Source: Tepidiforma thermophila (lineage in GTDB: Bacteria > Chloroflexota > Dehalococcoidia > Tepidiformales > Tepidiformaceae). Taken from it: a stretch of DNA of 64,000 bases. The stretch covers positions 2,108,001 through 2,172,000 of the forward strand of contig NZ_PDJQ01000001.1 of NCBI RefSeq assembly GCF_002563855.1. Direction: 5' to 3'. The position numbers were made by a program, and so were the translations under genes. How positions within the stretch are numbered: position 1 is the first letter of the stretch; the number at the start of each line of letters is the position of its first letter. Below are positions 1 through 64,000 of the stretch, piece by piece. The notes beneath the pieces are model-generated. The model did not search any database. It had not been told where the DNA came from and was given only the letters and a program-made list of their open reading frames with translations.

Positions 1-1
1 C

Positions 2-475
2 CCCATCGGTCCGGACGATACGGTGGGGTCGGTCTACTTCGAACGGCTTTTCCCGATGGGCGTGGAGGCGATGTCGGAGGCGGCACGGCTCGTACGCGAG
101 GGGCGGGCGCCGCGCATCGAGCAGGACCACGCGAAAGCGACGTACGAGCCGCCCTGCAGGGACGAGCACGCCCAGATCCGCTGGTACGAGCCGGCCGACC
201 GGGTGTATGCGCTCATCCGGGGCTGCAATCCCCAGCCGGGGGCGTGGACAACGGTGGAAGGCGGCCGGCTGCGGATCTTCGACTGCCGCCTGACGGGGGA
301 GGAGGCCCCGGGCATGCCGGGCCGGGTTCTCCGGGTCGACGAGGGCACATTCGACGTGCGCCTGAACGGCGGAGTGCTGCGGGTCATGCGCGTGCAACCG
401 GAGGGAGAGAAGAAAATTCCGGCCGGAGAGTGGGCGGCACAGGCCGGGATCGCGCCGGGCTACCGGTTCCGCTAG
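2..475 (+). CDS. Formyltransferase family protein, C-terminal part (cut by window edge)
   Basis: The frame is open from the first bases of the window, so the true start lies upstream and only about 157 C-terminal residues are seen. The text around residues RGCNPQPGAWT, preceded by a TYEPPC segment and an IRWYEPAD segment, matches the C-terminal domain of methionyl-tRNA formyltransferase-like enzymes, which use 10-formyltetrahydrofolate. Whether this is the housekeeping Fmt or a paralogue acting on another amine cannot be told without the catalytic N-terminal domain. Its TAG stop shares the four bases CTAG with the TAG stop of the convergent S9 peptidase. Confidence 0.75.
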   Translation, partial: PIGPDDTVGSVYFERLFPMGVEAMSEAARLVREGRAPRIEQDHAKATYEPPCRDEHAQIRWYEPADRVYALIRGCNPQPGAWTTVEGGRLRIFDCRLTGEEAPGMPGRVLRVDEGTFDVRLNGGVLRVMRVQPEGEKKIPAGEWAAQAGIAPGYRFR

Positions 476-2607
476 CGGGGCCGGAGTTCGCGCAGGAGGA
501 ACTCGATGACGCGGCGCTCCTGGTACTCCAGGCCGCGCTGGTCGCGGGGCATGTGCCGCTCTTCGGGAAAGATGAGCAGGTCGTACTCCTTGCCGGCCTC
601 CGTGAGGGCCACGATGAACCGCGCCGTGTGGCGGAAGTGCACGTTCTCGTCGGTCATGCCGTGGACGAGGAGAAGCCTGCCTTCGAGCCGGTGGGCATGG
701 GTGATGGCTGAGCCGTCCCGGTAGCCCTCCGGGTTGGCGGCGGGAGTTCCCATGTACCGCTCGGTGTAGGCGGTGTCGTAGCCGTCCCAGTCGGTCACGG
801 GTGCGCCGGCTACCCCGACGCGAAAGACGCCGGGCGCCTTGAGCATGGCCATGAGCGTCATGTAGCCGCCGTAGCTCCAGCCGTAGATGCCGACGCGGGA
901 GGTGTCGAGGCCGCCGAGCCTCGCGAGATAGCGCACGCCCGCGACCTGGTCCTCGACCTCAACGGTACCCATCCGGCGGTGGATGTGGGCTTCGAAGGCA
1001 AGGCCGCGGCCGGCGCTGCCGCGGTTGTCGAGCTTGAAGACGGCGACGCCCTGCTGGACGAGGTACTGGATGCGGAGGTCGACGGTTAATGACCAGTCGT
1101 CGATAACGCGCTGGACGTGGGGGCCGCCGTAGACCGAGACCACCACCGGCACCGGCCCTTTGGCAGCCGGGGGGCGGTAGAGGGCGCCGTAGAGCAGGGT
1201 GCCGTCGTCTGCGGTGACCTCGTGGAACTCCGGGACGACGAGCCCGAGGCCGGCGGGGGTCAGCGCTTCGGGCCGGTGCACCTCGACGGTCCGGCCATTG
1301 CGGAGGTTGCGGGCGATGACGCGGGGCGGTTCGGTGCGGCTGCTCCATGCGTCAAGCAGCCACTCGCCGCCCGGCGCGAGGACGCCGGTGTGCCAGCCCG
1401 GTTCACCGGTGAGGCGCTCCATCGGATCTCCGGTCAGCGGCACGCGGTACAGGTGGCGTTCGAGCGGCGACGCCTCGGTCGCCGCGAAGTAGACGAAGCC
1501 GCCCTCCTCGTCGACGCCCAAGAAGGAGGAGACCATCCACGGCCCGGCTGTCAGGACCCGTTCGAGGGCGCCATCAGGTGAGCGGAGCTCGAGGTGACGG
1601 AAGCCCGAGCGCTCAGTCGACCATACGATGCGCCCGTCCTTGAGGAAGGTCGTTTCGCCGGCGAGGTTGATCCAGGGTTCCTGGTACTCGTCGATGAGCG
1701 TCCGGGGGGCGGCACCGCCTTCAAAGAGGAGGAGGCGCAGGCGGCGCTGGTCGCGGGAGAGGAGCTGCACCGCGAGGGCGCCATCGGGCCGCCAGCCGAC
1801 GCGGGCGATGTAGATGTCGCGGTCAGTTCCGAGGTCAAGCCAGGTCAGGGCGCCGGTGGCCACATCGATGACACCGAGATCGAGCAGGGCGTTGGCCTGG
1901 CCCGCGAACGGGTAGCGGTGGCGTTCGACGTCGATGCCGGGGCGGCCCTGGTGAACGATAGGGTACTCGGGGATGTGGCGGGAATCGGCGCGGATGAACG
2001 CGATGCGGGAGCCGTCGGGGCTCCACCAGAACCCGCGGTCGCGGTCCAGCTCCTCCTGGGCGATGAACTCGGCGAGGCCGTTCGTCAGCCCATCCTCGGC
2101 GTCGGAGGTCAGGCGGCGGGGGTCACCACCCCGCGTCTCCTGCACGTAGAGGTCGCCCTCACGGACGAAGGCGACACGGTCGCCGGCGGGCGAGAGGTGA
2201 GCGTCGATGGCGCCGTCGGACCCGGGGAGCGGCGCCAGTTCGCTATCGCCGATGCGGACCCAGAGGCGCCCGCCGCCGGGAACGAGGAGTATCGGGGCGG
2301 GCGCGGCCGTCGCGAATTCGTACGATGTGACACCGAGTTCGCGGAGGCGGGCGCGTTCGCGCCGGAGCTCTTCCTCGCGGGAGAGCGCGCCCTCTGATGT
2401 GGTGGCCGGAGGCGGGCCGGCGAGCACCTCGCGGGCGCCGGTTTCGAGGTCGAGCCGCCAGAGGCTGCGGACCAGGTTGCCTTCGGCGGAGTAGAGGAAG
2501 GTCACCGCGCGCCCGTCCGGGGTGAAGCCGAGGCCGCCGGGGACGTTCGCGCCCGGGCGCGGAAATCGCGCGACATCGGCAATGGTGAGCCGGGGCGGCT
2601 GCGTCAC
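472..2607 (-). CDS. S9 family peptidase (dipeptidyl peptidase IV-like)
   Basis: This 711-residue serine peptidase has an N-terminal beta-propeller region (about residues 1-440, WSPDGSRIAF-type blade repeats) and a C-terminal alpha/beta-hydrolase domain. The catalytic triad is visible: Ser578 in GWSYGG, Asp653 in MTDEN and His685 in EERHM. No signal peptide is seen, so it is probably cytoplasmic and releases dipeptides from peptides. It starts with GTG overlapping the stop of the upstream M24 aminopeptidase by four bases (GTGA), so the two form a translationally coupled peptide-degradation operon. Confidence 0.93.
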   Translation of the reverse strand: MTQPPRLTIADVARFPRPGANVPGGLGFTPDGRAVTFLYSAEGNLVRSLWRLDLETGAREVLAGPPPATTSEGALSREEELRRERARLRELGVTSYEFATAAPAPILLVPGGGRLWVRIGDSELAPLPGSDGAIDAHLSPAGDRVAFVREGDLYVQETRGGDPRRLTSDAEDGLTNGLAEFIAQEELDRDRGFWWSPDGSRIAFIRADSRHIPEYPIVHQGRPGIDVERHRYPFAGQANALLDLGVIDVATGALTWLDLGTDRDIYIARVGWRPDGALAVQLLSRDQRRLRLLLFEGGAAPRTLIDEYQEPWINLAGETTFLKDGRIVWSTERSGFRHLELRSPDGALERVLTAGPWMVSSFLGVDEEGGFVYFAATEASPLERHLYRVPLTGDPMERLTGEPGWHTGVLAPGGEWLLDAWSSRTEPPRVIARNLRNGRTVEVHRPEALTPAGLGLVVPEFHEVTADDGTLLYGALYRPPAAKGPVPVVVSVYGGPHVQRVIDDWSLTVDLRIQYLVQQGVAVFKLDNRGSAGRGLAFEAHIHRRMGTVEVEDQVAGVRYLARLGGLDTSRVGIYGWSYGGYMTLMAMLKAPGVFRVGVAGAPVTDWDGYDTAYTERYMGTPAANPEGYRDGSAITHAHRLEGRLLLVHGMTDENVHFRHTARFIVALTEAGKEYDLLIFPEERHMPRDQRGLEYQERRVIEFLLRELRPR

Positions 2608-3989
2608 CGGTCGAACGCCTCCTGGCGGAGCGCTTCGATGGCAGCGATGTCCGACGGCAGGCCAGCAGTGAGAACTTCAGCACCTTCCTCGGTCACCAGG
2701 ATGTCGTCCTCGATGCGGATGCCGCCGAACCCACGCAGGGCGTCGACGCGGTCCCAGTCGACGACGTCGCGGTACGTTTCGCGCCTGGCCGGGTCATCGA
2801 GGATGGCCGGGATGACATAGATGCCGGGCTCGATGGTGACCACGTAGCCGGGCTGGAGGGGGAGGTCGGCCCGGAGCCACTTCAGACCGAAACGGTCGCT
2901 CGGGGTTCGACCGCGGAGGCAGCCGCCGGCATCGTGTGTGGCCAGGCCGAGCAGGTGACCGAGGCCGTGGGGGAAGAACAGGGCGTGGGCATCCATTTCG
3001 ACGAGGTCGGCGGGGTTGCCGCGGAGGATGCCGAGATCGGCGAGGCCGGCGGCGATCCGTTCGCAAGCACGGAGGTGGAGGTCCCGGTACTCGACGCCGG
3101 GGCGGGCCTCGGCGATGGCAGCGCGCTGGACCTCGTACACCAGCCGGTAAAGGTCGCGCTGGATGCCCTCGAATCGGCGGCCCGCCGGGAAGGTTCGGGT
3201 GACGTCACTGGCGTAGCCGTCGACCTCGGCGCCGGCGTCGATCAGCACGAGTTCGCCATCGTTCAGCGACCGCCGGGTCGGCGCGAAGTGGAGGACGGCG
3301 GCGTTCGGGCCGCTGCCGACGATAGAGCCGTAGGCTGTGCGGTCGCCGCCGCTGCGGAAGAACTCGGCCTCGAGTTCGACCTGGAGGTCGCGCTCCGTCA
3401 TCCCGGGCCGGGCGGTGCGGAGTACGAGGAGGTGGCCGGCCCGGCTGGCAGCCGCGGCGCGGCGCATCGCCTCGAGCTCATCGGGGTCCTTCGCACGGCG
3501 GGCCTCGGCCACATCCCAGGAGAGGCGCCCGGCGAGCGCCGCATCGTGGGCGGTTTCGAAACGTTCGAGTGCCGGCAGTCGGTAGTGCCCAGGCCGATGG
3601 AGCAGGTCGTCATTGCCGATGACGGCGAGCGGCTCGGCGCGGCGCACTTCGAGCCAGCCGGCGAGGGATTCGATCGGTCGAATGTCGAGGCCGGAACTGG
3701 CACGCAGGGCGTCGAGGTCGGGACCGTCGCCCGTCCAGATGCGGTCGTCGGGCGTGGGAAGTGTGACGAAGAGCTCCCACCCTGTGGCCGGGTCGAAGGC
3801 GAGCACGCTGGCAGGTTCGCCGACGCCGGCCAGGTAGCGGAACTCGGGGTGTGCGTGGAACTCGTGGAACTGGTCGGTTCCTGCGATTGGGACGGGCAGG
3901 CCGCTGGCGACCAGCACGGCGCCGCGCTCGAGCGCCCAGGCCCGGGCGACGCGGTCGCGGCGGCTGCTGACGAGGGCGGCGGGGTTCAC
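2604..3989 (-). CDS. pepP: M24 family Xaa-Pro aminopeptidase
   Basis: This 461-residue protein has an aminopeptidase P N-terminal domain followed by a pita-bread M24 metallopeptidase domain. The dinuclear metal ligands are visible in order: an Asp in LIDAGAEVDG, an Asp in SDVTRTF, a His in HGLGHLLG, a Glu in EPGIYV and a Glu in GIRIEDD. It would remove N-terminal residues preceding proline and so complement the coupled S9 peptidase. It starts with GTG, and a TACACT -10 hexamer lies seven bases upstream, suggesting a leaderless operon mRNA. Confidence 0.92.
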   Translation of the reverse strand: MNPAALVSSRRDRVARAWALERGAVLVASGLPVPIAGTDQFHEFHAHPEFRYLAGVGEPASVLAFDPATGWELFVTLPTPDDRIWTGDGPDLDALRASSGLDIRPIESLAGWLEVRRAEPLAVIGNDDLLHRPGHYRLPALERFETAHDAALAGRLSWDVAEARRAKDPDELEAMRRAAAASRAGHLLVLRTARPGMTERDLQVELEAEFFRSGGDRTAYGSIVGSGPNAAVLHFAPTRRSLNDGELVLIDAGAEVDGYASDVTRTFPAGRRFEGIQRDLYRLVYEVQRAAIAEARPGVEYRDLHLRACERIAAGLADLGILRGNPADLVEMDAHALFFPHGLGHLLGLATHDAGGCLRGRTPSDRFGLKWLRADLPLQPGYVVTIEPGIYVIPAILDDPARRETYRDVVDWDRVDALRGFGGIRIEDDILVTEEGAEVLTAGLPSDIAAIEALRQEAFDR

Positions 3990-3996
3990 GTCCGCC

Positions 3997-4002
3997 AGTG
4001 TA
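3997..4002 (-). promoter_or_regulatory. -10 hexamer TACACT, leaderless-type promoter of the peptidase operon
   Basis: TACACT on the minus strand is separated by seven bases from the GTG start at 3989. Transcription would begin at or within a base or two of the start codon. No Shine-Dalgarno sequence is present. Confidence 0.5.
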
Positions 4003-4011
4003 GCGGAGGCG

Positions 4012-4986
4012 TCAGGCGTAGCGCTCCGCGGCGGCCTTGAGGAGGTCGGCTACCCGGCTGCGGAGCTCATCCGGGGCGACGACCGTCGCTTCGGGCCCCC
4101 AGCTCAGCACCCACGGGGTAATTTCGAGCAGACTGGGCAGCGAGACTTTGAGCCGGACGCCGCCGCCGGGGAGCGCCTCCAGCTCCTGCGAGACGTGCCA
4201 GTAGCTCTCCCGGATACGTGCGGCGACTGCCGGCGTGAAGTCGATAACGACGTCGTACCGGGCCTCGCCGAGGACCACGCCCCCCCAGCTATGGCGGAGG
4301 GTCTCGGCGAGTTCGTCGATATCTACCGGGTCGAACTCACGCTGGAGTTGTTCGACCGACCGGATGCGGTCGACCTTGAAGACGCGGACTTCACCGTGGG
4401 TATGGGAGTAGCCGACCAGGTAGGTGCCGCTTTCGGTGTGGTCGAGGATGTAGGGGTCGACCTCGTAACGGCGGGGCTCGGAAGCATGGGCGGAGCGATA
4501 CTCGATGGCGACCGAGCGGCTTGCGGCCCAGGCCTCGGTGATGCGGCAAAGGACTTCGGTCGCCTCGCGGTTGAACGGGAGCTGCTGGTATTCGCGCACG
4601 GTGCGCTGCATGTGCTCGGCCATGCCTTTCGGGAGCGCGTTGGCGACCTTTTCGAGGGCTGTGAGGGCATCCGGGTCGTGTTCGTCGGCCGAGCGGAGCA
4701 TGAGCCGCATGGCGAAGTACACCGCACGGCCCTCCTGGAGCGTCAGCCGGACCGGGCCGAACAGCGGCTGGTGCCCCTCCATTATCCGCCAGCGGCGATT
4801 CTCGATGACGAGCGGGACATTCAGCTCCGTCTCGAGTGCCTGGAGGTCGCGCTGGATGGTGCGCTGCGAGTAGCCGGTCTCACGCGCCAGTTCCATGGTC
4901 GAGACGCCGTTCGGGCGCCGGACAAGGATGTCGCGGATGCGGATGAGCCGGGTCGAGCGACGGGTCTGTTCGGTCATGCCGCTCAC
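4012..4986 (-). CDS. WYL-domain transcriptional regulator
   Basis: This 324-residue regulator has an N-terminal DeoR/HTH_11-type helix-turn-helix (about residues 10-65, with TMELARETGYSQRTIQRDL), a central WYL ligand-sensing domain (about 140-215) and a C-terminal WCX-like extension. A strong Shine-Dalgarno GGAGGTGA lies just upstream of the ATG. A perfect inverted repeat 44-60 bases upstream of the start is a likely self-operator. WYL proteins often respond to nucleic acid ligands or DNA damage; the target here is unknown. Confidence 0.88.
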   Translation of the reverse strand: MSGMTEQTRRSTRLIRIRDILVRRPNGVSTMELARETGYSQRTIQRDLQALETELNVPLVIENRRWRIMEGHQPLFGPVRLTLQEGRAVYFAMRLMLRSADEHDPDALTALEKVANALPKGMAEHMQRTVREYQQLPFNREATEVLCRITEAWAASRSVAIEYRSAHASEPRRYEVDPYILDHTESGTYLVGYSHTHGEVRVFKVDRIRSVEQLQREFDPVDIDELAETLRHSWGGVVLGEARYDVVIDFTPAVAARIRESYWHVSQELEALPGGGVRLKVSLPSLLEITPWVLSWGPEATVVAPDELRSRVADLLKAAAERYA

Positions 4987-5029
4987 CTCCCTGGTGTGGC
5001 GTTGTGGATGGGCACAGTACGTCTCGCAG

Positions 5030-5046
5030 GCGACAAATTTTGTCGC
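5030..5046. promoter_or_regulatory. Palindromic operator upstream of the WYL regulator
   Basis: The 17 bases read GCGACAAA, a central T, then TTTGTCGC: eight perfectly paired bases per arm, and much more AT-rich than its surroundings. It sits between the WYL regulator (minus) and the DUF3090 gene (plus). Autoregulation by the WYL protein is an inference from position. Confidence 0.5.
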
Positions 5047-5140
5047 GTTTTCCGGGGAAAGCGCCGATATTGTGAATTTTCTGCACGGCTCGCCGGCGGG
5101 GTAAAGGACGCATGGCCGCGACGGGAGGGCCGGCCTGCCC

Positions 5141-5146
5141 TACGAT
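5141..5146 (+). promoter_or_regulatory. -10 hexamer TACGAT, leaderless-type promoter of the DUF3090 gene
   Basis: TACGAT is seven bases upstream of the ATG at 5154. This spacing recurs in the window and favours 5154 over the in-frame ATG at 5112 as the real start. Confidence 0.4.
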
Positions 5147-5153
5147 CGCAGGG

Positions 5154-5669
5154 ATGGCACGCACGCACGATCTGGGTCACCTGCTCCACATCTCCGCGGA
5201 GGCGATCGGGAGGCCCGGGCAGCGCCGCTTCCGGCTGCGCGTCGTGAACGGCGCGGGGTTCGCCGCGTCACTGTGGCTCGAGAAAGAGCAGCTGAATGCG
5301 CTCGGTGATGCGATCGAGACGGTTCTCGAGGACGAGGGGTACGAGTACGTGCCGCTGCCGCCCGACGACGCGCCGCCAAAACTTGAGGCGCCGCAGTCGT
5401 TCGACATCGACATCCAGCTCTTCCAGCTCAGCATGGGCGTCAACGCCGAGGACCGGCGCATTGTCCTGATCGCAGCAGATGGGCCGCCGGACGCAGATGC
5501 AACCACAGGGCTGACGATGGAGTTCGATTACCGGAGCGGCTATGAGCTGCGCCAGCAAATTGCCGAGGTGATTGCGGCCGGGCGGCCGCTCTGCCCGCTC
5601 TGCACAGCGCCAATGGACCCGGGCGGGCACATGTGTGTCCGACGAAACGGGCACCAGCGGGAGCTGTGA
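5154..5669 (+). CDS. DUF3090 family protein
   Basis: This 171-residue protein of unknown function has the two hallmarks of the DUF3090/TIGR03847 family. One is an N-terminal GRPGQRRFRLR segment followed by LEKEQ. The other is a C-terminal zinc-ribbon-like tail, CPLCTAPMDPGGHMC followed by RNGH. The family is typical of Actinobacteria and Chloroflexota and its role is not established. A frame-matched ATG at 5112 exists, but homology and the -10 spacing favour 5154. Confidence 0.85.
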   Translation: MARTHDLGHLLHISAEAIGRPGQRRFRLRVVNGAGFAASLWLEKEQLNALGDAIETVLEDEGYEYVPLPPDDAPPKLEAPQSFDIDIQLFQLSMGVNAEDRRIVLIAADGPPDADATTGLTMEFDYRSGYELRQQIAEVIAAGRPLCPLCTAPMDPGGHMCVRRNGHQREL

Positions 5670-5702
5670 GCGGGGCAGGATTCCGCAGGAGCGGGGGGTT
5701 CG

Positions 5703-5708
5703 TATACT
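5703..5708 (+). promoter_or_regulatory. -10 hexamer TATACT, leaderless-type promoter of glpK
   Basis: TATACT lies seven bases before the glpK ATG at 5716, with no Shine-Dalgarno sequence between. It is close to the consensus TATAAT. Confidence 0.55.
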
Positions 5709-5715
5709 CCCGCAC

Positions 5716-7215
5716 ATGACGCCCCCGTACATCCTTGCTATCGACCAGGGAACGACCAGCTCCCGCGCCCTCATCGTCGATCGGACCGGCGCAATCGTCG
5801 GGATCGGCCAGCAGGCGCTTACCCAGCACTACCCGCAGCCCGGATGGGTAGAGCATGACCCCGAGGAGATCTGGACCACCACCCTCGAGGCGATCGTGGT
5901 CGCGCTTGCCCAGGCCGGCCTGGCGTTCCGAGACCTTGCCTGCATCGGCCTGACCAACCAGCGCGAGACCGCCGTGGTTTGGGAGCGCGCAACGGGCGCA
6001 CCGATCCACCGGGCGATCGTCTGGCAGGACCGCCGCACCGCAGGCATTTGCGAGGATGTGCGGTCGGCCGGCGAGGAGGCGCGAGTTCGGCGGGCGACGG
6101 GGCTGACGCTCGACCCGTACTTTACGGGCACCAAGCTGACGTGGCTCTTCCGCCACGACCCGGGGCTCCATCGGCGGGCGCAGCTGGGCGAAATCTGCGC
6201 CGGGACTGTTGACGCCTGGCTGACCTGGAAGCTGACGGGGGGCGCCAGCTTCCTGACGGACTTCACGAACGCGTCGCGCACCCTGCTGTTCAACGTCAGG
6301 CGCGGGCGCTGGGACGATGAGCTGCTCGACCTGTTCGAAGTGCCGCGGGCAGCGCTTCCCTCAGCCGCCCCGTCGCAGTCGCAGTTCGGGTTTACAAGCG
6401 AAGAGGAGTTCGGGAGCCGGGTGCCGATTACTGGGGTTGCGGGCGACCAGCAGGCGGCGCTCTTCGGGCAGGGCGGATTCGCCCCGGGCGTGGCGAAGAA
6501 CACGTACGGAACGGGCTGCTTTCTGCTCTCGAACGCCGGGCCGAAGGCTGCTGTCCCGGAGAACGGGCTGCTGCTCAGCCTCGGCGCGGGGGCAGGACCG
6601 CAGGGGCCTGAATACGTCATCGAAGGATCGGTGTTCGTCGCCGGGGCGCTGGTGCAGTGGATGCGGGACGAACTCGGGCTGATTGCCCGGTCGTCCGACA
6701 TTGAACCGCTGGCGGAGAGCGTGCCCGATACAGCGGGGGTGGTCATCGTCCCGGCATTCACCGGCCTGGGTGCGCCCGACTGGGACCCGCACGCCCGGGG
6801 CGCCATCCTCGGGCTGACGCGCGGGGTGACGAAGGCGCACCTTGCCCGGGCGGCGCTGGAGGCGATCGCCCTCTCAAGCGCGGAACTGATTGAGGTGATG
6901 AACGAATCGCTGCCGGAGCCCATCCGGGAGCTCCGGGTGGACGGAGGTGCGGCGGCAAATGACCTCCTGATGCAGCTGCAGGCCGATTTTGCGGGCATCC
7001 CGGTGCTCCGCCCGCAGTCCACCGAGACGACGGCGCTCGGGGCGGCGTACCTCGCAGGGCTGACCGCAGGCATCTGGTCTGGCACCGACGAGGTCGCGGA
7101 GCTGTGGCGACCCGAGCGGGTGTTCGAGCCCCGGCTGGGCAGCGCCGAACGCCACCGGAGGCTGCGCGAGTGGCGGCGCGCGGTGGAGCGGACGCTCGGA
7201 TGGGCAGCGAATTGA
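5716..7215 (+). CDS. glpK: Glycerol kinase
   Basis: This 499-residue FGGY-family kinase phosphorylates glycerol with ATP to sn-glycerol 3-phosphate. The N-terminal phosphate-binding motif DQGTTSSRA, the central VWQDRR segment and the C-terminal GLGAPDWDPHARG and DGGAAANDLLMQ motifs all match GlpK, and the length is normal. The frame is open far upstream into the DUF3090 gene, but the family start and the TATACT box fix the ATG at 5716. It overlaps glpD by 16 bases, so the two are co-translated. Confidence 0.96.
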   Translation: MTPPYILAIDQGTTSSRALIVDRTGAIVGIGQQALTQHYPQPGWVEHDPEEIWTTTLEAIVVALAQAGLAFRDLACIGLTNQRETAVVWERATGAPIHRAIVWQDRRTAGICEDVRSAGEEARVRRATGLTLDPYFTGTKLTWLFRHDPGLHRRAQLGEICAGTVDAWLTWKLTGGASFLTDFTNASRTLLFNVRRGRWDDELLDLFEVPRAALPSAAPSQSQFGFTSEEEFGSRVPITGVAGDQQAALFGQGGFAPGVAKNTYGTGCFLLSNAGPKAAVPENGLLLSLGAGAGPQGPEYVIEGSVFVAGALVQWMRDELGLIARSSDIEPLAESVPDTAGVVIVPAFTGLGAPDWDPHARGAILGLTRGVTKAHLARAALEAIALSSAELIEVMNESLPEPIRELRVDGGAAANDLLMQLQADFAGIPVLRPQSTETTALGAAYLAGLTAGIWSGTDEVAELWRPERVFEPRLGSAERHRRLREWRRAVERTLGWAAN

Positions 7216-8768
7216 ACGCGCGCGACCTCGCCTCCGGGGAGCCGCTCGACCTTGCCATCATCGGCGGGGGGATTAACGGGGCAGCGATCGCGCGTGCGGC
7301 TGCGGCGGGCGGGCTCCGGGCGGCGCTCTTCGAGGCGAGCGACTACGGGTTCGGGACCACGTGGAAGTCGACGAAGCTCATCCACGGCGGGCTCCGCTAC
7401 CTCGAACACGGCGACGTTGGGCTGGTGTTTGAATCGCTCCGGGAGCGGGCGTGGCTGCTGCAGACGCGGCCCTACCTCGTGCGGCCGCAGCGGTTTCTGC
7501 TGCCGCTGCTGCCGTGGACGCGCCGGCCGGGGTGGCAGCTGCGCATCGGCCTCGCCACCTACGACCTGCTCGCCCTGTACCGTGCGGTGCCCCCGCACCG
7601 GCCGCTCAGCCGGGAGCGGTTGCGCGAACTCGCGCCCTATTTGCCTGACGAGACCCGCGGCGGGTTTTCTTTCTTCGATGCGCGGGTGATCGCGCCGGAA
7701 CGGCTGACGTGGGAGCTGGTCCGGGAGGCGCGGCAGCTCGGTGCGGCCACGCTGAATCACACGCCGGTGGTCGCCATCAACGCCCCGGGCGGGACCGTCG
7801 AGACGGTGGTGGTCGATGCCGGCGGCGAGCACGTCACGATTCCTGCGCGGGCCGTGGTCAACGCAGCCGGCCCGTGGGTAGACGCCGTGAACCGGCTGGG
7901 CGACCTGCCGCCCCCGGAGCTGCTGGGCGTCACGCGCGGGTCGCACATCGTCGTCGAACTGGACGGACCGCCCGGGCACGATGCAGTCTTCAGTACTGCG
8001 AAAAGCGACGGGCGCGTGTTCTTCGCGGTGCCGCAGGACGACCTGCTGCTCATCGGCACGACTGACGAGCGGTACGACGGAGACCCCTCTGCGGTGCGGC
8101 CCACGCCGGAAGACATCGACTACCTGCTGACCGAAGGGCAAACGCTCCTGCCGGGGCTCGACATTCGGCGCGAGCGCATCCGTTACGCCTACGCCGGCCT
8201 GCGGCCGCTGCAGAAGGTTGCCGGCGGCCCGGAGGCGGCGATCACGCGGCGGCACGCCGTCATTGACCACGGGAAGCTGGGCGGGGCGAAAGGGATGTAC
8301 AGCGTGGTCGGGGGGAAGCTCAGCACGTTCCGGCCGCTTGCGGGCGACGTCATCGAAGCGGTGACCGGCCGGAAGCCGCAGCGCTGGCTCGCAGCCCCGC
8401 CGGCCGGGTGGCGGGAGCGGCTGCTTGGCCTCGACCTTCATCACCCGGCGCGGCGGCATCTGCGGCGATACGGTGGCGACGCGGCAGCCGTCATCGAGCT
8501 TGGCCGCGAGGTGCTCTGTCCGCACGCGCCAGGGTTCGAGGGCGAGGTGCGATTCGCGGCGCGCAACGAGCAGGCGCGCACGGTCGGGGACGTGCTCCTG
8601 CGGCGAACCGGCATCGGCTGGGCGCGGTGCCGGGGGCTCTGCTGCCATGAGCGGGTCGCGGCCATCCTCGCGGAGGAGCTGGGCTGGAGCGCAGTCGAGC
8701 GCGACCGGGCAGCGGCCGCATACGCCGCCGAAGTGGCGTATCATCTTCCGGTAGAGGGGACGGCTTGA
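7200..8768 (+). CDS. glpD: Glycerol-3-phosphate dehydrogenase (FAD)
   Basis: This 522-residue flavoprotein oxidises glycerol 3-phosphate to dihydroxyacetone phosphate and passes electrons to quinone. The FAD-binding motif GGGINGAAIA is near residue 20, followed by the family signature STKLIHGGLRYLEHGD. It would be peripheral to the membrane. The start is taken as the ATG at 7200, inside the end of glpK; a TTG at 7212 is an alternative. With glpK it makes a complete route from glycerol to glycolysis, although no glycerol facilitator is in view. Confidence 0.95.
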   Translation: MGSELNARDLASGEPLDLAIIGGGINGAAIARAAAAGGLRAALFEASDYGFGTTWKSTKLIHGGLRYLEHGDVGLVFESLRERAWLLQTRPYLVRPQRFLLPLLPWTRRPGWQLRIGLATYDLLALYRAVPPHRPLSRERLRELAPYLPDETRGGFSFFDARVIAPERLTWELVREARQLGAATLNHTPVVAINAPGGTVETVVVDAGGEHVTIPARAVVNAAGPWVDAVNRLGDLPPPELLGVTRGSHIVVELDGPPGHDAVFSTAKSDGRVFFAVPQDDLLLIGTTDERYDGDPSAVRPTPEDIDYLLTEGQTLLPGLDIRRERIRYAYAGLRPLQKVAGGPEAAITRRHAVIDHGKLGGAKGMYSVVGGKLSTFRPLAGDVIEAVTGRKPQRWLAAPPAGWRERLLGLDLHHPARRHLRRYGGDAAAVIELGREVLCPHAPGFEGEVRFAARNEQARTVGDVLLRRTGIGWARCRGLCCHERVAAILAEELGWSAVERDRAAAAYAAEVAYHLPVEGTA

Positions 8769-9562
8769 CTTCCACCCGGCATCTGCTTTCGGACCCGGCG
8801 GTCGAATCCGCGCTCCGGCAGGCTGCAGCACTCTTTCGGCGCAGCCAGTACGCTGTCGCACTGGTCGGGGCCGGGCTCTCGGCCGAAAGCGGAATCCCGA
8901 CGTACCGGGGCAGCGGCGGCGTCTACGAGCGGTTCAGCGAGCCGACCATCGACGGCTGGGAGCTGTTCGTCGCCGACCCGGCGGAGTGGTGGCGCCAGGC
9001 GATCGCACACGAAACCTCGGGCTCGCCGTTCTCAGAGGCGATCGACCGCGCGGCCCCGAACCCGGGGCACTACGCCATGGCCGACCTGGAGCATATGGGG
9101 CGGCTTGCCCACGTCATCACCCAGAACATCGACAACCTGCATGCGATGGCGGGTTCGCGGCGGGTCACGGAAATCCACGGGAACCGGTACAGGGTGCGCT
9201 GCATCGAATGCGGCGCGCGCGAACGGCTGGAGACGGTGAACCTCGACCGGCTGCCGCCGTCGTGCCCGGTGTGCGGGGGGCTGTACAAAAACGACGTAGT
9301 CATGTTCGGTGAGCCGATCCCGCGTGATGCGCTGGAGGAGTGCTACCGGCAGACCCTCGCCGCCGACCTGTTCCTCACCGTCGGGACCAGCGCGGTCGTC
9401 TACCCCGCCGCAGACTTCCCGGTGCTGGCGAAGCGGCGCGGCGCTCCGCTGATCGAGATCAACCCGGAGGAGACGGCGCTGAGCGAGATCGCCGACGTTA
9501 TCATCCGGGCCCCCGCAGGCGTGGCCCTGCCGGCGCTGGTCGACCTGCTCCTCGTTCCCTGA
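8765..9562 (+). CDS. cobB: Sir2 family NAD-dependent protein deacylase
   Basis: This 265-residue sirtuin carries the NAD-binding motif GAGLSAESGIPTYRG (about residues 37-51), QNIDNLH, the catalytic His in IHGNRY, a zinc site of two CxxC pairs (CIEC and CPVC) and GTSAVVYPA. It removes acyl groups from lysines, releasing nicotinamide and O-acyl-ADP-ribose. It starts with TTG overlapping the glpD stop by four bases (TTGA), so it belongs to the glycerol operon. Control of the glycerol enzymes by deacylation is possible but not shown. Confidence 0.93.
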   Translation: MTSTRHLLSDPAVESALRQAAALFRRSQYAVALVGAGLSAESGIPTYRGSGGVYERFSEPTIDGWELFVADPAEWWRQAIAHETSGSPFSEAIDRAAPNPGHYAMADLEHMGRLAHVITQNIDNLHAMAGSRRVTEIHGNRYRVRCIECGARERLETVNLDRLPPSCPVCGGLYKNDVVMFGEPIPRDALEECYRQTLAADLFLTVGTSAVVYPAADFPVLAKRRGAPLIEINPEETALSEIADVIIRAPAGVALPALVDLLLVP

Positions 9563-9590
9563 GCGGCCCGGTCCGTTTCCCCGGCTCGCC

Positions 9591-9620
9591 TTGACCGACA
9601 ACGCCAGCGGGCGGGATGCT
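9591..9620 (+). promoter_or_regulatory. Possible promoter of the hydrolase pair
   Basis: TTGACC (9591-9596) and GATGCT (9615-9620) are 18 bases apart in the 134-base gap upstream of the hydrolase gene. The -35 match is good and the -10 match weak. Confidence 0.3.
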
Positions 9621-9696
9621 CCGATCGTGCGTTGCCCCCGGGGCATTCGCCCGAGCTCTCTGCTCTCTCACGACGTCCCAAGGAAGGTGAAATGGT

Positions 9697-10623
9697 ATGA
9701 CCGCACCGGTCATCGATGAGCCGCGCTTTCTGAGCTACCCCGGCGCGCGGCGCCCCGACCGCCATCGCTGGGTGGACTCCTACGGTGTGCGGCTGCACGT
9801 GTGCGAATGGGGCGATGCCGATGGGCCGCCCCTGTTCCTCGTCCACGGCGGCTCCGACTTTGCCGGGACGTTCGATGTGTTCGCTCCGCTGCTCGCCGAT
9901 GCCGGGTGGCGGGTGATTTCGTGGGACCACCGAGGCCACGGCGATTCGGACCATGCGGCCCTCTACAGCTGGGATGCCGACGTGCGGGATGCGCTATCCG
10001 TGCTCGATTCGACCACGCCCGACGCCGTGCCGGTGGTGGCGCACTCGAAGGGCGGCGGCATGATGCTCCAGCTGGCTGAGGCGCTGCCGTACCGCCTTTC
10101 GAAGCTGGTGGTCATCGACGGGCTGCCGAGCCGGGACCCCGCCCCGGACGTTTCGGACCACGAGCACCGGCGATTCACCCAGAAGACGCTCGCGGAGTGG
10201 CTCGACCACCGCCGGGCGGCGCACATCACCCTGCGCAAGCCGGGAACGCTGGAGGAGCTGGCCCGCCGGCGCAAGCGGATGAACCCGCGGCTGCCGGATG
10301 ACTGGCTGCGCTACCTGGTGACGATCGGGGCCCGCCGGGACCCTGACGGCTGGCGGTGGAAGCTCGACCCGGCGATCCGGTTCGGCGGCTTTGGCCCATG
10401 GAGCCCGGAATGGTCGCTGCACCGGCTGAAGGAGCTGCGGGTGCCGCTGCTGGGCCTGACCGCGACGGTCGAGGAGGAGATGGGCTGGGGCACCAACCAC
10501 CGTGCGCTGCTGCCGTACCTGCCGCCGCAGGCGGAGATCATCCCGTTCGAGAACACGGGGCATTTCATTCACATCGAGCATCCCCACCGGGTGGCCGAGC
10601 TGGTGCTGGAGTTTCTGCGATGA
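9697..10623 (+). CDS. Alpha/beta-fold hydrolase
   Basis: This 308-residue hydrolase has the oxyanion-hole HGGSDFAG, the DHRGHGDSD strand-turn, a nucleophile elbow AHSKGGG with the catalytic Ser near residue 112, and a C-terminal His in NTGHFIHIEH. The substrate is unknown. The ribosome-binding site AAGGAAGGTG sits just before the ATG. The next hydrolase gene overlaps its stop by four bases. Confidence 0.85.
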   Translation: MTAPVIDEPRFLSYPGARRPDRHRWVDSYGVRLHVCEWGDADGPPLFLVHGGSDFAGTFDVFAPLLADAGWRVISWDHRGHGDSDHAALYSWDADVRDALSVLDSTTPDAVPVVAHSKGGGMMLQLAEALPYRLSKLVVIDGLPSRDPAPDVSDHEHRRFTQKTLAEWLDHRRAAHITLRKPGTLEELARRRKRMNPRLPDDWLRYLVTIGARRDPDGWRWKLDPAIRFGGFGPWSPEWSLHRLKELRVPLLGLTATVEEEMGWGTNHRALLPYLPPQAEIIPFENTGHFIHIEHPHRVAELVLEFLR

Positions 10624-11267
10624 CGGTCTTCCTGCAGCACAACCGCGTAAAGCTGGCGCTCCACACCCTCCGCGAAGGGACCGGCCCGCGGCTTCTCCTG
10701 CTGCATGCGCTGGGTGAGCGCTCACCGGCCGCGGTGCCAGGCGGCCTTGCTGAGTGGCCGGGCGCCGTGTATGCGCTCGACTTCACGGGGCATGGGGCAT
10801 CAACGGTGCCCTCAGGCGGGGGCTACACCGCTGAAGTGCTCATGGGTGACGCCGATGTTGCGCTGGCTGCCATCGGGCCGGCGACCATTGTGGGCCGGGG
10901 GCTCGGGGGATACATCGGGCTGCTGCTGGCGGGCGCACGCCCGCGGGAAGTGCGCGGTGTGGCCATCCTCGATGGGCCGGGCCTTGCGGGCGGCGGCGAC
11001 TGGCCGGGGCCGTCCGTCGTGCGCGGCGTCCCGGGCGCGCACGCAGCGCCCGACCCCTTCGCGCTCGTCGAACTCGGGTCGGACCTCCGGCCGCGCGAGT
11101 ATGTTCGGCGGTTTGCAGAGCTTGCGACGGCCGAATGCCCCGTACCGAACCCTGTCGCGGTGTGCGGGCGGCAGCGGCCTGCCTGGCTGCAGGCGGCACT
11201 GGAAGTGCCGGGCATCGTCGAGGAGGAGCTGGGGGCGGCGCTCCGGCGGTTCGCCGCGGCCGGGTAG
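10620..11267 (+). CDS. Alpha/beta hydrolase-like protein
   Basis: This 215-residue protein starts at an ATG overlapping the previous stop (ATGA). It has the fold signatures LLLLHALGE and DFTGHGAS, but the expected nucleophile elbow reads VGRGLGG, where the central residue is Gly instead of Ser. It may therefore be inactive as a serine hydrolase, or act in a complex with its neighbour. The frame is open upstream of 10620, but that part is a shadow of the first hydrolase. Confidence 0.75.
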   Translation: MTVFLQHNRVKLALHTLREGTGPRLLLLHALGERSPAAVPGGLAEWPGAVYALDFTGHGASTVPSGGGYTAEVLMGDADVALAAIGPATIVGRGLGGYIGLLLAGARPREVRGVAILDGPGLAGGGDWPGPSVVRGVPGAHAAPDPFALVELGSDLRPREYVRRFAELATAECPVPNPVAVCGRQRPAWLQAALEVPGIVEEELGAALRRFAAAG

Positions 11268-11299
11268 GCAGGGCGGGCCGTGCCCGCAGACACGAGTGC

Positions 11300-11326
11300 G
11301 GCCGGCTCCCCTGAGGGGAGCCGGCC
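11300..11326. terminator. Bidirectional terminator hairpin
   Basis: A perfect 12-bp stem (GGCCGGCTCCCC) closes a three-base TGA loop between the convergent hydrolase and rpmB genes. There is no U-tract. Confidence 0.7.
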
Positions 11327-11353
11327 GTTCGGCGCAGGGCGCTGTGCTATCCG

Positions 11354-11566
11354 CTAGACGGACTTGGTCATGGTCTTCAGGCAGCGCGTGCAGATATTGA
11401 CGCGGAGCGAGGCGCCGCCGAAGAAGATGCGGTGCTTATGCACGTTGGGTCGGAACGTCCGCGACTTCTTGGTCGCCTTGCGCTCCCAGCGGCCGCCGTG
11501 GGTGTGGCGAATGTGCCGGCCGAACTGGGTTGTCTTGCCGCAGACGTCGCATGCTCCACTGGCCAT
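11354..11566 (-). CDS. rpmB: 50S ribosomal protein L28
   Basis: This 70-residue protein matches L28, with a CDVC zinc-type pair near the N-terminus, the RTFRPN segment and a CTRC pair near the C-terminus. Having both CxxC pairs marks the zinc-binding form. A GGAAGGA ribosome-binding site lies upstream. It is divergent from the FakA-like gene, an arrangement also seen around rpmB and yloV in Firmicutes, except that no asp23-like gene lies between them here. Confidence 0.95.
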   Translation of the reverse strand: MASGACDVCGKTTQFGRHIRHTHGGRWERKATKKSRTFRPNVHKHRIFFGGASLRVNICTRCLKTMTKSV

Positions 11567-11652
11567 GCGTGATGCTTCCTTCCGTGGCAGAATCGAAATC
11601 TCATGCTAGCACCGGGATTCGATAGCGGCCAAACTGGGCCGGGTGGCGGCGC

Positions 11653-13287
11653 GTGAGCGGTGGCGGGAGCCCGGTGCCCCGGGTGGATGGCGATGCGTTG
11701 CGGGCGCTCTTCGAAGCGGGCGCTGCGGCTGTCGCAGCGGCGGCACCGGCAATTAACGCCATCAACGTGTACCCGGTGCCGGACGGCGACACGGGCTCGA
11801 ACATGGCGGCCACGCTCCGCGAAGCGGCGGCCGCCGCGAAGGAGGTTTCGCCCGGGAGCAGCGCAGCCGAGGTGGCCGAGGCAGCGGCGCGCGGAGCGCT
11901 GTACGGGGCGCGCGGGAATTCCGGCGTCATCCTCTCGCAGGCGCTGCGGGGGTTCGCGAAGGGGCTTGCGGGCGCCGCGGAGCTCGATGCGGCGCGGCTC
12001 GCGGCAGGATTGCTGGCCGCAGCCGAGGCCGCATATGCCGCCGTCAGCCGGCCGCAGGAGGGAACGATGCTGACGGTGCTGCGCGAAGCGGCGCAGGCGG
12101 CGCAGGCGGCCGCCGCTCAGATGCCCGGCGAGGGCGCGGGACTCCCGTGCCTCGCGGTGCTGGAGGCAGCCGCCGCTGCCGCGCGGGAGGCCGAGGAGCG
12201 GACCATCGACCAGCTGGAATCGCTACGGGAAGCGGGCGTCCCCGACGCAGGGGGCGAGGGCGTATGTGTCTTGCTCGGGGGCATGCTCGCGCAGTTGAAG
12301 GGCGAGGAGCTGCAGCTCGAGGAGTTCGGCGCAGGCGGCCACGCCATGGAGTTTGCTGCGGCCCACGCCGGCGACACGTACGGGTTCTGCACCGAGTTTG
12401 TGCTCGAGCCCGTCACCGGGGCGGTGCTCGACCTGCCTCGCGTCAGGGCCCTGGCCGAGGGGCTGGGGCAGAGCGTGGTGGTCGTGGGGGACGAGCGGCT
12501 GGCGCGGGTGCACGTTCACACGGAGCAGCCGGATGCGCTGCTCGCGGCGATGGCGGACCTGGGCCGGCCGGAACGGGTGAAGGTCGACGATATGGACGCC
12601 CAGCGCGCCCGGTTTGAATCGGCGGGGAGCGGCGCCACGGCCGCCGTCGGATTGCTGGCATTGAGCCGGGGCGCCGGCTTCGACCGGCTGTTCGAGAGTC
12701 TCGGTGCCCGGGTGGTGGACCTTGGGATGGTCGAGAAGCCGGCCGCGGGGGATATCGCGCGGGCCGCTGAGCGCATTGGGACAGCGGACGTCATCGTGCT
12801 TCCAAACCACAGGAACGTGCTGCTCGCGGCCGAGCAGGCGGCGCAGCTCGCACGCTGCACGCTGCACATCGTGCCCACGACAACTCTCCCGCAGGGGGTC
12901 GCGGCGGCGCTGGTGTTCGACCCCGGGGCGCGGGCGGCAGAGCTCGCCGACCGGATGGCCGGGGCTGCGCAGGCCATGCGGACGGTTGAGGTAACGCGCG
13001 CAGCGGCGTCGCGGACGGCGGACGGCGTCCGCGTGGAGGCGGGCCAGGCGATTGCGGTGGTCGACGGCCGGCTGACGGCGGCCCGAGACAGGCTCGAGGA
13101 CGCGCTGGCCGAGGGGCTGGCGGCTGCGGGCGCAGGACCGGGGACGCTGGTAACGGTCTATGTGGGAGAGGGCGGGGATGCCGGCCTCGCGGGTGATACG
13201 GTGCGCCAGCGGTTCCCCGCCGCAGAGGTGGAGGTCATCGACGGGGGGCAGCCGCTGTACCCGTACATCGCATCGGTGGAGTCATGA
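11653..13287 (+). CDS. fakA: DAK2 domain fatty acid kinase, FakA/YloV-like
   Basis: This 544-residue protein has an N-terminal DhaL/DAK2 nucleotide-binding domain (about residues 1-200) with the motif NVYPVPDGDTGSNM and the ARGNSGVILSQ segment, then a middle domain and a C-terminal lobe (about 330-544). FakA phosphorylates fatty acids presented by FakB, feeding exogenous acids to phospholipid synthesis; no FakB is in the window. The start is GTG at 11653. The long Ala-rich stretches are typical of this genome. Confidence 0.88.
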   Translation: MSGGGSPVPRVDGDALRALFEAGAAAVAAAAPAINAINVYPVPDGDTGSNMAATLREAAAAAKEVSPGSSAAEVAEAAARGALYGARGNSGVILSQALRGFAKGLAGAAELDAARLAAGLLAAAEAAYAAVSRPQEGTMLTVLREAAQAAQAAAAQMPGEGAGLPCLAVLEAAAAAAREAEERTIDQLESLREAGVPDAGGEGVCVLLGGMLAQLKGEELQLEEFGAGGHAMEFAAAHAGDTYGFCTEFVLEPVTGAVLDLPRVRALAEGLGQSVVVVGDERLARVHVHTEQPDALLAAMADLGRPERVKVDDMDAQRARFESAGSGATAAVGLLALSRGAGFDRLFESLGARVVDLGMVEKPAAGDIARAAERIGTADVIVLPNHRNVLLAAEQAAQLARCTLHIVPTTTLPQGVAAALVFDPGARAAELADRMAGAAQAMRTVEVTRAAASRTADGVRVEAGQAIAVVDGRLTAARDRLEDALAEGLAAAGAGPGTLVTVYVGEGGDAGLAGDTVRQRFPAAEVEVIDGGQPLYPYIASVES

Positions 13288-13652
13288 GGGGGCGGAGCGC
13301 CGTCATCGCAGTTTGCCTGGCGGTCATGGGGAGCGCCTGCAGCGGCGGAGCGGGTGCGCCGGAGGCAACACCGACGAAACCGGGCGCACTGCCGGCGAAC
13401 CTGACGACGATCACCGTGACTGACTTCCGCTTCCAGCCGCGAAGTCTGCAGGTGCCGGTCGGCACGCGGGTGACCTGGAGCTTCCGCGGGAAGGAGAGCC
13501 ACCGGGTAACGGGCACCTTTGCGGGCGAGGAGGTGGATTCCGGTGAGCTGCGGAGCGGCAACTTCGAGTTCGAGTTCACCGAGCCCGGCGTGTTCGCCTA
13601 CACCTACGGGGTGCACGGAGCTGCAATGTCCGGGCAGGTCATCGTCCGGTAG
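13284..13652 (+). CDS. Cupredoxin-like lipoprotein lacking the copper Cys
   Basis: This 122-residue protein has a signal peptide ending in a lipobox (GSAC, Cys19), a short Pro/Thr linker and a plastocyanin-like beta domain (about residues 40-122). The candidate ligand His in KESH and the C-terminal H-x3-M (HGAAM) are present. The position that holds the copper Cys in the usual F-x-Y-x-C-x2-H-x3-M pattern is Tyr here (FAYTYGVH). A type 1 copper site is therefore doubtful. It overlaps the FakA-like gene by four bases. Confidence 0.82.
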   Translation: MRGRSAVIAVCLAVMGSACSGGAGAPEATPTKPGALPANLTTITVTDFRFQPRSLQVPVGTRVTWSFRGKESHRVTGTFAGEEVDSGELRSGNFEFEFTEPGVFAYTYGVHGAAMSGQVIVR

Positions 13653-13726
13653 CGCGTCCCGGCACCGGGCGGTTCTTTCGTTCCTGTTATGGCAGAGCCA
13701 AGACTGTTGTGGTATACCGTCCGCGG

Positions 13727-13754
13727 CACTCCGGGAGCGGAGCGGCCGGAGGTG
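13727..13754 (+). promoter_or_regulatory. Leader hairpin that could hide the Shine-Dalgarno, copy A
   Basis: CACTCCGG (13727-13734) can pair with CCGGAGGTG (13746-13754), apart from one bulged base. The right arm contains the ribosome-binding site GGAGGTG. The same hairpin is kept in copy B. Confidence 0.4.
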
Positions 13755-13759
13755 ACGGG

Positions 13760-13965
13760 ATGCACCAGGGGCAACTCAGCCCGCGGGAGCGGGAAGTGGC
13801 CGGGCTCGTGGGTGCGGGATGACGAACGCTGAGATCGCACGCTTGCTCGGATTGAGCGCGTCCACCGTGAAGCACTACGTCGAGTCCGCCATGCGCAAGG
13901 CTGGTGCGACGAACCGTATCCCACTGGCGATGTAGCTGCGCGACCAGCAGGATGGGGCCGGATGA
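13760..13965 (+). pseudogene. LuxR-type HTH regulator, frameshifted copy
   Basis: This is the degenerate twin of the intact gene at 15936. A one-base deletion within 13808-13815 puts a TGA in frame at 13820, and a later TGG has become TAG at 13933-13935. An internal ATG at 13819 could still give a 38-residue fragment beginning MTNAEIARLLGLS and covering the DNA-recognition helix, coupled to the first piece by ATGA. Whether that fragment is made is unknown. Confidence 0.85.
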
Positions 13966-14094
13966 CCCCCGGCCGATCGGCGGGGGCCAAAGAGCCGTAT
14001 TGCGGGGCTACGTGGCCTGTTTGTACGGTGCTGCCCGGCGCCGACCACTGCTGCCCTCCTGCCACCGACAGACTTCTCCAAGGGACAAGCTACA

Positions 14095-14757
14095 ATGCAA
14101 GGCCATCTTCAACCTCGGAGGCACGCCGTATCGCGGACTCTCCTTTCACTGGCATCAATGCTGGCTGTTGCGGGAGCCTTTGTGGCAATGCTCGATGTCG
14201 CGCGGGCAGATTACACGCCTCCGGCCGGACCGTATAACCACGTTGTCGGGCCTAACGGCGCTCAAGTGCAGAACCAGGGAACTCCGCTTAGTCCGTCGGA
14301 CGCGGTGGGTGCGTGAAACTCCTGGACCGGAACTTCGAAGCTCTCGTTAGGTACGTCCTGTGCAGGAGTCTGTATCATCTACGCGAACTCTGGAGCTACG
14401 CTATACTACACATCATGTGTCGTACCGTATCCTTCATCAGGTGCCTGGGCAGACCTTCGCATAGCCGCAGGAACATCGGAAAACAACTTAGGGTGCACAT
14501 CGCTCGGATCCGACACGAACCCGATTTTCGTAGTCAACTATTATAGTGCTCCCAGCTATAGCCATCTGCACGCTAAGCGGCACGAGATGGCCCATGCCCT
14601 GGGACTGAACGACACCTCGACATCATGCTGGGCGTGGTGGGTTGGATATCAACCTTTGATGAACAACGGAACCTTTGGCACCTGTTCAGGTTTCCCCTAC
14701 AACTACACGGCTTCCAACAATGAAGTTGCGGCGGTCATCAGCCGTAATGGCTGGTAG
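14095..14757 (+). pseudogene. Secreted snapalysin-like metalloprotease with an in-frame TGA
   Basis: One frame runs from the ATG at 14095 to the TAG at 14755-14757, broken only by a TGA at 14314-14316. The first 73 codons encode a signal peptide (LLSLASMLAVAGAFVAML, cleavage near ARA) and a short mature region. The 146 codons after the TGA encode a Cys-rich domain with HEMAHALGLND at 14581-14613, an HExxHxxGxxD zinc motif as in M7 snapalysins. A Met-turn-like PLMNNG and further Cys residues follow. TGG to TGA is the simplest explanation of the break, giving a Trp in AVGAWNSW. GC content is clearly lower than in flanking genes, suggesting transfer. Confidence 0.72.
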
Positions 14758-14787
14758 CCCGAAATCGGCAGTTTACGGAGAGAAACA

Positions 14788-15714
14788 ATGCGAATCATTA
14801 CACTGGTCAGCCTGGCGTTGCTTACAGTCGCCTTTGGCGCTGCGCCGGCTGCAGCCCAGGCGCCCGCGCCGAGTGTCCGCGCTTCTTCGCCGGTGAACGT
14901 CGTCGGACGAGATGGTGCGATGAACGTCGTCGGCAACCTCCCGGCCTCCTGTGCAGGTCGGGAGGTCGAGGTCGGGCTCTTCATCCGCGACCGCGGCGAC
15001 CCGAAGGTGATCACGCCGTTCGAACCCTCAAACACCGCTCGAACGAACGCCGCAGTATCAGCCGCCGGGACATTTTCGGTCTCATTCCCGCTCCCTCGGG
15101 AGCTGCCGGATGGCCCCACCCGCGTGTGGCCGGGAGTCCAGGGCGAGTGCCTCGACGCTCCCGTCGTCGATGATTCGCTCGGTGTCGAGCTGGCGGTCCT
15201 CGACCCGGGGCGCAACCCCGGGAACACCTCCACGATCCTCCTGTCATCGGCCGCACTGGCCAGCCTCTCGAACGGGCCCGACAGGACCTCGCTCGGGGCC
15301 TTCCTCGGTTCTGTAGAGGTGCGTGCGGACGGCGAGCGTTGCACAGGGGTCGCGACTAATGGCGTATCGGCAGGCTCGCCGCCGCTCGCTTTGCGACTCG
15401 GCGAGGCGGGCCAGCCGGCCGCGTGCTCGAGGGCCGGCGCCCGGCTGACGTTCTTCAACAGCCGCGGCCAGCGGCTCTTCGTGGAAATGGAACTGATCCC
15501 CGGGGTTACGCGGTTGCTGGACAACTTTGCGGCCGCGCCTCCCGGAACGGGTGACCCATCGCCGGTCGGCGCCGCGCCCAACCCGCCTGCAACCGGCCAG
15601 CTTCCTGGCGACGAATCACGTAGGTTCACGCCCCTGGGCATCGCAGGCGCCGGACTCGTCGCGCTGGCAGCACTGCTGGGCGCCCTGGGGTTTGCAGTTC
15701 GCCACAGAGCCTGA
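14788..15714 (+). CDS. Exported protein with a C-terminal membrane anchor
   Basis: This 308-residue protein has a signal peptide (residues 1-24, ending AAPAAAQA), a mature domain with repeated VNVVGRDG/MNVVGN-like text at its start, and a C-terminal Pro-rich segment with PPATG. A transmembrane helix (about 283-303) and a basic tail RHRA follow. The tail resembles a sortase-type cell-wall sorting signal, with PPATG standing for LPxTG, but no sortase is in the window. Function is unknown. A GGAGAG ribosome-binding site precedes the ATG, and the gene lies 30 bases after the broken protease. Confidence 0.75.
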   Translation: MRIITLVSLALLTVAFGAAPAAAQAPAPSVRASSPVNVVGRDGAMNVVGNLPASCAGREVEVGLFIRDRGDPKVITPFEPSNTARTNAAVSAAGTFSVSFPLPRELPDGPTRVWPGVQGECLDAPVVDDSLGVELAVLDPGRNPGNTSTILLSSAALASLSNGPDRTSLGAFLGSVEVRADGERCTGVATNGVSAGSPPLALRLGEAGQPAACSRAGARLTFFNSRGQRLFVEMELIPGVTRLLDNFAAAPPGTGDPSPVGAAPNPPATGQLPGDESRRFTPLGIAGAGLVALAALLGALGFAVRHRA

Positions 15715-15903
15715 ACGAGGGGCCCGCGCAGCGGAATTCAGCCGACCCCTGCCCAGCGGCGGGGGTTCGCTGCTATTGCCGATGGGTCCGGGTTGGCACT
15801 CCTGTGCTCTTCTTGCACTCGTCCGCTGCAGTCGCGGCCAATCGCCCACGTTTACTCTCAAGTGATGGAGGCGACCCCGGATTTGTGCTATTACATCCCC
15901 CGG

Positions 15904-15931
15904 CACTCCGGGAGCGGAGCGGCCGGAGGTG
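15904..15931 (+). promoter_or_regulatory. Leader hairpin that could hide the Shine-Dalgarno, copy B
   Basis: CACTCCGG (15904-15911) can pair with CCGGAGGTG (15923-15931), covering the ribosome-binding site just before the ATG at 15936. Confidence 0.4.
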
Positions 15932-15935
15932 AAGG

Positions 15936-16139
15936 ATGGACCAGGGACAACTCAGCCCGCGGGAGCGCGACGTGGCGAGGCTGGTGGCGAGCGGGATGAC
16001 CAACGCGGAGATCGCACGCTCGCTCGGATTGAGCGCGTCCACCGTGAAGCACTACGTCGAGTCCGCCATGCGCAAGGCTGGTGTCACGAACCGTGTCTTG
16101 CTTGCCATGTGGCTGCGCGACCGGGAGGGAGCCGGTTGA
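15936..16139 (+). CDS. Single-domain LuxR/GerE-type HTH regulator
   Basis: This 67-residue protein is little more than a LuxR-type DNA-binding domain. LSPRERDVARLVASG begins the domain, TNAEIARSLGLSASTVKHYV forms the helix-turn-helix, and AMRKAGVTNRVLLAMW follows. It has no receiver or ligand domain, so it is a GerE-like stand-alone regulator. It sits directly upstream of a membrane protein and a secreted protein that it may control. A frameshifted twin lies 2.2 kb upstream. Confidence 0.88.
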   Translation: MDQGQLSPRERDVARLVASGMTNAEIARSLGLSASTVKHYVESAMRKAGVTNRVLLAMWLRDREGAG

Positions 16140-16231
16140 TCCCGGCCGATCGGCGGGGGCCGAAGAGCCGTATTGCAGACTCGGTCGGCTGGAGCGACGC
16201 TTCCTGACGCATCCCTCGGGGGAGGAACGAG

Positions 16232-17050
16232 ATGCGATTCATCTCTCAAGTGCGGCAGCGACTGTTCGGCACTCTGATGCGTCCGCGCACCGTCCTCCTT
16301 ACCGGGCTCGGTCTGGCGGCGTTCCTCTCTGGCTTCATACTGATGCGTGGAATCGTGGGCAGCGGCATTTGGGACCCAGGTAATTCCGCCGTCGCCGACC
16401 CCGGACCTGATTCGGGAGTCGGCAATCTGACAGAAATTCCCGTGAAACCGGACCTCACAACCACACCGCCGCTCGAACCGTGTTCGCCCGCCGCGTATCC
16501 GCTGGATTCCGCGGGCCGCACCGTGTGCGACGAGAACACCCGGGGAAAGTTCGAGGGCACCATCGCCGGTTTGCGCATTGCACCGGACAGCACCGGGTTC
16601 GGTGAGCACACCGTGCCCTGTAAAGAGCCCGCGAGGCGCATCGCCGACACCGACACCGTCGCCGGGAGTTCGATGGACATCTTTGTGCGCGGACTACCAA
16701 AGGGCTGGTCCGATGCACCGGGTACCGGCTACACAGCCTGGGCCTGCGACGGCCGGGTGGTTACGTCCGACCGACTTGTCAGCATCGCACCTGCCGTGAC
16801 GGTCCACATCGTGAAGTACTTGCGCCCCGAGGCCTGGGCGGCTGTTGCGGCCTCGCCAGAGCGCTTCTCGACGACGACTGTCGCTTCGAACCAGGTCATC
16901 GTCGTTGCAGGCATCCCCGGGCTTGAGTCCGTTGATGCACGCGTTGTGTTCGCGGAGAAGTCGATGGAAGGATTCGCCGTGACCGAGGTCATCGGTCACG
17001 GGGCAACCGCCGCCCAGCTCGTCCAGGTCGCCTCGGAGTTGCTGAAATGA
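16232..17050 (+). CDS. Membrane-anchored extracytoplasmic protein of unknown function
   Basis: This 272-residue protein has a short basic N-terminus, one transmembrane helix (about residues 20-42), a Pro/Thr-rich linker with several Asp residues, and an extracytoplasmic domain (about 80-272). Cys residues occur in EPCSPAAYP, TVCDEN, VPCKEP and WACDGR, and could form disulfides. No known family is recognised. A GGGGAGG ribosome-binding site precedes the ATG. It overlaps the next gene by four bases, so the pair is co-expressed downstream of the intact HTH regulator. Confidence 0.75.
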   Translation: MRFISQVRQRLFGTLMRPRTVLLTGLGLAAFLSGFILMRGIVGSGIWDPGNSAVADPGPDSGVGNLTEIPVKPDLTTTPPLEPCSPAAYPLDSAGRTVCDENTRGKFEGTIAGLRIAPDSTGFGEHTVPCKEPARRIADTDTVAGSSMDIFVRGLPKGWSDAPGTGYTAWACDGRVVTSDRLVSIAPAVTVHIVKYLRPEAWAAVAASPERFSTTTVASNQVIVVAGIPGLESVDARVVFAEKSMEGFAVTEVIGHGATAAQLVQVASELLK

Positions 17051-17754
17051 ACGTCCGTCTCCCGTCTTTTCTGTTTGCCATCTTGCTGGCCGCCGGTGCA
17101 GCTATGGGAGCTTTTTCGCCGAGACCTGACGCTGGAGCTACTACGGCAGCCACCATCTACATCTACGCGGGCGTTGATTACGGAAATGCCTATCTGACGT
17201 GCGGTTGGCATCTTGACTGCTCAGCTTCCCCCATCGCTAAGGAGCGAGGCCTTGACTTCATCGCGACAAGTGACCCTTATTGGACCGCGCGCGCCTTCTT
17301 TCATGGGTGGGGATTCAATACTACCGCTTCACCGACTTTCATTGGGTATATGCTAATCGGAAACGATCCGGCACCAGGAAATTCAAACTGCCCGGCCACA
17401 TCCGTGAAGATTCACAATCAGTCAGCTTATCCGAAATCTGGCATGTACTACATACATAGTTCAGCAATCAACAGCGGGAGTTGGTATACTCTCTATGGTC
17501 GCAATTTTTCTTCGGGCGGATATTGGAATACCCGCCACGTCGGGAATTTCGCACAAACTGGCAGCTGCCCTTCGGCCCCACACATCATGACCTGGTACGC
17601 GAGCCTTGACGGCACGTACAACGTGCTGCCGCGGGATCCCTGGTACAACTGCCCGTTGGCGGCACCAGTTTTTCCCTGCACGACAGCGACGTACCAGCAG
17701 CTTCCCCGTGACCTATCCGACTGGATCTACGTGACGCAGTACTCGAATCCTTGA
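17047..17754 (+). CDS. Secreted Cys-rich protein of unknown function
   Basis: This 235-residue protein has a signal peptide (about residues 1-22) and a mature domain rich in aromatic, Ser, Thr and Asn residues. It has six Cys residues (TCGWHLDC, NSNCPA, GSCPSA, YNCPLA, PVFPC), consistent with disulfide bonds outside the cell. No family is recognised. Part of the gene (about 17150-17560) is less GC-rich than the chromosome around it, as in the protease remnant, suggesting acquired DNA. It is coupled to the upstream anchored protein by an ATGA overlap. Confidence 0.75.
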   Translation: MNVRLPSFLFAILLAAGAAMGAFSPRPDAGATTAATIYIYAGVDYGNAYLTCGWHLDCSASPIAKERGLDFIATSDPYWTARAFFHGWGFNTTASPTFIGYMLIGNDPAPGNSNCPATSVKIHNQSAYPKSGMYYIHSSAINSGSWYTLYGRNFSSGGYWNTRHVGNFAQTGSCPSAPHIMTWYASLDGTYNVLPRDPWYNCPLAAPVFPCTTATYQQLPRDLSDWIYVTQYSNP

Positions 17755-17819
17755 GCCGGCGCCGACAGGCGGTTGGCCCAGCGACAGCCTGCTTGCTTGA
17801 TGGACCGGTTAGCGGCCCG

Positions 17820-18413
17820 TCAGGCGTAGCGCTGCTCTTTCCAGGGGTCGCCGTAGATGTGGTAGCCGTAGGTCTCCCAGAAGCCCGGCCGGTCGCGGTC
17901 GAGAAACTGGATGCCGCCGACCCATTTCGCGCTCTTCCAGAAGTAGAGATGGGGGACGACCAGCCGCATCGGCCAGCCGTGCTCTTTCGTCAGGGGCTGG
18001 CCGTTGTGGGAGTGGGCGAAGAGGACGCCTTCACGCAACAGGTCTTCGAGCGGCAGGTTGGTCGTGTAGCCGCCGTAGCAGTGAATCATCGCGTACTTCG
18101 CTTCGGGCTTAAGGCGGATGGCATCGTAGAGCGCGCGGAACGGCACACCCTCCCAGGTGTTGTCGAACTTGCTCCAGGTTGTGACGCAGTGGATATCGCT
18201 CGTGTCGGTCACCTGGCCGAGGGCGTTGAACTCCTCCCAGGTAAACGATTTCTCTTCCTCCACGAGCCCCCAGACGTGGAAGCGCCAGGTTTCGAGGTCG
18301 ATGCGCGGGATGCTGCCGTAGTGGAGGACCGGCCACCCGGTGGTGAGGTGCTGGCCGGGCGGGAGCCGGGGTTTCCCGTCGGGGCGGAGCTCTTTCGACG
18401 CCGGGGTGGACAT
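17820..18413 (-). CDS. Molybdopterin-dependent oxidoreductase, sulfite oxidase family
   Basis: This 197-residue protein is a compact sulfite oxidase-fold molybdoenzyme. The molybdenum-ligand Cys is seen in IHCVTTWS, followed by W-x-GVPFRAL and the GGYTTNLPLED segment; the C-terminal HGWPMRLVVPHLYFWKSAKW is typical. It resembles the YedY/MsrP catalytic group, but with no visible signal peptide it appears cytoplasmic. A GGAGGAA ribosome-binding site precedes the ATG. Its physiological substrate is unknown. Confidence 0.88.
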   Translation of the reverse strand: MSTPASKELRPDGKPRLPPGQHLTTGWPVLHYGSIPRIDLETWRFHVWGLVEEEKSFTWEEFNALGQVTDTSDIHCVTTWSKFDNTWEGVPFRALYDAIRLKPEAKYAMIHCYGGYTTNLPLEDLLREGVLFAHSHNGQPLTKEHGWPMRLVVPHLYFWKSAKWVGGIQFLDRDRPGFWETYGYHIYGDPWKEQRYA

Positions 18414-18511
18414 GCGCGGTTCCTCCGCTGCAATGAGGGGTCACCTGTCAGCGTAGCCGGTGGCGATCGAGGGCGGCAAGACACCCTGCCGACCATTCAG
18501 GTCCGGGCAGG

Positions 18512-18517
18512 TACACT
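18512..18517 (+). promoter_or_regulatory. -10 hexamer TACACT, leaderless-type promoter of lspA
   Basis: TACACT lies seven bases before the lspA ATG at 18525, the same hexamer and spacing as at the M24 aminopeptidase. A GTG at 18522 is immediately upstream of that ATG and in frame. Confidence 0.5.
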
Positions 18518-18524
18518 GGTAGTG

Positions 18525-19037
18525 ATGGAAGACGTCCACGCACAGGGCCGCAGCGGGCCGCGCCTGCGGGTGGCCCGGCGGGATGGCTGGTTCCTGCTGC
18601 TCGCAGCCGCCATCGTGGGGGTCGACCAGCTCACCAAGTGGGCGATCCGGGCGAGTATCGAGCGGGGCGACGCGGTTGAGGTGCTGCCGTTCTTCCGCAT
18701 CGTCCACGTGACGAATACGGGCGCGGCGTTCGGGATCCTGCAGGGTGCGGGCCCGCTGTTGATTGTTGCGAGCCTTGCGGGCCTGGCAGCCATCGTGGTC
18801 TACCTGTTCAACCCGGGGTTCGCGCACCCGGTGGTGCGGCTCGGACTGGCCTGTATGCTCGGCGGCGCGGTGGGGAACCTGATCGACCGGGTCGCCGAAG
18901 GCCGCGTGGTCGACTTCCTAAAGGTGCCGCACTGGCCGGCGTTCAACGTGGCCGACTCGGCAATCAGCATCGGGGTGGTGATTCTCCTGTGGAGCATGCT
19001 GTTCCAGGACACGGAGCGGGACAGGTCGTCGAGCTGA
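18525..19037 (+). CDS. lspA: Signal peptidase II (prolipoprotein signal peptidase)
   Basis: This 170-residue inner-membrane aspartyl peptidase cleaves lipoprotein signal peptides ahead of the lipidated Cys. Four hydrophobic helices are seen. The two family motifs with the catalytic Asp pair are GGAVGNLIDR and FNVADSAISIG, and the N-terminal VDQLTKW and NTGAAFG motifs are also present. The long upstream open frame is a shadow of the molybdoenzyme. It overlaps the next gene by 49 bases and starts the lspA-rluD-gltX operon. Confidence 0.95.
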   Translation: MEDVHAQGRSGPRLRVARRDGWFLLLAAAIVGVDQLTKWAIRASIERGDAVEVLPFFRIVHVTNTGAAFGILQGAGPLLIVASLAGLAAIVVYLFNPGFAHPVVRLGLACMLGGAVGNLIDRVAEGRVVDFLKVPHWPAFNVADSAISIGVVILLWSMLFQDTERDRSSS

Positions 19038-19972
19038 CGGCGCCGCGCAGCGGCAGGCTCGACGCGGTGCTCGCGGCAGCGCTCGACGACCTGTCGCGGT
19101 CGCGGGTGCAGCGCCTCATCGAGCGGGGCATGGTCCGCGTGAACGGGGCGGTGGCGCGGAAGTCGGCGGTCGTGGCTGAAGGGGATGCGGTGGTCGTCGT
19201 CATCGAGGCAGGACCGCGGGCGCCGGAGGCGGTGGACTTTGACCTGCCGGTGGTGTACGAGGACGAGCTGCTGGCCGCCATCGACAAGCCGGCGGGGCTT
19301 GCGGTGCACGGGGCGCCCGGCGATACCGCTCCTTCGGTCGCCGGGTGGTGGCTGGCCCGGCTCGGGCCGGCAAGCGCGGCGTTCGCACCCGACGTTGAGC
19401 GCCCGGGGGTGGTGCACCGGCTCGATAAGGAGACCAGCGGCGTGATGGTGCTGGCGAAAACCCCAGCGGCGCAGGCGGCGCTCAGCCGGGCATTCGAAGA
19501 GCGAAGGGCAAAGAAAACGTACCTCGCGGTGGTTGACGGCGTCCCGGCGCAGCCGCGGGCCGTGATTGATGCCCCAATCGACCGCGATCCGCGCGACCGG
19601 ACCCGGATGGCGGTCACCGCGCGCGGCCGTTCGGCGCGCACGGAGTACGTTGTCGTGGCAAGCGACGGGGGCCGCAGCCTGCTCGAGGTGCACCCTGAGA
19701 CCGGGCGCACGCACCAGATTCGCGTGCACCTCGCGGCGATCGGCACGCCGGTAGCGAACGATGCGGTGTACGGCACGGCTTCACCGGGGAGCCGCCAGCT
19801 CCTCCATGCCTACCGGCTGGAGCTGCCGCACCCGGCCGGCGGCCGACTAATTGCAGCTGCACCGCCCCCGGCCGACCTGCTCGCGGCGATTCGCGCCATC
19901 GGGGGAGAGGCGGTAGCCTCTCGGTACGCGGCGGTTCCTCCGCCGACCATCGAGCGAGGCGAGGCTTCGTGA
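18989..19972 (+). CDS. rluD: RluA/RluD family 23S rRNA pseudouridine synthase
   Basis: This 327-residue enzyme has an N-terminal S4 RNA-binding domain (about residues 20-75) and a pseudouridine synthase domain. The catalytic Asp lies in HRLDKETSG, and ETGRTHQIRVHL is the second signature. It isomerises uridines in large rRNA. The assigned GTG start lies inside lspA, giving a long overlap; the lspA-rluD order is common in bacteria. Target specificity within the RluA/C/D group is not certain. Confidence 0.92.
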   Translation: MEHAVPGHGAGQVVELTAPRSGRLDAVLAAALDDLSRSRVQRLIERGMVRVNGAVARKSAVVAEGDAVVVVIEAGPRAPEAVDFDLPVVYEDELLAAIDKPAGLAVHGAPGDTAPSVAGWWLARLGPASAAFAPDVERPGVVHRLDKETSGVMVLAKTPAAQAALSRAFEERRAKKTYLAVVDGVPAQPRAVIDAPIDRDPRDRTRMAVTARGRSARTEYVVVASDGGRSLLEVHPETGRTHQIRVHLAAIGTPVANDAVYGTASPGSRQLLHAYRLELPHPAGGRLIAAAPPPADLLAAIRAIGGEAVASRYAAVPPPTIERGEAS

Positions 19973-21441
19973 CCGACCGACCAGTCCGCACGCGCTATGC
20001 GCCAAGCCCCACCGGCAATCCGCACATCGGCAACATCCGCTCGGCACTTTTTAGCTGGGCATATGCCCGGTCGCACGGGGGCAAATTCCTGCTGCGGATC
20101 GAGGACACGGACCGCAACCGGTACGTCGAGAGCGCAGTCGAGGCGATCATGGAGAGCCTGCGCTGGCTCGGCATCGACTGGGACGAGGGACCGGACATTG
20201 GCGGTCCGCACGGGCCGTACTTCCAGTCGCAGCGGCTCGACCTCTATCGGCGGGCGGCAGACCGGTTGATCGAGCTGGGCCGGGCCTACCCCTGCTTCTG
20301 CACGCCGGAGCGGCTTGATGCGTTGCGGGCGGCGCAGGCTGCAGCAAAACAGCCTCCGGGCTACGACGGACTGTGCCGCGGCATCCCCAGGGCGGAGGCG
20401 GCCGAGCGGGCGGCAAAGGAGCCGCACGTGGTCCGCTTTGCGATGCGCCGGGAGGGGGTCACCGTCCTCGAGGACGTCATCCGCGGCGAGGTCGTGTTCG
20501 AAAACGCGCTCCAGGACGACTTCGTGATTCTGAAGTCGGACGGCTTTCCGACCTACCACCTCGCGGTCGTCGTCGACGACACGGCGATGGAGATCACCCA
20601 CTGCATCCGCGGGGACGAGTGGATTTCGAGCGCGCCGAAGCACATCCAGCTGTACGAAGCGCTTGGCTGGACGCCGCCGGCCTGGGCCCACTTGCCGCTC
20701 ATCCTCGGTCCGGACCATAAGAAGCTGAGCAAACGCTCGGGCGACACTGCGCTGCTGGACTACCGCGACCACGGCTATTTGCCGGAGGCGATGGTCAATT
20801 TTCTCGCGCTGCTCGGCTGGTCGCTGGATGACCACACGACCATCCTCGGCATCGAGGAGATGAAGCGGCACTTCGATCTCGCGCGGGTGGTGCCGAACCC
20901 GGCTGTGTTCGATATCGAGCGTCTGAACTACCTGAACGGACATTACATCCGGGCGATGGCCGAGGAGCGCTGGGTTGCGCTGGTGGGTGAGTGGGCCGAC
21001 CGGGGCCTGCCGGCGTCGATCCCCCGGCCGCTGGACCCGGCGGTGATCCGCGCGACGGCGCCGCTGCTGCGCGAGCGGGTGACCCGGCTGGACGAGATCG
21101 CCGGGATGGTCGAGTTCCTGTTCACGTACGACGCCCCGGAGTACGACGTCTCACTCCTTACCGAGCGGGTGGGCGATGCGGCGACGGCGGTGCGGGTGCT
21201 GGACGAGGCGCTCGTCCGGCTCGATGCCATCAGCGACCACGACTGGGCAACGCCGGCGATTGAGGCGGCGCTCCGCGGGCTGGAGGAGCCCCTCGGGATG
21301 AAGCTGCGGAAGTTCATCCCGGTGCTGTACGTGGCGGTGATGGGGCGGCCGACCGGCATTCCGCTGTTCGATTCGCTCGCGATCCTTGGGCGGGAGCGGA
21401 CGCTGGCGCGGCTGAGGGCGGCGCGCGCCCGGCTCGGCTGA
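19969..21441 (+). CDS. gltX: Glutamate--tRNA ligase
   Basis: This 490-residue class I synthetase charges tRNA-Glu. The HIGH-type motif is PSPTGNPHIGNIRSALF, the KMSKS-type motif is KKLSKRSG, and a CFC zinc-region text is near residue 105. The length and the all-helical C-terminal anticodon-binding part are normal. It starts with GTG overlapping the rluD stop by four bases. Whether it also charges tRNA-Gln for the transamidation route is not visible. Confidence 0.96.
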   Translation: MTDRPVRTRYAPSPTGNPHIGNIRSALFSWAYARSHGGKFLLRIEDTDRNRYVESAVEAIMESLRWLGIDWDEGPDIGGPHGPYFQSQRLDLYRRAADRLIELGRAYPCFCTPERLDALRAAQAAAKQPPGYDGLCRGIPRAEAAERAAKEPHVVRFAMRREGVTVLEDVIRGEVVFENALQDDFVILKSDGFPTYHLAVVVDDTAMEITHCIRGDEWISSAPKHIQLYEALGWTPPAWAHLPLILGPDHKKLSKRSGDTALLDYRDHGYLPEAMVNFLALLGWSLDDHTTILGIEEMKRHFDLARVVPNPAVFDIERLNYLNGHYIRAMAEERWVALVGEWADRGLPASIPRPLDPAVIRATAPLLRERVTRLDEIAGMVEFLFTYDAPEYDVSLLTERVGDAATAVRVLDEALVRLDAISDHDWATPAIEAALRGLEEPLGMKLRKFIPVLYVAVMGRPTGIPLFDSLAILGRERTLARLRAARARLG

Positions 21442-21491
21442 AACCCGGCCTTGGCGCAGGAGCGCGCGGGTTGGTAATCTGGATGCCGCGC

Positions 21492-21565
21492 TGGGGATTC
21501 GTCTAAGGGTAGGACAGCAGACTCTGGATCTGTATGTGGGGGTTCGAATCCTCCATCCCCAGCCA
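21492..21565 (+). tRNA. tRNA-Gln (CTG)
   Basis: A cloverleaf is readable: acceptor TGGGGAT pairs with ATCCCCA, the anticodon stem is CAGA/TCTG, and the loop CTCTGGA places CTG at positions 34-36. The T arm contains GGTTCGAATCC. The 3' CCA is encoded. Confidence 0.93.
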
Positions 21566-21627
21566 GAACCGCCATGCGGCGCCGGCGGCGCGGCAATTCA
21601 CGATTCTCAACGAACGTTCGGATGCGA

Positions 21628-21647
21628 GGCCCCGGGCAACCGGGGCC
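21628..21647. terminator. Terminator hairpin after tRNA-Gln
   Basis: GGCCCCGG and CCGGGGCC form an 8-bp stem with a GCAA tetraloop between the tRNA and the convergent enoyl-CoA hydratase. Confidence 0.55.
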
Positions 21648-21669
21648 ATTCCGCTTCCCGGCTGGAATG

Positions 21670-22479
21670 TCAGGCGTCGCGCCAGGCGGGGTCGCGCTTT
21701 TCGAACCAGGCCTGGCGGGCCTCCCGGGCGTCCTGGGTCTGGCTGGCAAGGATCTGGTTCCGGTTTTCGAGCTTGAGTGCGGTTTGCAGGCTGATGCCGT
21801 TGACGGTCTCGTTGAGGACCTGCTTGGTGAGGCGGAGACCGAGCGGGCTCGCGCGGCGGACAATCCCGTCGGCGATGGCCAGCGCGGCGGGAATGAGGTC
21901 GTCAGGCTCGACGATGCGGGTGATGAGGCCCATCTCGAGCGCCTCCTGGGCCTCGACGATGCGGCCGGAGTAGAGCATGTCGGCCGCGTGGGCCATGCCG
22001 ACGATTTTCGGCAGGAAGTAGGAGGAGCCGACATCAGCTCCGCCGAGGCCAAGATTGAGGTAGGAGCAGGCGAACCGAGCGTTCGCGGTCCCGATGCGCA
22101 TGTCGCACGCGAGGGCGATGGAAAGGCCGCCGCCAGTTGCGGGCCCGTTGACCGCGGCGATGAGCGCCTGGGGGCATTCGCGCATCTTCACCATCAAGTC
22201 GGCGATGTCTTCCTGGAAGGTCAGCGAGTCCTGGACAGGGCCGACGCCGGGCTGCCAGGGGCCCTGCTCGGGGCCGGCCTTCAGGTCGAGGCCGGCGCAG
22301 AAGCCGCGGCCGGCGCCGGTGATGATGATGACGCGGGTGCCGTAGTCGCGGTGGCGCGCGTCGAAGAAGGCCCGGAGTGCGCGGAGCATCGCATGGTCAA
22401 TGGCGTTGAGGCGCTCGGGCCGGTTCAGGGTGAGAATGCCGATGGGACCGCGTGAATCGAAGTGCAGGGGCGTTTCCAT
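21670..22479 (-). CDS. Enoyl-CoA hydratase/isomerase family protein
   Basis: This 269-residue crotonase-fold protein has the oxyanion-hole segments GAGRGFCAGLDLK and NGPATGGGLSIALACDMRIG, and the C-terminal helix expected of trimeric family members. Typical members hydrate 2-enoyl-CoA in fatty acid oxidation, but the exact substrate is uncertain. A TAGAAT -10 hexamer sits eight bases before the ATG. Its start codon overlaps that of the divergent DUF3293 gene in a shared CATG. Confidence 0.87.
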   Translation of the reverse strand: METPLHFDSRGPIGILTLNRPERLNAIDHAMLRALRAFFDARHRDYGTRVIIITGAGRGFCAGLDLKAGPEQGPWQPGVGPVQDSLTFQEDIADLMVKMRECPQALIAAVNGPATGGGLSIALACDMRIGTANARFACSYLNLGLGGADVGSSYFLPKIVGMAHAADMLYSGRIVEAQEALEMGLITRIVEPDDLIPAALAIADGIVRRASPLGLRLTKQVLNETVNGISLQTALKLENRNQILASQTQDAREARQAWFEKRDPAWRDA

Positions 22480-22885
22480 GACCGGGGATTCTACCGGCCG
22501 GGCGCCAGACCCGGAGCTGGAAGCGGTGTACGGCTCGGCGGTGTACGAGGCCGAGCTGCCGGGCGGCCGGGTGACATTCCGCGTCGGCGACTGCGTGCCG
22601 GGGGCCCCGGGGCCGTTCGCCATCGTCACGGCGTGGAACCCGGGACACGAGCGGCCGCCGCGGGAGGTGAACGAGGCCAGGAATGCGGAACTTCGGTCGG
22701 AAATCGAACGGCGAGGATGGCACTGGGGTCCGGCCGAAGGCCGATCGCCTGACGGCACCCACCAGGAGCCGTCGTTCGCGGTTTGGGGTGCGCCGCTGGA
22801 CGAGGTGCTGGCGCTGGCGCGGGAGTTCGGACAGGCGGCCGTCGCCTGGTTCGACGGCGAGCGGGCGCGGCTCGCGTGGTGCTGA
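22478..22885 (+). CDS. DUF3293 family protein
   Basis: This 135-residue soluble protein has the DUF3293 signature FAIVTAWNPGHE near residue 48, then a conserved Asn-Ala-Glu-Leu helix, and HQEPSFAVWG with FGQAAVAWF near the C-terminus. The family's function is unknown. The start is taken at the ATG within CATG shared with the divergent hydratase. No clear ribosome-binding site is seen, so a slightly different start is possible. Confidence 0.8.
   Translation: MTGDSTGRAPDPELEAVYGSAVYEAELPGGRVTFRVGDCVPGAPGPFAIVTAWNPGHERPPREVNEARNAELRSEIERRGWHWGPAEGRSPDGTHQEPSFAVWGAPLDEVLALAREFGQAAVAWFDGERARLAWC
22488..22493 (-). promoter_or_regulatory. -10 hexamer TAGAAT of the enoyl-CoA hydratase gene
   Basis: TAGAAT is eight bases upstream of the ATG on the minus strand, inside the start of the DUF3293 gene. 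The transcript would be leaderless or nearly so. Confidence 0.4.
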
Positions 22886-22939
22886 CCCAGGGCAGCGACT
22901 TCCCCAATTGTTTGGTCTGCGCGAACTATGTACGCTCGG

Positions 22940-22952
22940 GTGAACGCTTCAC
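22940..22952. promoter_or_regulatory. Inverted repeat upstream of the DHA2 transporter
   Basis: GTGAA-CGC-TTCAC is a short perfect inverted repeat 27 bases before the transporter start, and GTGAACG recurs at 22959-22965. It may be an operator for a drug-responsive repressor, but no regulator gene is adjacent. Confidence 0.3.
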
Positions 22953-22979
22953 GCTGACGTGAACGTAGGAGACGAGCCG

Positions 22980-24644
22980 ATGCACGCACCCGCAGCTCAG
23001 CAGCCGCTGGCGGAGACGCTTACCCCTCGGCAGAAGTGGCTCCTGCTGGGGAGCTTGATGGTGTCCCTGTTCATTGGCGCGCTGGACCAGACGGTGGTGT
23101 CTACCGCAACGCCCCGAATCCTTGCCGACCTCGGTGGGTTCACGCTCCTTTCGTGGCTGTTCACGAGCTACATGCTGACCTCGACGGTGGTAATCCCGCT
23201 GGTTGGGAAGCTGGGCGACATCTACGGGCGGAAGCTGTTCCTCATCGGCGGGGTGTTCCTGTTCATGGTTGCTTCCGCGGCCTGCGGCGCGGCCCCGAAC
23301 ATGCCGGTGCTGATCTGGATGCGGGCGCTGCAGGGACTCGGGGGCGGCATGATCTTCGCCTCGGTGTTCGCGACGATGGGCGACCTCTTCGCCCCGGCAG
23401 AGCGCGGCAAGTACATCGGGCTGTTCACCGGGGTGTTCAGCCTGGCCAGCGTCGTCGGGCCGACCTTTGGCGGTTTTTTGACAGACACACTGAGCTGGCG
23501 GTGGGTGTTCTACATCAACATCCCGGTGGGGCTCGTGGCCATCCCGGCCATCTGGTTCAACCTTCCGTCGAAGGTGCGCAGCGGTTCGCCGAAGCTGGAT
23601 TTCCTCGGCGCGGGGCTGCTCTCGGCGGCCTCGGTTATGACGCTGCTCGCGCTGGTCTGGGCGGGCGACAGGTACGCGTGGGATTCGCCGCAGATTATCG
23701 GTCTGCTGGGGGGATCGGCAGTGCTGCTGGTGCTGTTCGTGCTGCAGGAGCTGCGGCATCCTGAGCCGACGCTCCCGCTCCATCTCTTCCGCAACCGGGT
23801 GTTCGTGCTGTCGAACCTGGTGGTGTTTACGTTCGGGTTCGGCGTATTCGGGGCGTTCCAGTTTCTTGGCATTTATGTCCAGACGGCGCTGGGCGCATCC
23901 GCCACAACCTCCGGGGTGATCACGACGCCGCAGAGCCTCGGGGTGCTCTTGACGAGCGTGGTCGGCGGGCAGGTGATTGCCCGGACGGGTAAGTACAAGT
24001 GGCAGACGGTCTTCGGCACGGTGCTGATTGCGGCAGCGCTCGGCGCCCTCACACAGGTGAGCCTCGAAACGCGGTTGTGGCAGGTGAGTGCGGTGATGGT
24101 CGTGCTTGGCTTCGGTTTCGGCCTGGTGCTCCCGACGATGTCGCTGGTGGTGCAGAACGCGGTGAGCTACCAGTACATCGGCGTCGCGAGCTCATCGAGC
24201 CAGTTCTTCCGGCAGATCGGCGCTGTGCTCGGCATCGCGGTTTTCGGGGCGATCCTCGCGAACACCTACCACGCAGAGTTCGCGGACCGGCTCACGGCGG
24301 AGGAGAAGGCCACGCTCGGCCCGGCGCTTGTCCAGCAGCTGGATGACCCAACGATTCGGCTGAACGAGGCGGTCTACGCGCGCATCGAGGAGGCAATCCG
24401 GGCGATGCCGGACGGCGATACCCTGCTCGACCGCACGCGGACGGCGCAGGGCGAAGGCGTCGTCATCGCGGTCCGGCACATCTACTGGGGAGCAGTCGCG
24501 GCGGCGATCCTCTGTGCGGTGCTGGCGTTCCTGATGCCGGAGCTACCGCTGCGCCGGACCGTTACCGGGGGGCCTCCCGGCGAACCGGGACGCGAGGCTG
24601 CTCCCGGCGGGCGGGTGCCGGTCCCCGGCGCCATCGGCGACTGA
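22980..24644 (+). CDS. MFS transporter, DHA2 (EmrB/QacA) drug:proton antiporter family
   Basis: This 554-residue inner-membrane protein has the 14-helix layout of DHA2 exporters. The N-terminal ALDQTVVSTATPRI (motif D1), GKLGDIYGRK (motif A) and GPTFGGFLTD (motif C, antiporter) match the family. The loop at about residues 435-495 is periplasmic. An AGGAG ribosome-binding site eight bases ahead favours the ATG at 22980 over the in-frame GTG at 22959. The substrate cannot be read from sequence. Confidence 0.92.
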   Translation: MHAPAAQQPLAETLTPRQKWLLLGSLMVSLFIGALDQTVVSTATPRILADLGGFTLLSWLFTSYMLTSTVVIPLVGKLGDIYGRKLFLIGGVFLFMVASAACGAAPNMPVLIWMRALQGLGGGMIFASVFATMGDLFAPAERGKYIGLFTGVFSLASVVGPTFGGFLTDTLSWRWVFYINIPVGLVAIPAIWFNLPSKVRSGSPKLDFLGAGLLSAASVMTLLALVWAGDRYAWDSPQIIGLLGGSAVLLVLFVLQELRHPEPTLPLHLFRNRVFVLSNLVVFTFGFGVFGAFQFLGIYVQTALGASATTSGVITTPQSLGVLLTSVVGGQVIARTGKYKWQTVFGTVLIAAALGALTQVSLETRLWQVSAVMVVLGFGFGLVLPTMSLVVQNAVSYQYIGVASSSSQFFRQIGAVLGIAVFGAILANTYHAEFADRLTAEEKATLGPALVQQLDDPTIRLNEAVYARIEEAIRAMPDGDTLLDRTRTAQGEGVVIAVRHIYWGAVAAAILCAVLAFLMPELPLRRTVTGGPPGEPGREAAPGGRVPVPGAIGD

Positions 24645-24685
24645 CTCTTATGCTGCCGGGCGGCCCCGCGCAATCGGCAGACGCC

Positions 24686-24718
24686 GCGCGGCCCGGGCGA
24701 ATATCGCCCGGGCCGCGC
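24686..24718. terminator. Bidirectional terminator hairpin
   Basis: A 15-bp perfect stem (GCGCGGCCCGGGCGA) with an ATA loop lies between the convergent transporter and rplS genes. Confidence 0.72.
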
Positions 24719-24744
24719 TCACATGGTGCTGCGAGAGGGGGCGG

Positions 24745-25092
24745 CTAGCGCTTTTCTTTGATGCGAGCGGCTTTCCCGGTGAGGCCGCGGAGGTAATAGA
24801 GGTTCTTGCGGCGCACCTTGCCGCGGCGCACCACTTCGATCTTGTCGACGCGCGGGCTGTAGAGGGGGAACGTACGCTCGACGCCGACCTGGCCGGCCGC
24901 GATCTTGCGGACGGTGAAGTTGGACGAGAGCCCCTTATTGCGCTTGCGGATGACCACGCCTTCGAAGACCTGGATCCGCTCCCGGTTGCCTTCGATGACC
25001 TTGGCGTGGACGCGGACAGTGTCGCCGCTGTTGAATTCAGGGCGCTCGACGGGCGCCGCGTTGGGCACGAGCGTATCGAGTTCGTAGGACAT
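24745..25092 (-). CDS. rplS: 50S ribosomal protein L19
   Basis: This 115-residue protein matches L19 throughout: [25 protein letters not shown], the FTVRKIA segment, [21 protein letters not shown] and a C-terminal [15 protein letters not shown]. It lies at the 30S-50S interface. The usual neighbours rpsP, rimM and trmD are not in the window. Confidence 0.97.
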
Positions 25093-25165
25093 GGTGAGAG
25101 AACCCCGGTGGAGGTAACCAATTTAGGATAGCTTCCAGTGGGCTACGTTCCAGCCCGGCGGCACC

Positions 25166-25540
25166 TCAGCCGATCGCCCGGGCGACGGCCGCCCCGGCCC
25201 AGACTGCAAGGACGCCCACTCCGAGGGAGAGCCCGGCGTAGGCGGCGGCGGTCAGCGGCTCTGAGACCTTCACGAGGTCGTAGGTCTCCCAGCCGAAGGC
25301 CGAAAAGGTGGTGTAGCTGCCGAGGAAGCCGGTAACGAGGAAGAGGCGCGCTTCGCGGGAGAGCGAGCCGCGCTCGGCGAAAAACTCGAGCAGGAGCCCG
25401 ATGATGAAGCAGCCGGTCACGTTCACCACGAAGGTGCCGAGCGGGAAGTTCCCCCAGGGCCCGGGTTTGAACTGGCTCCCGACGAAGTAGCGAAGGGGCG
25501 CCCCGATGACAGCCCCGAGGATGACGTAGAGATAGCTCAC
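25166..25540 (-). CDS. crcB: Fluoride exporter CrcB/FluC
   Basis: This 124-residue membrane protein has four helices and family motifs GAPLRYFV, GTFVVNVTGCFIIG (channel Asn) and GFLGSYTTFSAF (the Phe box and Na+ site region). FluC works as a dual-topology dimer that exports fluoride. It starts inside the end of dut (ATGA overlap), so it is co-transcribed with dut and has no separate fluoride riboswitch in view. Confidence 0.93.
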   Translation of the reverse strand: MSYLYVILGAVIGAPLRYFVGSQFKPGPWGNFPLGTFVVNVTGCFIIGLLLEFFAERGSLSREARLFLVTGFLGSYTTFSAFGWETYDLVKVSEPLTAAAYAGLSLGVGVLAVWAGAAVARAIG

Positions 25541-25971
25541 CGGCCGGTGCTCCCGTGGCCGCCGGCGCCGCGGGCGGTCGGCGCCAGGTCATCGGAGAGT
25601 TCGAACCGGGCCGGGGCGAGCCAGGTGAAGACGAGCTGGGCGATCCGGTCGCCGGGCTGGACGACGTGCTCGATGCCGGGGGCAATGGTGTACATCGTTA
25701 CCAGCAGTTCCCCCCGGTAGTCGGCATCGATCGTGCCGAAGGTGCACAGGACGCCGTGGCGCGCGAGGCCGCTCCGCGGCCGAACCTGGGCGTCGATGCC
25801 CGGCGGGATTTCGAGGGCGATGCCGGTGGGGACGAGCACCGGGCGATTGCCGATCGCGACGGGGCCGGTGATGCAGGCTGAGAGGTCGAATCCGGAGGCG
25901 AGTTCAGTGGCGCGGGTGGGAACGCGCGCGCCGTCCCGGAGGAGTTTGACCCGGACCGTGGCGACTTCCAC
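25537..25971 (-). CDS. dut: dUTP diphosphatase
   Basis: This 144-residue trimeric dUTPase hydrolyses dUTP to dUMP and pyrophosphate. All five motifs are seen: ASGFDLSA, RPRSGLA, GTIDADYRGE, GDRIAQLVF and the C-terminal GAGGHGSTGR phosphate loop. The start is the GTG at 25971; the open frame further upstream has no family similarity. A TACCAT -10 hexamer lies six bases ahead of the GTG, indicating a leaderless dut-crcB mRNA. Confidence 0.95.
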   Translation of the reverse strand: MEVATVRVKLLRDGARVPTRATELASGFDLSACITGPVAIGNRPVLVPTGIALEIPPGIDAQVRPRSGLARHGVLCTFGTIDADYRGELLVTMYTIAPGIEHVVQPGDRIAQLVFTWLAPARFELSDDLAPTARGAGGHGSTGR

Positions 25972-25977
25972 GCAGGG

Positions 25978-25983
25978 ATGGTA
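25978..25983 (-). promoter_or_regulatory. -10 hexamer TACCAT, leaderless-type promoter of dut-crcB
   Basis: TACCAT on the minus strand is six bases upstream of the dut GTG. The same hexamer and spacing occur at the genes starting at 54467 and 62221. Confidence 0.45.
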
Positions 25984-26030
25984 GCAGCGAGCGGAGGCAG
26001 CGTCAGGGGCGCTTGACTGGCACCGTTTGG

Positions 26031-26049
26031 GTGGCCACCATGTGGCCAC
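26031..26049. promoter_or_regulatory. Double palindrome operator of the toxin-antitoxin pair
   Basis: Two copies of the self-complementary GTGGCCAC flank a central CAT, ending eight bases before the antitoxin ATG. A TTGACT -35 box at 26013-26018 would place the -10 region inside the palindrome. The layout fits autorepression by the antitoxin or the complex. Confidence 0.5.
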
Positions 26050-26057
26050 GAAGGACG

Positions 26058-26324
26058 ATGACCATTCGCACAATCGGCGTTCGGCAGTTGAAGAACGAGG
26101 CGACCCAGGTGGTCCGCGCCGTGCGGGAGGAGCGGGTCGTGTACGTGATTACCGTCAACGGCAGCCCGGTGGCAACGCTCCGGCCGTATTCCGACCGCGA
26201 CATCGCGGGAGTCGACCGGGGTGAGGCGGAGGCAGAGATCGCGGCGATCGAGCGGCTGGCTGCTGCAGTCGGCGAGGCGTGGCTGACGATGCCCTCGCTG
26301 TCGGGCCCGGGGGGCGAGCGCTGA
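26058..26324 (+). CDS. Type II antitoxin, Phd/YefM family
   Basis: This 88-residue protein has the Phd/YefM N-terminal DNA-binding fold: TIGVRQLKNEATQVVRAVREE, then VITVNGSPVATLRP. The C-terminal part, rich in Glu and Ala, would wrap the toxin. Its TGA overlaps the toxin ATG by one base (TGATG), the usual coupling in such pairs. The ATG at 26058 is chosen because the fold begins there; the frame opens slightly earlier. Confidence 0.87.
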   Translation: MTIRTIGVRQLKNEATQVVRAVREERVVYVITVNGSPVATLRPYSDRDIAGVDRGEAEAEIAAIERLAAAVGEAWLTMPSLSGPGGER

Positions 26325-26752
26325 TGGCAACGCTCGACGCCAGCGTGTTCGTTTCGCTCTTCAACGCGCGGGACCGGCAGCACGAGACGACCGTTGCGTG
26401 GCTGCGCGAGGCGCTGGCGGAGGGCGAGCCGCTGCGCGCACCAGTCATTGCCCTGGCTGAAGTGTCGGCGGCTATCGCCGCGGGAACGGGCGACAGCTAC
26501 CTTGCCCGCGAGGTTGAGCAGCAGCTGCGGGCTTCCCCGCTCTTCGAATTTCTGCCCGTGGCGCTGCCGCTGGCCGAACGGGCGGCGACGCTCGCGGCCG
26601 AGCATCAGCTGCGGGGCAGCGATGCGCTCTACTTCGCCGTGGCGGAGACGCTGGGCGACCGGTTGGTCACGCTGAATCCACGGCAGCTGCAGCGGGCGGG
26701 CCAGGTGGCCGAGGCGGTCCGCCCGAGGCCGGCCGACCTTTCCCAACGTTGA
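26324..26752 (+). CDS. PIN-domain toxin, VapC-like
   Basis: This 142-residue PIN ribonuclease has three of the four expected acidic positions: Asp in TLDASVF, Glu in ALAEVS and Asp in RGSDALYF. The fourth position, usually Asp in VTxD, is Asn in VTLNPRQL. Members with this change exist, but activity could be reduced. The toxin is coupled to the Phd-type antitoxin upstream. Confidence 0.87.
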   Translation: MATLDASVFVSLFNARDRQHETTVAWLREALAEGEPLRAPVIALAEVSAAIAAGTGDSYLAREVEQQLRASPLFEFLPVALPLAERAATLAAEHQLRGSDALYFAVAETLGDRLVTLNPRQLQRAGQVAEAVRPRPADLSQR

Positions 26753-26844
26753 CCCTCTTTACCTGTTTGTGGCCTCACGTGTGCGGAGATTGGCGGCATC
26801 ACCGCCAGTCTGCCGATGATGGCAATCCAGGGAGATGTTCGGCC

Positions 26845-27786
26845 ATGCGTCACCGGGTCTCGCGCATTCCTGACCGTACCCACGAAGACGACGACATCAA
26901 CAACCGTGGCCTGCAATTCGACCTGGCGACATTACGGGACCAGCTCGACCGGCGGGGAGCGCTGAGACTGCTCGGTGGCGTTGCCGCCCTCGCCCTTGTG
27001 GGGTGCAGCGGGAGCGACCGCCCGGGCGAACCGGCCGGGACGCCCGCAGCCCCGGGGGGCATCGGCACTGCATCGGGGGAGGGAAGGAGCACCATCGAGC
27101 CGGGAGCCGGGGCGACGCGCCCGGTCTCGCCCATTCCGACCGAGGCGGTGACGCCGGCCTCGGCCTGCAACGGTGCGATCCCGCAGGAGACGGCGGGACC
27201 GTTCCCGGGCAACGGGGCGAATGGCCCGAACGTGCTGACGGCAAGCGGCATTGTCCGCAGCGATATCCGCTCGAGCCTCGGGGTCTCGAACACCGTGGCG
27301 CCCGGTGTCCTGCTGACGGTCAGGTTGACGCTCGTGGATACGGAGCGCGGCTGCGCGCCGCTTGCCGGGCATGCCGTGTACCTCTGGCACTGCGACCGGG
27401 ATGGGCGGTACTCGATGTACGCGCTGCCGAATGAGAATTACCTGCGAGGAGTCCAGGCTTCGGACTCGGCAGGCCGGGTGTCATTTTTGACGGTCTTCCC
27501 TGGCTGTTACCCGGGAAGGTGGCCGCACATCCACTTCGAGGTTTACCCGAGCCTGGAGAGAGCGACGGCGGCTGCGAATAAGATCGCGACCTCGCAGCTT
27601 GCGTTCCCGGAGGATGCGTGCGCGGAGGTGTACGCGACGACCGGCTACGAGCAAAGCGGGAGGAACCTGTCCCGTGTCTCGCTGCAAACGGACGGAATCT
27701 TCCGGGACGGCTGGCAGCTTCAGCTTGCCGAGATGTCGGGCGACCCGGCGCGCGGCCACACCGCGAGCCTGGTCGTGGGCCTGTAG
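26845..27786 (+). CDS. Intradiol ring-cleavage dioxygenase-like Tat lipoprotein
   Basis: The 313-residue product has a twin-arginine signal around DRRGALRLLGG ending in a lipobox (VGC), a Gly/Pro-rich linker and a C-terminal intradiol dioxygenase domain (about residues 105-313). The non-haem iron ligands are visible: a Tyr in DGRYSMY, a Tyr in PGCYPGR and two His in WPHIHFEV. It would be folded in the cytoplasm and anchored outside the membrane. The aromatic substrate is unknown. An AGGGAG ribosome-binding site supports the ATG at 26845. Confidence 0.85.
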   Translation: MRHRVSRIPDRTHEDDDINNRGLQFDLATLRDQLDRRGALRLLGGVAALALVGCSGSDRPGEPAGTPAAPGGIGTASGEGRSTIEPGAGATRPVSPIPTEAVTPASACNGAIPQETAGPFPGNGANGPNVLTASGIVRSDIRSSLGVSNTVAPGVLLTVRLTLVDTERGCAPLAGHAVYLWHCDRDGRYSMYALPNENYLRGVQASDSAGRVSFLTVFPGCYPGRWPHIHFEVYPSLERATAAANKIATSQLAFPEDACAEVYATTGYEQSGRNLSRVSLQTDGIFRDGWQLQLAEMSGDPARGHTASLVVGL

Positions 27787-27813
27787 CGGGGCGTCCGGGG
27801 CCCGCTCACCCGC

Positions 27814-28566
27814 TCAGCGGAAAAGGTCGCGCTCCGGTTCGCGGATGATGAGCTGCATCGTGGCCTGTTCATCCGGCTCCCAGGGGAGGCCACGGACCAC
27901 GGCAGCCGGGACGCGTGAGAGGTTGCCTTTGACCAGCTCGGCGGCCCCGGCGATTTCATCGGCGGTGCAGAGCGCCTGGACGCGGAACTCGTGGCCGTGG
28001 GGGTCGACCTGGCCGATGTAGCTGGTGATGGGGTGCATCCCTGCGATGCCGATGGCAACGTCGGTCTGGCCTTCGCGCCAGGGACGACCGAAGGTATCGG
28101 AGATGATGACGGCCACATCGATGCCCCGCTCACGAAGGCCGGCCCGGATGCGGCGCGCGCTGGCGTCGGGGTCTTCGGGCAGGAGGACGGCCCGGCCGTG
28201 ACCGCCGGAGGAGGACTGGTCGACGCCGGAATTGGCGCAGACGAAGCCGTGGCGCGTCTCGGTGATGAGCACGGGGCCGACCTGGCGGACGACGCGGCGG
28301 GCCTCGCGGAGGACCAGCTCGACCACAGCGGGGTCTTTCTCCCAGCGCTCGGCGTACTGCCGGGCGAAGGGGGAAACCTCGACGGTGGCGAGGTCGACGA
28401 CCCGTCCCTCAGCCTTGGAGACGATTTTCGAGGTCACGACCAGGATATCGCCGCTGGCGAGGGGCCGTCCGGCAGCGGATGCCGCGTCGAAGATGGCGGC
28501 GGCAAGGTCGGTTCCCGGAACGATTTCCGGGAGCCCGGGCACGCCGAAGATTTCGATCGAGCTCAT
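27814..28566 (-). CDS. cofE: Coenzyme F420-0:L-glutamate ligase
   Basis: This 250-residue enzyme adds gamma-linked glutamate to F420-0 using GTP. The motifs GDILVVTSKIVSKAEG, the central HGFVCANSGVDQS and IISDTFGRPWREGQTDVAIG are diagnostic. It lacks the C-terminal FbiB nitroreductase-like domain of actinobacterial enzymes. A GGAGGTGG ribosome-binding site precedes the ATG. It ends the npdG-hydrolase-cofE cluster. Confidence 0.94.
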   Translation of the reverse strand: MSSIEIFGVPGLPEIVPGTDLAAAIFDAASAAGRPLASGDILVVTSKIVSKAEGRVVDLATVEVSPFARQYAERWEKDPAVVELVLREARRVVRQVGPVLITETRHGFVCANSGVDQSSSGGHGRAVLLPEDPDASARRIRAGLRERGIDVAVIISDTFGRPWREGQTDVAIGIAGMHPITSYIGQVDPHGHEFRVQALCTADEIAGAAELVKGNLSRVPAAVVRGLPWEPDEQATMQLIIREPERDLFR

Positions 28567-28588
28567 GGTTCCACCTCCGGGCGACTGC

Positions 28589-29386
28589 TCAGGCGGACGC
28601 GAGGAAGTCGAGGAGCACCGCGGCCGTGCGCTCCGGATCGTGCGCCCAGAAGTTGTGACTGTCGCCTTCGAGCCATGCAAGGCGGGCGCGGGGAATCTGC
28701 CGGGCGAGCAGTTCGGCGTTGGCCGGCGGCACGAGTCGGTCGAGCGTACCGTGGAGGATGAGCACCGGGAAGTCTGCAGCATCGACGGCGGGGTTTGGGT
28801 CCGGCGCAGCCTGGGCGGCCTGGAGCTGGAACTGGAAGGTCCGGGCAGGCGTTGGGTTGGCCATCGTGCGGTTGAACCGGTCGACCAGCTCGTGTTCGTT
28901 GCGGGTGGTCCATTCCGGTGGGTGGATGATCGGCCAGCTGGCGCGGGCGGACTCGATGAGCGGCTTGGCGGGGTCCCAAAAGAGCGCGGTCCGGAGGTCC
29001 TCTTCGGTTGCAGGGATGCCATTGGGCGGGCAGAGGAGGCTGAGCGAACGGATACGCGCCGGCCCATACTCGCGGACCACGTGGCGCACGATGATGCTGC
29101 CGAGCGAACAGCCGAGGAGGTGGAACCGCTCCAGGCCGAGGTCGTCGGCGACGGCGATGACGTCGGCGGTCATGTCGGACATGGTCCAGGGCGCGGACGG
29201 CTTTTCGGACCGGCCGGTGCCGCGGTTGTCGAGGAGGACGAGGCGGTAGTGCGGCTCGAGGAGCGCCGGGAAGGCGTCCCACCAGTCGCCGGAGTGGCCG
29301 CCGATACCATAGACCATGACGAGGGGGTCCCCGGAGCCGCGGGTTTCGTACCAGATGCGGGTGCCGGAGCGCTCGGTGAACGGCAT
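28589..29386 (-). CDS. Alpha/beta hydrolase in the F420 cluster
   Basis: This 265-residue hydrolase has the nucleophile elbow LGCSLGS (Ser near residue 94), an LLDNRGTGRS strand-turn and a late catalytic His in DSHNFWAH; the acid lies in HGTLDRLV. The substrate is unknown. It is tightly placed between npdG (two-base gap) and cofE (22-base gap) on the same strand, so it is co-transcribed with F420 genes, and an F420-linked or detoxification role is possible. Confidence 0.87.
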   Translation of the reverse strand: MPFTERSGTRIWYETRGSGDPLVMVYGIGGHSGDWWDAFPALLEPHYRLVLLDNRGTGRSEKPSAPWTMSDMTADVIAVADDLGLERFHLLGCSLGSIIVRHVVREYGPARIRSLSLLCPPNGIPATEEDLRTALFWDPAKPLIESARASWPIIHPPEWTTRNEHELVDRFNRTMANPTPARTFQFQLQAAQAAPDPNPAVDAADFPVLILHGTLDRLVPPANAELLARQIPRARLAWLEGDSHNFWAHDPERTAAVLLDFLASA

Positions 29387-29388
29387 CG

Positions 29389-30039
29389 TCAGATTCCCAC
29401 GATGCGAATGCTGGTCTGGGTCTTGTGCTTGCGGTTCAGGTTGATGAGGAGCGCGGTGAGCATTTCGACGTAGCGGCTCTGGGAGGGGCCGCCGGCGTCG
29501 ATGCCGCGCACCCCGGCGATCTGATTGGCGAGGCCGATGATGACCTGCTTGGCCTCGGCGTCTTTGCCGCAGACGAGGACGTCGGCCTCGATCGGGTGGT
29601 CGAGGTGGTGGAGCTCCTCGGCGCTGAGGTTTTGGAACGCGCTGACGACGCGCGATTCGGGGAGCTGGGCGATCGCCTCCTGGAGGGCGCTGCCGCCGGG
29701 GACATCGAGCGCGACCGCACCGACGCCCTGGCGGAACTCGAGCGGGGCAACGACATTGCAGACAATCTTCCCGGTAAGGGCGCCGGCGAGCGCTTCGAGC
29801 GTGGCCGCCTGCCCGCTGTAGGGGAAGGTGAGGAAAACGACGTCGGCATCGCGGACGACGGAGGCGTTGTCGCCGCCTGTTGCGACGGCGCCGGGCACGG
29901 CCTCGCGGACCTTCGCGGCCGCTTCTTCGCCGCGCTCGGCGGAACGGGAGCCGATGGCGACCTCGTGCCCGGCGCGGGCGAAACGCATGGCAAGCCCGAG
30001 ACCTTCAGGACCCGTGCCGCCGACGAATGCAAGCTTCAT
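29389..30039 (-). CDS. npdG: NADPH-dependent F420 reductase
   Basis: This 216-residue enzyme transfers hydride between NADP(H) and coenzyme F420. The N-terminal Rossmann motif FVGGTGPEGLGLA and the SRSAERGEEAA NADP segment are seen, as are the FAFQN-like SAFQNLSAEE and the C-terminal LLINLNRKHK. A GAGGAGG ribosome-binding site lies upstream. Its presence beside cofE shows that this organism makes and uses F420. Confidence 0.93.
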   Translation of the reverse strand: MKLAFVGGTGPEGLGLAMRFARAGHEVAIGSRSAERGEEAAAKVREAVPGAVATGGDNASVVRDADVVFLTFPYSGQAATLEALAGALTGKIVCNVVAPLEFRQGVGAVALDVPGGSALQEAIAQLPESRVVSAFQNLSAEELHHLDHPIEADVLVCGKDAEAKQVIIGLANQIAGVRGIDAGGPSQSRYVEMLTALLINLNRKHKTQTSIRIVGI

Positions 30040-30247
30040 GCAGCCTCCTCAGAGCTGGAACGCGAGTGGGGATGGCCTACAGCGTAGCGGCTGGAAGGAC
30101 AGGGAGCGAAACGCGCGTCCTTGAGGCCCCGGGAGCCGGTGCTGCGCCAGGTGCGCGGCGGTGACGTATCGATACTAGAGGCCCCTGCGCGGGCGCCTGG
30201 AGCGTACAGCGCCGCTTACATCGGCGGCGGGCACGGCCCGGGGCACC

Positions 30248-30256
30248 TGCTATACT
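30248..30256 (+). promoter_or_regulatory. Extended -10 promoter of ftsH
   Basis: TGCTATACT contains TGn followed by TATACT, an extended -10 element, 44 bases upstream of the ftsH TTG start. Here there is a leader with a ribosome-binding site, unlike the leaderless set. Confidence 0.5.
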
Positions 30257-30300
30257 CGAATCGTGCGCAGGCACCGACTGCGCCGTCACGGAGTTCCCTA

Positions 30301-32310
30301 TTGTATTCCCGCTGGATTCGCAACAGTTTCTTCTGGCTCCTCGTCATCGTCGCAGTCATCGCGATCTTCTTCGCGTTCTTCGCCAACGGCAGCGACCACC
30401 AGTCGGTCGAATTCGGGCAGGTGATCACGGACGCTGAGCGCGGGCGCATCGAGAAGATCGAGGTGGACGGTCGGACGCTCACGGTCACCTATATTCGGCA
30501 GGCGAACGAAGAGACGGGGAAGGTCGTCAAAGCGAAGGCCGGGCCGAACACGAACATTGAGGAGATCCTGACCCAGCGCGGGGTGGCATTGAGCCGTGCA
30601 CCCGGGACGGCTGAGGGCGTACCTGCCGTCAACCTGGAGTACAAAGACAGCTCCGGCTTCGGGCCGTTCCTCGGCCTCCTGCTGAATATCCTCCCGTTCC
30701 TGCTCTTCGGTCTGTTCTTGCTGCTCATCATGCGGCAGGCGCAGGGGTCCAACTCGCAGGCGATGAGCTTCGGAAAGAGCCGTGCGCGGCTCTTCACCGG
30801 GAGCAAGGTGACCGTGACCTTCGCGGACGTGGCGGGTGTGGACGAGGCGAAAGAGGAACTCGCCGAGGTCGTCGAGTTCCTGAAATATCCGGAGAAGTTC
30901 GCGGCGCTGGGGGCCCGGATTCCCAAGGGTGTGCTGCTGGTGGGGCCCCCGGGCACGGGCAAGACGCTCCTCTCGCGGGCGGTGGCCGGCGAGGCAGGGG
31001 TGCCGTTCTTCAGCATCTCCGGTTCCGAATTCGTCGAGATGTTCGTCGGCGTTGGTGCGAGCCGGGTGCGCGACCTGTTCGACCAGGCCAAGAAGAACGC
31101 GCCCTGCATTGTGTTCATCGACGAAATCGACGCGGTGGGCCGGCAGCGCGGGGCCGGCCTGGGCGGCAGCCACGATGAGCGCGAGCAGACGCTGAACCAG
31201 ATCCTCGTCGAGATGGACGGCTTCGACACGGGCACGAACGTCATCGTGATTGCGGCGACGAACCGGCCCGACATCCTCGACCCGGCGCTGCTGCGGCCCG
31301 GGCGCTTCGACCGGAAGGTCGTGCTCGACGCGCCAGACATCAAGGGGCGCGAGGCGATTCTGAACGTCCACATGAAGGGCAAGCCGGTCGCAGACGACGT
31401 CGACGTGGCGGTGCTCGCGAAGGCGACATCCGGCTTCTCCGGTGCGGACCTTGCCAACCTTGTGAACGAGGCGGCCATCCTTGCCGCCCGGCGGAACAAG
31501 AAGATCATCACAATGAAGGAGTTCCTCGAGGCGATCGACCGGGTCATCCTCGGGCCGGAGCGGAAGAGCAAGGTGATGAGCGACCTCGAGAAGAAGGTCA
31601 CGGCCTACCACGAAGGCGGGCACGTCATCGTGGCGCACTTCCTGAAGCACCACGACCCGGTCTACAAGGTAACGATCGTCTCCCGGGGGATGAGCGGCGG
31701 GCACACCCGCTTCCTCGGGGAGGACACCAGCTACCACACGCCTTCGATGTTCAAGGACCGGATGGCGAGCGCGCTCGGCGGGCTCGCGGCCGAGGAGATT
31801 GTCTTCGGCGAGGCTTCGACCGGGCCTTCGAGCGACATTCAGCAGGTGACCCGGATCGCGCGGTCGATGGTGACTCGCTGGGGGATGAGCAAGAAGCTCG
31901 GCCCGCGGACGTTCGGCAAGACCGAAGAGCTGATCTTCCTCGGGCGCGAAATCTCCGAAACGCGGGACTACAGCGAAAAGATTGCCGAGGAGATCGACGA
32001 GGAGGTGCGGGAGCTGATCGACGAGGCGCACGCGACAGCGACGAAGATCCTGCTCGAGCACCGAAAGCTGCTCGACAAGCTGGCGAATGTCCTCATCGAG
32101 GTCGAGACGCTGGAGGGCGAGCAGCTTGTTCGCCTGCTGAACAGCGACCCGGACGAGCCGTGGCCGCCGCCGGACCTGGCAGAGCCGAAGCCGGAAGCCG
32201 CGGCAAAGCCGACCGCGGAGGAGACGCCCCGGCGCCCCATCTTCGAGCCGAAGCCGACGACCGGTCTGGCGTGGGAGAGCAGCAACCAGTCCCGAACCGA
32301 CGGGGGCTGA
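30301..32310 (+). CDS. ftsH: ATP-dependent zinc metalloprotease FtsH
   Basis: This 669-residue membrane AAA+ protease has two N-terminal transmembrane helices (about residues 6-25 and 120-142). An AAA domain follows with Walker A GPPGTGKT (near residue 216), Walker [10 protein letters not shown] and the second region of homology. The peptidase domain has the zinc motif HEGGH (about 437-441). It degrades misfolded and regulatory membrane proteins as a hexamer. The start is the TTG at 30301, with GGAG seven bases ahead; the open frame before it is not part of the protein. Confidence 0.95.
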
Positions 32311-32344
32311 CCGGCGTCGCAGGACTGCAGCGAGGCATTCACGA

Positions 32345-32377
32345 GAGCCCCGGGTTCGTTGACTGGACCCGGGGCTC
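32345..32377 (+). terminator. Hairpin between ftsH and rplU
   Basis: GAGCCCCGGGT and ACCCGGGGCTC form an 11-bp stem with an 11-base loop. It may terminate ftsH or act as a ribosomal-protein leader for rplU. Confidence 0.5.
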
Positions 32378-32422
32378 CGGCGACACTTGAAGAACCGCCT
32401 GGGAGTTCCCGGAGTTCGAACT

Positions 32423-32734
32423 ATGGAAGCGATCGTTCGCGCCGATGGGCGCCAGTTGCGCCTCGTTGAGGGGCAGGAATTCGAAGTGAACCGCATCGAA
32501 GGTGAGCCGGGCGACATTGTGGACCTCGATGTGATGATGGTCCTCGATGGTCCGAGCGTGACGGTCGGCACGCCGCTGGTGGAGGGCGCGAAGGTGCGCG
32601 CCCGGATTACGCAGCACGGCCGGGCGCCGAAGCTCGTCTTCATGAAGTACAAGAACAAGGTCCGCTACCGGCGGAAGTTCGGGCACCGGCAGCCGGTGAC
32701 CCGGCTCGTCGTCGAGTCGATCACGAAGGGGTAG
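32423..32734 (+). CDS. rplU: 50S ribosomal protein L21
   Basis: This 103-residue protein matches L21: [21 protein letters not shown]-like VMMVLDG and the C-terminal [19 protein letters not shown]. The ATG at 32423 has a GGAG eight bases ahead; the in-frame TTG at 32387 is less likely. It heads the rplU-rpmA-rpmE operon. Confidence 0.95.
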
Positions 32735-32738
32735 CGAG

Positions 32739-33005
32739 ATGGCGCACAAAAAGGGTGTCGGCAGCTCGAAGAACGGGCGTGACAGCAACAGCAAGCGGCT
32801 CGGCGTGAAGCACTTCGATGGCGAGGTGGTGAAGCCGGGCGCAATCATCATCCGCCAGAAGGGCACCCGGTTCCACCCGGGCGCGAACGTCGGGCTGGGC
32901 CGCGACTACACGATTTATTCGCTCATCGATGGCCGCGTGAAGTTCGAGCCGTTCGCGAAGGGACGGCGCAAGAAGGTCAGCGTCTACGCGCTCGAGAGCG
33001 CGTGA
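32739..33005 (+). CDS. rpmA: 50S ribosomal protein L27
   Basis: This 88-residue protein starts directly with [16 protein letters not shown], the mature form reaching the peptidyl-transferase centre, with no Firmicute-type cleaved extension. [18 protein letters not shown] is characteristic. It follows rplU after four bases. Confidence 0.97.
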
Positions 33006-33016
33006 GGGAGATGACG

Positions 33017-33217
33017 ATGAAGGCTGGGATTCACCCGCAGTACGTGGATGCCGTCATCCGCTGCTCGTGCGGCAACGAGATCCGGACGCGGTCGACGAAG
33101 CCGACGATTCACATCGATGTCTGTAATGTGTGCCATCCGTTCTTCACGGGCGAGCAGCGCATCGTCGACACGGCCGGGCGCGTGGAGCGGTTCAACCGGC
33201 GGTACCAGCGCGGCTAA
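33017..33217 (+). CDS. rpmE: 50S ribosomal protein L31
   Basis: This 66-residue protein is the zinc-binding (C+) form of L31: [10 protein letters not shown], then CSCGN and [10 protein letters not shown] providing four Cys. The start at 33017 is chosen because a GAGGGAG ribosome-binding site lies six bases ahead and MKxxIHPxY is the family start. Upstream in-frame starts at 33002 and 33011 overlap that site. Confidence 0.95.
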
Positions 33218-33237
33218 GCCGCAAGAGCGACAGCGAG

Positions 33238-33261
33238 GGGGCGCCGATGGGCGCCCCTTTT
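33238..33261 (+). terminator. Rho-independent terminator after rpmE
   Basis: GGGGCGCC and GGCGCCCC form an 8-bp stem with a 4-base loop, followed directly by TTTT. Confidence 0.8.
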
Positions 33262-33281
33262 CCATTTTCCGGGGTCCGCAC

Positions 33282-34205
33282 ATGACAGCAGAGCCGGCGC
33301 AGGTGTACTACGGAGGCCAGGCAGTCATCGAGGGGGTGATGATCCGCGGCCCGGAGCACATGGCCGTGGCGGTCCGGCACCCGAAGGGCCACATCGTCAC
33401 CCATTCCGAACGGCTGCACGGCATCTACACCGGCCGGAGCCGGCGGATTCCGCTGCTGCGCGGCGTGGTCGTGCTGTGGGAGACACTGGCGCTGGGCATG
33501 CGGGCACTCAACTTCTCCTCGCGCGTGGCATTCGAGGAAGAGGACGAGAGCGGTGAGCCAATCGAATTCCCGGAGAAGGCGTTCCTCGGGACGATGGTGC
33601 TGGCGCTGCTCTTCGTGGTGGCGGTGTTCTTCGCGGCACCCATCCTCCTTGCGCACCTGCTCGAACGGTGGGATGTCGCGCGGGCCTGGGTGGTGCTGAC
33701 GGAGGGGGTAGTGCGGTTGGGGCTGTTCGTCGGGTACATTGCGGCGATCGGGCTGATTCCCGACATTCGGCGGGTGTTCCAGTACCACGGCGCGGAGCAC
33801 ATGACGATCCATGCGTACGAGGCGGGCCGACCGCTGACGGTGGCCGAGGTGCGGCGGTTCCCGAAGGAGCACCAGCGGTGCGGCACGAGCTTCCTGCTGG
33901 TGGTGGTGCTGGTGGCGCTGGTGACGTTCTTCGTCTTCGACCTGCTGGTGGATGAGGGCCTGGTCGTGCGCGTGGCTTCGCGCATCGTGCTGATCCCGGT
34001 GGTGGCCGGTGTGAGCTACGAGATCCTGCGGTTCGGGGCGCGCTACCGGGAGAATGGGCTGGTGCGGGCGCTGTTTGCACCGAACATCGCATTGCAGGCG
34101 CTGACGACGAAGGTGCCGGATGACAGCCAGGTCGAGGTTGCGATTGCGGCGTTCGAGGCGACGCTGGAGGCGGCCGGGCCGGGCCGGGGGGCGCCGGCGC
34201 CGTAG
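33282..34205 (+). CDS. DUF1385 family membrane protein (YqhQ-like)
   Basis: This 307-residue protein has the DUF1385 features: YYGGQAVIEGVMIRGP at the N-terminus, a PLLRG segment, four or so hydrophobic helices, and the conserved YHGAEHMTIHAYE with His and Glu residues that suggest metal binding. The function is unknown. The position right after rpmE, as in many Gram-positive genomes, supports the call. Confidence 0.88.
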   Translation: MTAEPAQVYYGGQAVIEGVMIRGPEHMAVAVRHPKGHIVTHSERLHGIYTGRSRRIPLLRGVVVLWETLALGMRALNFSSRVAFEEEDESGEPIEFPEKAFLGTMVLALLFVVAVFFAAPILLAHLLERWDVARAWVVLTEGVVRLGLFVGYIAAIGLIPDIRRVFQYHGAEHMTIHAYEAGRPLTVAEVRRFPKEHQRCGTSFLLVVVLVALVTFFVFDLLVDEGLVVRVASRIVLIPVVAGVSYEILRFGARYRENGLVRALFAPNIALQALTTKVPDDSQVEVAIAAFEATLEAAGPGRGAPAP

Positions 34206-34242
34206 GGTGCAGAATTTTCACACGCGGGCTCTTCCGGTTTTA

Positions 34243-34254
34243 GAACGTATGTTC
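34243..34254. promoter_or_regulatory. LexA (SOS) box upstream of imuB
   Basis: GAAC-GTAT-GTTC matches the Gram-positive/actinobacterial LexA consensus GAACRNRYGTTY exactly. It abuts the TATTCT -10 hexamer at 34255-34260, which lies ten bases before the imuB ATG, so a bound repressor would block the promoter. Confidence 0.72.
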
Positions 34255-34270
34255 TATTCTCGGAAGTCCG

Positions 34271-35503
34271 ATGGACTTTGCCTGCATCCAGGTCCCCTGG
34301 TTCGCGATTGCGGTTGCACGGCGGGAGAACCCGCAGCTTGCGGGGCGCCCGGTGGTTGTGGGAGGCGCACCGGAGGAGCATGCGGAGGTGACAGCCTGCT
34401 CGCCGGAGGCGATGGCCGCCGGGGTTGCGCCGGGGATGAGCCTGCGGCGGGCGCTGGCGCTCTGCCCGGGTGCGGTCTTTTTACCGCTGGCGGCATCGGT
34501 GCTCCGGGCGGAGGCCGAACGGCTGGCAGCCCTGCTGCGCGAGCGCAGCCCGGTGGTGGAGGAGGCAGGCCAGGGACACCTGCACTGCGAAATCCGGGGG
34601 CTGCCCGAGCTCCTGGGGCTGGGGACGGCAGCGTACCTTGCGCAGCTGCGGGAAAGCCTCGCGGGGGAGACAGGCCTGCCGGTGCTGGCCGGGGCAGCAA
34701 CGACGGTGTTCGCGGCGCATGCCGCCTGCAGCGCGCTTGGGCTTGGTTTTTGCATCGCGGGTGACCGGGGCGGGCCGCGCCAGTCGATCGCGGTGGTGCC
34801 GGGCCGGGAGCGGGAGTTCCTTGCCCACCTGCCGGTTGAGGTGCTGCCGGTGGAGCCGGCGATGCACCAGCGGCTGCGGCTGTTCGGCATCGAGCGGCTG
34901 GCGCAGGTTGCCGCGCTGCCGCTTTCGGCGATGCAGGCGCAGTTCGGACCGGCAGGCCGGCGGGCGTGGGAGCTGGCGAACGGCCGCGACGACTCGCGGC
35001 TGCAGCCCGCGCAGGAGGAGCTGCGGGTGACGGAGGAGGTCGAGCTGCCGGCGCCGGCAGTTTCGCAGGCGGCGCTGCTTGCAGGCAGCGAAGCGGCGCT
35101 CGCGCGGGCGTTCGGGAGGGAGGAGGTCGCAGGACGAGCCGTGCGCATCATCACCTGGTGGACCGGGCTGGAGGACAGCACGCGGGTGAGCCGCCGGCTT
35201 GCGTTCCGTGAGCCGACCGCCGACCCGCGGCATGCGCTGTTCGTGCTGCGGTCGAAGGTGGAGGCGCTGCGGCTGCCGGCACCAGCGCTGAGCGTGGGCG
35301 TCGAGCTGGCGGGCATCTGCAGCGAGTACGCGCACCAGCAGCTGCTGTGGAGCTCGGGACGCGGCCGGCAGCGGGAGCTGGACGAAGCGATTGCGCAGCT
35401 GCATGCGCGGGCTGGTGAGCCGCAGGTGTACCGCATCGTGGAGGTGCAGCCATGGTCACGGATCCCGGAGCGCCAGGTGGCGCTCGTGGCCTACGGTTCC
35501 TGA
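34271..35503 (+). CDS. imuB: Y-family DNA polymerase-like protein (ImuB type)
   Basis: This 410-residue protein has a UmuC/ImuB fold: DFACIQVPWFAIAVA, GRPVVVGGAPEE, then an IERLAQVAALP helix-hairpin-helix region near residue 210, and a little-finger domain. Catalytic carboxylates usual in active Y-polymerases (the SIDE-type acidic pair) are not evident: the corresponding text reads GQGHLHCEI. It is therefore best seen as ImuB, the clamp-tethered scaffold of the mutasome. A LexA box overlaps its promoter. Confidence 0.87.
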   Translation: MDFACIQVPWFAIAVARRENPQLAGRPVVVGGAPEEHAEVTACSPEAMAAGVAPGMSLRRALALCPGAVFLPLAASVLRAEAERLAALLRERSPVVEEAGQGHLHCEIRGLPELLGLGTAAYLAQLRESLAGETGLPVLAGAATTVFAAHAACSALGLGFCIAGDRGGPRQSIAVVPGREREFLAHLPVEVLPVEPAMHQRLRLFGIERLAQVAALPLSAMQAQFGPAGRRAWELANGRDDSRLQPAQEELRVTEEVELPAPAVSQAALLAGSEAALARAFGREEVAGRAVRIITWWTGLEDSTRVSRRLAFREPTADPRHALFVLRSKVEALRLPAPALSVGVELAGICSEYAHQQLLWSSGRGRQRELDEAIAQLHARAGEPQVYRIVEVQPWSRIPERQVALVAYGS

Positions 35504-35787
35504 ACCGTCCGCGGGGGCTGGCCGTCGAGGCGGATGCCGCGGGCGAACCGCGCGCTATCGCCTGGCGCGGCCGGTTCCGGCGGGTGGCCGCGATCCACGA
35601 CCGGTGGCGGATCGACGACGAGTGGTGGCGCGAGGAGATCGCGAGGGTCTACTTCGAGGTGGAGCTGGAGGGCGGACGGCGGCTGACGGTGTTCCACGAC
35701 CTCGTGGCGGGGGGCTGGTTCCTGCAGCCGTACCGGCCGCCGGCGGCTACGGGGGAGCCGCCCGGAGGCGGCGCGCGAAGGCGGTGA
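35452..35787 (+). CDS. DUF6504 family protein, ImuB partner
   Basis: This 111-residue protein has a conserved core IHDRWRIDDEWWREEIARVYFEVELEGG ending DLVAGGWFLQPY (written here in shortened form: WRIDDEWW and FHDLVAGGWF are the key parts). DUF6504 proteins are encoded beside or fused to Y-family polymerases in Actinobacteria. The start lies 52 bases inside imuB, and it converges with the flavodoxin gene with a 41-base overlap. Its biochemical role is unknown. Confidence 0.8.
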   Translation: MVTDPGAPGGARGLRFLNRPRGLAVEADAAGEPRAIAWRGRFRRVAAIHDRWRIDDEWWREEIARVYFEVELEGGRRLTVFHDLVAGGWFLQPYRPPAATGEPPGGGARRR

Positions 35788-36256
35788 CGCGGGCGCCGAG
35801 GGCCCGGGCCTGCGCCTCGTCGTCCGGGGTGACCTCGCCATGGGCGGTGGCGCCGTAGTAGGAGCCGGACCGCCGCATCCGTTCGCTCCAGGGGAGCCCG
35901 ACGATGACCAGGCCGTGGGCGAGGAGCAGGTGGAGCAGCTGCAGGAGGGTGGCTTCTGTGCCGGCCGAGCGGGAGTAACCGGCCGTAAACGCGCCTGCCG
36001 GCAGCCCGGCGAGTTCGCCGGATTCCCAGAGGTCGCCGGAGGCATCGAACCAGGCTTTCAGGCGGCCGGTCATGCCGCTCCAGTTCGGTGAGCCGACGAT
36101 GAGGCCGTCGCAGGCGAGGAGATCGGCGGGCAGGGCCGTTTCGACCGTGCGGCGCAGGCACTCCCCGCCCCCATCGCGGATGCCGGCTTCGACGGCGTCG
36201 GCGAGGCGGGCGGTCAGCCCTCCGCTGGAGTCGTAGAGGAGGAAGATGCGTACCAC
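35747..36256 (-). CDS. Flavodoxin/NADPH-dependent FMN reductase family protein
   Basis: This 169-residue flavoprotein has the FMN-binding loop LLYDSSGGLTARLA near the N-terminus, GSPNWSGMTGRLKAW and the C-terminal SGSYYGATAHG, typical of WrbA-like proteins. It likely reduces quinones or other electron acceptors two electrons at a time. It starts with GTG and overlaps the HAD phosphatase gene upstream by 43 bases, so they are co-transcribed. Confidence 0.87.
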   Translation of the reverse strand: MVRIFLLYDSSGGLTARLADAVEAGIRDGGGECLRRTVETALPADLLACDGLIVGSPNWSGMTGRLKAWFDASGDLWESGELAGLPAGAFTAGYSRSAGTEATLLQLLHLLLAHGLVIVGLPWSERMRRSGSYYGATAHGEVTPDDEAQARALGARVTAFARRLRAAPP

Positions 36257-36894
36257 CGGGGAGCCTCCTGTTCGAGCACGGCAATCACGTCATGGAAGGT
36301 TTCGAACGGGTACAGCCGGGGGTGCTGGTCTTCGAGCTGCTCGCGGAGGGTGCTGCGCGCGAAGACAACGGGCGCAAGCCGGGCAGCCGGGATATCGCTG
36401 GCGCCATCGCCGATGTAGACGACGAAATCGCCGAGGTCGCGGAAGGCGCGGGCGTAAGCGAGCTTGAACCCCTCCTGGAGCTCGACGCCGCGGGGGCTGT
36501 CGTAGCGGACGCGCCAGCGGTAGGCGAACCAGGTGCGCCCGCAGTGGCGGACCAGCCGGTCGAGGCGGTGGGCATCGAGCACCGGGTCGATGTAGAGGTC
36601 GAAGCCGTTGCTGACGACAACCGGCAGCCAGTCGTTCCAGGTGGCCCAATCGATCAGCTCGAGGAAGCCTGGCCGAAGCCGGGCTGTTTCCAGTGCGAAG
36701 GCGCGGAGGGTTGCATCGTCGGCCTCCACGAGGTCGAGGGCGGCGGCGTTGTACTGCTCGACCGAGAATTCTCCCGCACGGTAGCGGGCCTCGAGGTCGC
36801 GCCAGCCGGGGGCTGCGAAGCGCTCAAAGAGCTGGCGGGCGGTATTGTCGAGGACGATGGTGTCGTCAAAGTCGAAGCAGATGAGATTGGCCAC
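36214..36894 (-). CDS. HAD-superfamily phosphatase (MtnX/phosphoserine phosphatase-like)
   Basis: This 226-residue hydrolase has HAD motif I ICFDFDDTIV, motif II VVVSNGFD and motif IV YIGDGASDIPAA; a basic residue in the LQEGFK region supplies motif III. The helical cap (about residues 20-80) resembles phosphoserine phosphatase and MtnX. The substrate is unknown. The start is the GTG at 36894; the long open frame upstream is a shadow of the methyltransferase gene. Confidence 0.85.
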   Translation of the reverse strand: MANLICFDFDDTIVLDNTARQLFERFAAPGWRDLEARYRAGEFSVEQYNAAALDLVEADDATLRAFALETARLRPGFLELIDWATWNDWLPVVVSNGFDLYIDPVLDAHRLDRLVRHCGRTWFAYRWRVRYDSPRGVELQEGFKLAYARAFRDLGDFVVYIGDGASDIPAARLAPVVFARSTLREQLEDQHPRLYPFETFHDVIAVLEQEAPRWYASSSSTTPAEG

Positions 36895-36933
36895 GACGAC
36901 AGTTTCGCACGCTTCGGCGCGGGCAGGTGACCG

Positions 36934-38109
36934 GTGAAGCTGGAGCGGGCGCGGTACCTCGCAAGCGCGGCCGGGCAGGAGGCTCTTGCATCGCTCGGGA
37001 CCGCGCTGCCGGGCGATGACCCTGTCCGGCTTGCGATGCAGCTGCGCCGGAGGTTCCCGCCGGAGGAGGCGGCGGCGCTGGGCGAGCAGCTCGCGCTGCG
37101 GGCCCGGATGCAGCAGCGGTTCGGCGAGGTGCCTCTGCGGCTCGCAACGGCCGAGGGGCTGGAGATGCTCACGCACCCGCAGGTGGCGCGGCGGCGGGCG
37201 GCACGGCTGGCCGCGCTCGGGCTGCCGGTTGTGGACCTGACCTGCGGGCTGGGCGGCGACCTCACCGCGATCGCGGAGGCGGGGATGCCGGCCGCCGGGG
37301 TCGAGCACGACCCTGCGACGGCGCTGCTGGCGCAGGTCAACACCGGCGGCAGAGTGGTCATCGGCGATGCGCTGCAACCGCCGTGCGACCTGGCGCTGAC
37401 GGCGGTCGTCCTCGACCCGGGCCGGCGGGCCGGCGGCGCGCGCACGTTCGACCCGGCGGGATTTTCGCCGCCGTGGGATGCCTGCCTCGAGCTGCTGGGC
37501 GGGGCGGCCGCCGGGGCGCTCAAGGGGCCGCCGGGACTCGACCGGGCGATGGTCCCCGGCTGGTGTGAAGTCGAAGCGGTGCAGGTCGGGCGGGAGCTCA
37601 AAGAGCTGACGCTCTGGGCCGGCCGCGGCGCAGCGCCGGGGCTTCGGCGCGCGGTGCTCCTCCCGGGCGGGCACGAACTCGACTCGGACGCGCCGGAGGG
37701 TGACGACGTGCGGCTGCAGGTCGGACGCTACCTGTTCGACCCGGAGTCTTGCGTGACCCGCGCCGGGCTGGTGCGGCAGCTGGCTGCAGCCCTCGGTGCG
37801 TGGCAGCTCGACGAGCGAGTGGCGTACCTGAGCGCCGACCGGGCGGCAGCCAACCCGCTCTGCGCGGCGTTCGAAGTGCTGGAGGTGATGCCGTTCGGCG
37901 TGAAGCGGCTGCGGGAGCTGCTGCGGAGCCGCGGATGGAAGCCTGCGGAGATCCGGCGTCGGGCGTTTCCGCTGGAGCCCGACGAGCTCCGGCGGGCGCT
38001 CGGCAGGCTCGAGGGCGAGGAGGTCACGCTGATCTGCACTACCGCCGGGGGCGAGCGGGTGGTCGTTATCGGGCGGCGATTGCGCCCGGAAAGCGGCGAG
38101 GGCGGATAA
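36934..38109 (+). CDS. Class I SAM-dependent methyltransferase with THUMP-like domain
   Basis: This 391-residue protein has an N-terminal helical part, a Rossmann methyltransferase core with the SAM loop VVDLTCGLGGDLTAIAEAG near residue 100 and GVEHDP, an LDPGRR catalytic segment, and a C-terminal THUMP-like domain ending VVIGRRL. The family is thought to modify RNA. It starts with GTG and is divergent from the HAD gene across 39 bases. Confidence 0.85.
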   Translation: MKLERARYLASAAGQEALASLGTALPGDDPVRLAMQLRRRFPPEEAAALGEQLALRARMQQRFGEVPLRLATAEGLEMLTHPQVARRRAARLAALGLPVVDLTCGLGGDLTAIAEAGMPAAGVEHDPATALLAQVNTGGRVVIGDALQPPCDLALTAVVLDPGRRAGGARTFDPAGFSPPWDACLELLGGAAAGALKGPPGLDRAMVPGWCEVEAVQVGRELKELTLWAGRGAAPGLRRAVLLPGGHELDSDAPEGDDVRLQVGRYLFDPESCVTRAGLVRQLAAALGAWQLDERVAYLSADRAAANPLCAAFEVLEVMPFGVKRLRELLRSRGWKPAEIRRRAFPLEPDELRRALGRLEGEEVTLICTTAGGERVVVIGRRLRPESGEGG

Positions 38110-38110
38110 T
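38105..38110 (+). promoter_or_regulatory. -10 hexamer GATAAT, leaderless-type promoter of the dehydrogenase
   Basis: GATAAT overlaps the stop of the methyltransferase gene and is six bases before the ATG at 38117. Confidence 0.45.
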
Positions 38111-38116
38111 CCGGCC

Positions 38117-39097
38117 ATGCCAGTGCTGCTCGTTTCCCCGTACATCGCACGCACCTACCGGCAGGCCATCGAGGCGGCATGGCCGGGGCTGGAGCTCGTT
38201 ATGCTTCCAGATGACCCGGCAGCCCGGCTGCCGGCTGAGGTACTGGAGCGGATCGATTTCGCGTACTTTTCCGGCGATGTGTACCCGGAGTACTCGCGGT
38301 CATTCTTCGCGGCAACGCAGGGCGCACCGAACCTGCGCTGGCTGCACACGTTCAACGCCGGCGTGGATAACCCGGTGTTCCGCCGCTTTCTCGACCGCGG
38401 GGTGGTGCTCTCGACCTCGTCCGGTTCGACGGCGCAGCCGATTGCGCAGACAGTGATCGGCGGGATGCTGATACTTGCGCGGCCGTTCCTGCGCTGGGCC
38501 GACGCGCAGCGGCGGCGGGCATGGGAGCCGGTGCCAGCCAGCGAAGCGCCGGCCGACCTCGCCGGTCAGCGGATGACGGTGGTCGGCCTTGGGGCGATCG
38601 GGAGCGAGGTCGCGCGGCTCGCGCGGGCGTTCGGGCTCGAAGTCACGGGAGTGCGCCGAAGCCCGCGGCGGGAGGGCGACCCGGTAGAGCGGGTGGTGCC
38701 CCCGGGGGAGCTGCCTGTGCTCGCCCGGGAGACCGACTGGCTCGTCCTTGCCTGCCCGCTCACCGACGAGACGCGGGGCCTCGTGAGCCGGGAGGTGCTG
38801 GCTGCCCTCCCGCGGGGGGCGTACCTGCTGAACGTGGCGCGGGGCGAGGTGGTGGACGAGGCGGCGCTGATTGAGGCGCTCGCGACGGGGCATCTCGGCG
38901 GTGCGTACCTCGACGTCTTCGCCACAGAGCCGCTGCCGCCGGATTCGCCGCTCTGGGGGCTGCCGAATGTGATTATTTCGCCGCACAACTCCGCCGTCGC
39001 TGCGGGGAACGAACGCCGGGCGACGGAAGGGTACTTCCTGCCGAACCTTGCGCGGATGCGGGCCGGGGAGCCGCTCGTCAACGAGGTGCGCGGCTAA
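38117..39097 (+). CDS. D-2-hydroxyacid dehydrogenase
   Basis: This 326-residue NAD(P)-dependent enzyme has the Rossmann motif VGLGAIGSEVARLARAFG near residue 155 and the catalytic Arg in LLNVARGEVVDE. The Glu is in DVFATEPLP and the His in IISPHNSA. It belongs to the glyoxylate/hydroxypyruvate reductase-like branch. The substrate is not certain. Confidence 0.9.
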   Translation: MPVLLVSPYIARTYRQAIEAAWPGLELVMLPDDPAARLPAEVLERIDFAYFSGDVYPEYSRSFFAATQGAPNLRWLHTFNAGVDNPVFRRFLDRGVVLSTSSGSTAQPIAQTVIGGMLILARPFLRWADAQRRRAWEPVPASEAPADLAGQRMTVVGLGAIGSEVARLARAFGLEVTGVRRSPRREGDPVERVVPPGELPVLARETDWLVLACPLTDETRGLVSREVLAALPRGAYLLNVARGEVVDEAALIEALATGHLGGAYLDVFATEPLPPDSPLWGLPNVIISPHNSAVAAGNERRATEGYFLPNLARMRAGEPLVNEVRG

Positions 39098-39202
39098 GGC
39101 GCAAATGCTCAGGGGTGTAGACAATAATGCAGCCGGTCTGCTAGGTTCTCAGGTGCCTAAGCAGTTCAGCGATTCGGCGGACCCTGTTCGAAGGTTGCCC
39201 CC

Positions 39203-39421
39203 ATGGCCTCGGTAACACCGTTCGACGATTACTACGACCTCGTGGAGGCGGCCCGTGAGCTCGCCATCCACCCGCAGAGCCTCCGGCGGCTCATCAAGCA
39301 GAACAAGATCCCGGCGACGATGTTTGCGGGGAAGTACCTGATTGAGCGGGACAAGCTCGAGATGTTCAAGAGCAATTACGACCCGCGGCCGGGGCGGAAG
39401 CCGATCCGGCGCCTGCTCTAA
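39203..39421 (+). CDS. Small excisionase-type (MerR-like HTH_17) DNA-binding protein
   Basis: This 72-residue protein has the winged-helix pattern LVEAARELAIHPQSLRRLI, then KIPATMFAGKYLIERDKLEMF. HTH_17 proteins bind DNA alone or bend it for recombination. No integrase or attachment site is nearby, so a chromosomal regulatory role is more likely than excision. Confidence 0.82.
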   Translation: MASVTPFDDYYDLVEAARELAIHPQSLRRLIKQNKIPATMFAGKYLIERDKLEMFKSNYDPRPGRKPIRRLL

Positions 39422-39519
39422 GACGACCCGACGGGAAGCAACGGGAGGCAACAACACGCCCGGGCAGCGCGAGGCTGACCGGGCACCTGTTATTGGGAAG
39501 CGTGCCGAGGGGCCACGCC

Positions 39520-39741
39520 TCAGTTGAAGATTTTGCCCTGGCCTGTCAGGACCACCAGCGCGATGAGAATGACGGCCTCGACGAGGAGGATGGTCCCGAT
39601 GACCGCCGCCCAGATGGCCTGCGTGCGACCGCGCGTCGCGAACACCGGGATGGTGAGAATGACGGCGGACGCGAGGAAGATGAGCAGGTTGATGACGCCA
39701 AGGCTCATGGCGCTAATCAGGAAGGGCAGGGAAGCAGCCAT
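39520..39741 (-). CDS. Small two-helix membrane protein
   Basis: This 73-residue protein has two hydrophobic helices (about residues 8-33 and 42-66) separated by a basic RGRTQA turn. It has no recognisable family. A GGAG ribosome-binding site lies upstream of the ATG. It follows the DUF3048 gene in the neighbourhood but is transcribed from its own start 96 bases downstream. Confidence 0.62.
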   Translation of the reverse strand: MAASLPFLISAMSLGVINLLIFLASAVILTIPVFATRGRTQAIWAAVIGTILLVEAVILIALVVLTGQGKIFN

Positions 39742-39837
39742 CAGGTCTCCAGGGCGGATGCGGGGCCGCGGCCCCGCGGGATGATTGTTCGACTGGCCAT
39801 CATAGCGAGGGTGCCCTAACAGGCTACCTGTTCCGCC

Positions 39838-41220
39838 TCAGGGGCTCGCGGGAACGGCGGGCGTGGCCGCGGACGTTTGCTCCGCGATGGCCGAAGCTGT
39901 CGGCGTGGCGGCCGGCGGGGTGGAGGGCGCCGGGGTCGGGGCAGACGTTGTCGGTGGTGGCGTCGGCGTAGCAGTGGGCTCGGGCGCGGGCTCAGGCGTG
40001 GGCTCCTCGTCCTCGCCAGGGGCCGGGGGTGGCGGCGGTATGTATTTCGGCAGGTCGGGCAGGTCGCCCGGGTTCGCCGTGAAGATGAATGTGCCCTGCT
40101 GGGGGATGACCTCGATGAAGATCGGGCCGCGCTCGAAGGCAATTTCGTTCCCGGAGGCGTCGTAAAAGCGGGTGCGGGCCTTGCGGTCGGCCTTGCGCCA
40201 GGTGCCTTCGATGGCGCGGCCGCCGGTGAAGACGGTGGCCGGGCCCTCACCGAACTGCTCCAACAGGACATGGCCCGAGCTATCGACGACAGCGGCATTC
40301 ACGCGCATCACGATGACGGTCGAGAAGAACAGCTGCTGGCCAGTGTTGCCATCGACGAAGGGGCCGCCGAACTGGAAACGTCCGTAGGCCTTGCGGGCTT
40401 CGTCCCACTTCCACTGGATGAGCTGCCAGCCGTACATGCGGCCGGAGAAATCGACCTGGATGCCGCCGGCGGGGACACCCTGCTGAGGGTCGGAGGGATT
40501 GCGGAATCTCCACGGTTCGACTGATGGGGGACCGGCATACCCGAGGGCGATGGCCGCCACGCGAAGCCGCTCGGCCGTCGTGGCCAGGTTGTACGGGGCG
40601 TAGCGGGAGGAGTCGCGGTAGTAGGCGACATTCGAGCCGGGCTTGAAGGCGTCGAGGTCGCGGATGCCCCACTCGATGATCTGGCCGGCGGCGTTCGCTT
40701 CATTCGTTGTTGTGGCAGAGCCGGCGTGGCTGTACAGGGCACCGAGTTCGTCGACCCAGATGACGAAGGGCGTGCGGGCCGAGCGGACGGGCATAATGAG
40801 CCCGGGGTCTCGCCGCCAAAAGACTGCCATGAGGCGCGTAATGCCGCCTTCCACGAGGGCTTCGTAGACAAGGTCAGCCTCGCCGATGCCGTGATGCGGG
40901 ATGGCGTTCGGCGTGTTGTCGAACATCACCGCGAGGGGGAGGATGTCCTTGCGTTCGGCCCACTCTTCGGCAGTCATCGGAACGCCATCGAGGATGCCAG
41001 CGTGCGGCGGGTCCGCCGGGGTCGGCGACGCGGTGGCGGTTGGTGTCGCGGTGGCGGATGCGGTCGCAGTCGGCGACGGACGGGTATCGTCTGCAGTGGT
41101 TGCCGATCCTCCGCTTTCGGAGAGGAGGACGGCGATGATGACGGCAACAACAACGGTTCCAAGCCCTCCGCCTGCAAAGAGGAGCAGGCGCGACCTGGAA
41201 ATGGATGATAGTCCCCCCAT
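39838..41220 (-). CDS. DUF3048 (YerB-like) membrane-anchored protein
   Basis: This 460-residue protein has an N-terminal transmembrane anchor (about residues 11-33), a Thr/Pro/Ala-rich linker, a DUF3048 region (about 85-375) and a very Pro/Thr-rich C-terminal tail. DUF3048 signatures include PLAVMFDNTPNAIPHHGIGEAD (key part AVMFDN), VYEALVEGGITR, PVRSAR and the HAGSAT segment. It is expected outside the membrane, and its function is unknown. A TAGCAT -10 hexamer lies six bases before the ATG. Confidence 0.88.
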   Translation of the reverse strand: MGGLSSISRSRLLLFAGGGLGTVVVAVIIAVLLSESGGSATTADDTRPSPTATASATATPTATASPTPADPPHAGILDGVPMTAEEWAERKDILPLAVMFDNTPNAIPHHGIGEADLVYEALVEGGITRLMAVFWRRDPGLIMPVRSARTPFVIWVDELGALYSHAGSATTTNEANAAGQIIEWGIRDLDAFKPGSNVAYYRDSSRYAPYNLATTAERLRVAAIALGYAGPPSVEPWRFRNPSDPQQGVPAGGIQVDFSGRMYGWQLIQWKWDEARKAYGRFQFGGPFVDGNTGQQLFFSTVIVMRVNAAVVDSSGHVLLEQFGEGPATVFTGGRAIEGTWRKADRKARTRFYDASGNEIAFERGPIFIEVIPQQGTFIFTANPGDLPDLPKYIPPPPPAPGEDEEPTPEPAPEPTATPTPPPTTSAPTPAPSTPPAATPTASAIAEQTSAATPAVPASP

Positions 41221-41226
41221 GGCTGG

Positions 41227-41232
41227 ATGCTA
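41227..41232 (-). promoter_or_regulatory. -10 hexamer TAGCAT, leaderless-type promoter of the DUF3048 gene
   Basis: TAGCAT on the minus strand is six bases upstream of the ATG at 41220. Confidence 0.42.
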
Positions 41233-41297
41233 CCAGCGGGGCCGCTGGGTTCAACGGCGCTTGCCCGGTTCACGGGGAAACCCGCAGAGTGGTGGAC

Positions 41298-42269
41298 ATG
41301 AAGCGACTCGGAATCCTGACCAGCGGCGGCGATGCGCCGGGGATGAACGCAGCGATCCGGGCGGCCGTGCGGACGGCGACCCGGCTCGGCGTCCAGATGG
41401 TGGGCTATCTCGACGGGTACTGTGGGCTCGTCCGGGGGGCGTTCGTGGAGCTGGACGACCGGGCTGTGGGGAATATCATCCAGCGCGGCGGGACAATCCT
41501 CGGGACCTCGCGGTGCCCGGAGTTCTTCGACCCGGAGGTCCGGGCCCAGGCAGCGAATCAGATGAAGCTCGACGGCGTCGATGGGTTGATCGTCATCGGG
41601 GGCGACGGGAGCTTCCGGGGTGCGCTGGCCCTGCAGGATGAATGCGGGGTTGCCGTGGCCGGGCTGCCGGGCACCATCGACAACGACGTCTGGGGCACGG
41701 AGGAGTCGATCGGGTTCGATACCGCGGTGAACACGGCGCTGCTGGCGATCGACCAGCTGCGGGACACCGGCGAATCAACCGGGATGATGTTCTTCGTTGA
41801 GGTGATGGGACGGACGAGCGGGGCGATTGCGCTGCACACGGCGGTCGCGGGGGGCGCAGCGGGCGTGGTGGTGCCGGAAGCGCATGCGGAGATTGGCCTG
41901 GTCATCGAGCGGATCCGGGAGACCATGGCGAAGGGGAAGCGGAGTCACATCATCGTGGTCGCGGAGGGGGACGAGGCGGGGGGCGCGTTCGGTGTCGCGC
42001 CGATTATCGGCAAGGCGCTCGACCGGCCGTACCGGGTCGTGGTGCTCGGGCACACGCAGCGGGGAGGCCGTCCGACGATGCGCGACCGGCTCGTTGCATC
42101 GGAGGGTGGGGCGATGGCCGTCGAGGCACTGGTCGCGGGAAGAACCGGGGTGATGATCGGGCGGCAGGGCGGCCGGTCGGTTGAGGTGAATCTGCGTGAT
42201 GTGGTGAACAATGGGCACCCGCCCGTGAATGCCGGCCTCCTGCGACTCGCCCAGCAGCTTTCCGGGTGA
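41298..42269 (+). CDS. pfkA: 6-phosphofructokinase
   Basis: This 323-residue enzyme phosphorylates fructose 6-phosphate in glycolysis. It has ILTSGGDAPGMNAAIR, GGDGSFRGA, the catalytic PGTIDNDVWGTE and the EVMGRTSG sugar-binding motif. The GGDGS rather than GGDDT text suggests ATP rather than pyrophosphate as donor. Two in-frame GTG codons lie just upstream, but the family start is the ATG at 41298. Confidence 0.95.
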   Translation: MKRLGILTSGGDAPGMNAAIRAAVRTATRLGVQMVGYLDGYCGLVRGAFVELDDRAVGNIIQRGGTILGTSRCPEFFDPEVRAQAANQMKLDGVDGLIVIGGDGSFRGALALQDECGVAVAGLPGTIDNDVWGTEESIGFDTAVNTALLAIDQLRDTGESTGMMFFVEVMGRTSGAIALHTAVAGGAAGVVVPEAHAEIGLVIERIRETMAKGKRSHIIVVAEGDEAGGAFGVAPIIGKALDRPYRVVVLGHTQRGGRPTMRDRLVASEGGAMAVEALVAGRTGVMIGRQGGRSVEVNLRDVVNNGHPPVNAGLLRLAQQLSG

Positions 42270-42327
42270 CGGATCGGGGGAGGGCACCGCGTAGGATTTG
42301 ACGAATCCCTCGCAGGAGGACCCGAGG

Positions 42328-42801
42328 ATGACGATGCCCGAAGCCGGCACGCCGGCGCCGCCATTTACGCTGCCCGACCAGGATGGGAGGCCCGTTTCCC
42401 TGGCCGACTTCGCGGGGAAGTGGGTCGTGCTCTACTTCTATCCGAAAGATGACACTCCGGGGTGTACCAGGGAGGCATGCAACTTCCGCGACAACTATGG
42501 CGCCCTCCAGGCGAAGGGAGCGGTGGTGCTGGGAGTGAGCGGCGACAGCAGCGCCTCGCACCGGAAGTTCGCGGACAAGTACGGCCTGCCGTTCCCGCTG
42601 CTGGCGGACACCGACAATGCGGTCGCCCGGGCGTACGGGGCATGGGGCACCAAGAAGATGTACGGCAAGGAGTACGAGGGGCTGATCCGGTCGACGGTCA
42701 TTATCGACCCCGAGGGGAAGGTGGCGAAGACCTGGCCGAAGGTGAAGCCGGACGCGCACGGTGACGAAGTGCTGGCGTGGCTGGAGGCCAACGCAACGTA
42801 A
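42328..42801 (+). CDS. bcp: Thioredoxin-dependent thiol peroxidase, Bcp/PrxQ type
   Basis: This 157-residue peroxiredoxin has the active-site motif YPKDDTPGCTREACNFRD: the peroxidatic Cys in PGCT, and a resolving Cys five residues later, as in PrxQ. It reduces hydroperoxides using thioredoxin. An AGGAGGA ribosome-binding site seven bases ahead fixes the ATG at 42328. The single-domain ferredoxin:thioredoxin reductase chain later in the window could feed its electrons. Confidence 0.93.
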   Translation: MTMPEAGTPAPPFTLPDQDGRPVSLADFAGKWVVLYFYPKDDTPGCTREACNFRDNYGALQAKGAVVLGVSGDSSASHRKFADKYGLPFPLLADTDNAVARAYGAWGTKKMYGKEYEGLIRSTVIIDPEGKVAKTWPKVKPDAHGDEVLAWLEANAT

Positions 42802-42872
42802 GCGGCTGCGTCGCCCGTAGGGAGGCCGGCCCGTAGGATGGCTCGCCAGAACACGAGGAGGCGGACCTGCCG

Positions 42873-45422
<2,550 letters not shown>

Positions 45423-45433
45423 CGGCGCTGCCG

Positions 45434-45880
45434 CTACCGCTCCGGGGGAACGAGCCGGAGGACGACGGCACCGAGCTGCAGCCGCTCGCCACCGCGGAGG
45501 CGCAGGCCGCCAGGCGGGACAGGGAGGCCGTCGACGAAGGTGCCGTTGGTGCTGCCGAGGTCGCGCACGAGCCAGCCGCCGGGCTGGAGTTCGAGACGGG
45601 CGTGCCGCGCGGAGACCGAAGGGTCACCGATAACGATGGCTGCGCCGCCGTCACGCCCAATCTCCATGACGCCGGCGAGGCGGTAGGAGGTGCCCCGCGG
45701 GACGCCTGACTCGCCCGGGACTTCGAGCACGAGCCGCCACTGGGCGGCGGGTCGGTCACCGCGACCGCCCGGCCGGGGGAGGTAGCTCGAGCGGAGCGAA
45801 TATGCGACGGCCGCGCAGGTGCCGAAAACCACCGCGAACAGCGCCAGCCGCAGGAGGAGCAGCTCAACGGAGTCGCTCAC
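45434..45880 (-). CDS. fhaB: Membrane-anchored FHA domain protein (FhaB-like)
   Basis: This 148-residue protein has an N-terminal transmembrane helix (about residues 8-30), a linker and a C-terminal FHA domain (about 65-140) with EIGRDGGAAIVIGDPSVSARHARL and GSTNGTFVDG, which bind phosphothreonine. In Actinobacteria FhaB/FipA joins the divisome with PknB. It is the last gene of the pbpA-fhaA-fhaB operon, coupled by ATGA. Confidence 0.88.
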   Translation of the reverse strand: MSDSVELLLLRLALFAVVFGTCAAVAYSLRSSYLPRPGGRGDRPAAQWRLVLEVPGESGVPRGTSYRLAGVMEIGRDGGAAIVIGDPSVSARHARLELQPGGWLVRDLGSTNGTFVDGLPVPPGGLRLRGGERLQLGAVVLRLVPPER

Positions 45881-46560
45881 GGGGCAGCCTCGAGGCGAAG
45901 CTCGGCCGACCCGAGCATGATGACGTCGCCGGCGTGAACCGGCGCGGCGGCGACACGTTCGCCGTTCACGAAGGTGCCGTTCCGGCTGCCGAGGTCGCGG
46001 ATTTCGAGACCGCCGCCGGGTCCATGGCGGATTTCGGCATGGCGGCGGGAGACTGTCAGGTCGGGCACGACGAGGTCACAGTCGGCCCCCCGGCCGAGGA
46101 CGAACGGGGTGTGGGTCAGCGGAACCGCAGGGCCCGCGGCGAGGCGCAGACGCAGCCCTTCTAGGCGACGGATGCGGACGGTCTCACGGACCGTGGCGAC
46201 GCTGGCAGGCGCGGCGGGGTCGTGGAAATCGACGTTGACGGCAGGCTGGCCCGGCTCACAGGCAACGGAGGGCATGAAGGTGAGCTGCCAGGCAGCGAAG
46301 GGCCGCAGGCCGGTGGAGCGGCAGGCGGCGTCGAGGCTCTCACGGATGGCTGGCTCAAGGTCATCGAGAACGTCGGAAAGGCTGCGGGCATCACCTGGGC
46401 TGAGGCGCACCACGATGCGGTTGGGGACCTCGCCGCCGGCCGCGGCACCCAGGACCGCATCGACGACCGCCTGGGCAAGGGAGGACGGATGGAGCGAGGC
46501 AGGAAGGCCGAGCCGCAAGACACGCGCGATCGCGCGTTCGAGAAGCGGCTGGCCGGTCAT
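45877..46560 (-). CDS. fhaA: FhaA-like DUF3662 and FHA domain protein
   Basis: This 227-residue protein has an N-terminal DUF3662 domain (about residues 1-115, LLERAIARVLR and PNRIVVRLSP) and a C-terminal FHA domain with FVLGRGADCDLVVPDLTVSRRHAEI and GSRNGTFVNGE. It binds phosphothreonine on kinase substrates in the cell-wall pathway. It is coupled by four-base overlaps to pbpA upstream and fhaB downstream. The frame upstream of 46560 is a shadow of pbpA. Confidence 0.9.
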   Translation of the reverse strand: MTGQPLLERAIARVLRLGLPASLHPSSLAQAVVDAVLGAAAGGEVPNRIVVRLSPGDARSLSDVLDDLEPAIRESLDAACRSTGLRPFAAWQLTFMPSVACEPGQPAVNVDFHDPAAPASVATVRETVRIRRLEGLRLRLAAGPAVPLTHTPFVLGRGADCDLVVPDLTVSRRHAEIRHGPGGGLEIRDLGSRNGTFVNGERVAAAPVHAGDVIMLGSAELRLEAAP

Positions 46561-47957
46561 CGGGCCACCGCCGCACGGATAACCTGACCGGCAATCGGCG
46601 CGGCGACAGATCCGCCCTGCCCGCCGGATTCGACGACGACGGCGACTGCAATACGCGGCCGCTCGACGGGAGCGAAGGCGATGAACCATGCGTGGGACGT
46701 GCCGTCGCCCGCCTCGGCGGTGCCGGTTTTGCCCGCCACCCGGATACCGGGGATTGCCACTCCGGACGCCTGGCCGGCTTCCACGACCGCGGCCATCATG
46801 GCCGCGACCTGGCTGGCGAACCGCGGGTCAAGGACGCGGGTGGACGACGGAGCGGAGAGCGGCCGGGCCGCACCGTTGCGGTCCACGGCCTCGAGGGCGA
46901 TCCGGGGCCGGGGCAACTCGCCGCCGCTTGCGATGACGGCGGTGACGAGCGCCATCTGGAGCGGCGTGGCGAGCAGCTGCCCCTGGCCAAAGGCGGTCGA
47001 GGCGAGCAGGACGGTGTCTCGGCTGGCGCCGGGCGACCTGACCTGGGAGGCAGCCGTTTCAAGGGGCAGCGGGATGGGACGGCCAAATCCGAAGCGGGCG
47101 GCGGTTGCTTCCAGCCGCTGCCAGCCCAGCTCGACGCCGATTTGGGCGAAGATTGCGTTGACGGAGTAGGTAAAGGCGTGGCTGAAGGTGTAGGTCCCGA
47201 CGCCCTGCGGCGTGTTGCGGCAGGAGATGGGAAATCCGTCGATGATGATTTCGCCCGGGCATTCGACGGTTGTTTCGGGGGTAATGATGCCGGCTTCCAG
47301 GGCAGCCGCGGCGGTCACGGCCTTGAAGGTCGACCCGGGCGGATAGAGCCCCTGGGTCGCGCGATTGAGCAGCGGCGCGTCGGGCGATTGCAGCAGGGAC
47401 TCGCCGGTGTTTCCCAGGCTGCCGGGGTCGAACGTCGGGACGCTCACCATCGCGAGAATCTCGCCGGTGACAGGGTCGAGTGCGACGACGGCTCCCTTCC
47501 TGTTGCCGAGGGCCTCGCGGGCTGCAGCCTGGACGGCGGGGTCGATCGTGAGCCGGACGTCGTCCCCCGGTACAGGTTCGCGCAGCAGTTCGTAACGGAG
47601 GGCGTCGAGCCAGCCGCTGCCGGTGCGGCCGGCCAGGACAGCATCGTAGGCGAGTTCGATGCCCTGGGAGCCGTAGCGCGGGTCGAGGTAACCGACGACG
47701 TGCGCAAGCGAGGCATCGTAGAGGTACCGCCGGCCTCCGCTGAGGGTTTCAACGAGGACATTGCCCTCGCGGTCGAGGATGCGGCCGCGGCCGGGGTCGT
47801 AGAAGCGGCTAAGGGTGCGGGGATTGCGGTCCTGGCTGGCAAGGCCGGTATCGAGCACCTGCCACCAGAGGAGCGCCGCGAACACGGCCAGGCCGAAGAG
47901 GGCCGCCAGGGCGGTAATGACCCTGAGCCGGCGCTCGAACTCTGCGGGGGTGAGCAC
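46557..47957 (-). CDS. pbpA: Penicillin-binding protein (PbpA-like transpeptidase)
   Basis: This 466-residue class B PBP has an N-terminal anchor (about residues 14-33), a dimerisation region and a transpeptidase domain with the active-site Ser in PPGSTFK, SVN and KTGTAE. It cross-links peptidoglycan. Its downstream fhaA and fhaB echo the actinobacterial cell-wall operon, but no rodA, pknA or pknB is present. It starts with GTG, with TACAAT six bases ahead. Confidence 0.93.
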   Translation of the reverse strand: MLTPAEFERRLRVITALAALFGLAVFAALLWWQVLDTGLASQDRNPRTLSRFYDPGRGRILDREGNVLVETLSGGRRYLYDASLAHVVGYLDPRYGSQGIELAYDAVLAGRTGSGWLDALRYELLREPVPGDDVRLTIDPAVQAAAREALGNRKGAVVALDPVTGEILAMVSVPTFDPGSLGNTGESLLQSPDAPLLNRATQGLYPPGSTFKAVTAAAALEAGIITPETTVECPGEIIIDGFPISCRNTPQGVGTYTFSHAFTYSVNAIFAQIGVELGWQRLEATAARFGFGRPIPLPLETAASQVRSPGASRDTVLLASTAFGQGQLLATPLQMALVTAVIASGGELPRPRIALEAVDRNGAARPLSAPSSTRVLDPRFASQVAAMMAAVVEAGQASGVAIPGIRVAGKTGTAEAGDGTSHAWFIAFAPVERPRIAVAVVVESGGQGGSVAAPIAGQVIRAAVAR

Positions 47958-47963
47958 GGACCG

Positions 47964-47969
47964 ATTGTA
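47964..47969 (-). promoter_or_regulatory. -10 hexamer TACAAT, leaderless-type promoter of pbpA-fhaA-fhaB
   Basis: TACAAT on the minus strand is six bases from the GTG start of pbpA, with no Shine-Dalgarno. Confidence 0.5.
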
Positions 47970-47979
47970 CGTGGGGAGT

Positions 47980-48017
47980 GCCGGAGGGGGTGCAGCCGGT
48001 GCTGCACGCCCTCCGGC
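47980..48017 (-). terminator. Terminator hairpin after the acyl-CoA dehydrogenase
   Basis: GCCGGAGGG...CCCTCCGGC and TGCAGC...GCTGCA build a 16-bp stem with one mismatch and a CGGT loop, between the acyl-CoA dehydrogenase and pbpA on the same strand. Confidence 0.62.
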
Positions 48018-48041
48018 CTGTGGACTGGGCCGGCGGTTTGC

Positions 48042-49223
48042 CTAGCCGCGCGGAAGGCCGAGCCCGCGAGTGGCAATAATATTGCGCTGGATTTCGTTGG
48101 TCCCGGAGTAGATGGTCGACGGGACCGACATGAGGTAGGACTCGGGGAGTTCGCCGTGGAGCGGCGCGCGCGGTTCTTCGGGGCGGAGCTGCCCGGCGAG
48201 GCCGAGCATGTTGACGCCGAAGTTGTAGATGCGCTGGCCAAGCTCCGACTGGAAGATTTTGACGACCGAGGCCTCGTAGTTCGGCACCTGGCCCTTTGAC
48301 TGGATGTAGCCGATGCGATAGCCGAGGTAGCGTCCGACGTTGTTGGCGATGACCAGGTCGGCGAGCTTCGTCCGGTACTTCGCGCGGCGGTCGGCCGGGC
48401 CTTCCCGGAGCGTGCGCGCGAGCTTTTCGAGGGTGCGCCGCTGGGAAGCGGTGGTGCCAATGCCTGACCGTTCGAAATCGAGGAGTGTCATCGCGACATA
48501 CCAGCCGCGGTTCTCCTCGCCGACGAGGTTCTTGGCCGGGACGCGGACGTCCTCGAAGAAAACTTCGTTGAAGTGGTGGCGGTTCGCCATGTTGATGAGC
48601 GGGCGGATGGTGAGGCCCGGCGTGTTCTTGATGTCATCGATCAGGAGGAAGCTGATGCCGCGGTGCTTCGGGGCCTCCGGATCGGTGCGGACGAGGCAGA
48701 ACATCTGGTTGGCGCGGTGGCCGCCGGAGGTCCAGATTTTCTGGCCGTTGATGATGTAGTCATCGCCGTCGCGGACGGCGCGGGTCTGGAGCGAGGCGAG
48801 GTCGGAGCCGGCCCCCGGTTCAGAGTACCCCTGGCACCAGATGTGCTCGCCGCTGGTGATCTTCGGGAGGTAATAGCGCTTCTGCTCCTCGGTGCCGTGG
48901 ATGATGAGGGTGGGCCCGATCATGCCGACGCCGAAGCCGCGGGTGCCGGTATCGGGTGCGCCCCAGTAGCCAAACTCCTCGTTGAACACCATCTGCTCGA
49001 AGATGGAGGCGCCTAGGCCGCCGTACTCCTTCGGCCAGGCGGGCGCGATCCAGCCGCGCTGGGCGAGCTTCCGGTTGAACTCCTGGGCGAACTCGAACTC
49101 CTCGTCGGAGCGGGTGCCGAGCTGTTCACCGCCTTCTTCGAGGCGATTGCCGAGCGTTTCCTGCAGGAACTTGCGGACCTCCGCGCGGAGGGCCTCCTCT
49201 TTCTCGCCGAAGCGCAATTCCAT
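48042..49223 (-). CDS. Acyl-CoA dehydrogenase
   Basis: This 393-residue FAD enzyme has the ACAD three-domain layout. The middle domain has QGYSEPGAGSDLASL with the FAD-binding SEPxAGSD signature, then TSGGHRANQMFCLVRTD. The C-terminal helical domain contains a GTNEIQRNIIA segment typical of the family. It oxidises an acyl-CoA to the 2,3-enoyl form and passes electrons to ETF. Chain-length preference is not readable. Confidence 0.93.
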   Translation of the reverse strand: MELRFGEKEEALRAEVRKFLQETLGNRLEEGGEQLGTRSDEEFEFAQEFNRKLAQRGWIAPAWPKEYGGLGASIFEQMVFNEEFGYWGAPDTGTRGFGVGMIGPTLIIHGTEEQKRYYLPKITSGEHIWCQGYSEPGAGSDLASLQTRAVRDGDDYIINGQKIWTSGGHRANQMFCLVRTDPEAPKHRGISFLLIDDIKNTPGLTIRPLINMANRHHFNEVFFEDVRVPAKNLVGEENRGWYVAMTLLDFERSGIGTTASQRRTLEKLARTLREGPADRRAKYRTKLADLVIANNVGRYLGYRIGYIQSKGQVPNYEASVVKIFQSELGQRIYNFGVNMLGLAGQLRPEEPRAPLHGELPESYLMSVPSTIYSGTNEIQRNIIATRGLGLPRG

Positions 49224-49315
49224 GGACGATGTAACCTCCGGTGCCGGCCGCGATGGCCGAGGATAGCGTGCCTGCGGATTCTGCCAGAGATTGGTGCGCT
49301 TCGATAGCGCCGCAC

Positions 49316-49996
49316 TTACGGTGCGTCGGCGATATCGGGGCCCGGGCGGTCGCCTGCAAGCTGTTCCCAGGCGGTGCGCAGGGCTTCGGCGGTGACGCGG
49401 TAATCGAAGCCGCGGCGACGGAGGAAGCCCCCAACCTTCGCGAGGAACTCCTCGTGGGAGCGGTCAACGTAGCGGCGTCCGCGCTGGATGGCGAGCGAGC
49501 GGGCCAGTTCCAGGTCGTCAATGCCGTCGGTGGCAGCGGCTGCTGCCTCGGGATCGATGCCGCGGCCGAGGAGTTCGTAGCGGAGCATGGCGGTGCCGCG
49601 CGGGGAGACGCGCATCCGGTCTTCGACCCAGGCGCGGGCGAAGCGGGCATCGTCGAGGAGGCCGGCGCTGCGGAGCCGCTCGATTTCGTGGGCGACCGTC
49701 TCGGGGTCAAACCCGCGGAGGGCGAGGCGGGTGCGCATCTCATGCTCGGAGCGCGGGCGGGCGTCGAGGAGCCGGAGGGCGGCCTCGTGCGCATTGGCAC
49801 GGCGTTCTTCGTGGTCGAGCTGCGCGAGCAGGTCGGCGTCTGCAGCCATGCCGACAGCCAGGCCGGCCCGTTCGCAAGCCTCGTCGGAGAAGACGAGCTC
49901 GCGGCCGTCGCTGAGCGCAACGATACGGAGCCTGCCGCGGCCGGCCGGGCTCATTGAGACGACGCGGGGAACCTGGGGACTTGCTGACTCGTCCAT
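49316..49996 (-). CDS. recX: Recombination regulator RecX
   Basis: This 226-residue protein is RecX: three-helix repeats with ALRLLDARPRSEHEMRTRL, GLLDDARFARAWVEDR and RGRRYVDRSHEEFLAKVGGFLRRRGFDY. It inhibits and limits RecA filaments. The N-terminal region (residues 1-65) is longer than in many homologues. It lies 12 bases after recA and would share its SOS-controlled mRNA. Confidence 0.92.
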   Translation of the reverse strand: MDESASPQVPRVVSMSPAGRGRLRIVALSDGRELVFSDEACERAGLAVGMAADADLLAQLDHEERRANAHEAALRLLDARPRSEHEMRTRLALRGFDPETVAHEIERLRSAGLLDDARFARAWVEDRMRVSPRGTAMLRYELLGRGIDPEAAAAATDGIDDLELARSLAIQRGRRYVDRSHEEFLAKVGGFLRRRGFDYRVTAEALRTAWEQLAGDRPGPDIADAP

Positions 49997-50008
49997 ACGG
50001 CCGGGGAA

Positions 50009-51043
50009 CTACCGTTCCACCAGCTGCTCACCTCGTACTTCGCGGATTGGGAGCCCAACCTGGCGGCGGATTTCGTTTTCGATTTCGACGGCGAGTTCGG
50101 GGTTATCGTCGAGGAACTGTTTTGCGTTCTCGCGACCCTGGCCGATGCGCATATCGCCGTAGGAATAGAATGCGCCGCTCTTGGTCAGGATGCCATGCTC
50201 AACCCCGAGGTCGAGGATATCGCCGGTGCGGGAGATGCCTCGCGGGGGCTCGAACATGATGTCGAACTCGGCCTGGCGGAAGGGCGGTGCGACCTTGTTC
50301 TTGACAATCTTGGCTTTGACCCTGCGCCCGACAATGTCGGGGCCGCGTTTGATGGAGTCGACGGGCCGGATGTCGATGCGGACCGAGGCGTAGAACTTGA
50401 GCGCACGGCCGCCGGGGGTCACCTCCGGGTTGCCGAAGACGACGCCGACCTTTTCGCGAAGCTGGTTGATGAAGATCACCGCGGTGCTGGTCCGGGCGAT
50501 GGTAGCGGTCAGCTTCCGGAGGGCCTGGGACATGAGGCGCGCCTGGAGGCCGACGTGGGCATCGCCCATTTCGCCTTCGATCTCGGCCCGGGGCACGAGG
50601 GCAGCGACGGAGTCGACGACAATGACATCGACCGCATTGGAGCGGACGAGGGTTTCGCAGATCTCGAGGGCCTGCTCGCCGGTATCGGGCTGGGCAACGA
50701 GGAGGTCTTCGAGCTTGATGCCGAGGTCGCGGGCGTAGCCGGGGTCCATGGCATGTTCGACGTCGATGTAGGCGGCGGTGCCGCCCATCTTTTGCGCCTC
50801 GGCCATGACGTGCTGGGCAAGGGTGCTCTTGCCGGCCGACTCGGGACCAAAGATTTCGGTGACCCGCCCGCGGGGGATGCCGCCGACGCCGAGGGCGATA
50901 TCGAGCGCGAGGGAGCCGGAGGAGATCACTTCGGTCTGGTTCGCCTCGGCGTCGCCGAGCTTGATGATGGCGCCGCGCCCGAACTGCTTTTCAATCTGGG
51001 AGAGCGCGAGTTCGAGCGCGCGAGCGCGGTCTGCATCTGCCAT
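50009..51043 (-). CDS. recA: Recombinase RecA
   Basis: This 344-residue recombinase has Walker [10 protein letters not shown] (near residue 67), Walker B-type [12 protein letters not shown], the L1/L2 DNA-binding loops and the [22 protein letters not shown] signature. It promotes strand exchange and LexA self-cleavage. The start is the ATG at 51043; the open frame upstream is spurious. No intein is present. A LexA box lies 80 bases upstream. Confidence 0.97.
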
Positions 51044-51123
51044 GTGTGGGCCACCCGCCGGGTTCGTTCGGCGCCGGATGATACCATCCCCGGGCGCCGT
51101 CGTGGCGTACCATAGCACAGTAC

Positions 51124-51135
51124 AAACATTTGTTC
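51124..51135. promoter_or_regulatory. LexA (SOS) box upstream of recA
   Basis: On the minus strand the site reads GAAC-AAAT-GTTT, matching the Gram-positive LexA consensus GAACRNRYGTTY. It sits in the divergent gap between recA and the DUF167 gene. Confidence 0.68.
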
Positions 51136-51164
51136 TACACCAACATGGCTGACCGGGCCCTTTC

Positions 51165-51434
51165 ATGACGAGACTGACGGTATGGGTGACCCCGCGCGGC
51201 GGCCGGGATGCCGTGGAGGGGTTCGAGGCGGGTGGCACACTGCGGGTACGTGTCCGTGCGGCACCTGCCGATGGGCAGGCGAACGCGGCCGTGGCCGCTT
51301 TGCTGGCGAAGGCGCTGGGGCTGCCGGGGCGCGATGTCGTACTGGTGAGGGGCGGCGCGTCTCGGGTGAAGGTGTTTGAGGTGCCGCTCAGCGTCGAGGA
51401 CGTACGGGCGCGCCTCGCCGGCTCCGGCGGCTAA
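51165..51434 (+). CDS. DUF167/YggU family protein
   Basis: This 89-residue protein has the family pattern [34 protein letters not shown] and [22 protein letters not shown]. The function is unknown. It is divergent from recA and 22 bases ahead of the glycyl-tRNA synthetase gene. Confidence 0.88.
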
Positions 51435-51456
51435 GGGCCCGGCGCGGTAAGGTGAC

Positions 51457-52899
51457 ATGATGGCGGCGCGTCAGCCCGGCGCGCCGACTCCGGTATCCAG
51501 GCAGGTTCCCGTGCCAGCACCCGACCTTGAGACGATTGTCTCGCTCGCGAAGCGTCGCGGCTTCGTTTTCCCATCGGCCGAAATTTATGGCGGATTCGCC
51601 AATGCGTACGACTACGGGCCGCTTGGGGTGGAGTTGAAGCGGAATATCCGCGAAGCGTGGTGGCGCTCGATGGTGCAGGAGCGCGACGACGTCGTCGGGC
51701 TGGATGCTGCGCTGATTACCAATCCGCTGGTGTGGGTTGGGAGCGGCCACGTTGCGAACTTCACGGACCCGCTGGTCGACTGCAAACGGTGCCAGCGGCG
51801 GTTCCGGGCCGACCACCTCGAGGAGGGGGCCTACGGCGAGGTACCGCGTGATGCGAACGGGAATCCTCTGTGTCCATACGACGGCGGGGAGCTGACGGAG
51901 CCCCGCCAGTTCAACATGATGTTCCGCACGCAGGTGGGGCCGGTGGCCGACGAGGCGAACATGGCCTACCTGCCGCCGGAGACGGCGCAGGGCATCTTCG
52001 TGAACTTCGTCAATGTGCAGCAGTCGATGCGGCGGAAGCTTCCGTTCGGCATCGCACAGACACGGGTGAGCTTCCGCAATGAGATCACCCCGGGCCGGTT
52101 CATCTTCCGGACGCTCGAGTTCGAGCAGATGGAGATGGAGTACTTCTGCATGCCGCCGCGGGACCGCGACAACCCGGTCGAGTACCTGGCGCTCCACCGG
52201 CAGTGGGTCGAGGAGCGGCTGCGCTGGTACATCGAGGTGATCGGCATTGCGCCCGAGCGGCTCCGGCTGCGGGACCACGACAAGGACGAGCTTTCGCACT
52301 ACAGCGCGGCCACAACGGACATTGAGTATCTTTTCCCCTGGGGCTGGGGCGAACTCGAAGGGATCGCAGCGCGGACCGATTTCGACCTGAGCTCCCACGC
52401 GAAGCTGAGCGGCCAGCCGCTCACGTACTTCGACGAGGATACGGGACAGCACGTCGTTCCCTGGGTGATCGAGCCGGCGGCCGGGCTGACGCGCACGCTC
52501 GCGGTGGTGCTGCTGGACGCCTACAGCGAGGAGCCGGACGAAAAGGGCGAGAAGCGGGTAGTGCTGAAGTTCAAGCCGCGGCTTGCGCCCATCAAGGTGG
52601 CGGTGCTGCCGCTTTCGAAAAATGATGCGCTCCGGCCCACGGCCCGCCGGGTGTATGACATGCTGCGGCCGCTCTGGATGACCCAGTACGACGAGACGCA
52701 AAGCATCGGGCGGCGGTACCGGCGGCAGGACGAGATTGGCACGCCATGCTGCGTCACGATTGACTTCCAGACGGTCGGCGAGGACGGCCAGCCGGGAGAT
52801 GACTGCGTGACCATCCGCGACCGGGACACGCAAGCGCAGGTCCGGGTACCGATCAGCGGGCTGGTGGCCGCGCTCGAGGAGCGGGTCCCGCGCTGCTAG
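51457..52899 (+). CDS. glyQS: Glycine--tRNA ligase (dimeric, class II)
   Basis: This 480-residue enzyme is the homodimeric alpha2 type: ETIVSLAKRRGFVFPSAEIYGG, YDYGPLGVELKRN, a zinc-like C-x2-C (CKRC) near residue 110, RFIFRTLEFEQMEMEYF (motif 2) and a C-terminal anticodon-binding domain with APIKVAVLPL. The ATG at 51457 has AAGGTGA just ahead; the ATG at 51460 is equally possible, with TAAGGT six bases before it. It charges tRNA-Gly. Confidence 0.95.
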   Translation: MMAARQPGAPTPVSRQVPVPAPDLETIVSLAKRRGFVFPSAEIYGGFANAYDYGPLGVELKRNIREAWWRSMVQERDDVVGLDAALITNPLVWVGSGHVANFTDPLVDCKRCQRRFRADHLEEGAYGEVPRDANGNPLCPYDGGELTEPRQFNMMFRTQVGPVADEANMAYLPPETAQGIFVNFVNVQQSMRRKLPFGIAQTRVSFRNEITPGRFIFRTLEFEQMEMEYFCMPPRDRDNPVEYLALHRQWVEERLRWYIEVIGIAPERLRLRDHDKDELSHYSAATTDIEYLFPWGWGELEGIAARTDFDLSSHAKLSGQPLTYFDEDTGQHVVPWVIEPAAGLTRTLAVVLLDAYSEEPDEKGEKRVVLKFKPRLAPIKVAVLPLSKNDALRPTARRVYDMLRPLWMTQYDETQSIGRRYRRQDEIGTPCCVTIDFQTVGEDGQPGDDCVTIRDRDTQAQVRVPISGLVAALEERVPRC

Positions 52900-52933
52900 G
52901 CGGGCGGAACGAAGCCCAAGGACCGACAGCACG

Positions 52934-52963
52934 GCGCCCGGCGGGGAGATTCCCTCCGGGCGC
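52934..52963. terminator. Bidirectional terminator hairpin
   Basis: GCGCCCGG and CCGGGCGC, with inner GGG/CCC pairs, form a strong stem between the convergent glycyl-tRNA synthetase and small repeat protein genes. Confidence 0.65.
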
Positions 52964-52992
52964 TCCTCATTGCCCGTGGCTGCTGCCGGCCC

Positions 52993-53304
52993 TCAGCTTT
53001 TGCGGACGCCGGCGCGGCGGCAGGCTTCGCCGTACTCGGCGAGGGCCCTGACAACGGGGTCGTTGGCGGCGAGGTCGCGCGGGCCGAAGTGATGGGTGAG
53101 CGCCTCGTACACGTGGCGGCTGGCGACTTCCTGACCGACCTCATCATGCTCGCGGCAGCGCTGGCCGTACTCCGAGATGGCGCGGACGATCGGCTGGTGC
53201 GCGGCGAGGTCGAGGGGCCCGTAATGATGGGTCAGGGCCTCGTAGAGGTGGGCGGATGCCTGCTTGACAGCTTCCTCGGGGTCGGTCACGACGTTGCTCC
53301 TCAT
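52993..53304 (-). CDS. Small protein made of two 34-residue repeats
   Basis: This 103-residue soluble protein is almost entirely two tandem units, about residues 19-52 and 63-96. Each runs H-x-YEALTHH-x-GP-x-DLAA, then P-x-VRA and EYG-x-x-C-R. Twenty-three of 34 positions are identical between units. The helical pattern with paired His, Asp and Cys could bind metal or a partner. No known family is recognised. A GGAGG lies upstream of the ATG. Confidence 0.7.
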   Translation of the reverse strand: MRSNVVTDPEEAVKQASAHLYEALTHHYGPLDLAAHQPIVRAISEYGQRCREHDEVGQEVASRHVYEALTHHFGPRDLAANDPVVRALAEYGEACRRAGVRKS

Positions 53305-53397
53305 GCGTACTCTGCCTCCAAGCAGATTTAATGGAATTGTAACATGGACGAAACACGCGCGAAACAGGGCGGGGTAAAGGCGAAGCGCCCGTCCTGT

Positions 53398-53403
53398 TAC
53401 AGT
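53398..53403 (+). promoter_or_regulatory. -10 hexamer TACAGT, leaderless-type promoter of the GNAT gene
   Basis: TACAGT lies seven bases before the ATG at 53411. Confidence 0.42.
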
Positions 53404-53410
53404 TCGGCGG

Positions 53411-54448
53411 ATGCCCGGTCACATCCAGGTCCGCCCCCTGCTTGATGACGACCTGCCCGCGTGTGCGACGCTGCTCGCCGCCCGTCACCGTGCCGACCGC
53501 GCGCGTCTCCCTTTCCTCGAAGGGACGCTGGAGGACCCGGCGGCGGCTGGCGAGGTGCTGGGCGCCATCTGCCGCGGGCAGTTTGCGGAAGGTGTGGTCG
53601 CAGTCCGGGATGGGCGCGTGGTCGGCTTCTGCGCGGCGAACCGGGTGTTCATCGCGCCGACGGACTTCGCCGCGCAGTTTGTGCCGCCCCGCTCCGCGAT
53701 GGTGCCGGTGCTGGGGCACGCAGTCGCCGCGGGCGAAAACGCCACCGACATCTACCGGCTGCTGTACGCAGCGCTGGCCGGCCGCTGGGTTCGCGATGGG
53801 TTGCTTATTCACCGCGTGGAAGTGGTTCCTGGCGACCGGGAGACGGAAGAGGCCTGGGTGAATCTCGGATTCGGGCGGACGATGACCGCGGCCACGCGGC
53901 TGACCGGCGCTCCGGTCGACGGGCGGCCCGCCGCAGGCGTACGGGTCGACCGGGCGACGCCGGAAGATATCGCGGCAGTGCGGCAGCTCAGCCTCGAGCT
54001 GATGGAGCACCACCGGAGTTCGCCGATGTTCTGGCCGGCGATACCGGAGACGGAGCCTGCGATGGAGCGGTTCCTGCAGGCATCGCTGGCAGGCGAAACG
54101 CCAACGTTCCTGGCGTGGGAGGGCGAACGCGCCATTGGTATGCAGTCGTTCCTGCTGCCGGGGTTTACGCCGCCCAATGTCCGTAACGACCAGCGGCTCT
54201 ACCTGTTCGAAGGCGTCGTGGCACGGGCGGCCCGGGGCGGCGGCGTGGGGACGGCCCTGCTGCGGGCATCGATGGCGTGGGCGGCGGCGAGCGGCCATGA
54301 GCTATGCACGCTCCACTGGGCCTCGGGCAACTATTCGGGCGCGCCGTTTTGGCTGGCGCACGGCTTCGTGCCCGTGCAGCACACCATGGAGCGGCGCATC
54401 GATGAGCGGGCGCTCTGGGCGCGGGGTGAACCGGGCCATACCGGATAA
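53411..54448 (+). CDS. Tandem GNAT acetyltransferase-like protein
   Basis: This 345-residue protein contains two GNAT folds, about residues 5-165 and 177-335. The second keeps the acetyl-CoA loop ARGGGVGTALLRA and the downstream NYSGAPFWLAHGF segment, so it should be active. The first has a degenerate loop. Such double-GNAT proteins include mycothiol synthase-like enzymes, but the substrate cannot be assigned. Confidence 0.82.
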   Translation: MPGHIQVRPLLDDDLPACATLLAARHRADRARLPFLEGTLEDPAAAGEVLGAICRGQFAEGVVAVRDGRVVGFCAANRVFIAPTDFAAQFVPPRSAMVPVLGHAVAAGENATDIYRLLYAALAGRWVRDGLLIHRVEVVPGDRETEEAWVNLGFGRTMTAATRLTGAPVDGRPAAGVRVDRATPEDIAAVRQLSLELMEHHRSSPMFWPAIPETEPAMERFLQASLAGETPTFLAWEGERAIGMQSFLLPGFTPPNVRNDQRLYLFEGVVARAARGGGVGTALLRASMAWAAASGHELCTLHWASGNYSGAPFWLAHGFVPVQHTMERRIDERALWARGEPGHTG

Positions 54449-54454
54449 CGGTCG

Positions 54455-54460
54455 TACCAT
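54455..54460 (+). promoter_or_regulatory. -10 hexamer TACCAT, leaderless-type promoter of the ligase-like gene
   Basis: TACCAT lies six bases before the GTG start at 54467. Confidence 0.42.
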
Positions 54461-54466
54461 GACCGT

Positions 54467-56272
54467 GTGAGCGTTCGACGAACAGCGCCGGCCGACTGGC
54501 TGCTGGCCGGCGCGATGGCGACGGCGCTGGGCGGCGTCCCCTCAGTGTTCTGGCCGGCACTCTATGACGATTTCACCCTGCCGAAGCAGGCGCTGCTCGC
54601 GGCCACCGGCGGCGCGACCGTGGCCGGCTTCCTCTGGGGCGGCTGGCGGCGGACCATGCCCGGGTGGCTCCAGGGCGTGCTCGGTGGATGGCTGGCGGTC
54701 GTGGTCGCAGCTGCGGCCGCAGGGCTCGACTGGCGGGGGAGCGTGTTCGGCTACTACCAGTATCGGCAGGGCATCGTGACGCAGTTTGCCTGTGCGGCGC
54801 TCTTCGCCGGGGGCTGGGCGCTGGCGGCATCCGGCCGCTGGCGGGTTTTCGGGGCAGGATTCGCCGGGCTTGCAGCCGCGTTCGCCTACACAGCGGTCCA
54901 GGCAGCCGGAAAGGACCCGTTCGACTGGTGGATCGACACCTCGGACCGGGCGATCGGGACGATTGGCAACGCCAACGAGCTCGCGGCGTTTGCGGTTATC
55001 TCGATGGGCCTCGTGGCCTTTGTGCCCGCGCGGCGGTTCGCGGCCGGTGCAGCGGCGAGCTGGGCGGCAGCGCTCTTCATCGTGCTCGAGGCAGAGAGCC
55101 GGTCGGGATTGGCCGCGGTGCTGCTGTTTTTCGTCCTCGTGCCTGTGGCCCGGTGGATTGCGGGCGAGGCCGGGCGGCCGCTGCTGCGTGCTGCGCCGGT
55201 CATCGGCCTTGCGCTCGGGCTGGTAACGGTCGCGTCACTGGCCGCCGGCGGGCTCGAGGGCACCGCGGCGCGGGTTTCGGGGCAGGCCACCCGGGCGGAA
55301 ACCGGCGGCTCGACGCGGCTGGCCCTGTGGGAAGGCACGCTCCACGTCATTGCGGCGCGGCCGTTGCTCGGGACGGGGCCTGACGGCCTCCACCTCGGCT
55401 TTCCGCGCTGGCGGCCGGCCGACCTGGGCGGCGCCTACGAGGAGTATGACCTCATCGCCCAGAGCTCCCACAACTCCGTGCTGGATACGGCAGCAACCAC
55501 CGGCCTTGCCGGGCTGGCGCTGCTGCTCGCGCTGGTCGGCGGATGTGCGGCGGCGTCAATCCGGGCAGTGCGCCGCGCCCGGGGCGGGCCGGGCCCTGAC
55601 TGGCCGTATGCGTGGGCGGCGATGGCAGCCTACGGCGCGCTGACCCTGCTCAACCCAATTTCGCTGGCCGCGCATGCGCTGTTCTTTGCCATGCTGGGGG
55701 CCATGGGAGCGGCAGCAATGGCCCGGCCAGTGCAGCGGCGGCCGAGCTCCTGGGGATTCCTCGCCGGGGTGCCCGCGGCAGCGGCGGGGGTCGTCATCGC
55801 GGTCGCCCTGCCGGCCGCCGACCTGCGCGCACAGGCGGGCTGGGATGCGTTTGCGGGCGGCGAGTTTGCCCGTGCAGCGGAGCGGTACGAGGCGGCGGCG
55901 CGGATCAATCCGTTCGAGCGGGACTACGCAAGGCGGGAGACCGTCGCCCTGGTGGCCGCCGCATCGGTCGACCCGGGCCGGCTGGGGGATGCTGAGCGGG
56001 CGCTGCGCCGATTCGACCGGCGGTTCGGCTTCGGAGCGGGCGATGCGTTCAACCTGGCGGCCGTGCTGGTCGCCATGGGGCGCCCGCCCGAGGAAGTGCT
56101 TCCCGTCGTCCAGCGCGCAGTTGCGCTCAACCCGCACGGGGTGGCGACCGCGTGGTACGCCGGGCAGCTGGTCCAGGCGGTGCACGATGGCGGGGTGCTC
56201 GTCTTCGACGAAACGGACCGGTGGACGTACGTGGTGCCGCTGCCGTCGATCGCCGAGGAGGGGCTGCCGTAG
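54467..56272 (+). CDS. O-antigen ligase/polymerase-like membrane protein with TPR tail
   Basis: This 601-residue protein has ten or more transmembrane helices to about residue 450, with a Wzy_C-type region containing LALWEGTLHVIAARPLLGTGPDGL and SHNSVLDTAATTGL, the pattern of O-antigen ligases and polymerases. After the last helix there is a TPR-like soluble tail (about 460-590, GEFARAAERYEAAARINPFE). It may link surface polysaccharide or glycan units. It starts with GTG, and no glycosyltransferase genes are adjacent. Confidence 0.84.
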   Translation: MSVRRTAPADWLLAGAMATALGGVPSVFWPALYDDFTLPKQALLAATGGATVAGFLWGGWRRTMPGWLQGVLGGWLAVVVAAAAAGLDWRGSVFGYYQYRQGIVTQFACAALFAGGWALAASGRWRVFGAGFAGLAAAFAYTAVQAAGKDPFDWWIDTSDRAIGTIGNANELAAFAVISMGLVAFVPARRFAAGAAASWAAALFIVLEAESRSGLAAVLLFFVLVPVARWIAGEAGRPLLRAAPVIGLALGLVTVASLAAGGLEGTAARVSGQATRAETGGSTRLALWEGTLHVIAARPLLGTGPDGLHLGFPRWRPADLGGAYEEYDLIAQSSHNSVLDTAATTGLAGLALLLALVGGCAAASIRAVRRARGGPGPDWPYAWAAMAAYGALTLLNPISLAAHALFFAMLGAMGAAAMARPVQRRPSSWGFLAGVPAAAAGVVIAVALPAADLRAQAGWDAFAGGEFARAAERYEAAARINPFERDYARRETVALVAAASVDPGRLGDAERALRRFDRRFGFGAGDAFNLAAVLVAMGRPPEEVLPVVQRAVALNPHGVATAWYAGQLVQAVHDGGVLVFDETDRWTYVVPLPSIAEEGLP

Positions 56273-56284
56273 CAGGCGCGCCTG

Positions 56285-57922
56285 CTAAGCGGCAGCGCGG
56301 TAGCTCCGCCCCTCGGAGTCGTGCGCGAGGGCGCCGAACCGGGCGAGGAAGGCAGCCATGTCGCGCGAGACCTCGGTGAGCTTCTGGGCGAGGCCGGCGA
56401 GTTCGCTGACCTGGGCAGTGACCTCCTCGACGCTGGCGGACACCTGCTCGCTGGCCGCCGCGGACTCCTCGGCGACGGCGGACGTTGAGGTGATCGCCTC
56501 GACGGCCCGGTCGCTGCGGCCGCGCATCTCGGCGGCGAGGCCGGCGAGCCGGTCGGCGATGGCGGCGACGTCGCGGACCTGGATGGCAAGCGACTCGACG
56601 CCCTCCTGCATGCCCGCGGCTGCGGCGGCGATCCGCTCGATTTCGGCGTTGACGTCGGTCGCGGAATCAACGATCCGGGAGAGCGCCGCGCCGGCTTCGT
56701 TCGCGCGGGCGGCACCGACTTCGACGTCGCGGACGGACGCCTCCATGGCACGGACAGCCTGACCAGTTCCCTGCTGGACTGCCGCGATGAGGCCAGCGAT
56801 CTCCTTCGTGGCGACGGCGGTGCGCTCGGCGAGGGAGCGGACGTTCTCGGCGACGACGGCAAAGCCGCGGCCCTGCTCGCCGGCGCGGGCGGCCTCGATG
56901 GCGGCGTTCAAAGCGAGGAGGTTGGTCTGGCTGGCGATGTCCTCGATAACCTGGACGATGGCGCCGATTTCGGACCCGCGGCGGCCGAGCTCCTCGATTT
57001 CGCCGGCGGTGCCGCGCACGGCCTCGCGGATGGTGTTCATGGCGTCGACGGTTTGCTGGACGGCGGTCATGCCCTCGCGGGCGGCGGCGAGGGAGCCCTC
57101 GCCCTTCTGGGCGGCGGCACGGGCCGATGCTGCGACGCCGGAAAGCGCGGTGCGGACGGATTCGGCCGTGCCGGCAGCCTCGCGGAGGCCATCGGCCTGC
57201 GCCGAGGCAGCCATTGCGACCTCATTGACCCCGTCGGCGAGGGAGCGCATCTGGCCGCTGAGATCCGAGAGCGACGACGACTGGACGGTTGCTCCGCGGG
57301 CGACTTCCTGGGTGGCGTTGGCGATTTCGCGGGCGGCGGCATCGACCTGCGCGGTACCTTCGCGCATGGAGCCAGCAGCACCGTTCACGAGTTTACAGGC
57401 GTCGACGAGGCGCGCCAGGACACCCTCTGAAATGTAGGTTTCGACCGCAAGGCTGGCGTCGAGCATGAAGACCTTGGCGAAGGCTTCGATTGTCTCGATC
57501 AGCTTCTGGCCCTTGAGCTTTTTGGCCAGCTCATCGAAGACCAGCCTCGAATAGACGGCGTAGTTGCCAACGTTCCAGCGCGGCTCGATGTTCAACACTG
57601 CATGGGTAGCACCGACACGGAGGCGGTGCTCGAAGTATTCGTTGTCGAACCGTGCTTCAAGGAGGCGGAGGAAGTAATCCTTTTGGGCAGCCTCGAGTCG
57701 GGCCCTGCTCGACCTGGACTCTTCGACCTTGCGGACAAACTCGGGGAAGGCGAAGGAGTGGTCGTAGAAGCGACGGACGATGTCGTCAGCGCGGGGGCGG
57801 AGAAAGACAGCTGCCTCGCGGATGAGGGCCACATCGCGGTCGGTGAGCTGCAGCCAGCGCTGGCGAAGGGCCTGGTCGGACGGCGTTACCTCGAGCATTT
57901 CGGTCAGACGCTGCGTAGACAA
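56285..57922 (-). CDS. Globin-coupled methyl-accepting chemotaxis protein
   Basis: This 545-residue protein has an N-terminal protoglobin sensor domain (about residues 10-180) with the proximal haem His in [14 protein letters not shown], as in HemAT. A methyl-accepting signalling domain follows (about 260-540) with the tip [20 protein letters not shown]. No transmembrane helix is present, so it is a cytoplasmic oxygen sensor for chemotaxis. A TTG start at 57922 is preferred because a GAGG ribosome-binding site lies seven bases ahead; the frame also allows GTG 57973 or ATG 57898. Confidence 0.9.
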
Positions 57923-58093
57923 TTCGGAACCTCGACAAGGGGCTGCAACAATCCTCGGGCGGAGCGCGCGCACGGCGAATCAGGGCCTTCCCGAAGGGAT
58001 GGATAGGTCAATCCCGGACGAGCGTCGAGATAATTGTTTATATGTGCCGTAAACCAAACCAATCGGCACCGGTCGCCAGGTCGGGGTGTGTGC

Positions 58094-58099
58094 GATACT
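58094..58099 (+). promoter_or_regulatory. -10 hexamer GATACT, leaderless-type promoter of the exonuclease gene
   Basis: GATACT, preceded by TGC as in an extended -10, lies six bases before the GTG start at 58106. Confidence 0.5.
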
Positions 58100-58105
58100 G
58101 GCCGG

Positions 58106-59125
58106 GTGCTCCTGGTGCTGGACGGCAACAATCTCGCGTGGGCAGGCTTCCATGCGTTGCGGCGGCCCATGGGCGCCCACACGCCCGAGCGAAAGCAGCG
58201 GGCGGCGCTGCTCGGGCTGGCGCAGGCGGTGTTCGGCGCGCTGGTGCGTGCCGGTGAGCCGCCGGACGGCCGGCCGGGCGCGCAGGGGCGGTTGCTGGAC
58301 TCCCCCAGGGCCGTGACCGGGCTCGCCATCGCCTTCGATGCGGGACGCCCGGTGCGGCGGCGGGCGATCTTCCCCGCGTACCAGACCGGACGGGAGTCGG
58401 ATCCGGCATTCGCCGAGAACGAGCCGTCCATCCTCGCCGCCATCGGCGCGTTCATTGAACTGGCGGCGATGCTGCCCATCGAAGTCCTGCGGGGCGAGAA
58501 CACCGAAGCGGACGACCTGATCGCCGCCCGCGCACTGGCGGAGGATGGCCCCGTCCGGATCGTTTCCACGGACCGCGACTTCCTCCAGCTTGTCGATGAC
58601 CGCATTTCGGTCTACTCGCCGGTGAAGAAGGTCGTCATTACCGCGGAGAACTTCGCGGAGCAGACTGCTCCGCGGGACGCGGCAGGTAGGCCGACGGCGT
58701 TTCCGCGGGAGCGGTACCTCGACTACCGGGCGGCCAGCGGGGACGCATCCGACGACCTGCCGGGAATTCCGGGCGTTGGGGCACTGACGGCCGCGCGGCT
58801 GCTGGCGGAGGCGCCGCTGGATGCCTATTTCGAAGAGCCGGGACGTGCAGCCGGCGTGCTGGGCCGGCGGAATGCGAAGCTGGAGGCTGCAATCGCGAGC
58901 GGGGAGGCGCGAGCAGTGGCCGACCGTAACCGCGCATTGATGGACCTCCGGGCGGCGGCCGCCGGCTTCCCGTCGCTGGAGGGATTCCGGCGGGTCGGCC
59001 GGTGGGACGCTGCCGGCTTCCGCGCCTGGCTGGAGGAGCAGCGGGCGCTCGGGGTGGAGCGCGAGGCAACGGCTGCGGCCTTCGAACGGCTTGCGGAGGC
59101 GACCGAAGCGGCCGGCGGGCGGTAG
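58106..59125 (+). CDS. Stand-alone 5'-3' exonuclease (PolI N-terminal domain type)
   Basis: This 339-residue protein is a FEN-like nuclease with no polymerase domain. The metal-binding Asp residues are visible in LVLDGNNLAW, ENTEADDLIAA and VSTDRDFLQL, and DYRAASGDASDDLPGIPGVG contains the helix-hairpin-helix. It would remove RNA primers or flaps. The GTG at 58106 is chosen because the family begins at LLVLDGNN and the -10 hexamer is adjacent. Confidence 0.9.
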   Translation: MLLVLDGNNLAWAGFHALRRPMGAHTPERKQRAALLGLAQAVFGALVRAGEPPDGRPGAQGRLLDSPRAVTGLAIAFDAGRPVRRRAIFPAYQTGRESDPAFAENEPSILAAIGAFIELAAMLPIEVLRGENTEADDLIAARALAEDGPVRIVSTDRDFLQLVDDRISVYSPVKKVVITAENFAEQTAPRDAAGRPTAFPRERYLDYRAASGDASDDLPGIPGVGALTAARLLAEAPLDAYFEEPGRAAGVLGRRNAKLEAAIASGEARAVADRNRALMDLRAAAAGFPSLEGFRRVGRWDAAGFRAWLEEQRALGVEREATAAAFERLAEATEAAGGR

Positions 59126-59147
59126 ACTTGGAGAGGTAGCAGCCCGT

Positions 59148-59224
59148 GGGCGATTAGCTCAGCTGGTCAGAGCGTCTCGCTTACACCGAGAAGGCCGGGG
59201 GTTCGAGCCCCTCATCGCCCACCA
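59148..59224 (+). tRNA. tRNA-Val (TAC)
   Basis: Acceptor GGGCGAT pairs with ATCGCCC, the anticodon stem is TCTCG/CGAGA, and the loop CTTACAC puts TAC at positions 34-36. The T arm has GGTTCGAGCCC and the CCA end is encoded. Confidence 0.94.
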
Positions 59225-59250
59225 CCAACTGTTTACGGCGGGCCGCCGGG

Positions 59251-59993
59251 TCAGTCAGTGAAGATGGTGACGTAGAGCCAGACCCGGCCAGCGCGGACGG
59301 CTGCGACGCCGACCCGGGAGAACCGGGGCTCGAGGATGTTTGCCCGGTGGCCGGGGCTCCCCATCAGGCCCTGGAACGCGGCCTGAACGGTTTTGGCTTC
59401 GGCGTAATTGTTTCGAGCCAGGTTCTCGCCGGCCAGTCCGTAGCGGATCCCGCGTGCAGCCAGTTCTGAGAAGGCGCTGCGGCCATCAGGCCCGTAGTGG
59501 TCGAAGTAGTCGTGCTCGATGAGGTCGCCGGCACGGGCGAGCGCGACGGCGGCGAGGTCGGAGTCCCAGGTGAGCGGTTCGAGCCCTGCCTGGGCGCGGG
59601 CTGCGTTCATGGCGGCGAGGAGCTCGACCGCCCGGTCCTCGACGGAGACGAACTCCCGCGGCTGCGACACGGCCGCGGGCATCGCAGCAACCGGCTCGGG
59701 ATTGCTTGCTGCAGGCGCGTGCGTGAGCGCGAGGGGCACCGGCTCGGCGGCCGGGGCAGGCGGGGTGGCGCGGGCCTCCGCGACGGCGGCAGGTGGGCCG
59801 GCTGGTCCGCCGGGGGTGTCAGCTCCGTGACAGACGGGGAGCCGGCAGCGGGGAGGGCGGCCTCCTCTGCCGACATTTGGGATGCGGGGTTTACGGTTTC
59901 GGCTGCCGGATTGAAACGCAGCGCGGCAAGGCTGAGCGCCGAGCAGAGCGCTGCGCAACCGAGGAGGACCGGAAGGGGCGACAGGCTCCGCAT
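59251..59993 (-). pseudogene. CAP-domain (SCP) secreted protein with a frameshift
   Basis: The CAP domain (minus-strand frame ending at 59251) has ELLAAMNAARAQAGL, HDYFDHYGPDGRS, AGENLARNNYAEA and GSPGHRANILEPRF, a complete CAP core. The matching signal peptide, MRSLSPLPVLLGCAALC, begins at 59993 in another frame. The frames would join if the run of five C residues (plus-strand G at 59812-59816) were six, reading TPPGGPAGPPAAVAEA. It is either a sequencing error, a recent frameshift or a phase-variable run. The function of bacterial CAP proteins is unclear. Confidence 0.75.
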
Positions 59994-60061
59994 ACCGGTA
60001 CTTTCGGCTGCCGCCCCGCGGCGAAACATCGGGGAAGGCACCGATGGGGAGGGAAACGGCG

Positions 60062-60835
60062 ATGCCCGATCTGCGGATGCGTGATACCGCGGAGCTGCCG
60101 CCGCCCGTCGGACTGCGCGTGGCCGTGGTTTCGCAGGGGCTCGACCGGGCGTTTGACCGCGCCCGGGAGCTGGAGGCGAGCGGCTACCGGGTTGCCGCCT
60201 TCGGGGACCCGGCCGGCGCTGCGGCGGCCTTCGAGCGGGCCGAGCCCGACGCCGTGGTCGTCGACCTCGGCAGGGAGGTCGGGTTCCCATCCGAGGCGAT
60301 CGCCCGGCTGCGGCGGGCGACCCGGGTACCGGTCATCGCTGTGGGATGCACGGGTACGACGGCCGAAATGCTGCGATGCTTCGAGGCGGGGGCCGACGAA
60401 TACTGCCGGCCGCCCTGCAGCACAGACGAAATCGACCTGCGGCTGCGGGCGCTGCTGCGGCGCATCGAGATGACGGCCGGCAGCGCGGTCCGGTCCAACG
60501 GAAAGACGCCGGGGCGGGTACGCGTGGGAGCGATCGAGATCGACCCGGCATCGCAGACGGTGTGGAAGGATGGGCGCGAGGTGCCGCTATCGCCGACGGA
60601 GTACCGCCTGCTCTGGACCCTGGCCGAGCACGCGGGCGAGGTCGTGCCATCAAAGGCGCTCATTGCGCGGGTGTGGGGGAACCAGTACACCGGCGAGACG
60701 CACTACCTGCGGCTGTACATCCGCTACCTGCGTCAGAAGCTGGAAGATGACCCGAGCCGGCCGGTCTACATCGTCAACCGCTGGGGCGCAGGGTACGCGC
60801 TGGAAGAGCCGAAGCCCACGGCCGTCGCGGTCTAG
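60062..60835 (+). CDS. OmpR-type response regulator with a degenerate receiver
   Basis: This 257-residue protein has a receiver-like domain (about residues 18-130) and a winged-helix output domain (about 155-250) with LSPTEYRLLWTLAEHAGEVV and THYLRLYIRYLRQKLEDDP. The receiver keeps an Asp in VVVDLG. The acidic pair after beta-1 reads SQGLD and the conserved Lys position reads RPPCS, so normal phosphorylation is doubtful. No histidine kinase is adjacent. GGAGG about ten bases ahead supports the ATG at 60062. Confidence 0.85.
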   Translation: MPDLRMRDTAELPPPVGLRVAVVSQGLDRAFDRARELEASGYRVAAFGDPAGAAAAFERAEPDAVVVDLGREVGFPSEAIARLRRATRVPVIAVGCTGTTAEMLRCFEAGADEYCRPPCSTDEIDLRLRALLRRIEMTAGSAVRSNGKTPGRVRVGAIEIDPASQTVWKDGREVPLSPTEYRLLWTLAEHAGEVVPSKALIARVWGNQYTGETHYLRLYIRYLRQKLEDDPSRPVYIVNRWGAGYALEEPKPTAVAV

Positions 60836-60910
60836 CCGGCGCCATTCGACAACGTCGAGCGCACTGTGGCGTAGAATCGGCCCCACCAGACGAACGATGG
60901 TGGAGGACTG

Positions 60911-61441
60911 ATGCCCCGCACTGCGCATGAGATTCTGCGGACGTCACTCAGGTCGATGCACGACCTGCTCGATAAGGCGGTCGAAGGGATGACCGCCGAG
61001 CAGCTGAACTTTCGACCGAAGGAGGGGGGCGTGAGCGCCTTCTTCAGCCTGTGGCATTACGTCCGCACCGAGGACAACATCATCAACTGGGTGGCCCAGC
61101 AGAAGCCGACCGTGTGGCTGGAGGGAAACTACCACGAGTACTTCGGCCTGCCGCGCACCAGCCAGGGCACGGGCATGACAGCCGAGGAGGCGAACGACAT
61201 CCGGATTTCCGACGTGGCGAAGTGGCACGAGTACCAGCAGAAGGTCTGGGAAGCGACCGACCGATACCTCGCCAGCATGTCGCCCGAGGAGTTCGACGAG
61301 CGGAAAGTCACGATCAAGCCGCTCGGGGAGATGTCGCTTTGGGACGGCATCTACGGTGTGTGCCTGAGCCACGGATACCGCCACGTGGGCGAGATTGAGT
61401 ACGTGCGGGGCGTGCAGGGGCTCGGCGGCCTGACGATTTAG
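60911..61441 (+). CDS. DinB-fold (DUF664-like) metal-binding protein
   Basis: This 176-residue protein is a four-helix DinB/YfiT-fold protein: SMHDLLDKAVEGM, LWHYVRTEDNIIN and the C-terminal SHGYRHVGEIEYVRG, supplying three His for a metal site. Members include thiol-dependent S-transferases and maleylpyruvate isomerase-like enzymes; the activity here is unknown. It is not a DNA polymerase. A GGTGGAGGA ribosome-binding site precedes the ATG. Confidence 0.85.
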   Translation: MPRTAHEILRTSLRSMHDLLDKAVEGMTAEQLNFRPKEGGVSAFFSLWHYVRTEDNIINWVAQQKPTVWLEGNYHEYFGLPRTSQGTGMTAEEANDIRISDVAKWHEYQQKVWEATDRYLASMSPEEFDERKVTIKPLGEMSLWDGIYGVCLSHGYRHVGEIEYVRGVQGLGGLTI

Positions 61442-61447
61442 CCGGGC

Positions 61448-62221
61448 TCAGGGGAGCGGGCTATCGCACCCCATGACGATGGTCGCGCCGATGGTTTGGA
61501 ATCCGAGGCGTTCGTAGAGCGGCACGGCGGCCAGGGTCGACGCGAGGGCGGCCGCAGCTGCCCCTTCGGACCGGACCAGCGCGATGGCGCGGAGGGTCAT
61601 CTCGGTGCCCAGCCCGCCCCGGCGGAAGGCAGGGTGGACGTAGAGGCTGTGGAGGGTCGCGAGGTCGCCGTGGAGCATGGCTGCGATGCGTGCGACCGGC
61701 CGGCCCTCGAGGAAGCCTGTGAGCAGGCGGACGGCCGGGTGCTCGCGCGCGGCGGCGATGATGGACGCGAGCAGGGGGTCGTCCTCGAACTCGAGCGTGT
61801 CGATCGCGCAGAAGTCCTCTACATCGCGGTCATCGGCGACGGGCCGGACGTCGAGCTTGCCGGGGAGCGGCTCGGGCCAGAGGCGCTCAAGGAGCATGAC
61901 GGGCTGGCGTTCGCGGAAACGCAACCCGATCGTCATCGCCGCGGCCATGAGGTCGGACGGCGCATCGGCCGGCAGGTCGACGCGGAAGTTGAGGCCGCGG
62001 GCGGCGAACCATGCTGCGACCTCTCGCAGCGCAGGCATGGCCGGCCCTTCCACGCTCCCCGGAAGAGCGACATTCGCGCTCGAGACGCCGAGGCCGGCGT
62101 CGATGCAGGTGAAGCCGGCCACCTCGGCGACGTCGCCAAGCACGGGATGACGGCCGAGCGCGAGGGTTGCCTCACGCATGGCGGCGGCGATGCGGTGGGC
62201 GAGCGGATGGGACCGGGGCAT
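61448..62221 (-). CDS. GNAT family acetyltransferase
   Basis: This 257-residue protein has an N-terminal region of unclear fold (residues 1-115) and a C-terminal GNAT domain with the acetyl-CoA loop FRRGGLGTEMTLRA and the final PLYERLGFQTIGA. The substrate is unknown. A TACCAT hexamer sits six bases before the ATG. It converges with the DinB-fold gene, with six bases between the stops. Confidence 0.83.
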   Translation of the reverse strand: MPRSHPLAHRIAAAMREATLALGRHPVLGDVAEVAGFTCIDAGLGVSSANVALPGSVEGPAMPALREVAAWFAARGLNFRVDLPADAPSDLMAAAMTIGLRFRERQPVMLLERLWPEPLPGKLDVRPVADDRDVEDFCAIDTLEFEDDPLLASIIAAAREHPAVRLLTGFLEGRPVARIAAMLHGDLATLHSLYVHPAFRRGGLGTEMTLRAIALVRSEGAAAAALASTLAAVPLYERLGFQTIGATIVMGCDSPLP

Positions 62222-62227
62222 GGCCGC

Positions 62228-62233
62228 ATGGTA
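62228..62233 (-). promoter_or_regulatory. -10 hexamer TACCAT, leaderless-type promoter of the GNAT gene
   Basis: TACCAT on the minus strand is six bases upstream of the ATG at 62221. Confidence 0.42.
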
Positions 62234-62297
62234 CGCGGAACGAGCAGGGTTCGCCTGCGGGCCGGATAATCAGAGCAACAGCTGAGGAGGAACGCCG

Positions 62298-62759
62298 TTG
62301 GACAGGCCGAGCCAGGCTTCAATTGACAAGATGTGGGCGTACGCCCGGAAGTTCGCGGAAAAGTCGGGGACCCACTTCCACCCGGACCCGAGCATTACCG
62401 AAGCGGTGATCCTGGGGCTGGCGGCCAACCTCGACGAGTACGGCCGGCCGCTCTGTCCGTGCAACTTCTACCCCTCGAAGGACGAGAACGGGAACTGGCC
62501 GGAGGGGCTGTACCTCCCGAAAGACGAAGAGGTGAAGCGGCGCACGTGGATCTGCGCGTGCGACGAAATGCAGATCTATAAGTACTGCCACTGTCTCCTG
62601 TTCGTGACCGAGGAGGGTCTGCCCATCACCGAGTACCTGCCCGAGGACCACGAAGGACGGGAGATTTACGGGCTGGTGAAAGACCCAACGCCCGACAAGG
62701 GCCGGGCGCTGGGCAGGGTGCTGGAGCGGCAGCGCGCTGAAGGCGGGCACGCGGAGTAG
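62298..62759 (+). CDS. Ferredoxin:thioredoxin reductase catalytic chain-like protein
   Basis: This 153-residue protein has the three Cys motifs of the FTR catalytic chain: CPC in PLCPCNFYP, CAC in WICACDE and CHC in KYCHCLLF, giving six Cys for a 4Fe-4S cluster and an active disulfide. The gap between the first two is 30 residues instead of the usual 16, and the second motif is CAC instead of CPC. No variable chain is in view. It starts with TTG behind an AGGAGGA ribosome-binding site. It could reduce thioredoxin from ferredoxin. Confidence 0.88.
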   Translation: MDRPSQASIDKMWAYARKFAEKSGTHFHPDPSITEAVILGLAANLDEYGRPLCPCNFYPSKDENGNWPEGLYLPKDEEVKRRTWICACDEMQIYKYCHCLLFVTEEGLPITEYLPEDHEGREIYGLVKDPTPDKGRALGRVLERQRAEGGHAE

Positions 62760-62777
62760 CGCGCCCGCCCGCGGGCG

Positions 62778-63569
62778 TTACAGGTGCTGGCTCACACCGC
62801 CGTCGACGTGGAAGACCTGTCCGCTGATGTAGCCGGCCGCTTCGGAGGCGAGGAGGACGGCGAGCGGGCCCAGTTCGTCGGCGCGGCCGAAGCGGCGCAT
62901 CGGGATGAAGCGCATCAGCAGGTTGGCGCCGATCTCATCGGGGCCGCGGCCGGGCGTCCAGTCCATCCAGCCGGTGGCGATGCAGTTCGACGTGAAGCCC
63001 CGGGCGGCGAGTTCCTGCGAGAGAGCCGTCGAAAGGCCGATGACGCCGGACTTCACCGCCGTGTAGGCCGCAAGGCCTTCGACGCCGCGCTCGGCGAAGA
63101 TCGAGGTAACGAAGATGAGCCGCCCGGGTCCCTCGCCTTCGGGGAACTCCCGGACGAAGCTGCGCGCCGTGTAGAAGGCGCCGTTCTGGTTGACAGCCTG
63201 GAGGCGGGCGAACTCGGTATCGGTCACCTTTTCGAACGGCTTCGCGAACGGCAGGTCGGCGTTATAGACGAGGATGGTCGGGCGGCCGAACTCCTTGCCG
63301 AGCTGCTTCATGCTGACCTGGACGTTGGTGGGGAGCGTGACGTCCCAGCCCTGGGCGAAGGAGCGGCGGCCCATTTCGGTGACGGCCTTGGCGATGCGGC
63401 GGGCTTCGAGCATCTCCTCGCCGTCGGTTGTGGCCGAGGCGACCGCGACGTCGGCGCCGGCTTCGGCGAGGGCAAGGGCGAGGGCGCGGCCGGCCGGGTT
63501 GGCGCAGCCGACGACCAGCGCCCTCTTGCCGGACAGGTCGAAGCCGGGTTTGCGGTTCCACTCAGCCAT
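62778..63569 (-). CDS. SDR family oxidoreductase
   Basis: This 263-residue short-chain dehydrogenase has the Rossmann loop VVGCANPAGRALALALAE, a catalytic Ser in FVTSIFAE and the YxxxK pair in YTAVKSG. GGVSQHL closes the protein. The nucleotide loop ends Ala-Gly-Arg rather than the common Gly-x-Gly, and an NxxG-like VYNADLP follows. The start lies inside the end of the preceding SDR gene by eight bases, so they are co-transcribed and may act on related substrates. Confidence 0.9.
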   Translation of the reverse strand: MAEWNRKPGFDLSGKRALVVGCANPAGRALALALAEAGADVAVASATTDGEEMLEARRIAKAVTEMGRRSFAQGWDVTLPTNVQVSMKQLGKEFGRPTILVYNADLPFAKPFEKVTDTEFARLQAVNQNGAFYTARSFVREFPEGEGPGRLIFVTSIFAERGVEGLAAYTAVKSGVIGLSTALSQELAARGFTSNCIATGWMDWTPGRGPDEIGANLLMRFIPMRRFGRADELGPLAVLLASEAAGYISGQVFHVDGGVSQHL

Positions 63570-64000
63570 GGCGCACCTCCGCGGGTTCGGCGACGACCCA
63601 GCCGGTGGGGGCGACGCCGCCGGCCAGGCCACCGCCGTCGATGACGAACGATTCGCCGGTGATATAGCTGGAAGCGTCGGAGCAGAGGAAGACGGCGAGG
63701 GGGCCGAGCTCCCAGGCCTCCCCGAGACGGCGGACGGTGATGAACCGCCCGCGCTGGGCGCGCATGCTGGCCTCTTCTTCGGACTGCGCCGGGGCCTGGG
63801 CGACGAAGCCGGGGATGATGCAGTTGACGCGGATATTTTCGCCGACCACCTGGGCGGCGAGGCTTTTCGTAAGCGAGATGACGCCGGCCTTGGCAGCGGC
63901 GTAGGCGAGCGACTGCGGCGACGAGCGGAGGGCGGTGCCGCTGGCGACGTTGACGATGACGCCGCCGGTGCCCTGCTTGAGGAGCTGGCGGACAGCGGCG
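63562..64000 (-). CDS. SDR family oxidoreductase (cut by window edge)
   Basis: The last 145 or so residues of a second SDR are seen, reading from beyond the right edge. The catalytic Ser is in VASGTALRSS, and the YxxxK pair is in YAAAKAGVISL. GENIRVNCIIPGFV and the C-terminal ITGESFVIDGGGL are also typical. The start and cofactor loop lie outside the window. It is followed directly by the other SDR gene on the same strand. Confidence 0.9.
   Translation of the reverse strand, partial: AAVRQLLKQGTGGVIVNVASGTALRSSPQSLAYAAAKAGVISLTKSLAAQVVGENIRVNCIIPGFVAQAPAQSEEEASMRAQRGRFITVRRLGEAWELGPLAVFLCSDASSYITGESFVIDGGGLAGGVAPTGWVVAEPAEVRHG

Follow-up and report, generated by a model that had tools for sequence, protein, structure and literature searches.

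Silent pilin cassettes, polymorphic toxin loci and integron cassette arrays are modular exchange loci, in which a constant part is joined to variable cargo. The locus described here resembles them in its repeated constant sequence before variable exported genes, in recombination between the repeats and in horizontal exchange. It lies in a 64,000-nucleotide stretch of the Tepidiforma thermophila genome, hereafter the window; this genome is a single contig of 2.74 Mb from the same genus as the congener G121, which is compared below. The window copy appears to represent a small, horizontally moving locus found in Tepidiforma-type bacteria of hot springs, where a near-constant unit stands before secreted and surface-anchored proteins that are exchanged between species; what makes this copy of interest is the wider cassette system of which it is a part.

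Results

Layout and composition of the island

The island separates a cupredoxin-like gene from a molybdopterin-binding oxidoreductase gene (Table 1), the latter being present in 32 of 38 genomes of the family. Between them lie two leader-plus-HTH cassettes that share 88% identity across 284 bp (E 1e-96), each followed by genes for exported or anchored products, with signal peptides and membrane segments assigned by eye. The initial annotation had recognized both cassettes and the exported products behind them, and both are present; the first HTH gene, however, is a pseudogene, and to place the island under a duplicated regulator is wrong for its present state, since copy 1 is broken by a frameshift and a TAG codon. 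The 308-, 272- and 235-aa genes are all open, and module A is decaying in the window while module B is intact. As secretion machinery genes are absent from the locus, the term "secretion locus" is better replaced by "exported-protein locus".

Table 1. Positions of the island features and of their neighbours within the window
Feature	Position	Strand	Remarks
Cupredoxin-like lipoprotein gene	13284..13652	+	Left neighbour of insertion site; PF13473 E 1.1e-5, just under cut-off
Invariant 5' block, cassette 1	13725..13752	+	GGCACTCCGGGAGCGGAGCGGCCGGAGG; untranslated leader with ribosome-binding site; from alignment
HTH copy 1, pseudogene	13760..13965	+	Broken by a single frameshift and an in-frame TAG; G060 (sister species) has an intact orthologue
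3' element, cassette 1	13969..14002	+	34-bp pattern matched exactly; R1 profile E 2.4e-11
Module A secreted metzincin-like (snapalysin-like) protease gene	14095..14757	+	Single frame with in-frame TGA at codon 74; HEMAHALGLND
Module A 308-aa surface protein	14788..15714	+	Signal peptide, PPATG sorting-like motif, C-terminal membrane segment; intact
Invariant 5' block, cassette 2	15902..15929	+	94.5% identity between genera
HTH copy 2, intact 67-aa single-domain LuxR/GerE-type regulator	15936..16139	+	PF00196 E 1.8e-18
3' element, cassette 2	16142..16175	+	CCGGCCGATCGGCGGGGGCCGAAGAGCCGTATTG; proposed cargo operator/promoter; 98.2% identity between genera
Module B 272-aa protein, N-terminal membrane anchor	16232..17050	+	75% homologue in G106; truncated remnant in G121:C2
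Module B 235-aa secreted Cys- and aromatic-rich protein	17047..17754	+	GC 0.55; partial homologue in G106
Molybdopterin-binding oxidoreductase (Oxidored_molyb)	17820..18413	-	Right neighbour of insertion site; PF00174 5.7e-43

Parts of the island had been described as AT-richer than the genome, and GC indeed falls to 0.52 at 14400-14799 and 17200-17599 compared with 0.69 for the window. Strong GC-poverty is nevertheless limited to the secreted genes (GC3 0.58-0.60), whereas the anchored genes are intermediate (0.75) and the HTH is normal (0.85). The same pattern was found in every host, with GC3 of 0.48-0.65 for secreted-protein genes against about 0.85-0.9 for flanking genes and intermediate values for the anchored partners.

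No recombinase, integrase, transposase or mobile-element gene was found among the ORFs of the 13.7-17.8 kb island. A phage or plasmid origin was rejected for want of phage, plasmid or close viral matches: island DNA matched no plasmid, the HTH had a single weak viral match (39% identity), and the module C protein found in two congeners had no match in viral contigs.

A single-domain regulator between conserved non-coding blocks

The GerE domain of HTH copy 2 spans residues 5-59 of 67, and a receiver or ligand domain is absent. At E 1e-12 this HTH was not seen beyond the family in the class samples. The unit is made up of a putative promoter region, a 28-nt 5' block, the gene for the 67-aa LuxR/GerE HTH and a 34-bp 3' element. 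Variable cargo follows, usually a GC-poor secreted protein of disulphide type together with a partner anchored in the membrane or wall. Between the Tepidiforma copies and those of G106 (KLAP124, another genus), identity reaches 94.5% in the 5' block and 98.2% in the 3' block; it is 89-90% at the first two codon positions, 66% at the third, 65% in upstream sequence and 45% in downstream sequence. The 3' element starts just after the HTH stop codon, and this block is still recognizable in distant cassettes.

A sequence profile built from the 3' element alone (R1) returned 17 sites in the 38 family genomes, 15 of which were cassettes already known, and all 17 were directly preceded by a single-domain LuxR gene. 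The two new sites, in G111 and G114, accompany HTHs of 43-51% identity, too divergent to have passed the cut-off of a preceding protein search. Exported genes follow both; those of the G114 module include a GC-poor secreted protein, a lipoprotein and a MauE-type protein. These two sites constitute an out-of-sample test of R1, yet their HTHs were found by inspecting the DNA beside the matches. A profile rebuilt to include them and applied with stricter filters (R2) gave zero further sites in 393 Dehalococcoidia genomes. The 3' element never occurs apart from its HTH in the genomes searched, which argues for local control, and a trans regulon was rejected because the element occurs nowhere else in them. 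That the locus may be regulated, as the initial annotation had proposed, thus gains indirect support from an invariant, HTH-linked element.

The fixed position of the 3' element between HTH stop and cargo start, together with its very strong conservation, would also suit an attenuator or riboregulator, acting as RNA in an operon of HTH and cargo, in place of a DNA operator. We regard this as unlikely, since predicted folding energies of the blocks were like those of shuffles, Rfam gave no match, and the differences among 11 copies of the element do not suggest a conserved stem; on the first two grounds RNA structure was rejected as the explanation of the blocks. The 3' element could still act in RNA or in recombination instead of as the operator that we favor.

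Empty sites, cargo exchange and interspecies transfer

In three of five congeners (G120, G122 and G123) the cupredoxin and molybdoenzyme genes are adjacent, a few dozen bases apart, which represents the empty site. The sister species G060 has flanks 90-95% identical to those of the window and both HTHs intact, but unrelated DNA replaces window positions 14008-14841 and 16176-17824, with sharp edges after the 3' element. HTH1 of G060 is followed by a 63-aa membrane protein and HTH2 by module C, which consists of a secreted protein, an anchored partner and a small membrane protein; the 308-aa gene is retained without the protease. In another congener, G121, the site is occupied by a single HTH with module C, and a decayed HTH with a truncated 272-aa gene lies elsewhere.

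Comparison of G060 with G121 revealed approximately 3 kb of the locus at 97-100% identity, comprising the end of the DAK gene and the cupredoxin gene (100%) and the HTH with module C (97-100%); the flanks are mostly 66-92% identical, the molybdoenzyme beyond being at 87%. Such a tract amid far less similar flanks shows recent horizontal transfer between species, and the cupredoxin gene was part of the transferred block. Together with the empty site, this tract supports the view, already expressed in the initial annotation, that the locus was acquired. Our guess is that transfer perhaps proceeded by homologous recombination after DNA uptake.

The single G121 cassette is a chimera, 100% identical to G060 HTH1 upstream and to G060 HTH2 in the HTH coding part and beyond, with the crossover inside the 28-nt 5' block and with HTH1 and module A missing. 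Recombination of one cassette with another, with loss of module A, would be expected to yield just this arrangement. Cassette 2 of the window is likewise a mosaic, its upstream part resembling that of G060 HTH2 (91% versus 54%) and its HTH protein being nearer to G060 HTH1 (96% versus 87%). Between the window and G106, dS is 0.5-0.8 for island genes and 0.86-1.36 for flanking genes; for the molybdoenzyme (0.86) the difference is small, and weaker than for any other flanking gene.

At this site G106 has four modules, each consisting of an HTH, a GC-poor secreted protein and an anchored partner, spread across two contigs. The contig starting at the cupredoxin side holds module D (a matrixin-type protease with an anchored protein) and module B, while the second holds module A, with an uninterrupted protease and a PPDTG protein, and module C, followed by the molybdoenzyme. 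In G102 and G104 the leader is kept at the same site, the HTH is lost, and a small membrane protein lies downstream. The initial annotation had suggested asking whether the block recurs at other loci, and it does: beside gyrA in G102 and G104, where the cassette precedes a C-type module, at other loci in G100 (matrixin-type protease and lipoprotein), G105 (a further secreted protein) and G103, and as the decayed copy in G121. Several of these genomes are fragmented MAGs, and the G103 and G111 modules are poorly resolved.

The multiplication of a nearly constant cassette, with four copies in G106 and identity that ends sharply past the 3' element, raises the alternative that the cassette is a selfish, spreading repeat behind which exported genes stand by chance. 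We consider this highly improbable, as all followed-up copies with readable downstream DNA precede exported or membrane genes, purifying selection acts on cassette and cargo alike, and where the HTH is lost the leader remains before another membrane gene; neither a transposase nor terminal repeats were noticed.

Cargo proteins and their constraints

Apart from the metalloproteases, the cargo appears to match nothing known. The lack of a recognizable family, noted for three of the exported proteins by the initial annotation, extends to all four in the window, which were unmatched in Pfam, NCBIfam, PADLOC and PHROGs; the 235-aa protein was also without matches among PDB sequences and phages. Literature searches found nothing on the locus, in line with the suggestion that it may be undescribed. 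AlphaFold2 models were poor, with a pLDDT of 35 for the module C secreted protein (from a 4-sequence alignment) and 36 for the 235-aa protein. A scan of 84,980 species for the module C protein found four genomes, all of this group, by a close-pattern search that could miss distant relatives. Across all modules the secreted proteins contain 4-6 Cys, 12-18% aromatic residues and 3-6% Lys+Arg, and most are not detectably interrelated.

The gene described as a snapalysin-like protease does encode an HExxHxxGxxD zinc motif (HEMAHALGLND) behind a signal-like N-terminus, but its frame is broken by a TGA codon and no curated profile matched it: the best Pfam score was PF00413 at E 0.25, below cut-off, and there was no NCBIfam or PDB match. 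Because of this score, the protease assignment rests on the motif. An uninterrupted homologue in G106 is 87% identical and has a zinc motif that ends in E, and the protease was found in one of 400 sampled Chloroflexota genomes. The accompanying 308-aa protein is 91% identical in G060 and 69-70% identical in G106. Its C-terminus combines a non-canonical PPATG motif, recognized by eye (PPDTG in G106), with a hydrophobic segment and a basic tail; as the genome encodes five sortases (PF04203), this protein is perhaps held at the surface by a sortase.

Over the inter-genus distance, omega was 0.06-0.09 for the protease and for C221, the module C secreted protein, indicating strong purifying selection, and 0.2-0.35 for the partners. 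Wherever cargo is broken in the Tepidiforma loci, it is a secreted-protein gene beside open neighbours, the decayed G121 copy being the exception, although the sample is small. This pattern, exemplified by the interrupted window protease beside the intact 308-aa gene, by G060 C221 with three stops beside an intact partner and by the G060 308-aa gene kept without a protease, is what would be expected of effector and immunity pairs, in which the secreted protein harms neighbours, the anchored partner protects the producer, and kin competition drives the exchange of cargo seen between close relatives. The secreted proteins are, however, the most conserved part of the modules and not diversifying, and two types of them are metzincin-like proteases of an ordinary kind. 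In G121:C2 the partner has also been broken, and neither toxin nor defence models matched; no toxin domain was found in the tested cargo by PADLOC, Pfam or NCBIfam. We therefore give effector and immunity pairs only a small share of our credence. Anti-phage defence was rejected, the cargo having no PADLOC match.

Purifying selection on the secreted proteins also fits a reading in which the modules encode regulated enzymes that work outside the cell, in the use of nutrients or in biofilm life, each a secreted protease or binding protein with an anchored carrier, exchanged for niche adaptation. Matrixin-type proteases in the G106 and G100 modules and sortases in the genome fit this reading, as does the MauE-type redox membrane protein of the G114 module, which would suit disulphide formation in secreted proteins; on the other side, known folds and functions are lacking for most of the secreted families. 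We judge the case for extracellular enzymes to be almost evenly balanced, and it is compatible with the explanation that we prefer.

Discussion

We consider it probable that the island is a modular, recombining locus of exported-protein cassettes, each module being controlled locally by its own GerE-like HTH. The genome comparisons establish that the unit recurs at this site and elsewhere in several genera, with its cargo swapped between sister species, and that the block has moved recently between species, the cassettes recombining with each other in their conserved parts. Mechanistically, the HTH would bind the adjacent 3' element, a candidate operator/promoter of the cargo, and thereby control the neighbouring genes in cis, while the repeated cassettes would supply the homology by which modules are gained, lost and exchanged. 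Outside the cell the exported pairs would be at work, as metzincin-like proteases in two modules and as members of orphan families in the others, and the anchored partner may hold, process or protect against the secreted protein at the surface. Cargo order and partner type vary among modules, the anchored gene coming first in module B, which weakens the notion of one mechanism common to all pairs.

More tentatively, and with somewhat less confidence than we place in the extracellular-enzyme reading, we propose an undescribed, family-wide cassette system in which a LuxR gene between invariant blocks acts as local switch and recombination anchor for exchangeable secreted and anchored pairs at fixed sites, giving these thermophilic Chloroflexota a tunable exoproteome. 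At least five kinds of exported cargo, mostly from orphan families, are linked by a common regulator and a common short DNA element, and that element is sufficient for finding members, as was the case for two genomes. The locus is also a clear example from nature of how species exchange modules when regulator cassettes recombine, in a lineage that has been little studied, and it offers a definite, testable candidate protein-DNA pair.

Comparison with known systems

The 67-aa protein of the window resembles GerE-type single-domain LuxR regulators (PF00196) in consisting of the HTH alone. It differs from them in that it is repeatedly the first gene of exported-protein modules, with a fixed 34-bp element after its stop codon and no sporulation context. 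With matrixin- and snapalysin-like metzincins (M10, M7), the G106 and G100 modules share proteases that pass the PF00413 cut-off, and module A of the window shares the zinc motif; the window gene is set apart by its sub-threshold score and its interruption. The 308-aa protein is like sortase-anchored surface proteins in its PPxTG motif, hydrophobic segment and basic tail, and in the sortase genes of its host, although its putative sorting motif is PPATG/PPDTG and not LPxTG. Compared with the modular exchange loci introduced above, an integrase, an attC site and a toxin domain were not found here; instead, the constant part consists of a regulator gene with its non-coding blocks, and whole gene pairs are exchanged behind it.

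Variation among the cassettes and their surroundings

Two relatives that keep the cassette leader at the island site (G102 and G104) have lost the HTH gene, so that the leader runs directly into a small membrane protein gene, and they thus provide a natural deletion of the regulator. In the tandem modules of G106, which belongs to another genus, incomplete cupredoxin gene copies also precede the HTH, indicating that the duplicated unit there would formerly have taken in this left neighbor of the island. A putative promoter resembling GTGATGGAA ... GTGGTATGAC upstream of the HTHs is common even to the distant cassettes of the gyrA locus. Directly downstream of the decayed cassette in the congener G121 lie genes that appear to encode a Flp/Tad pilus, and five sortase-family genes are present in the genome containing the window.

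Positions of cassette variants and associated genes
Feature	Locus	Genome:contig	Coordinates
Promoter-like sequence		window	15820-15895
Leader without HTH	L042, L043	G102, G104	
Partial cupredoxin gene	L028	G106:C69	10595-10888
Partial cupredoxin gene	L029	G106	
Decayed cassette, truncated 272-aa gene	L027	G121:C2	6093-6691
Sortase-family genes	L074-L078	G000:C1	
3′ element terminus	L100, L101	G111, G114	

In the two genomes whose cassettes were found through the 3′ element (G111 and G114), this element terminates in ATTGAAAG/ATTGAAAC. Many CRISPR repeats have a similar 3′ end, a likeness that is probably coincidental.
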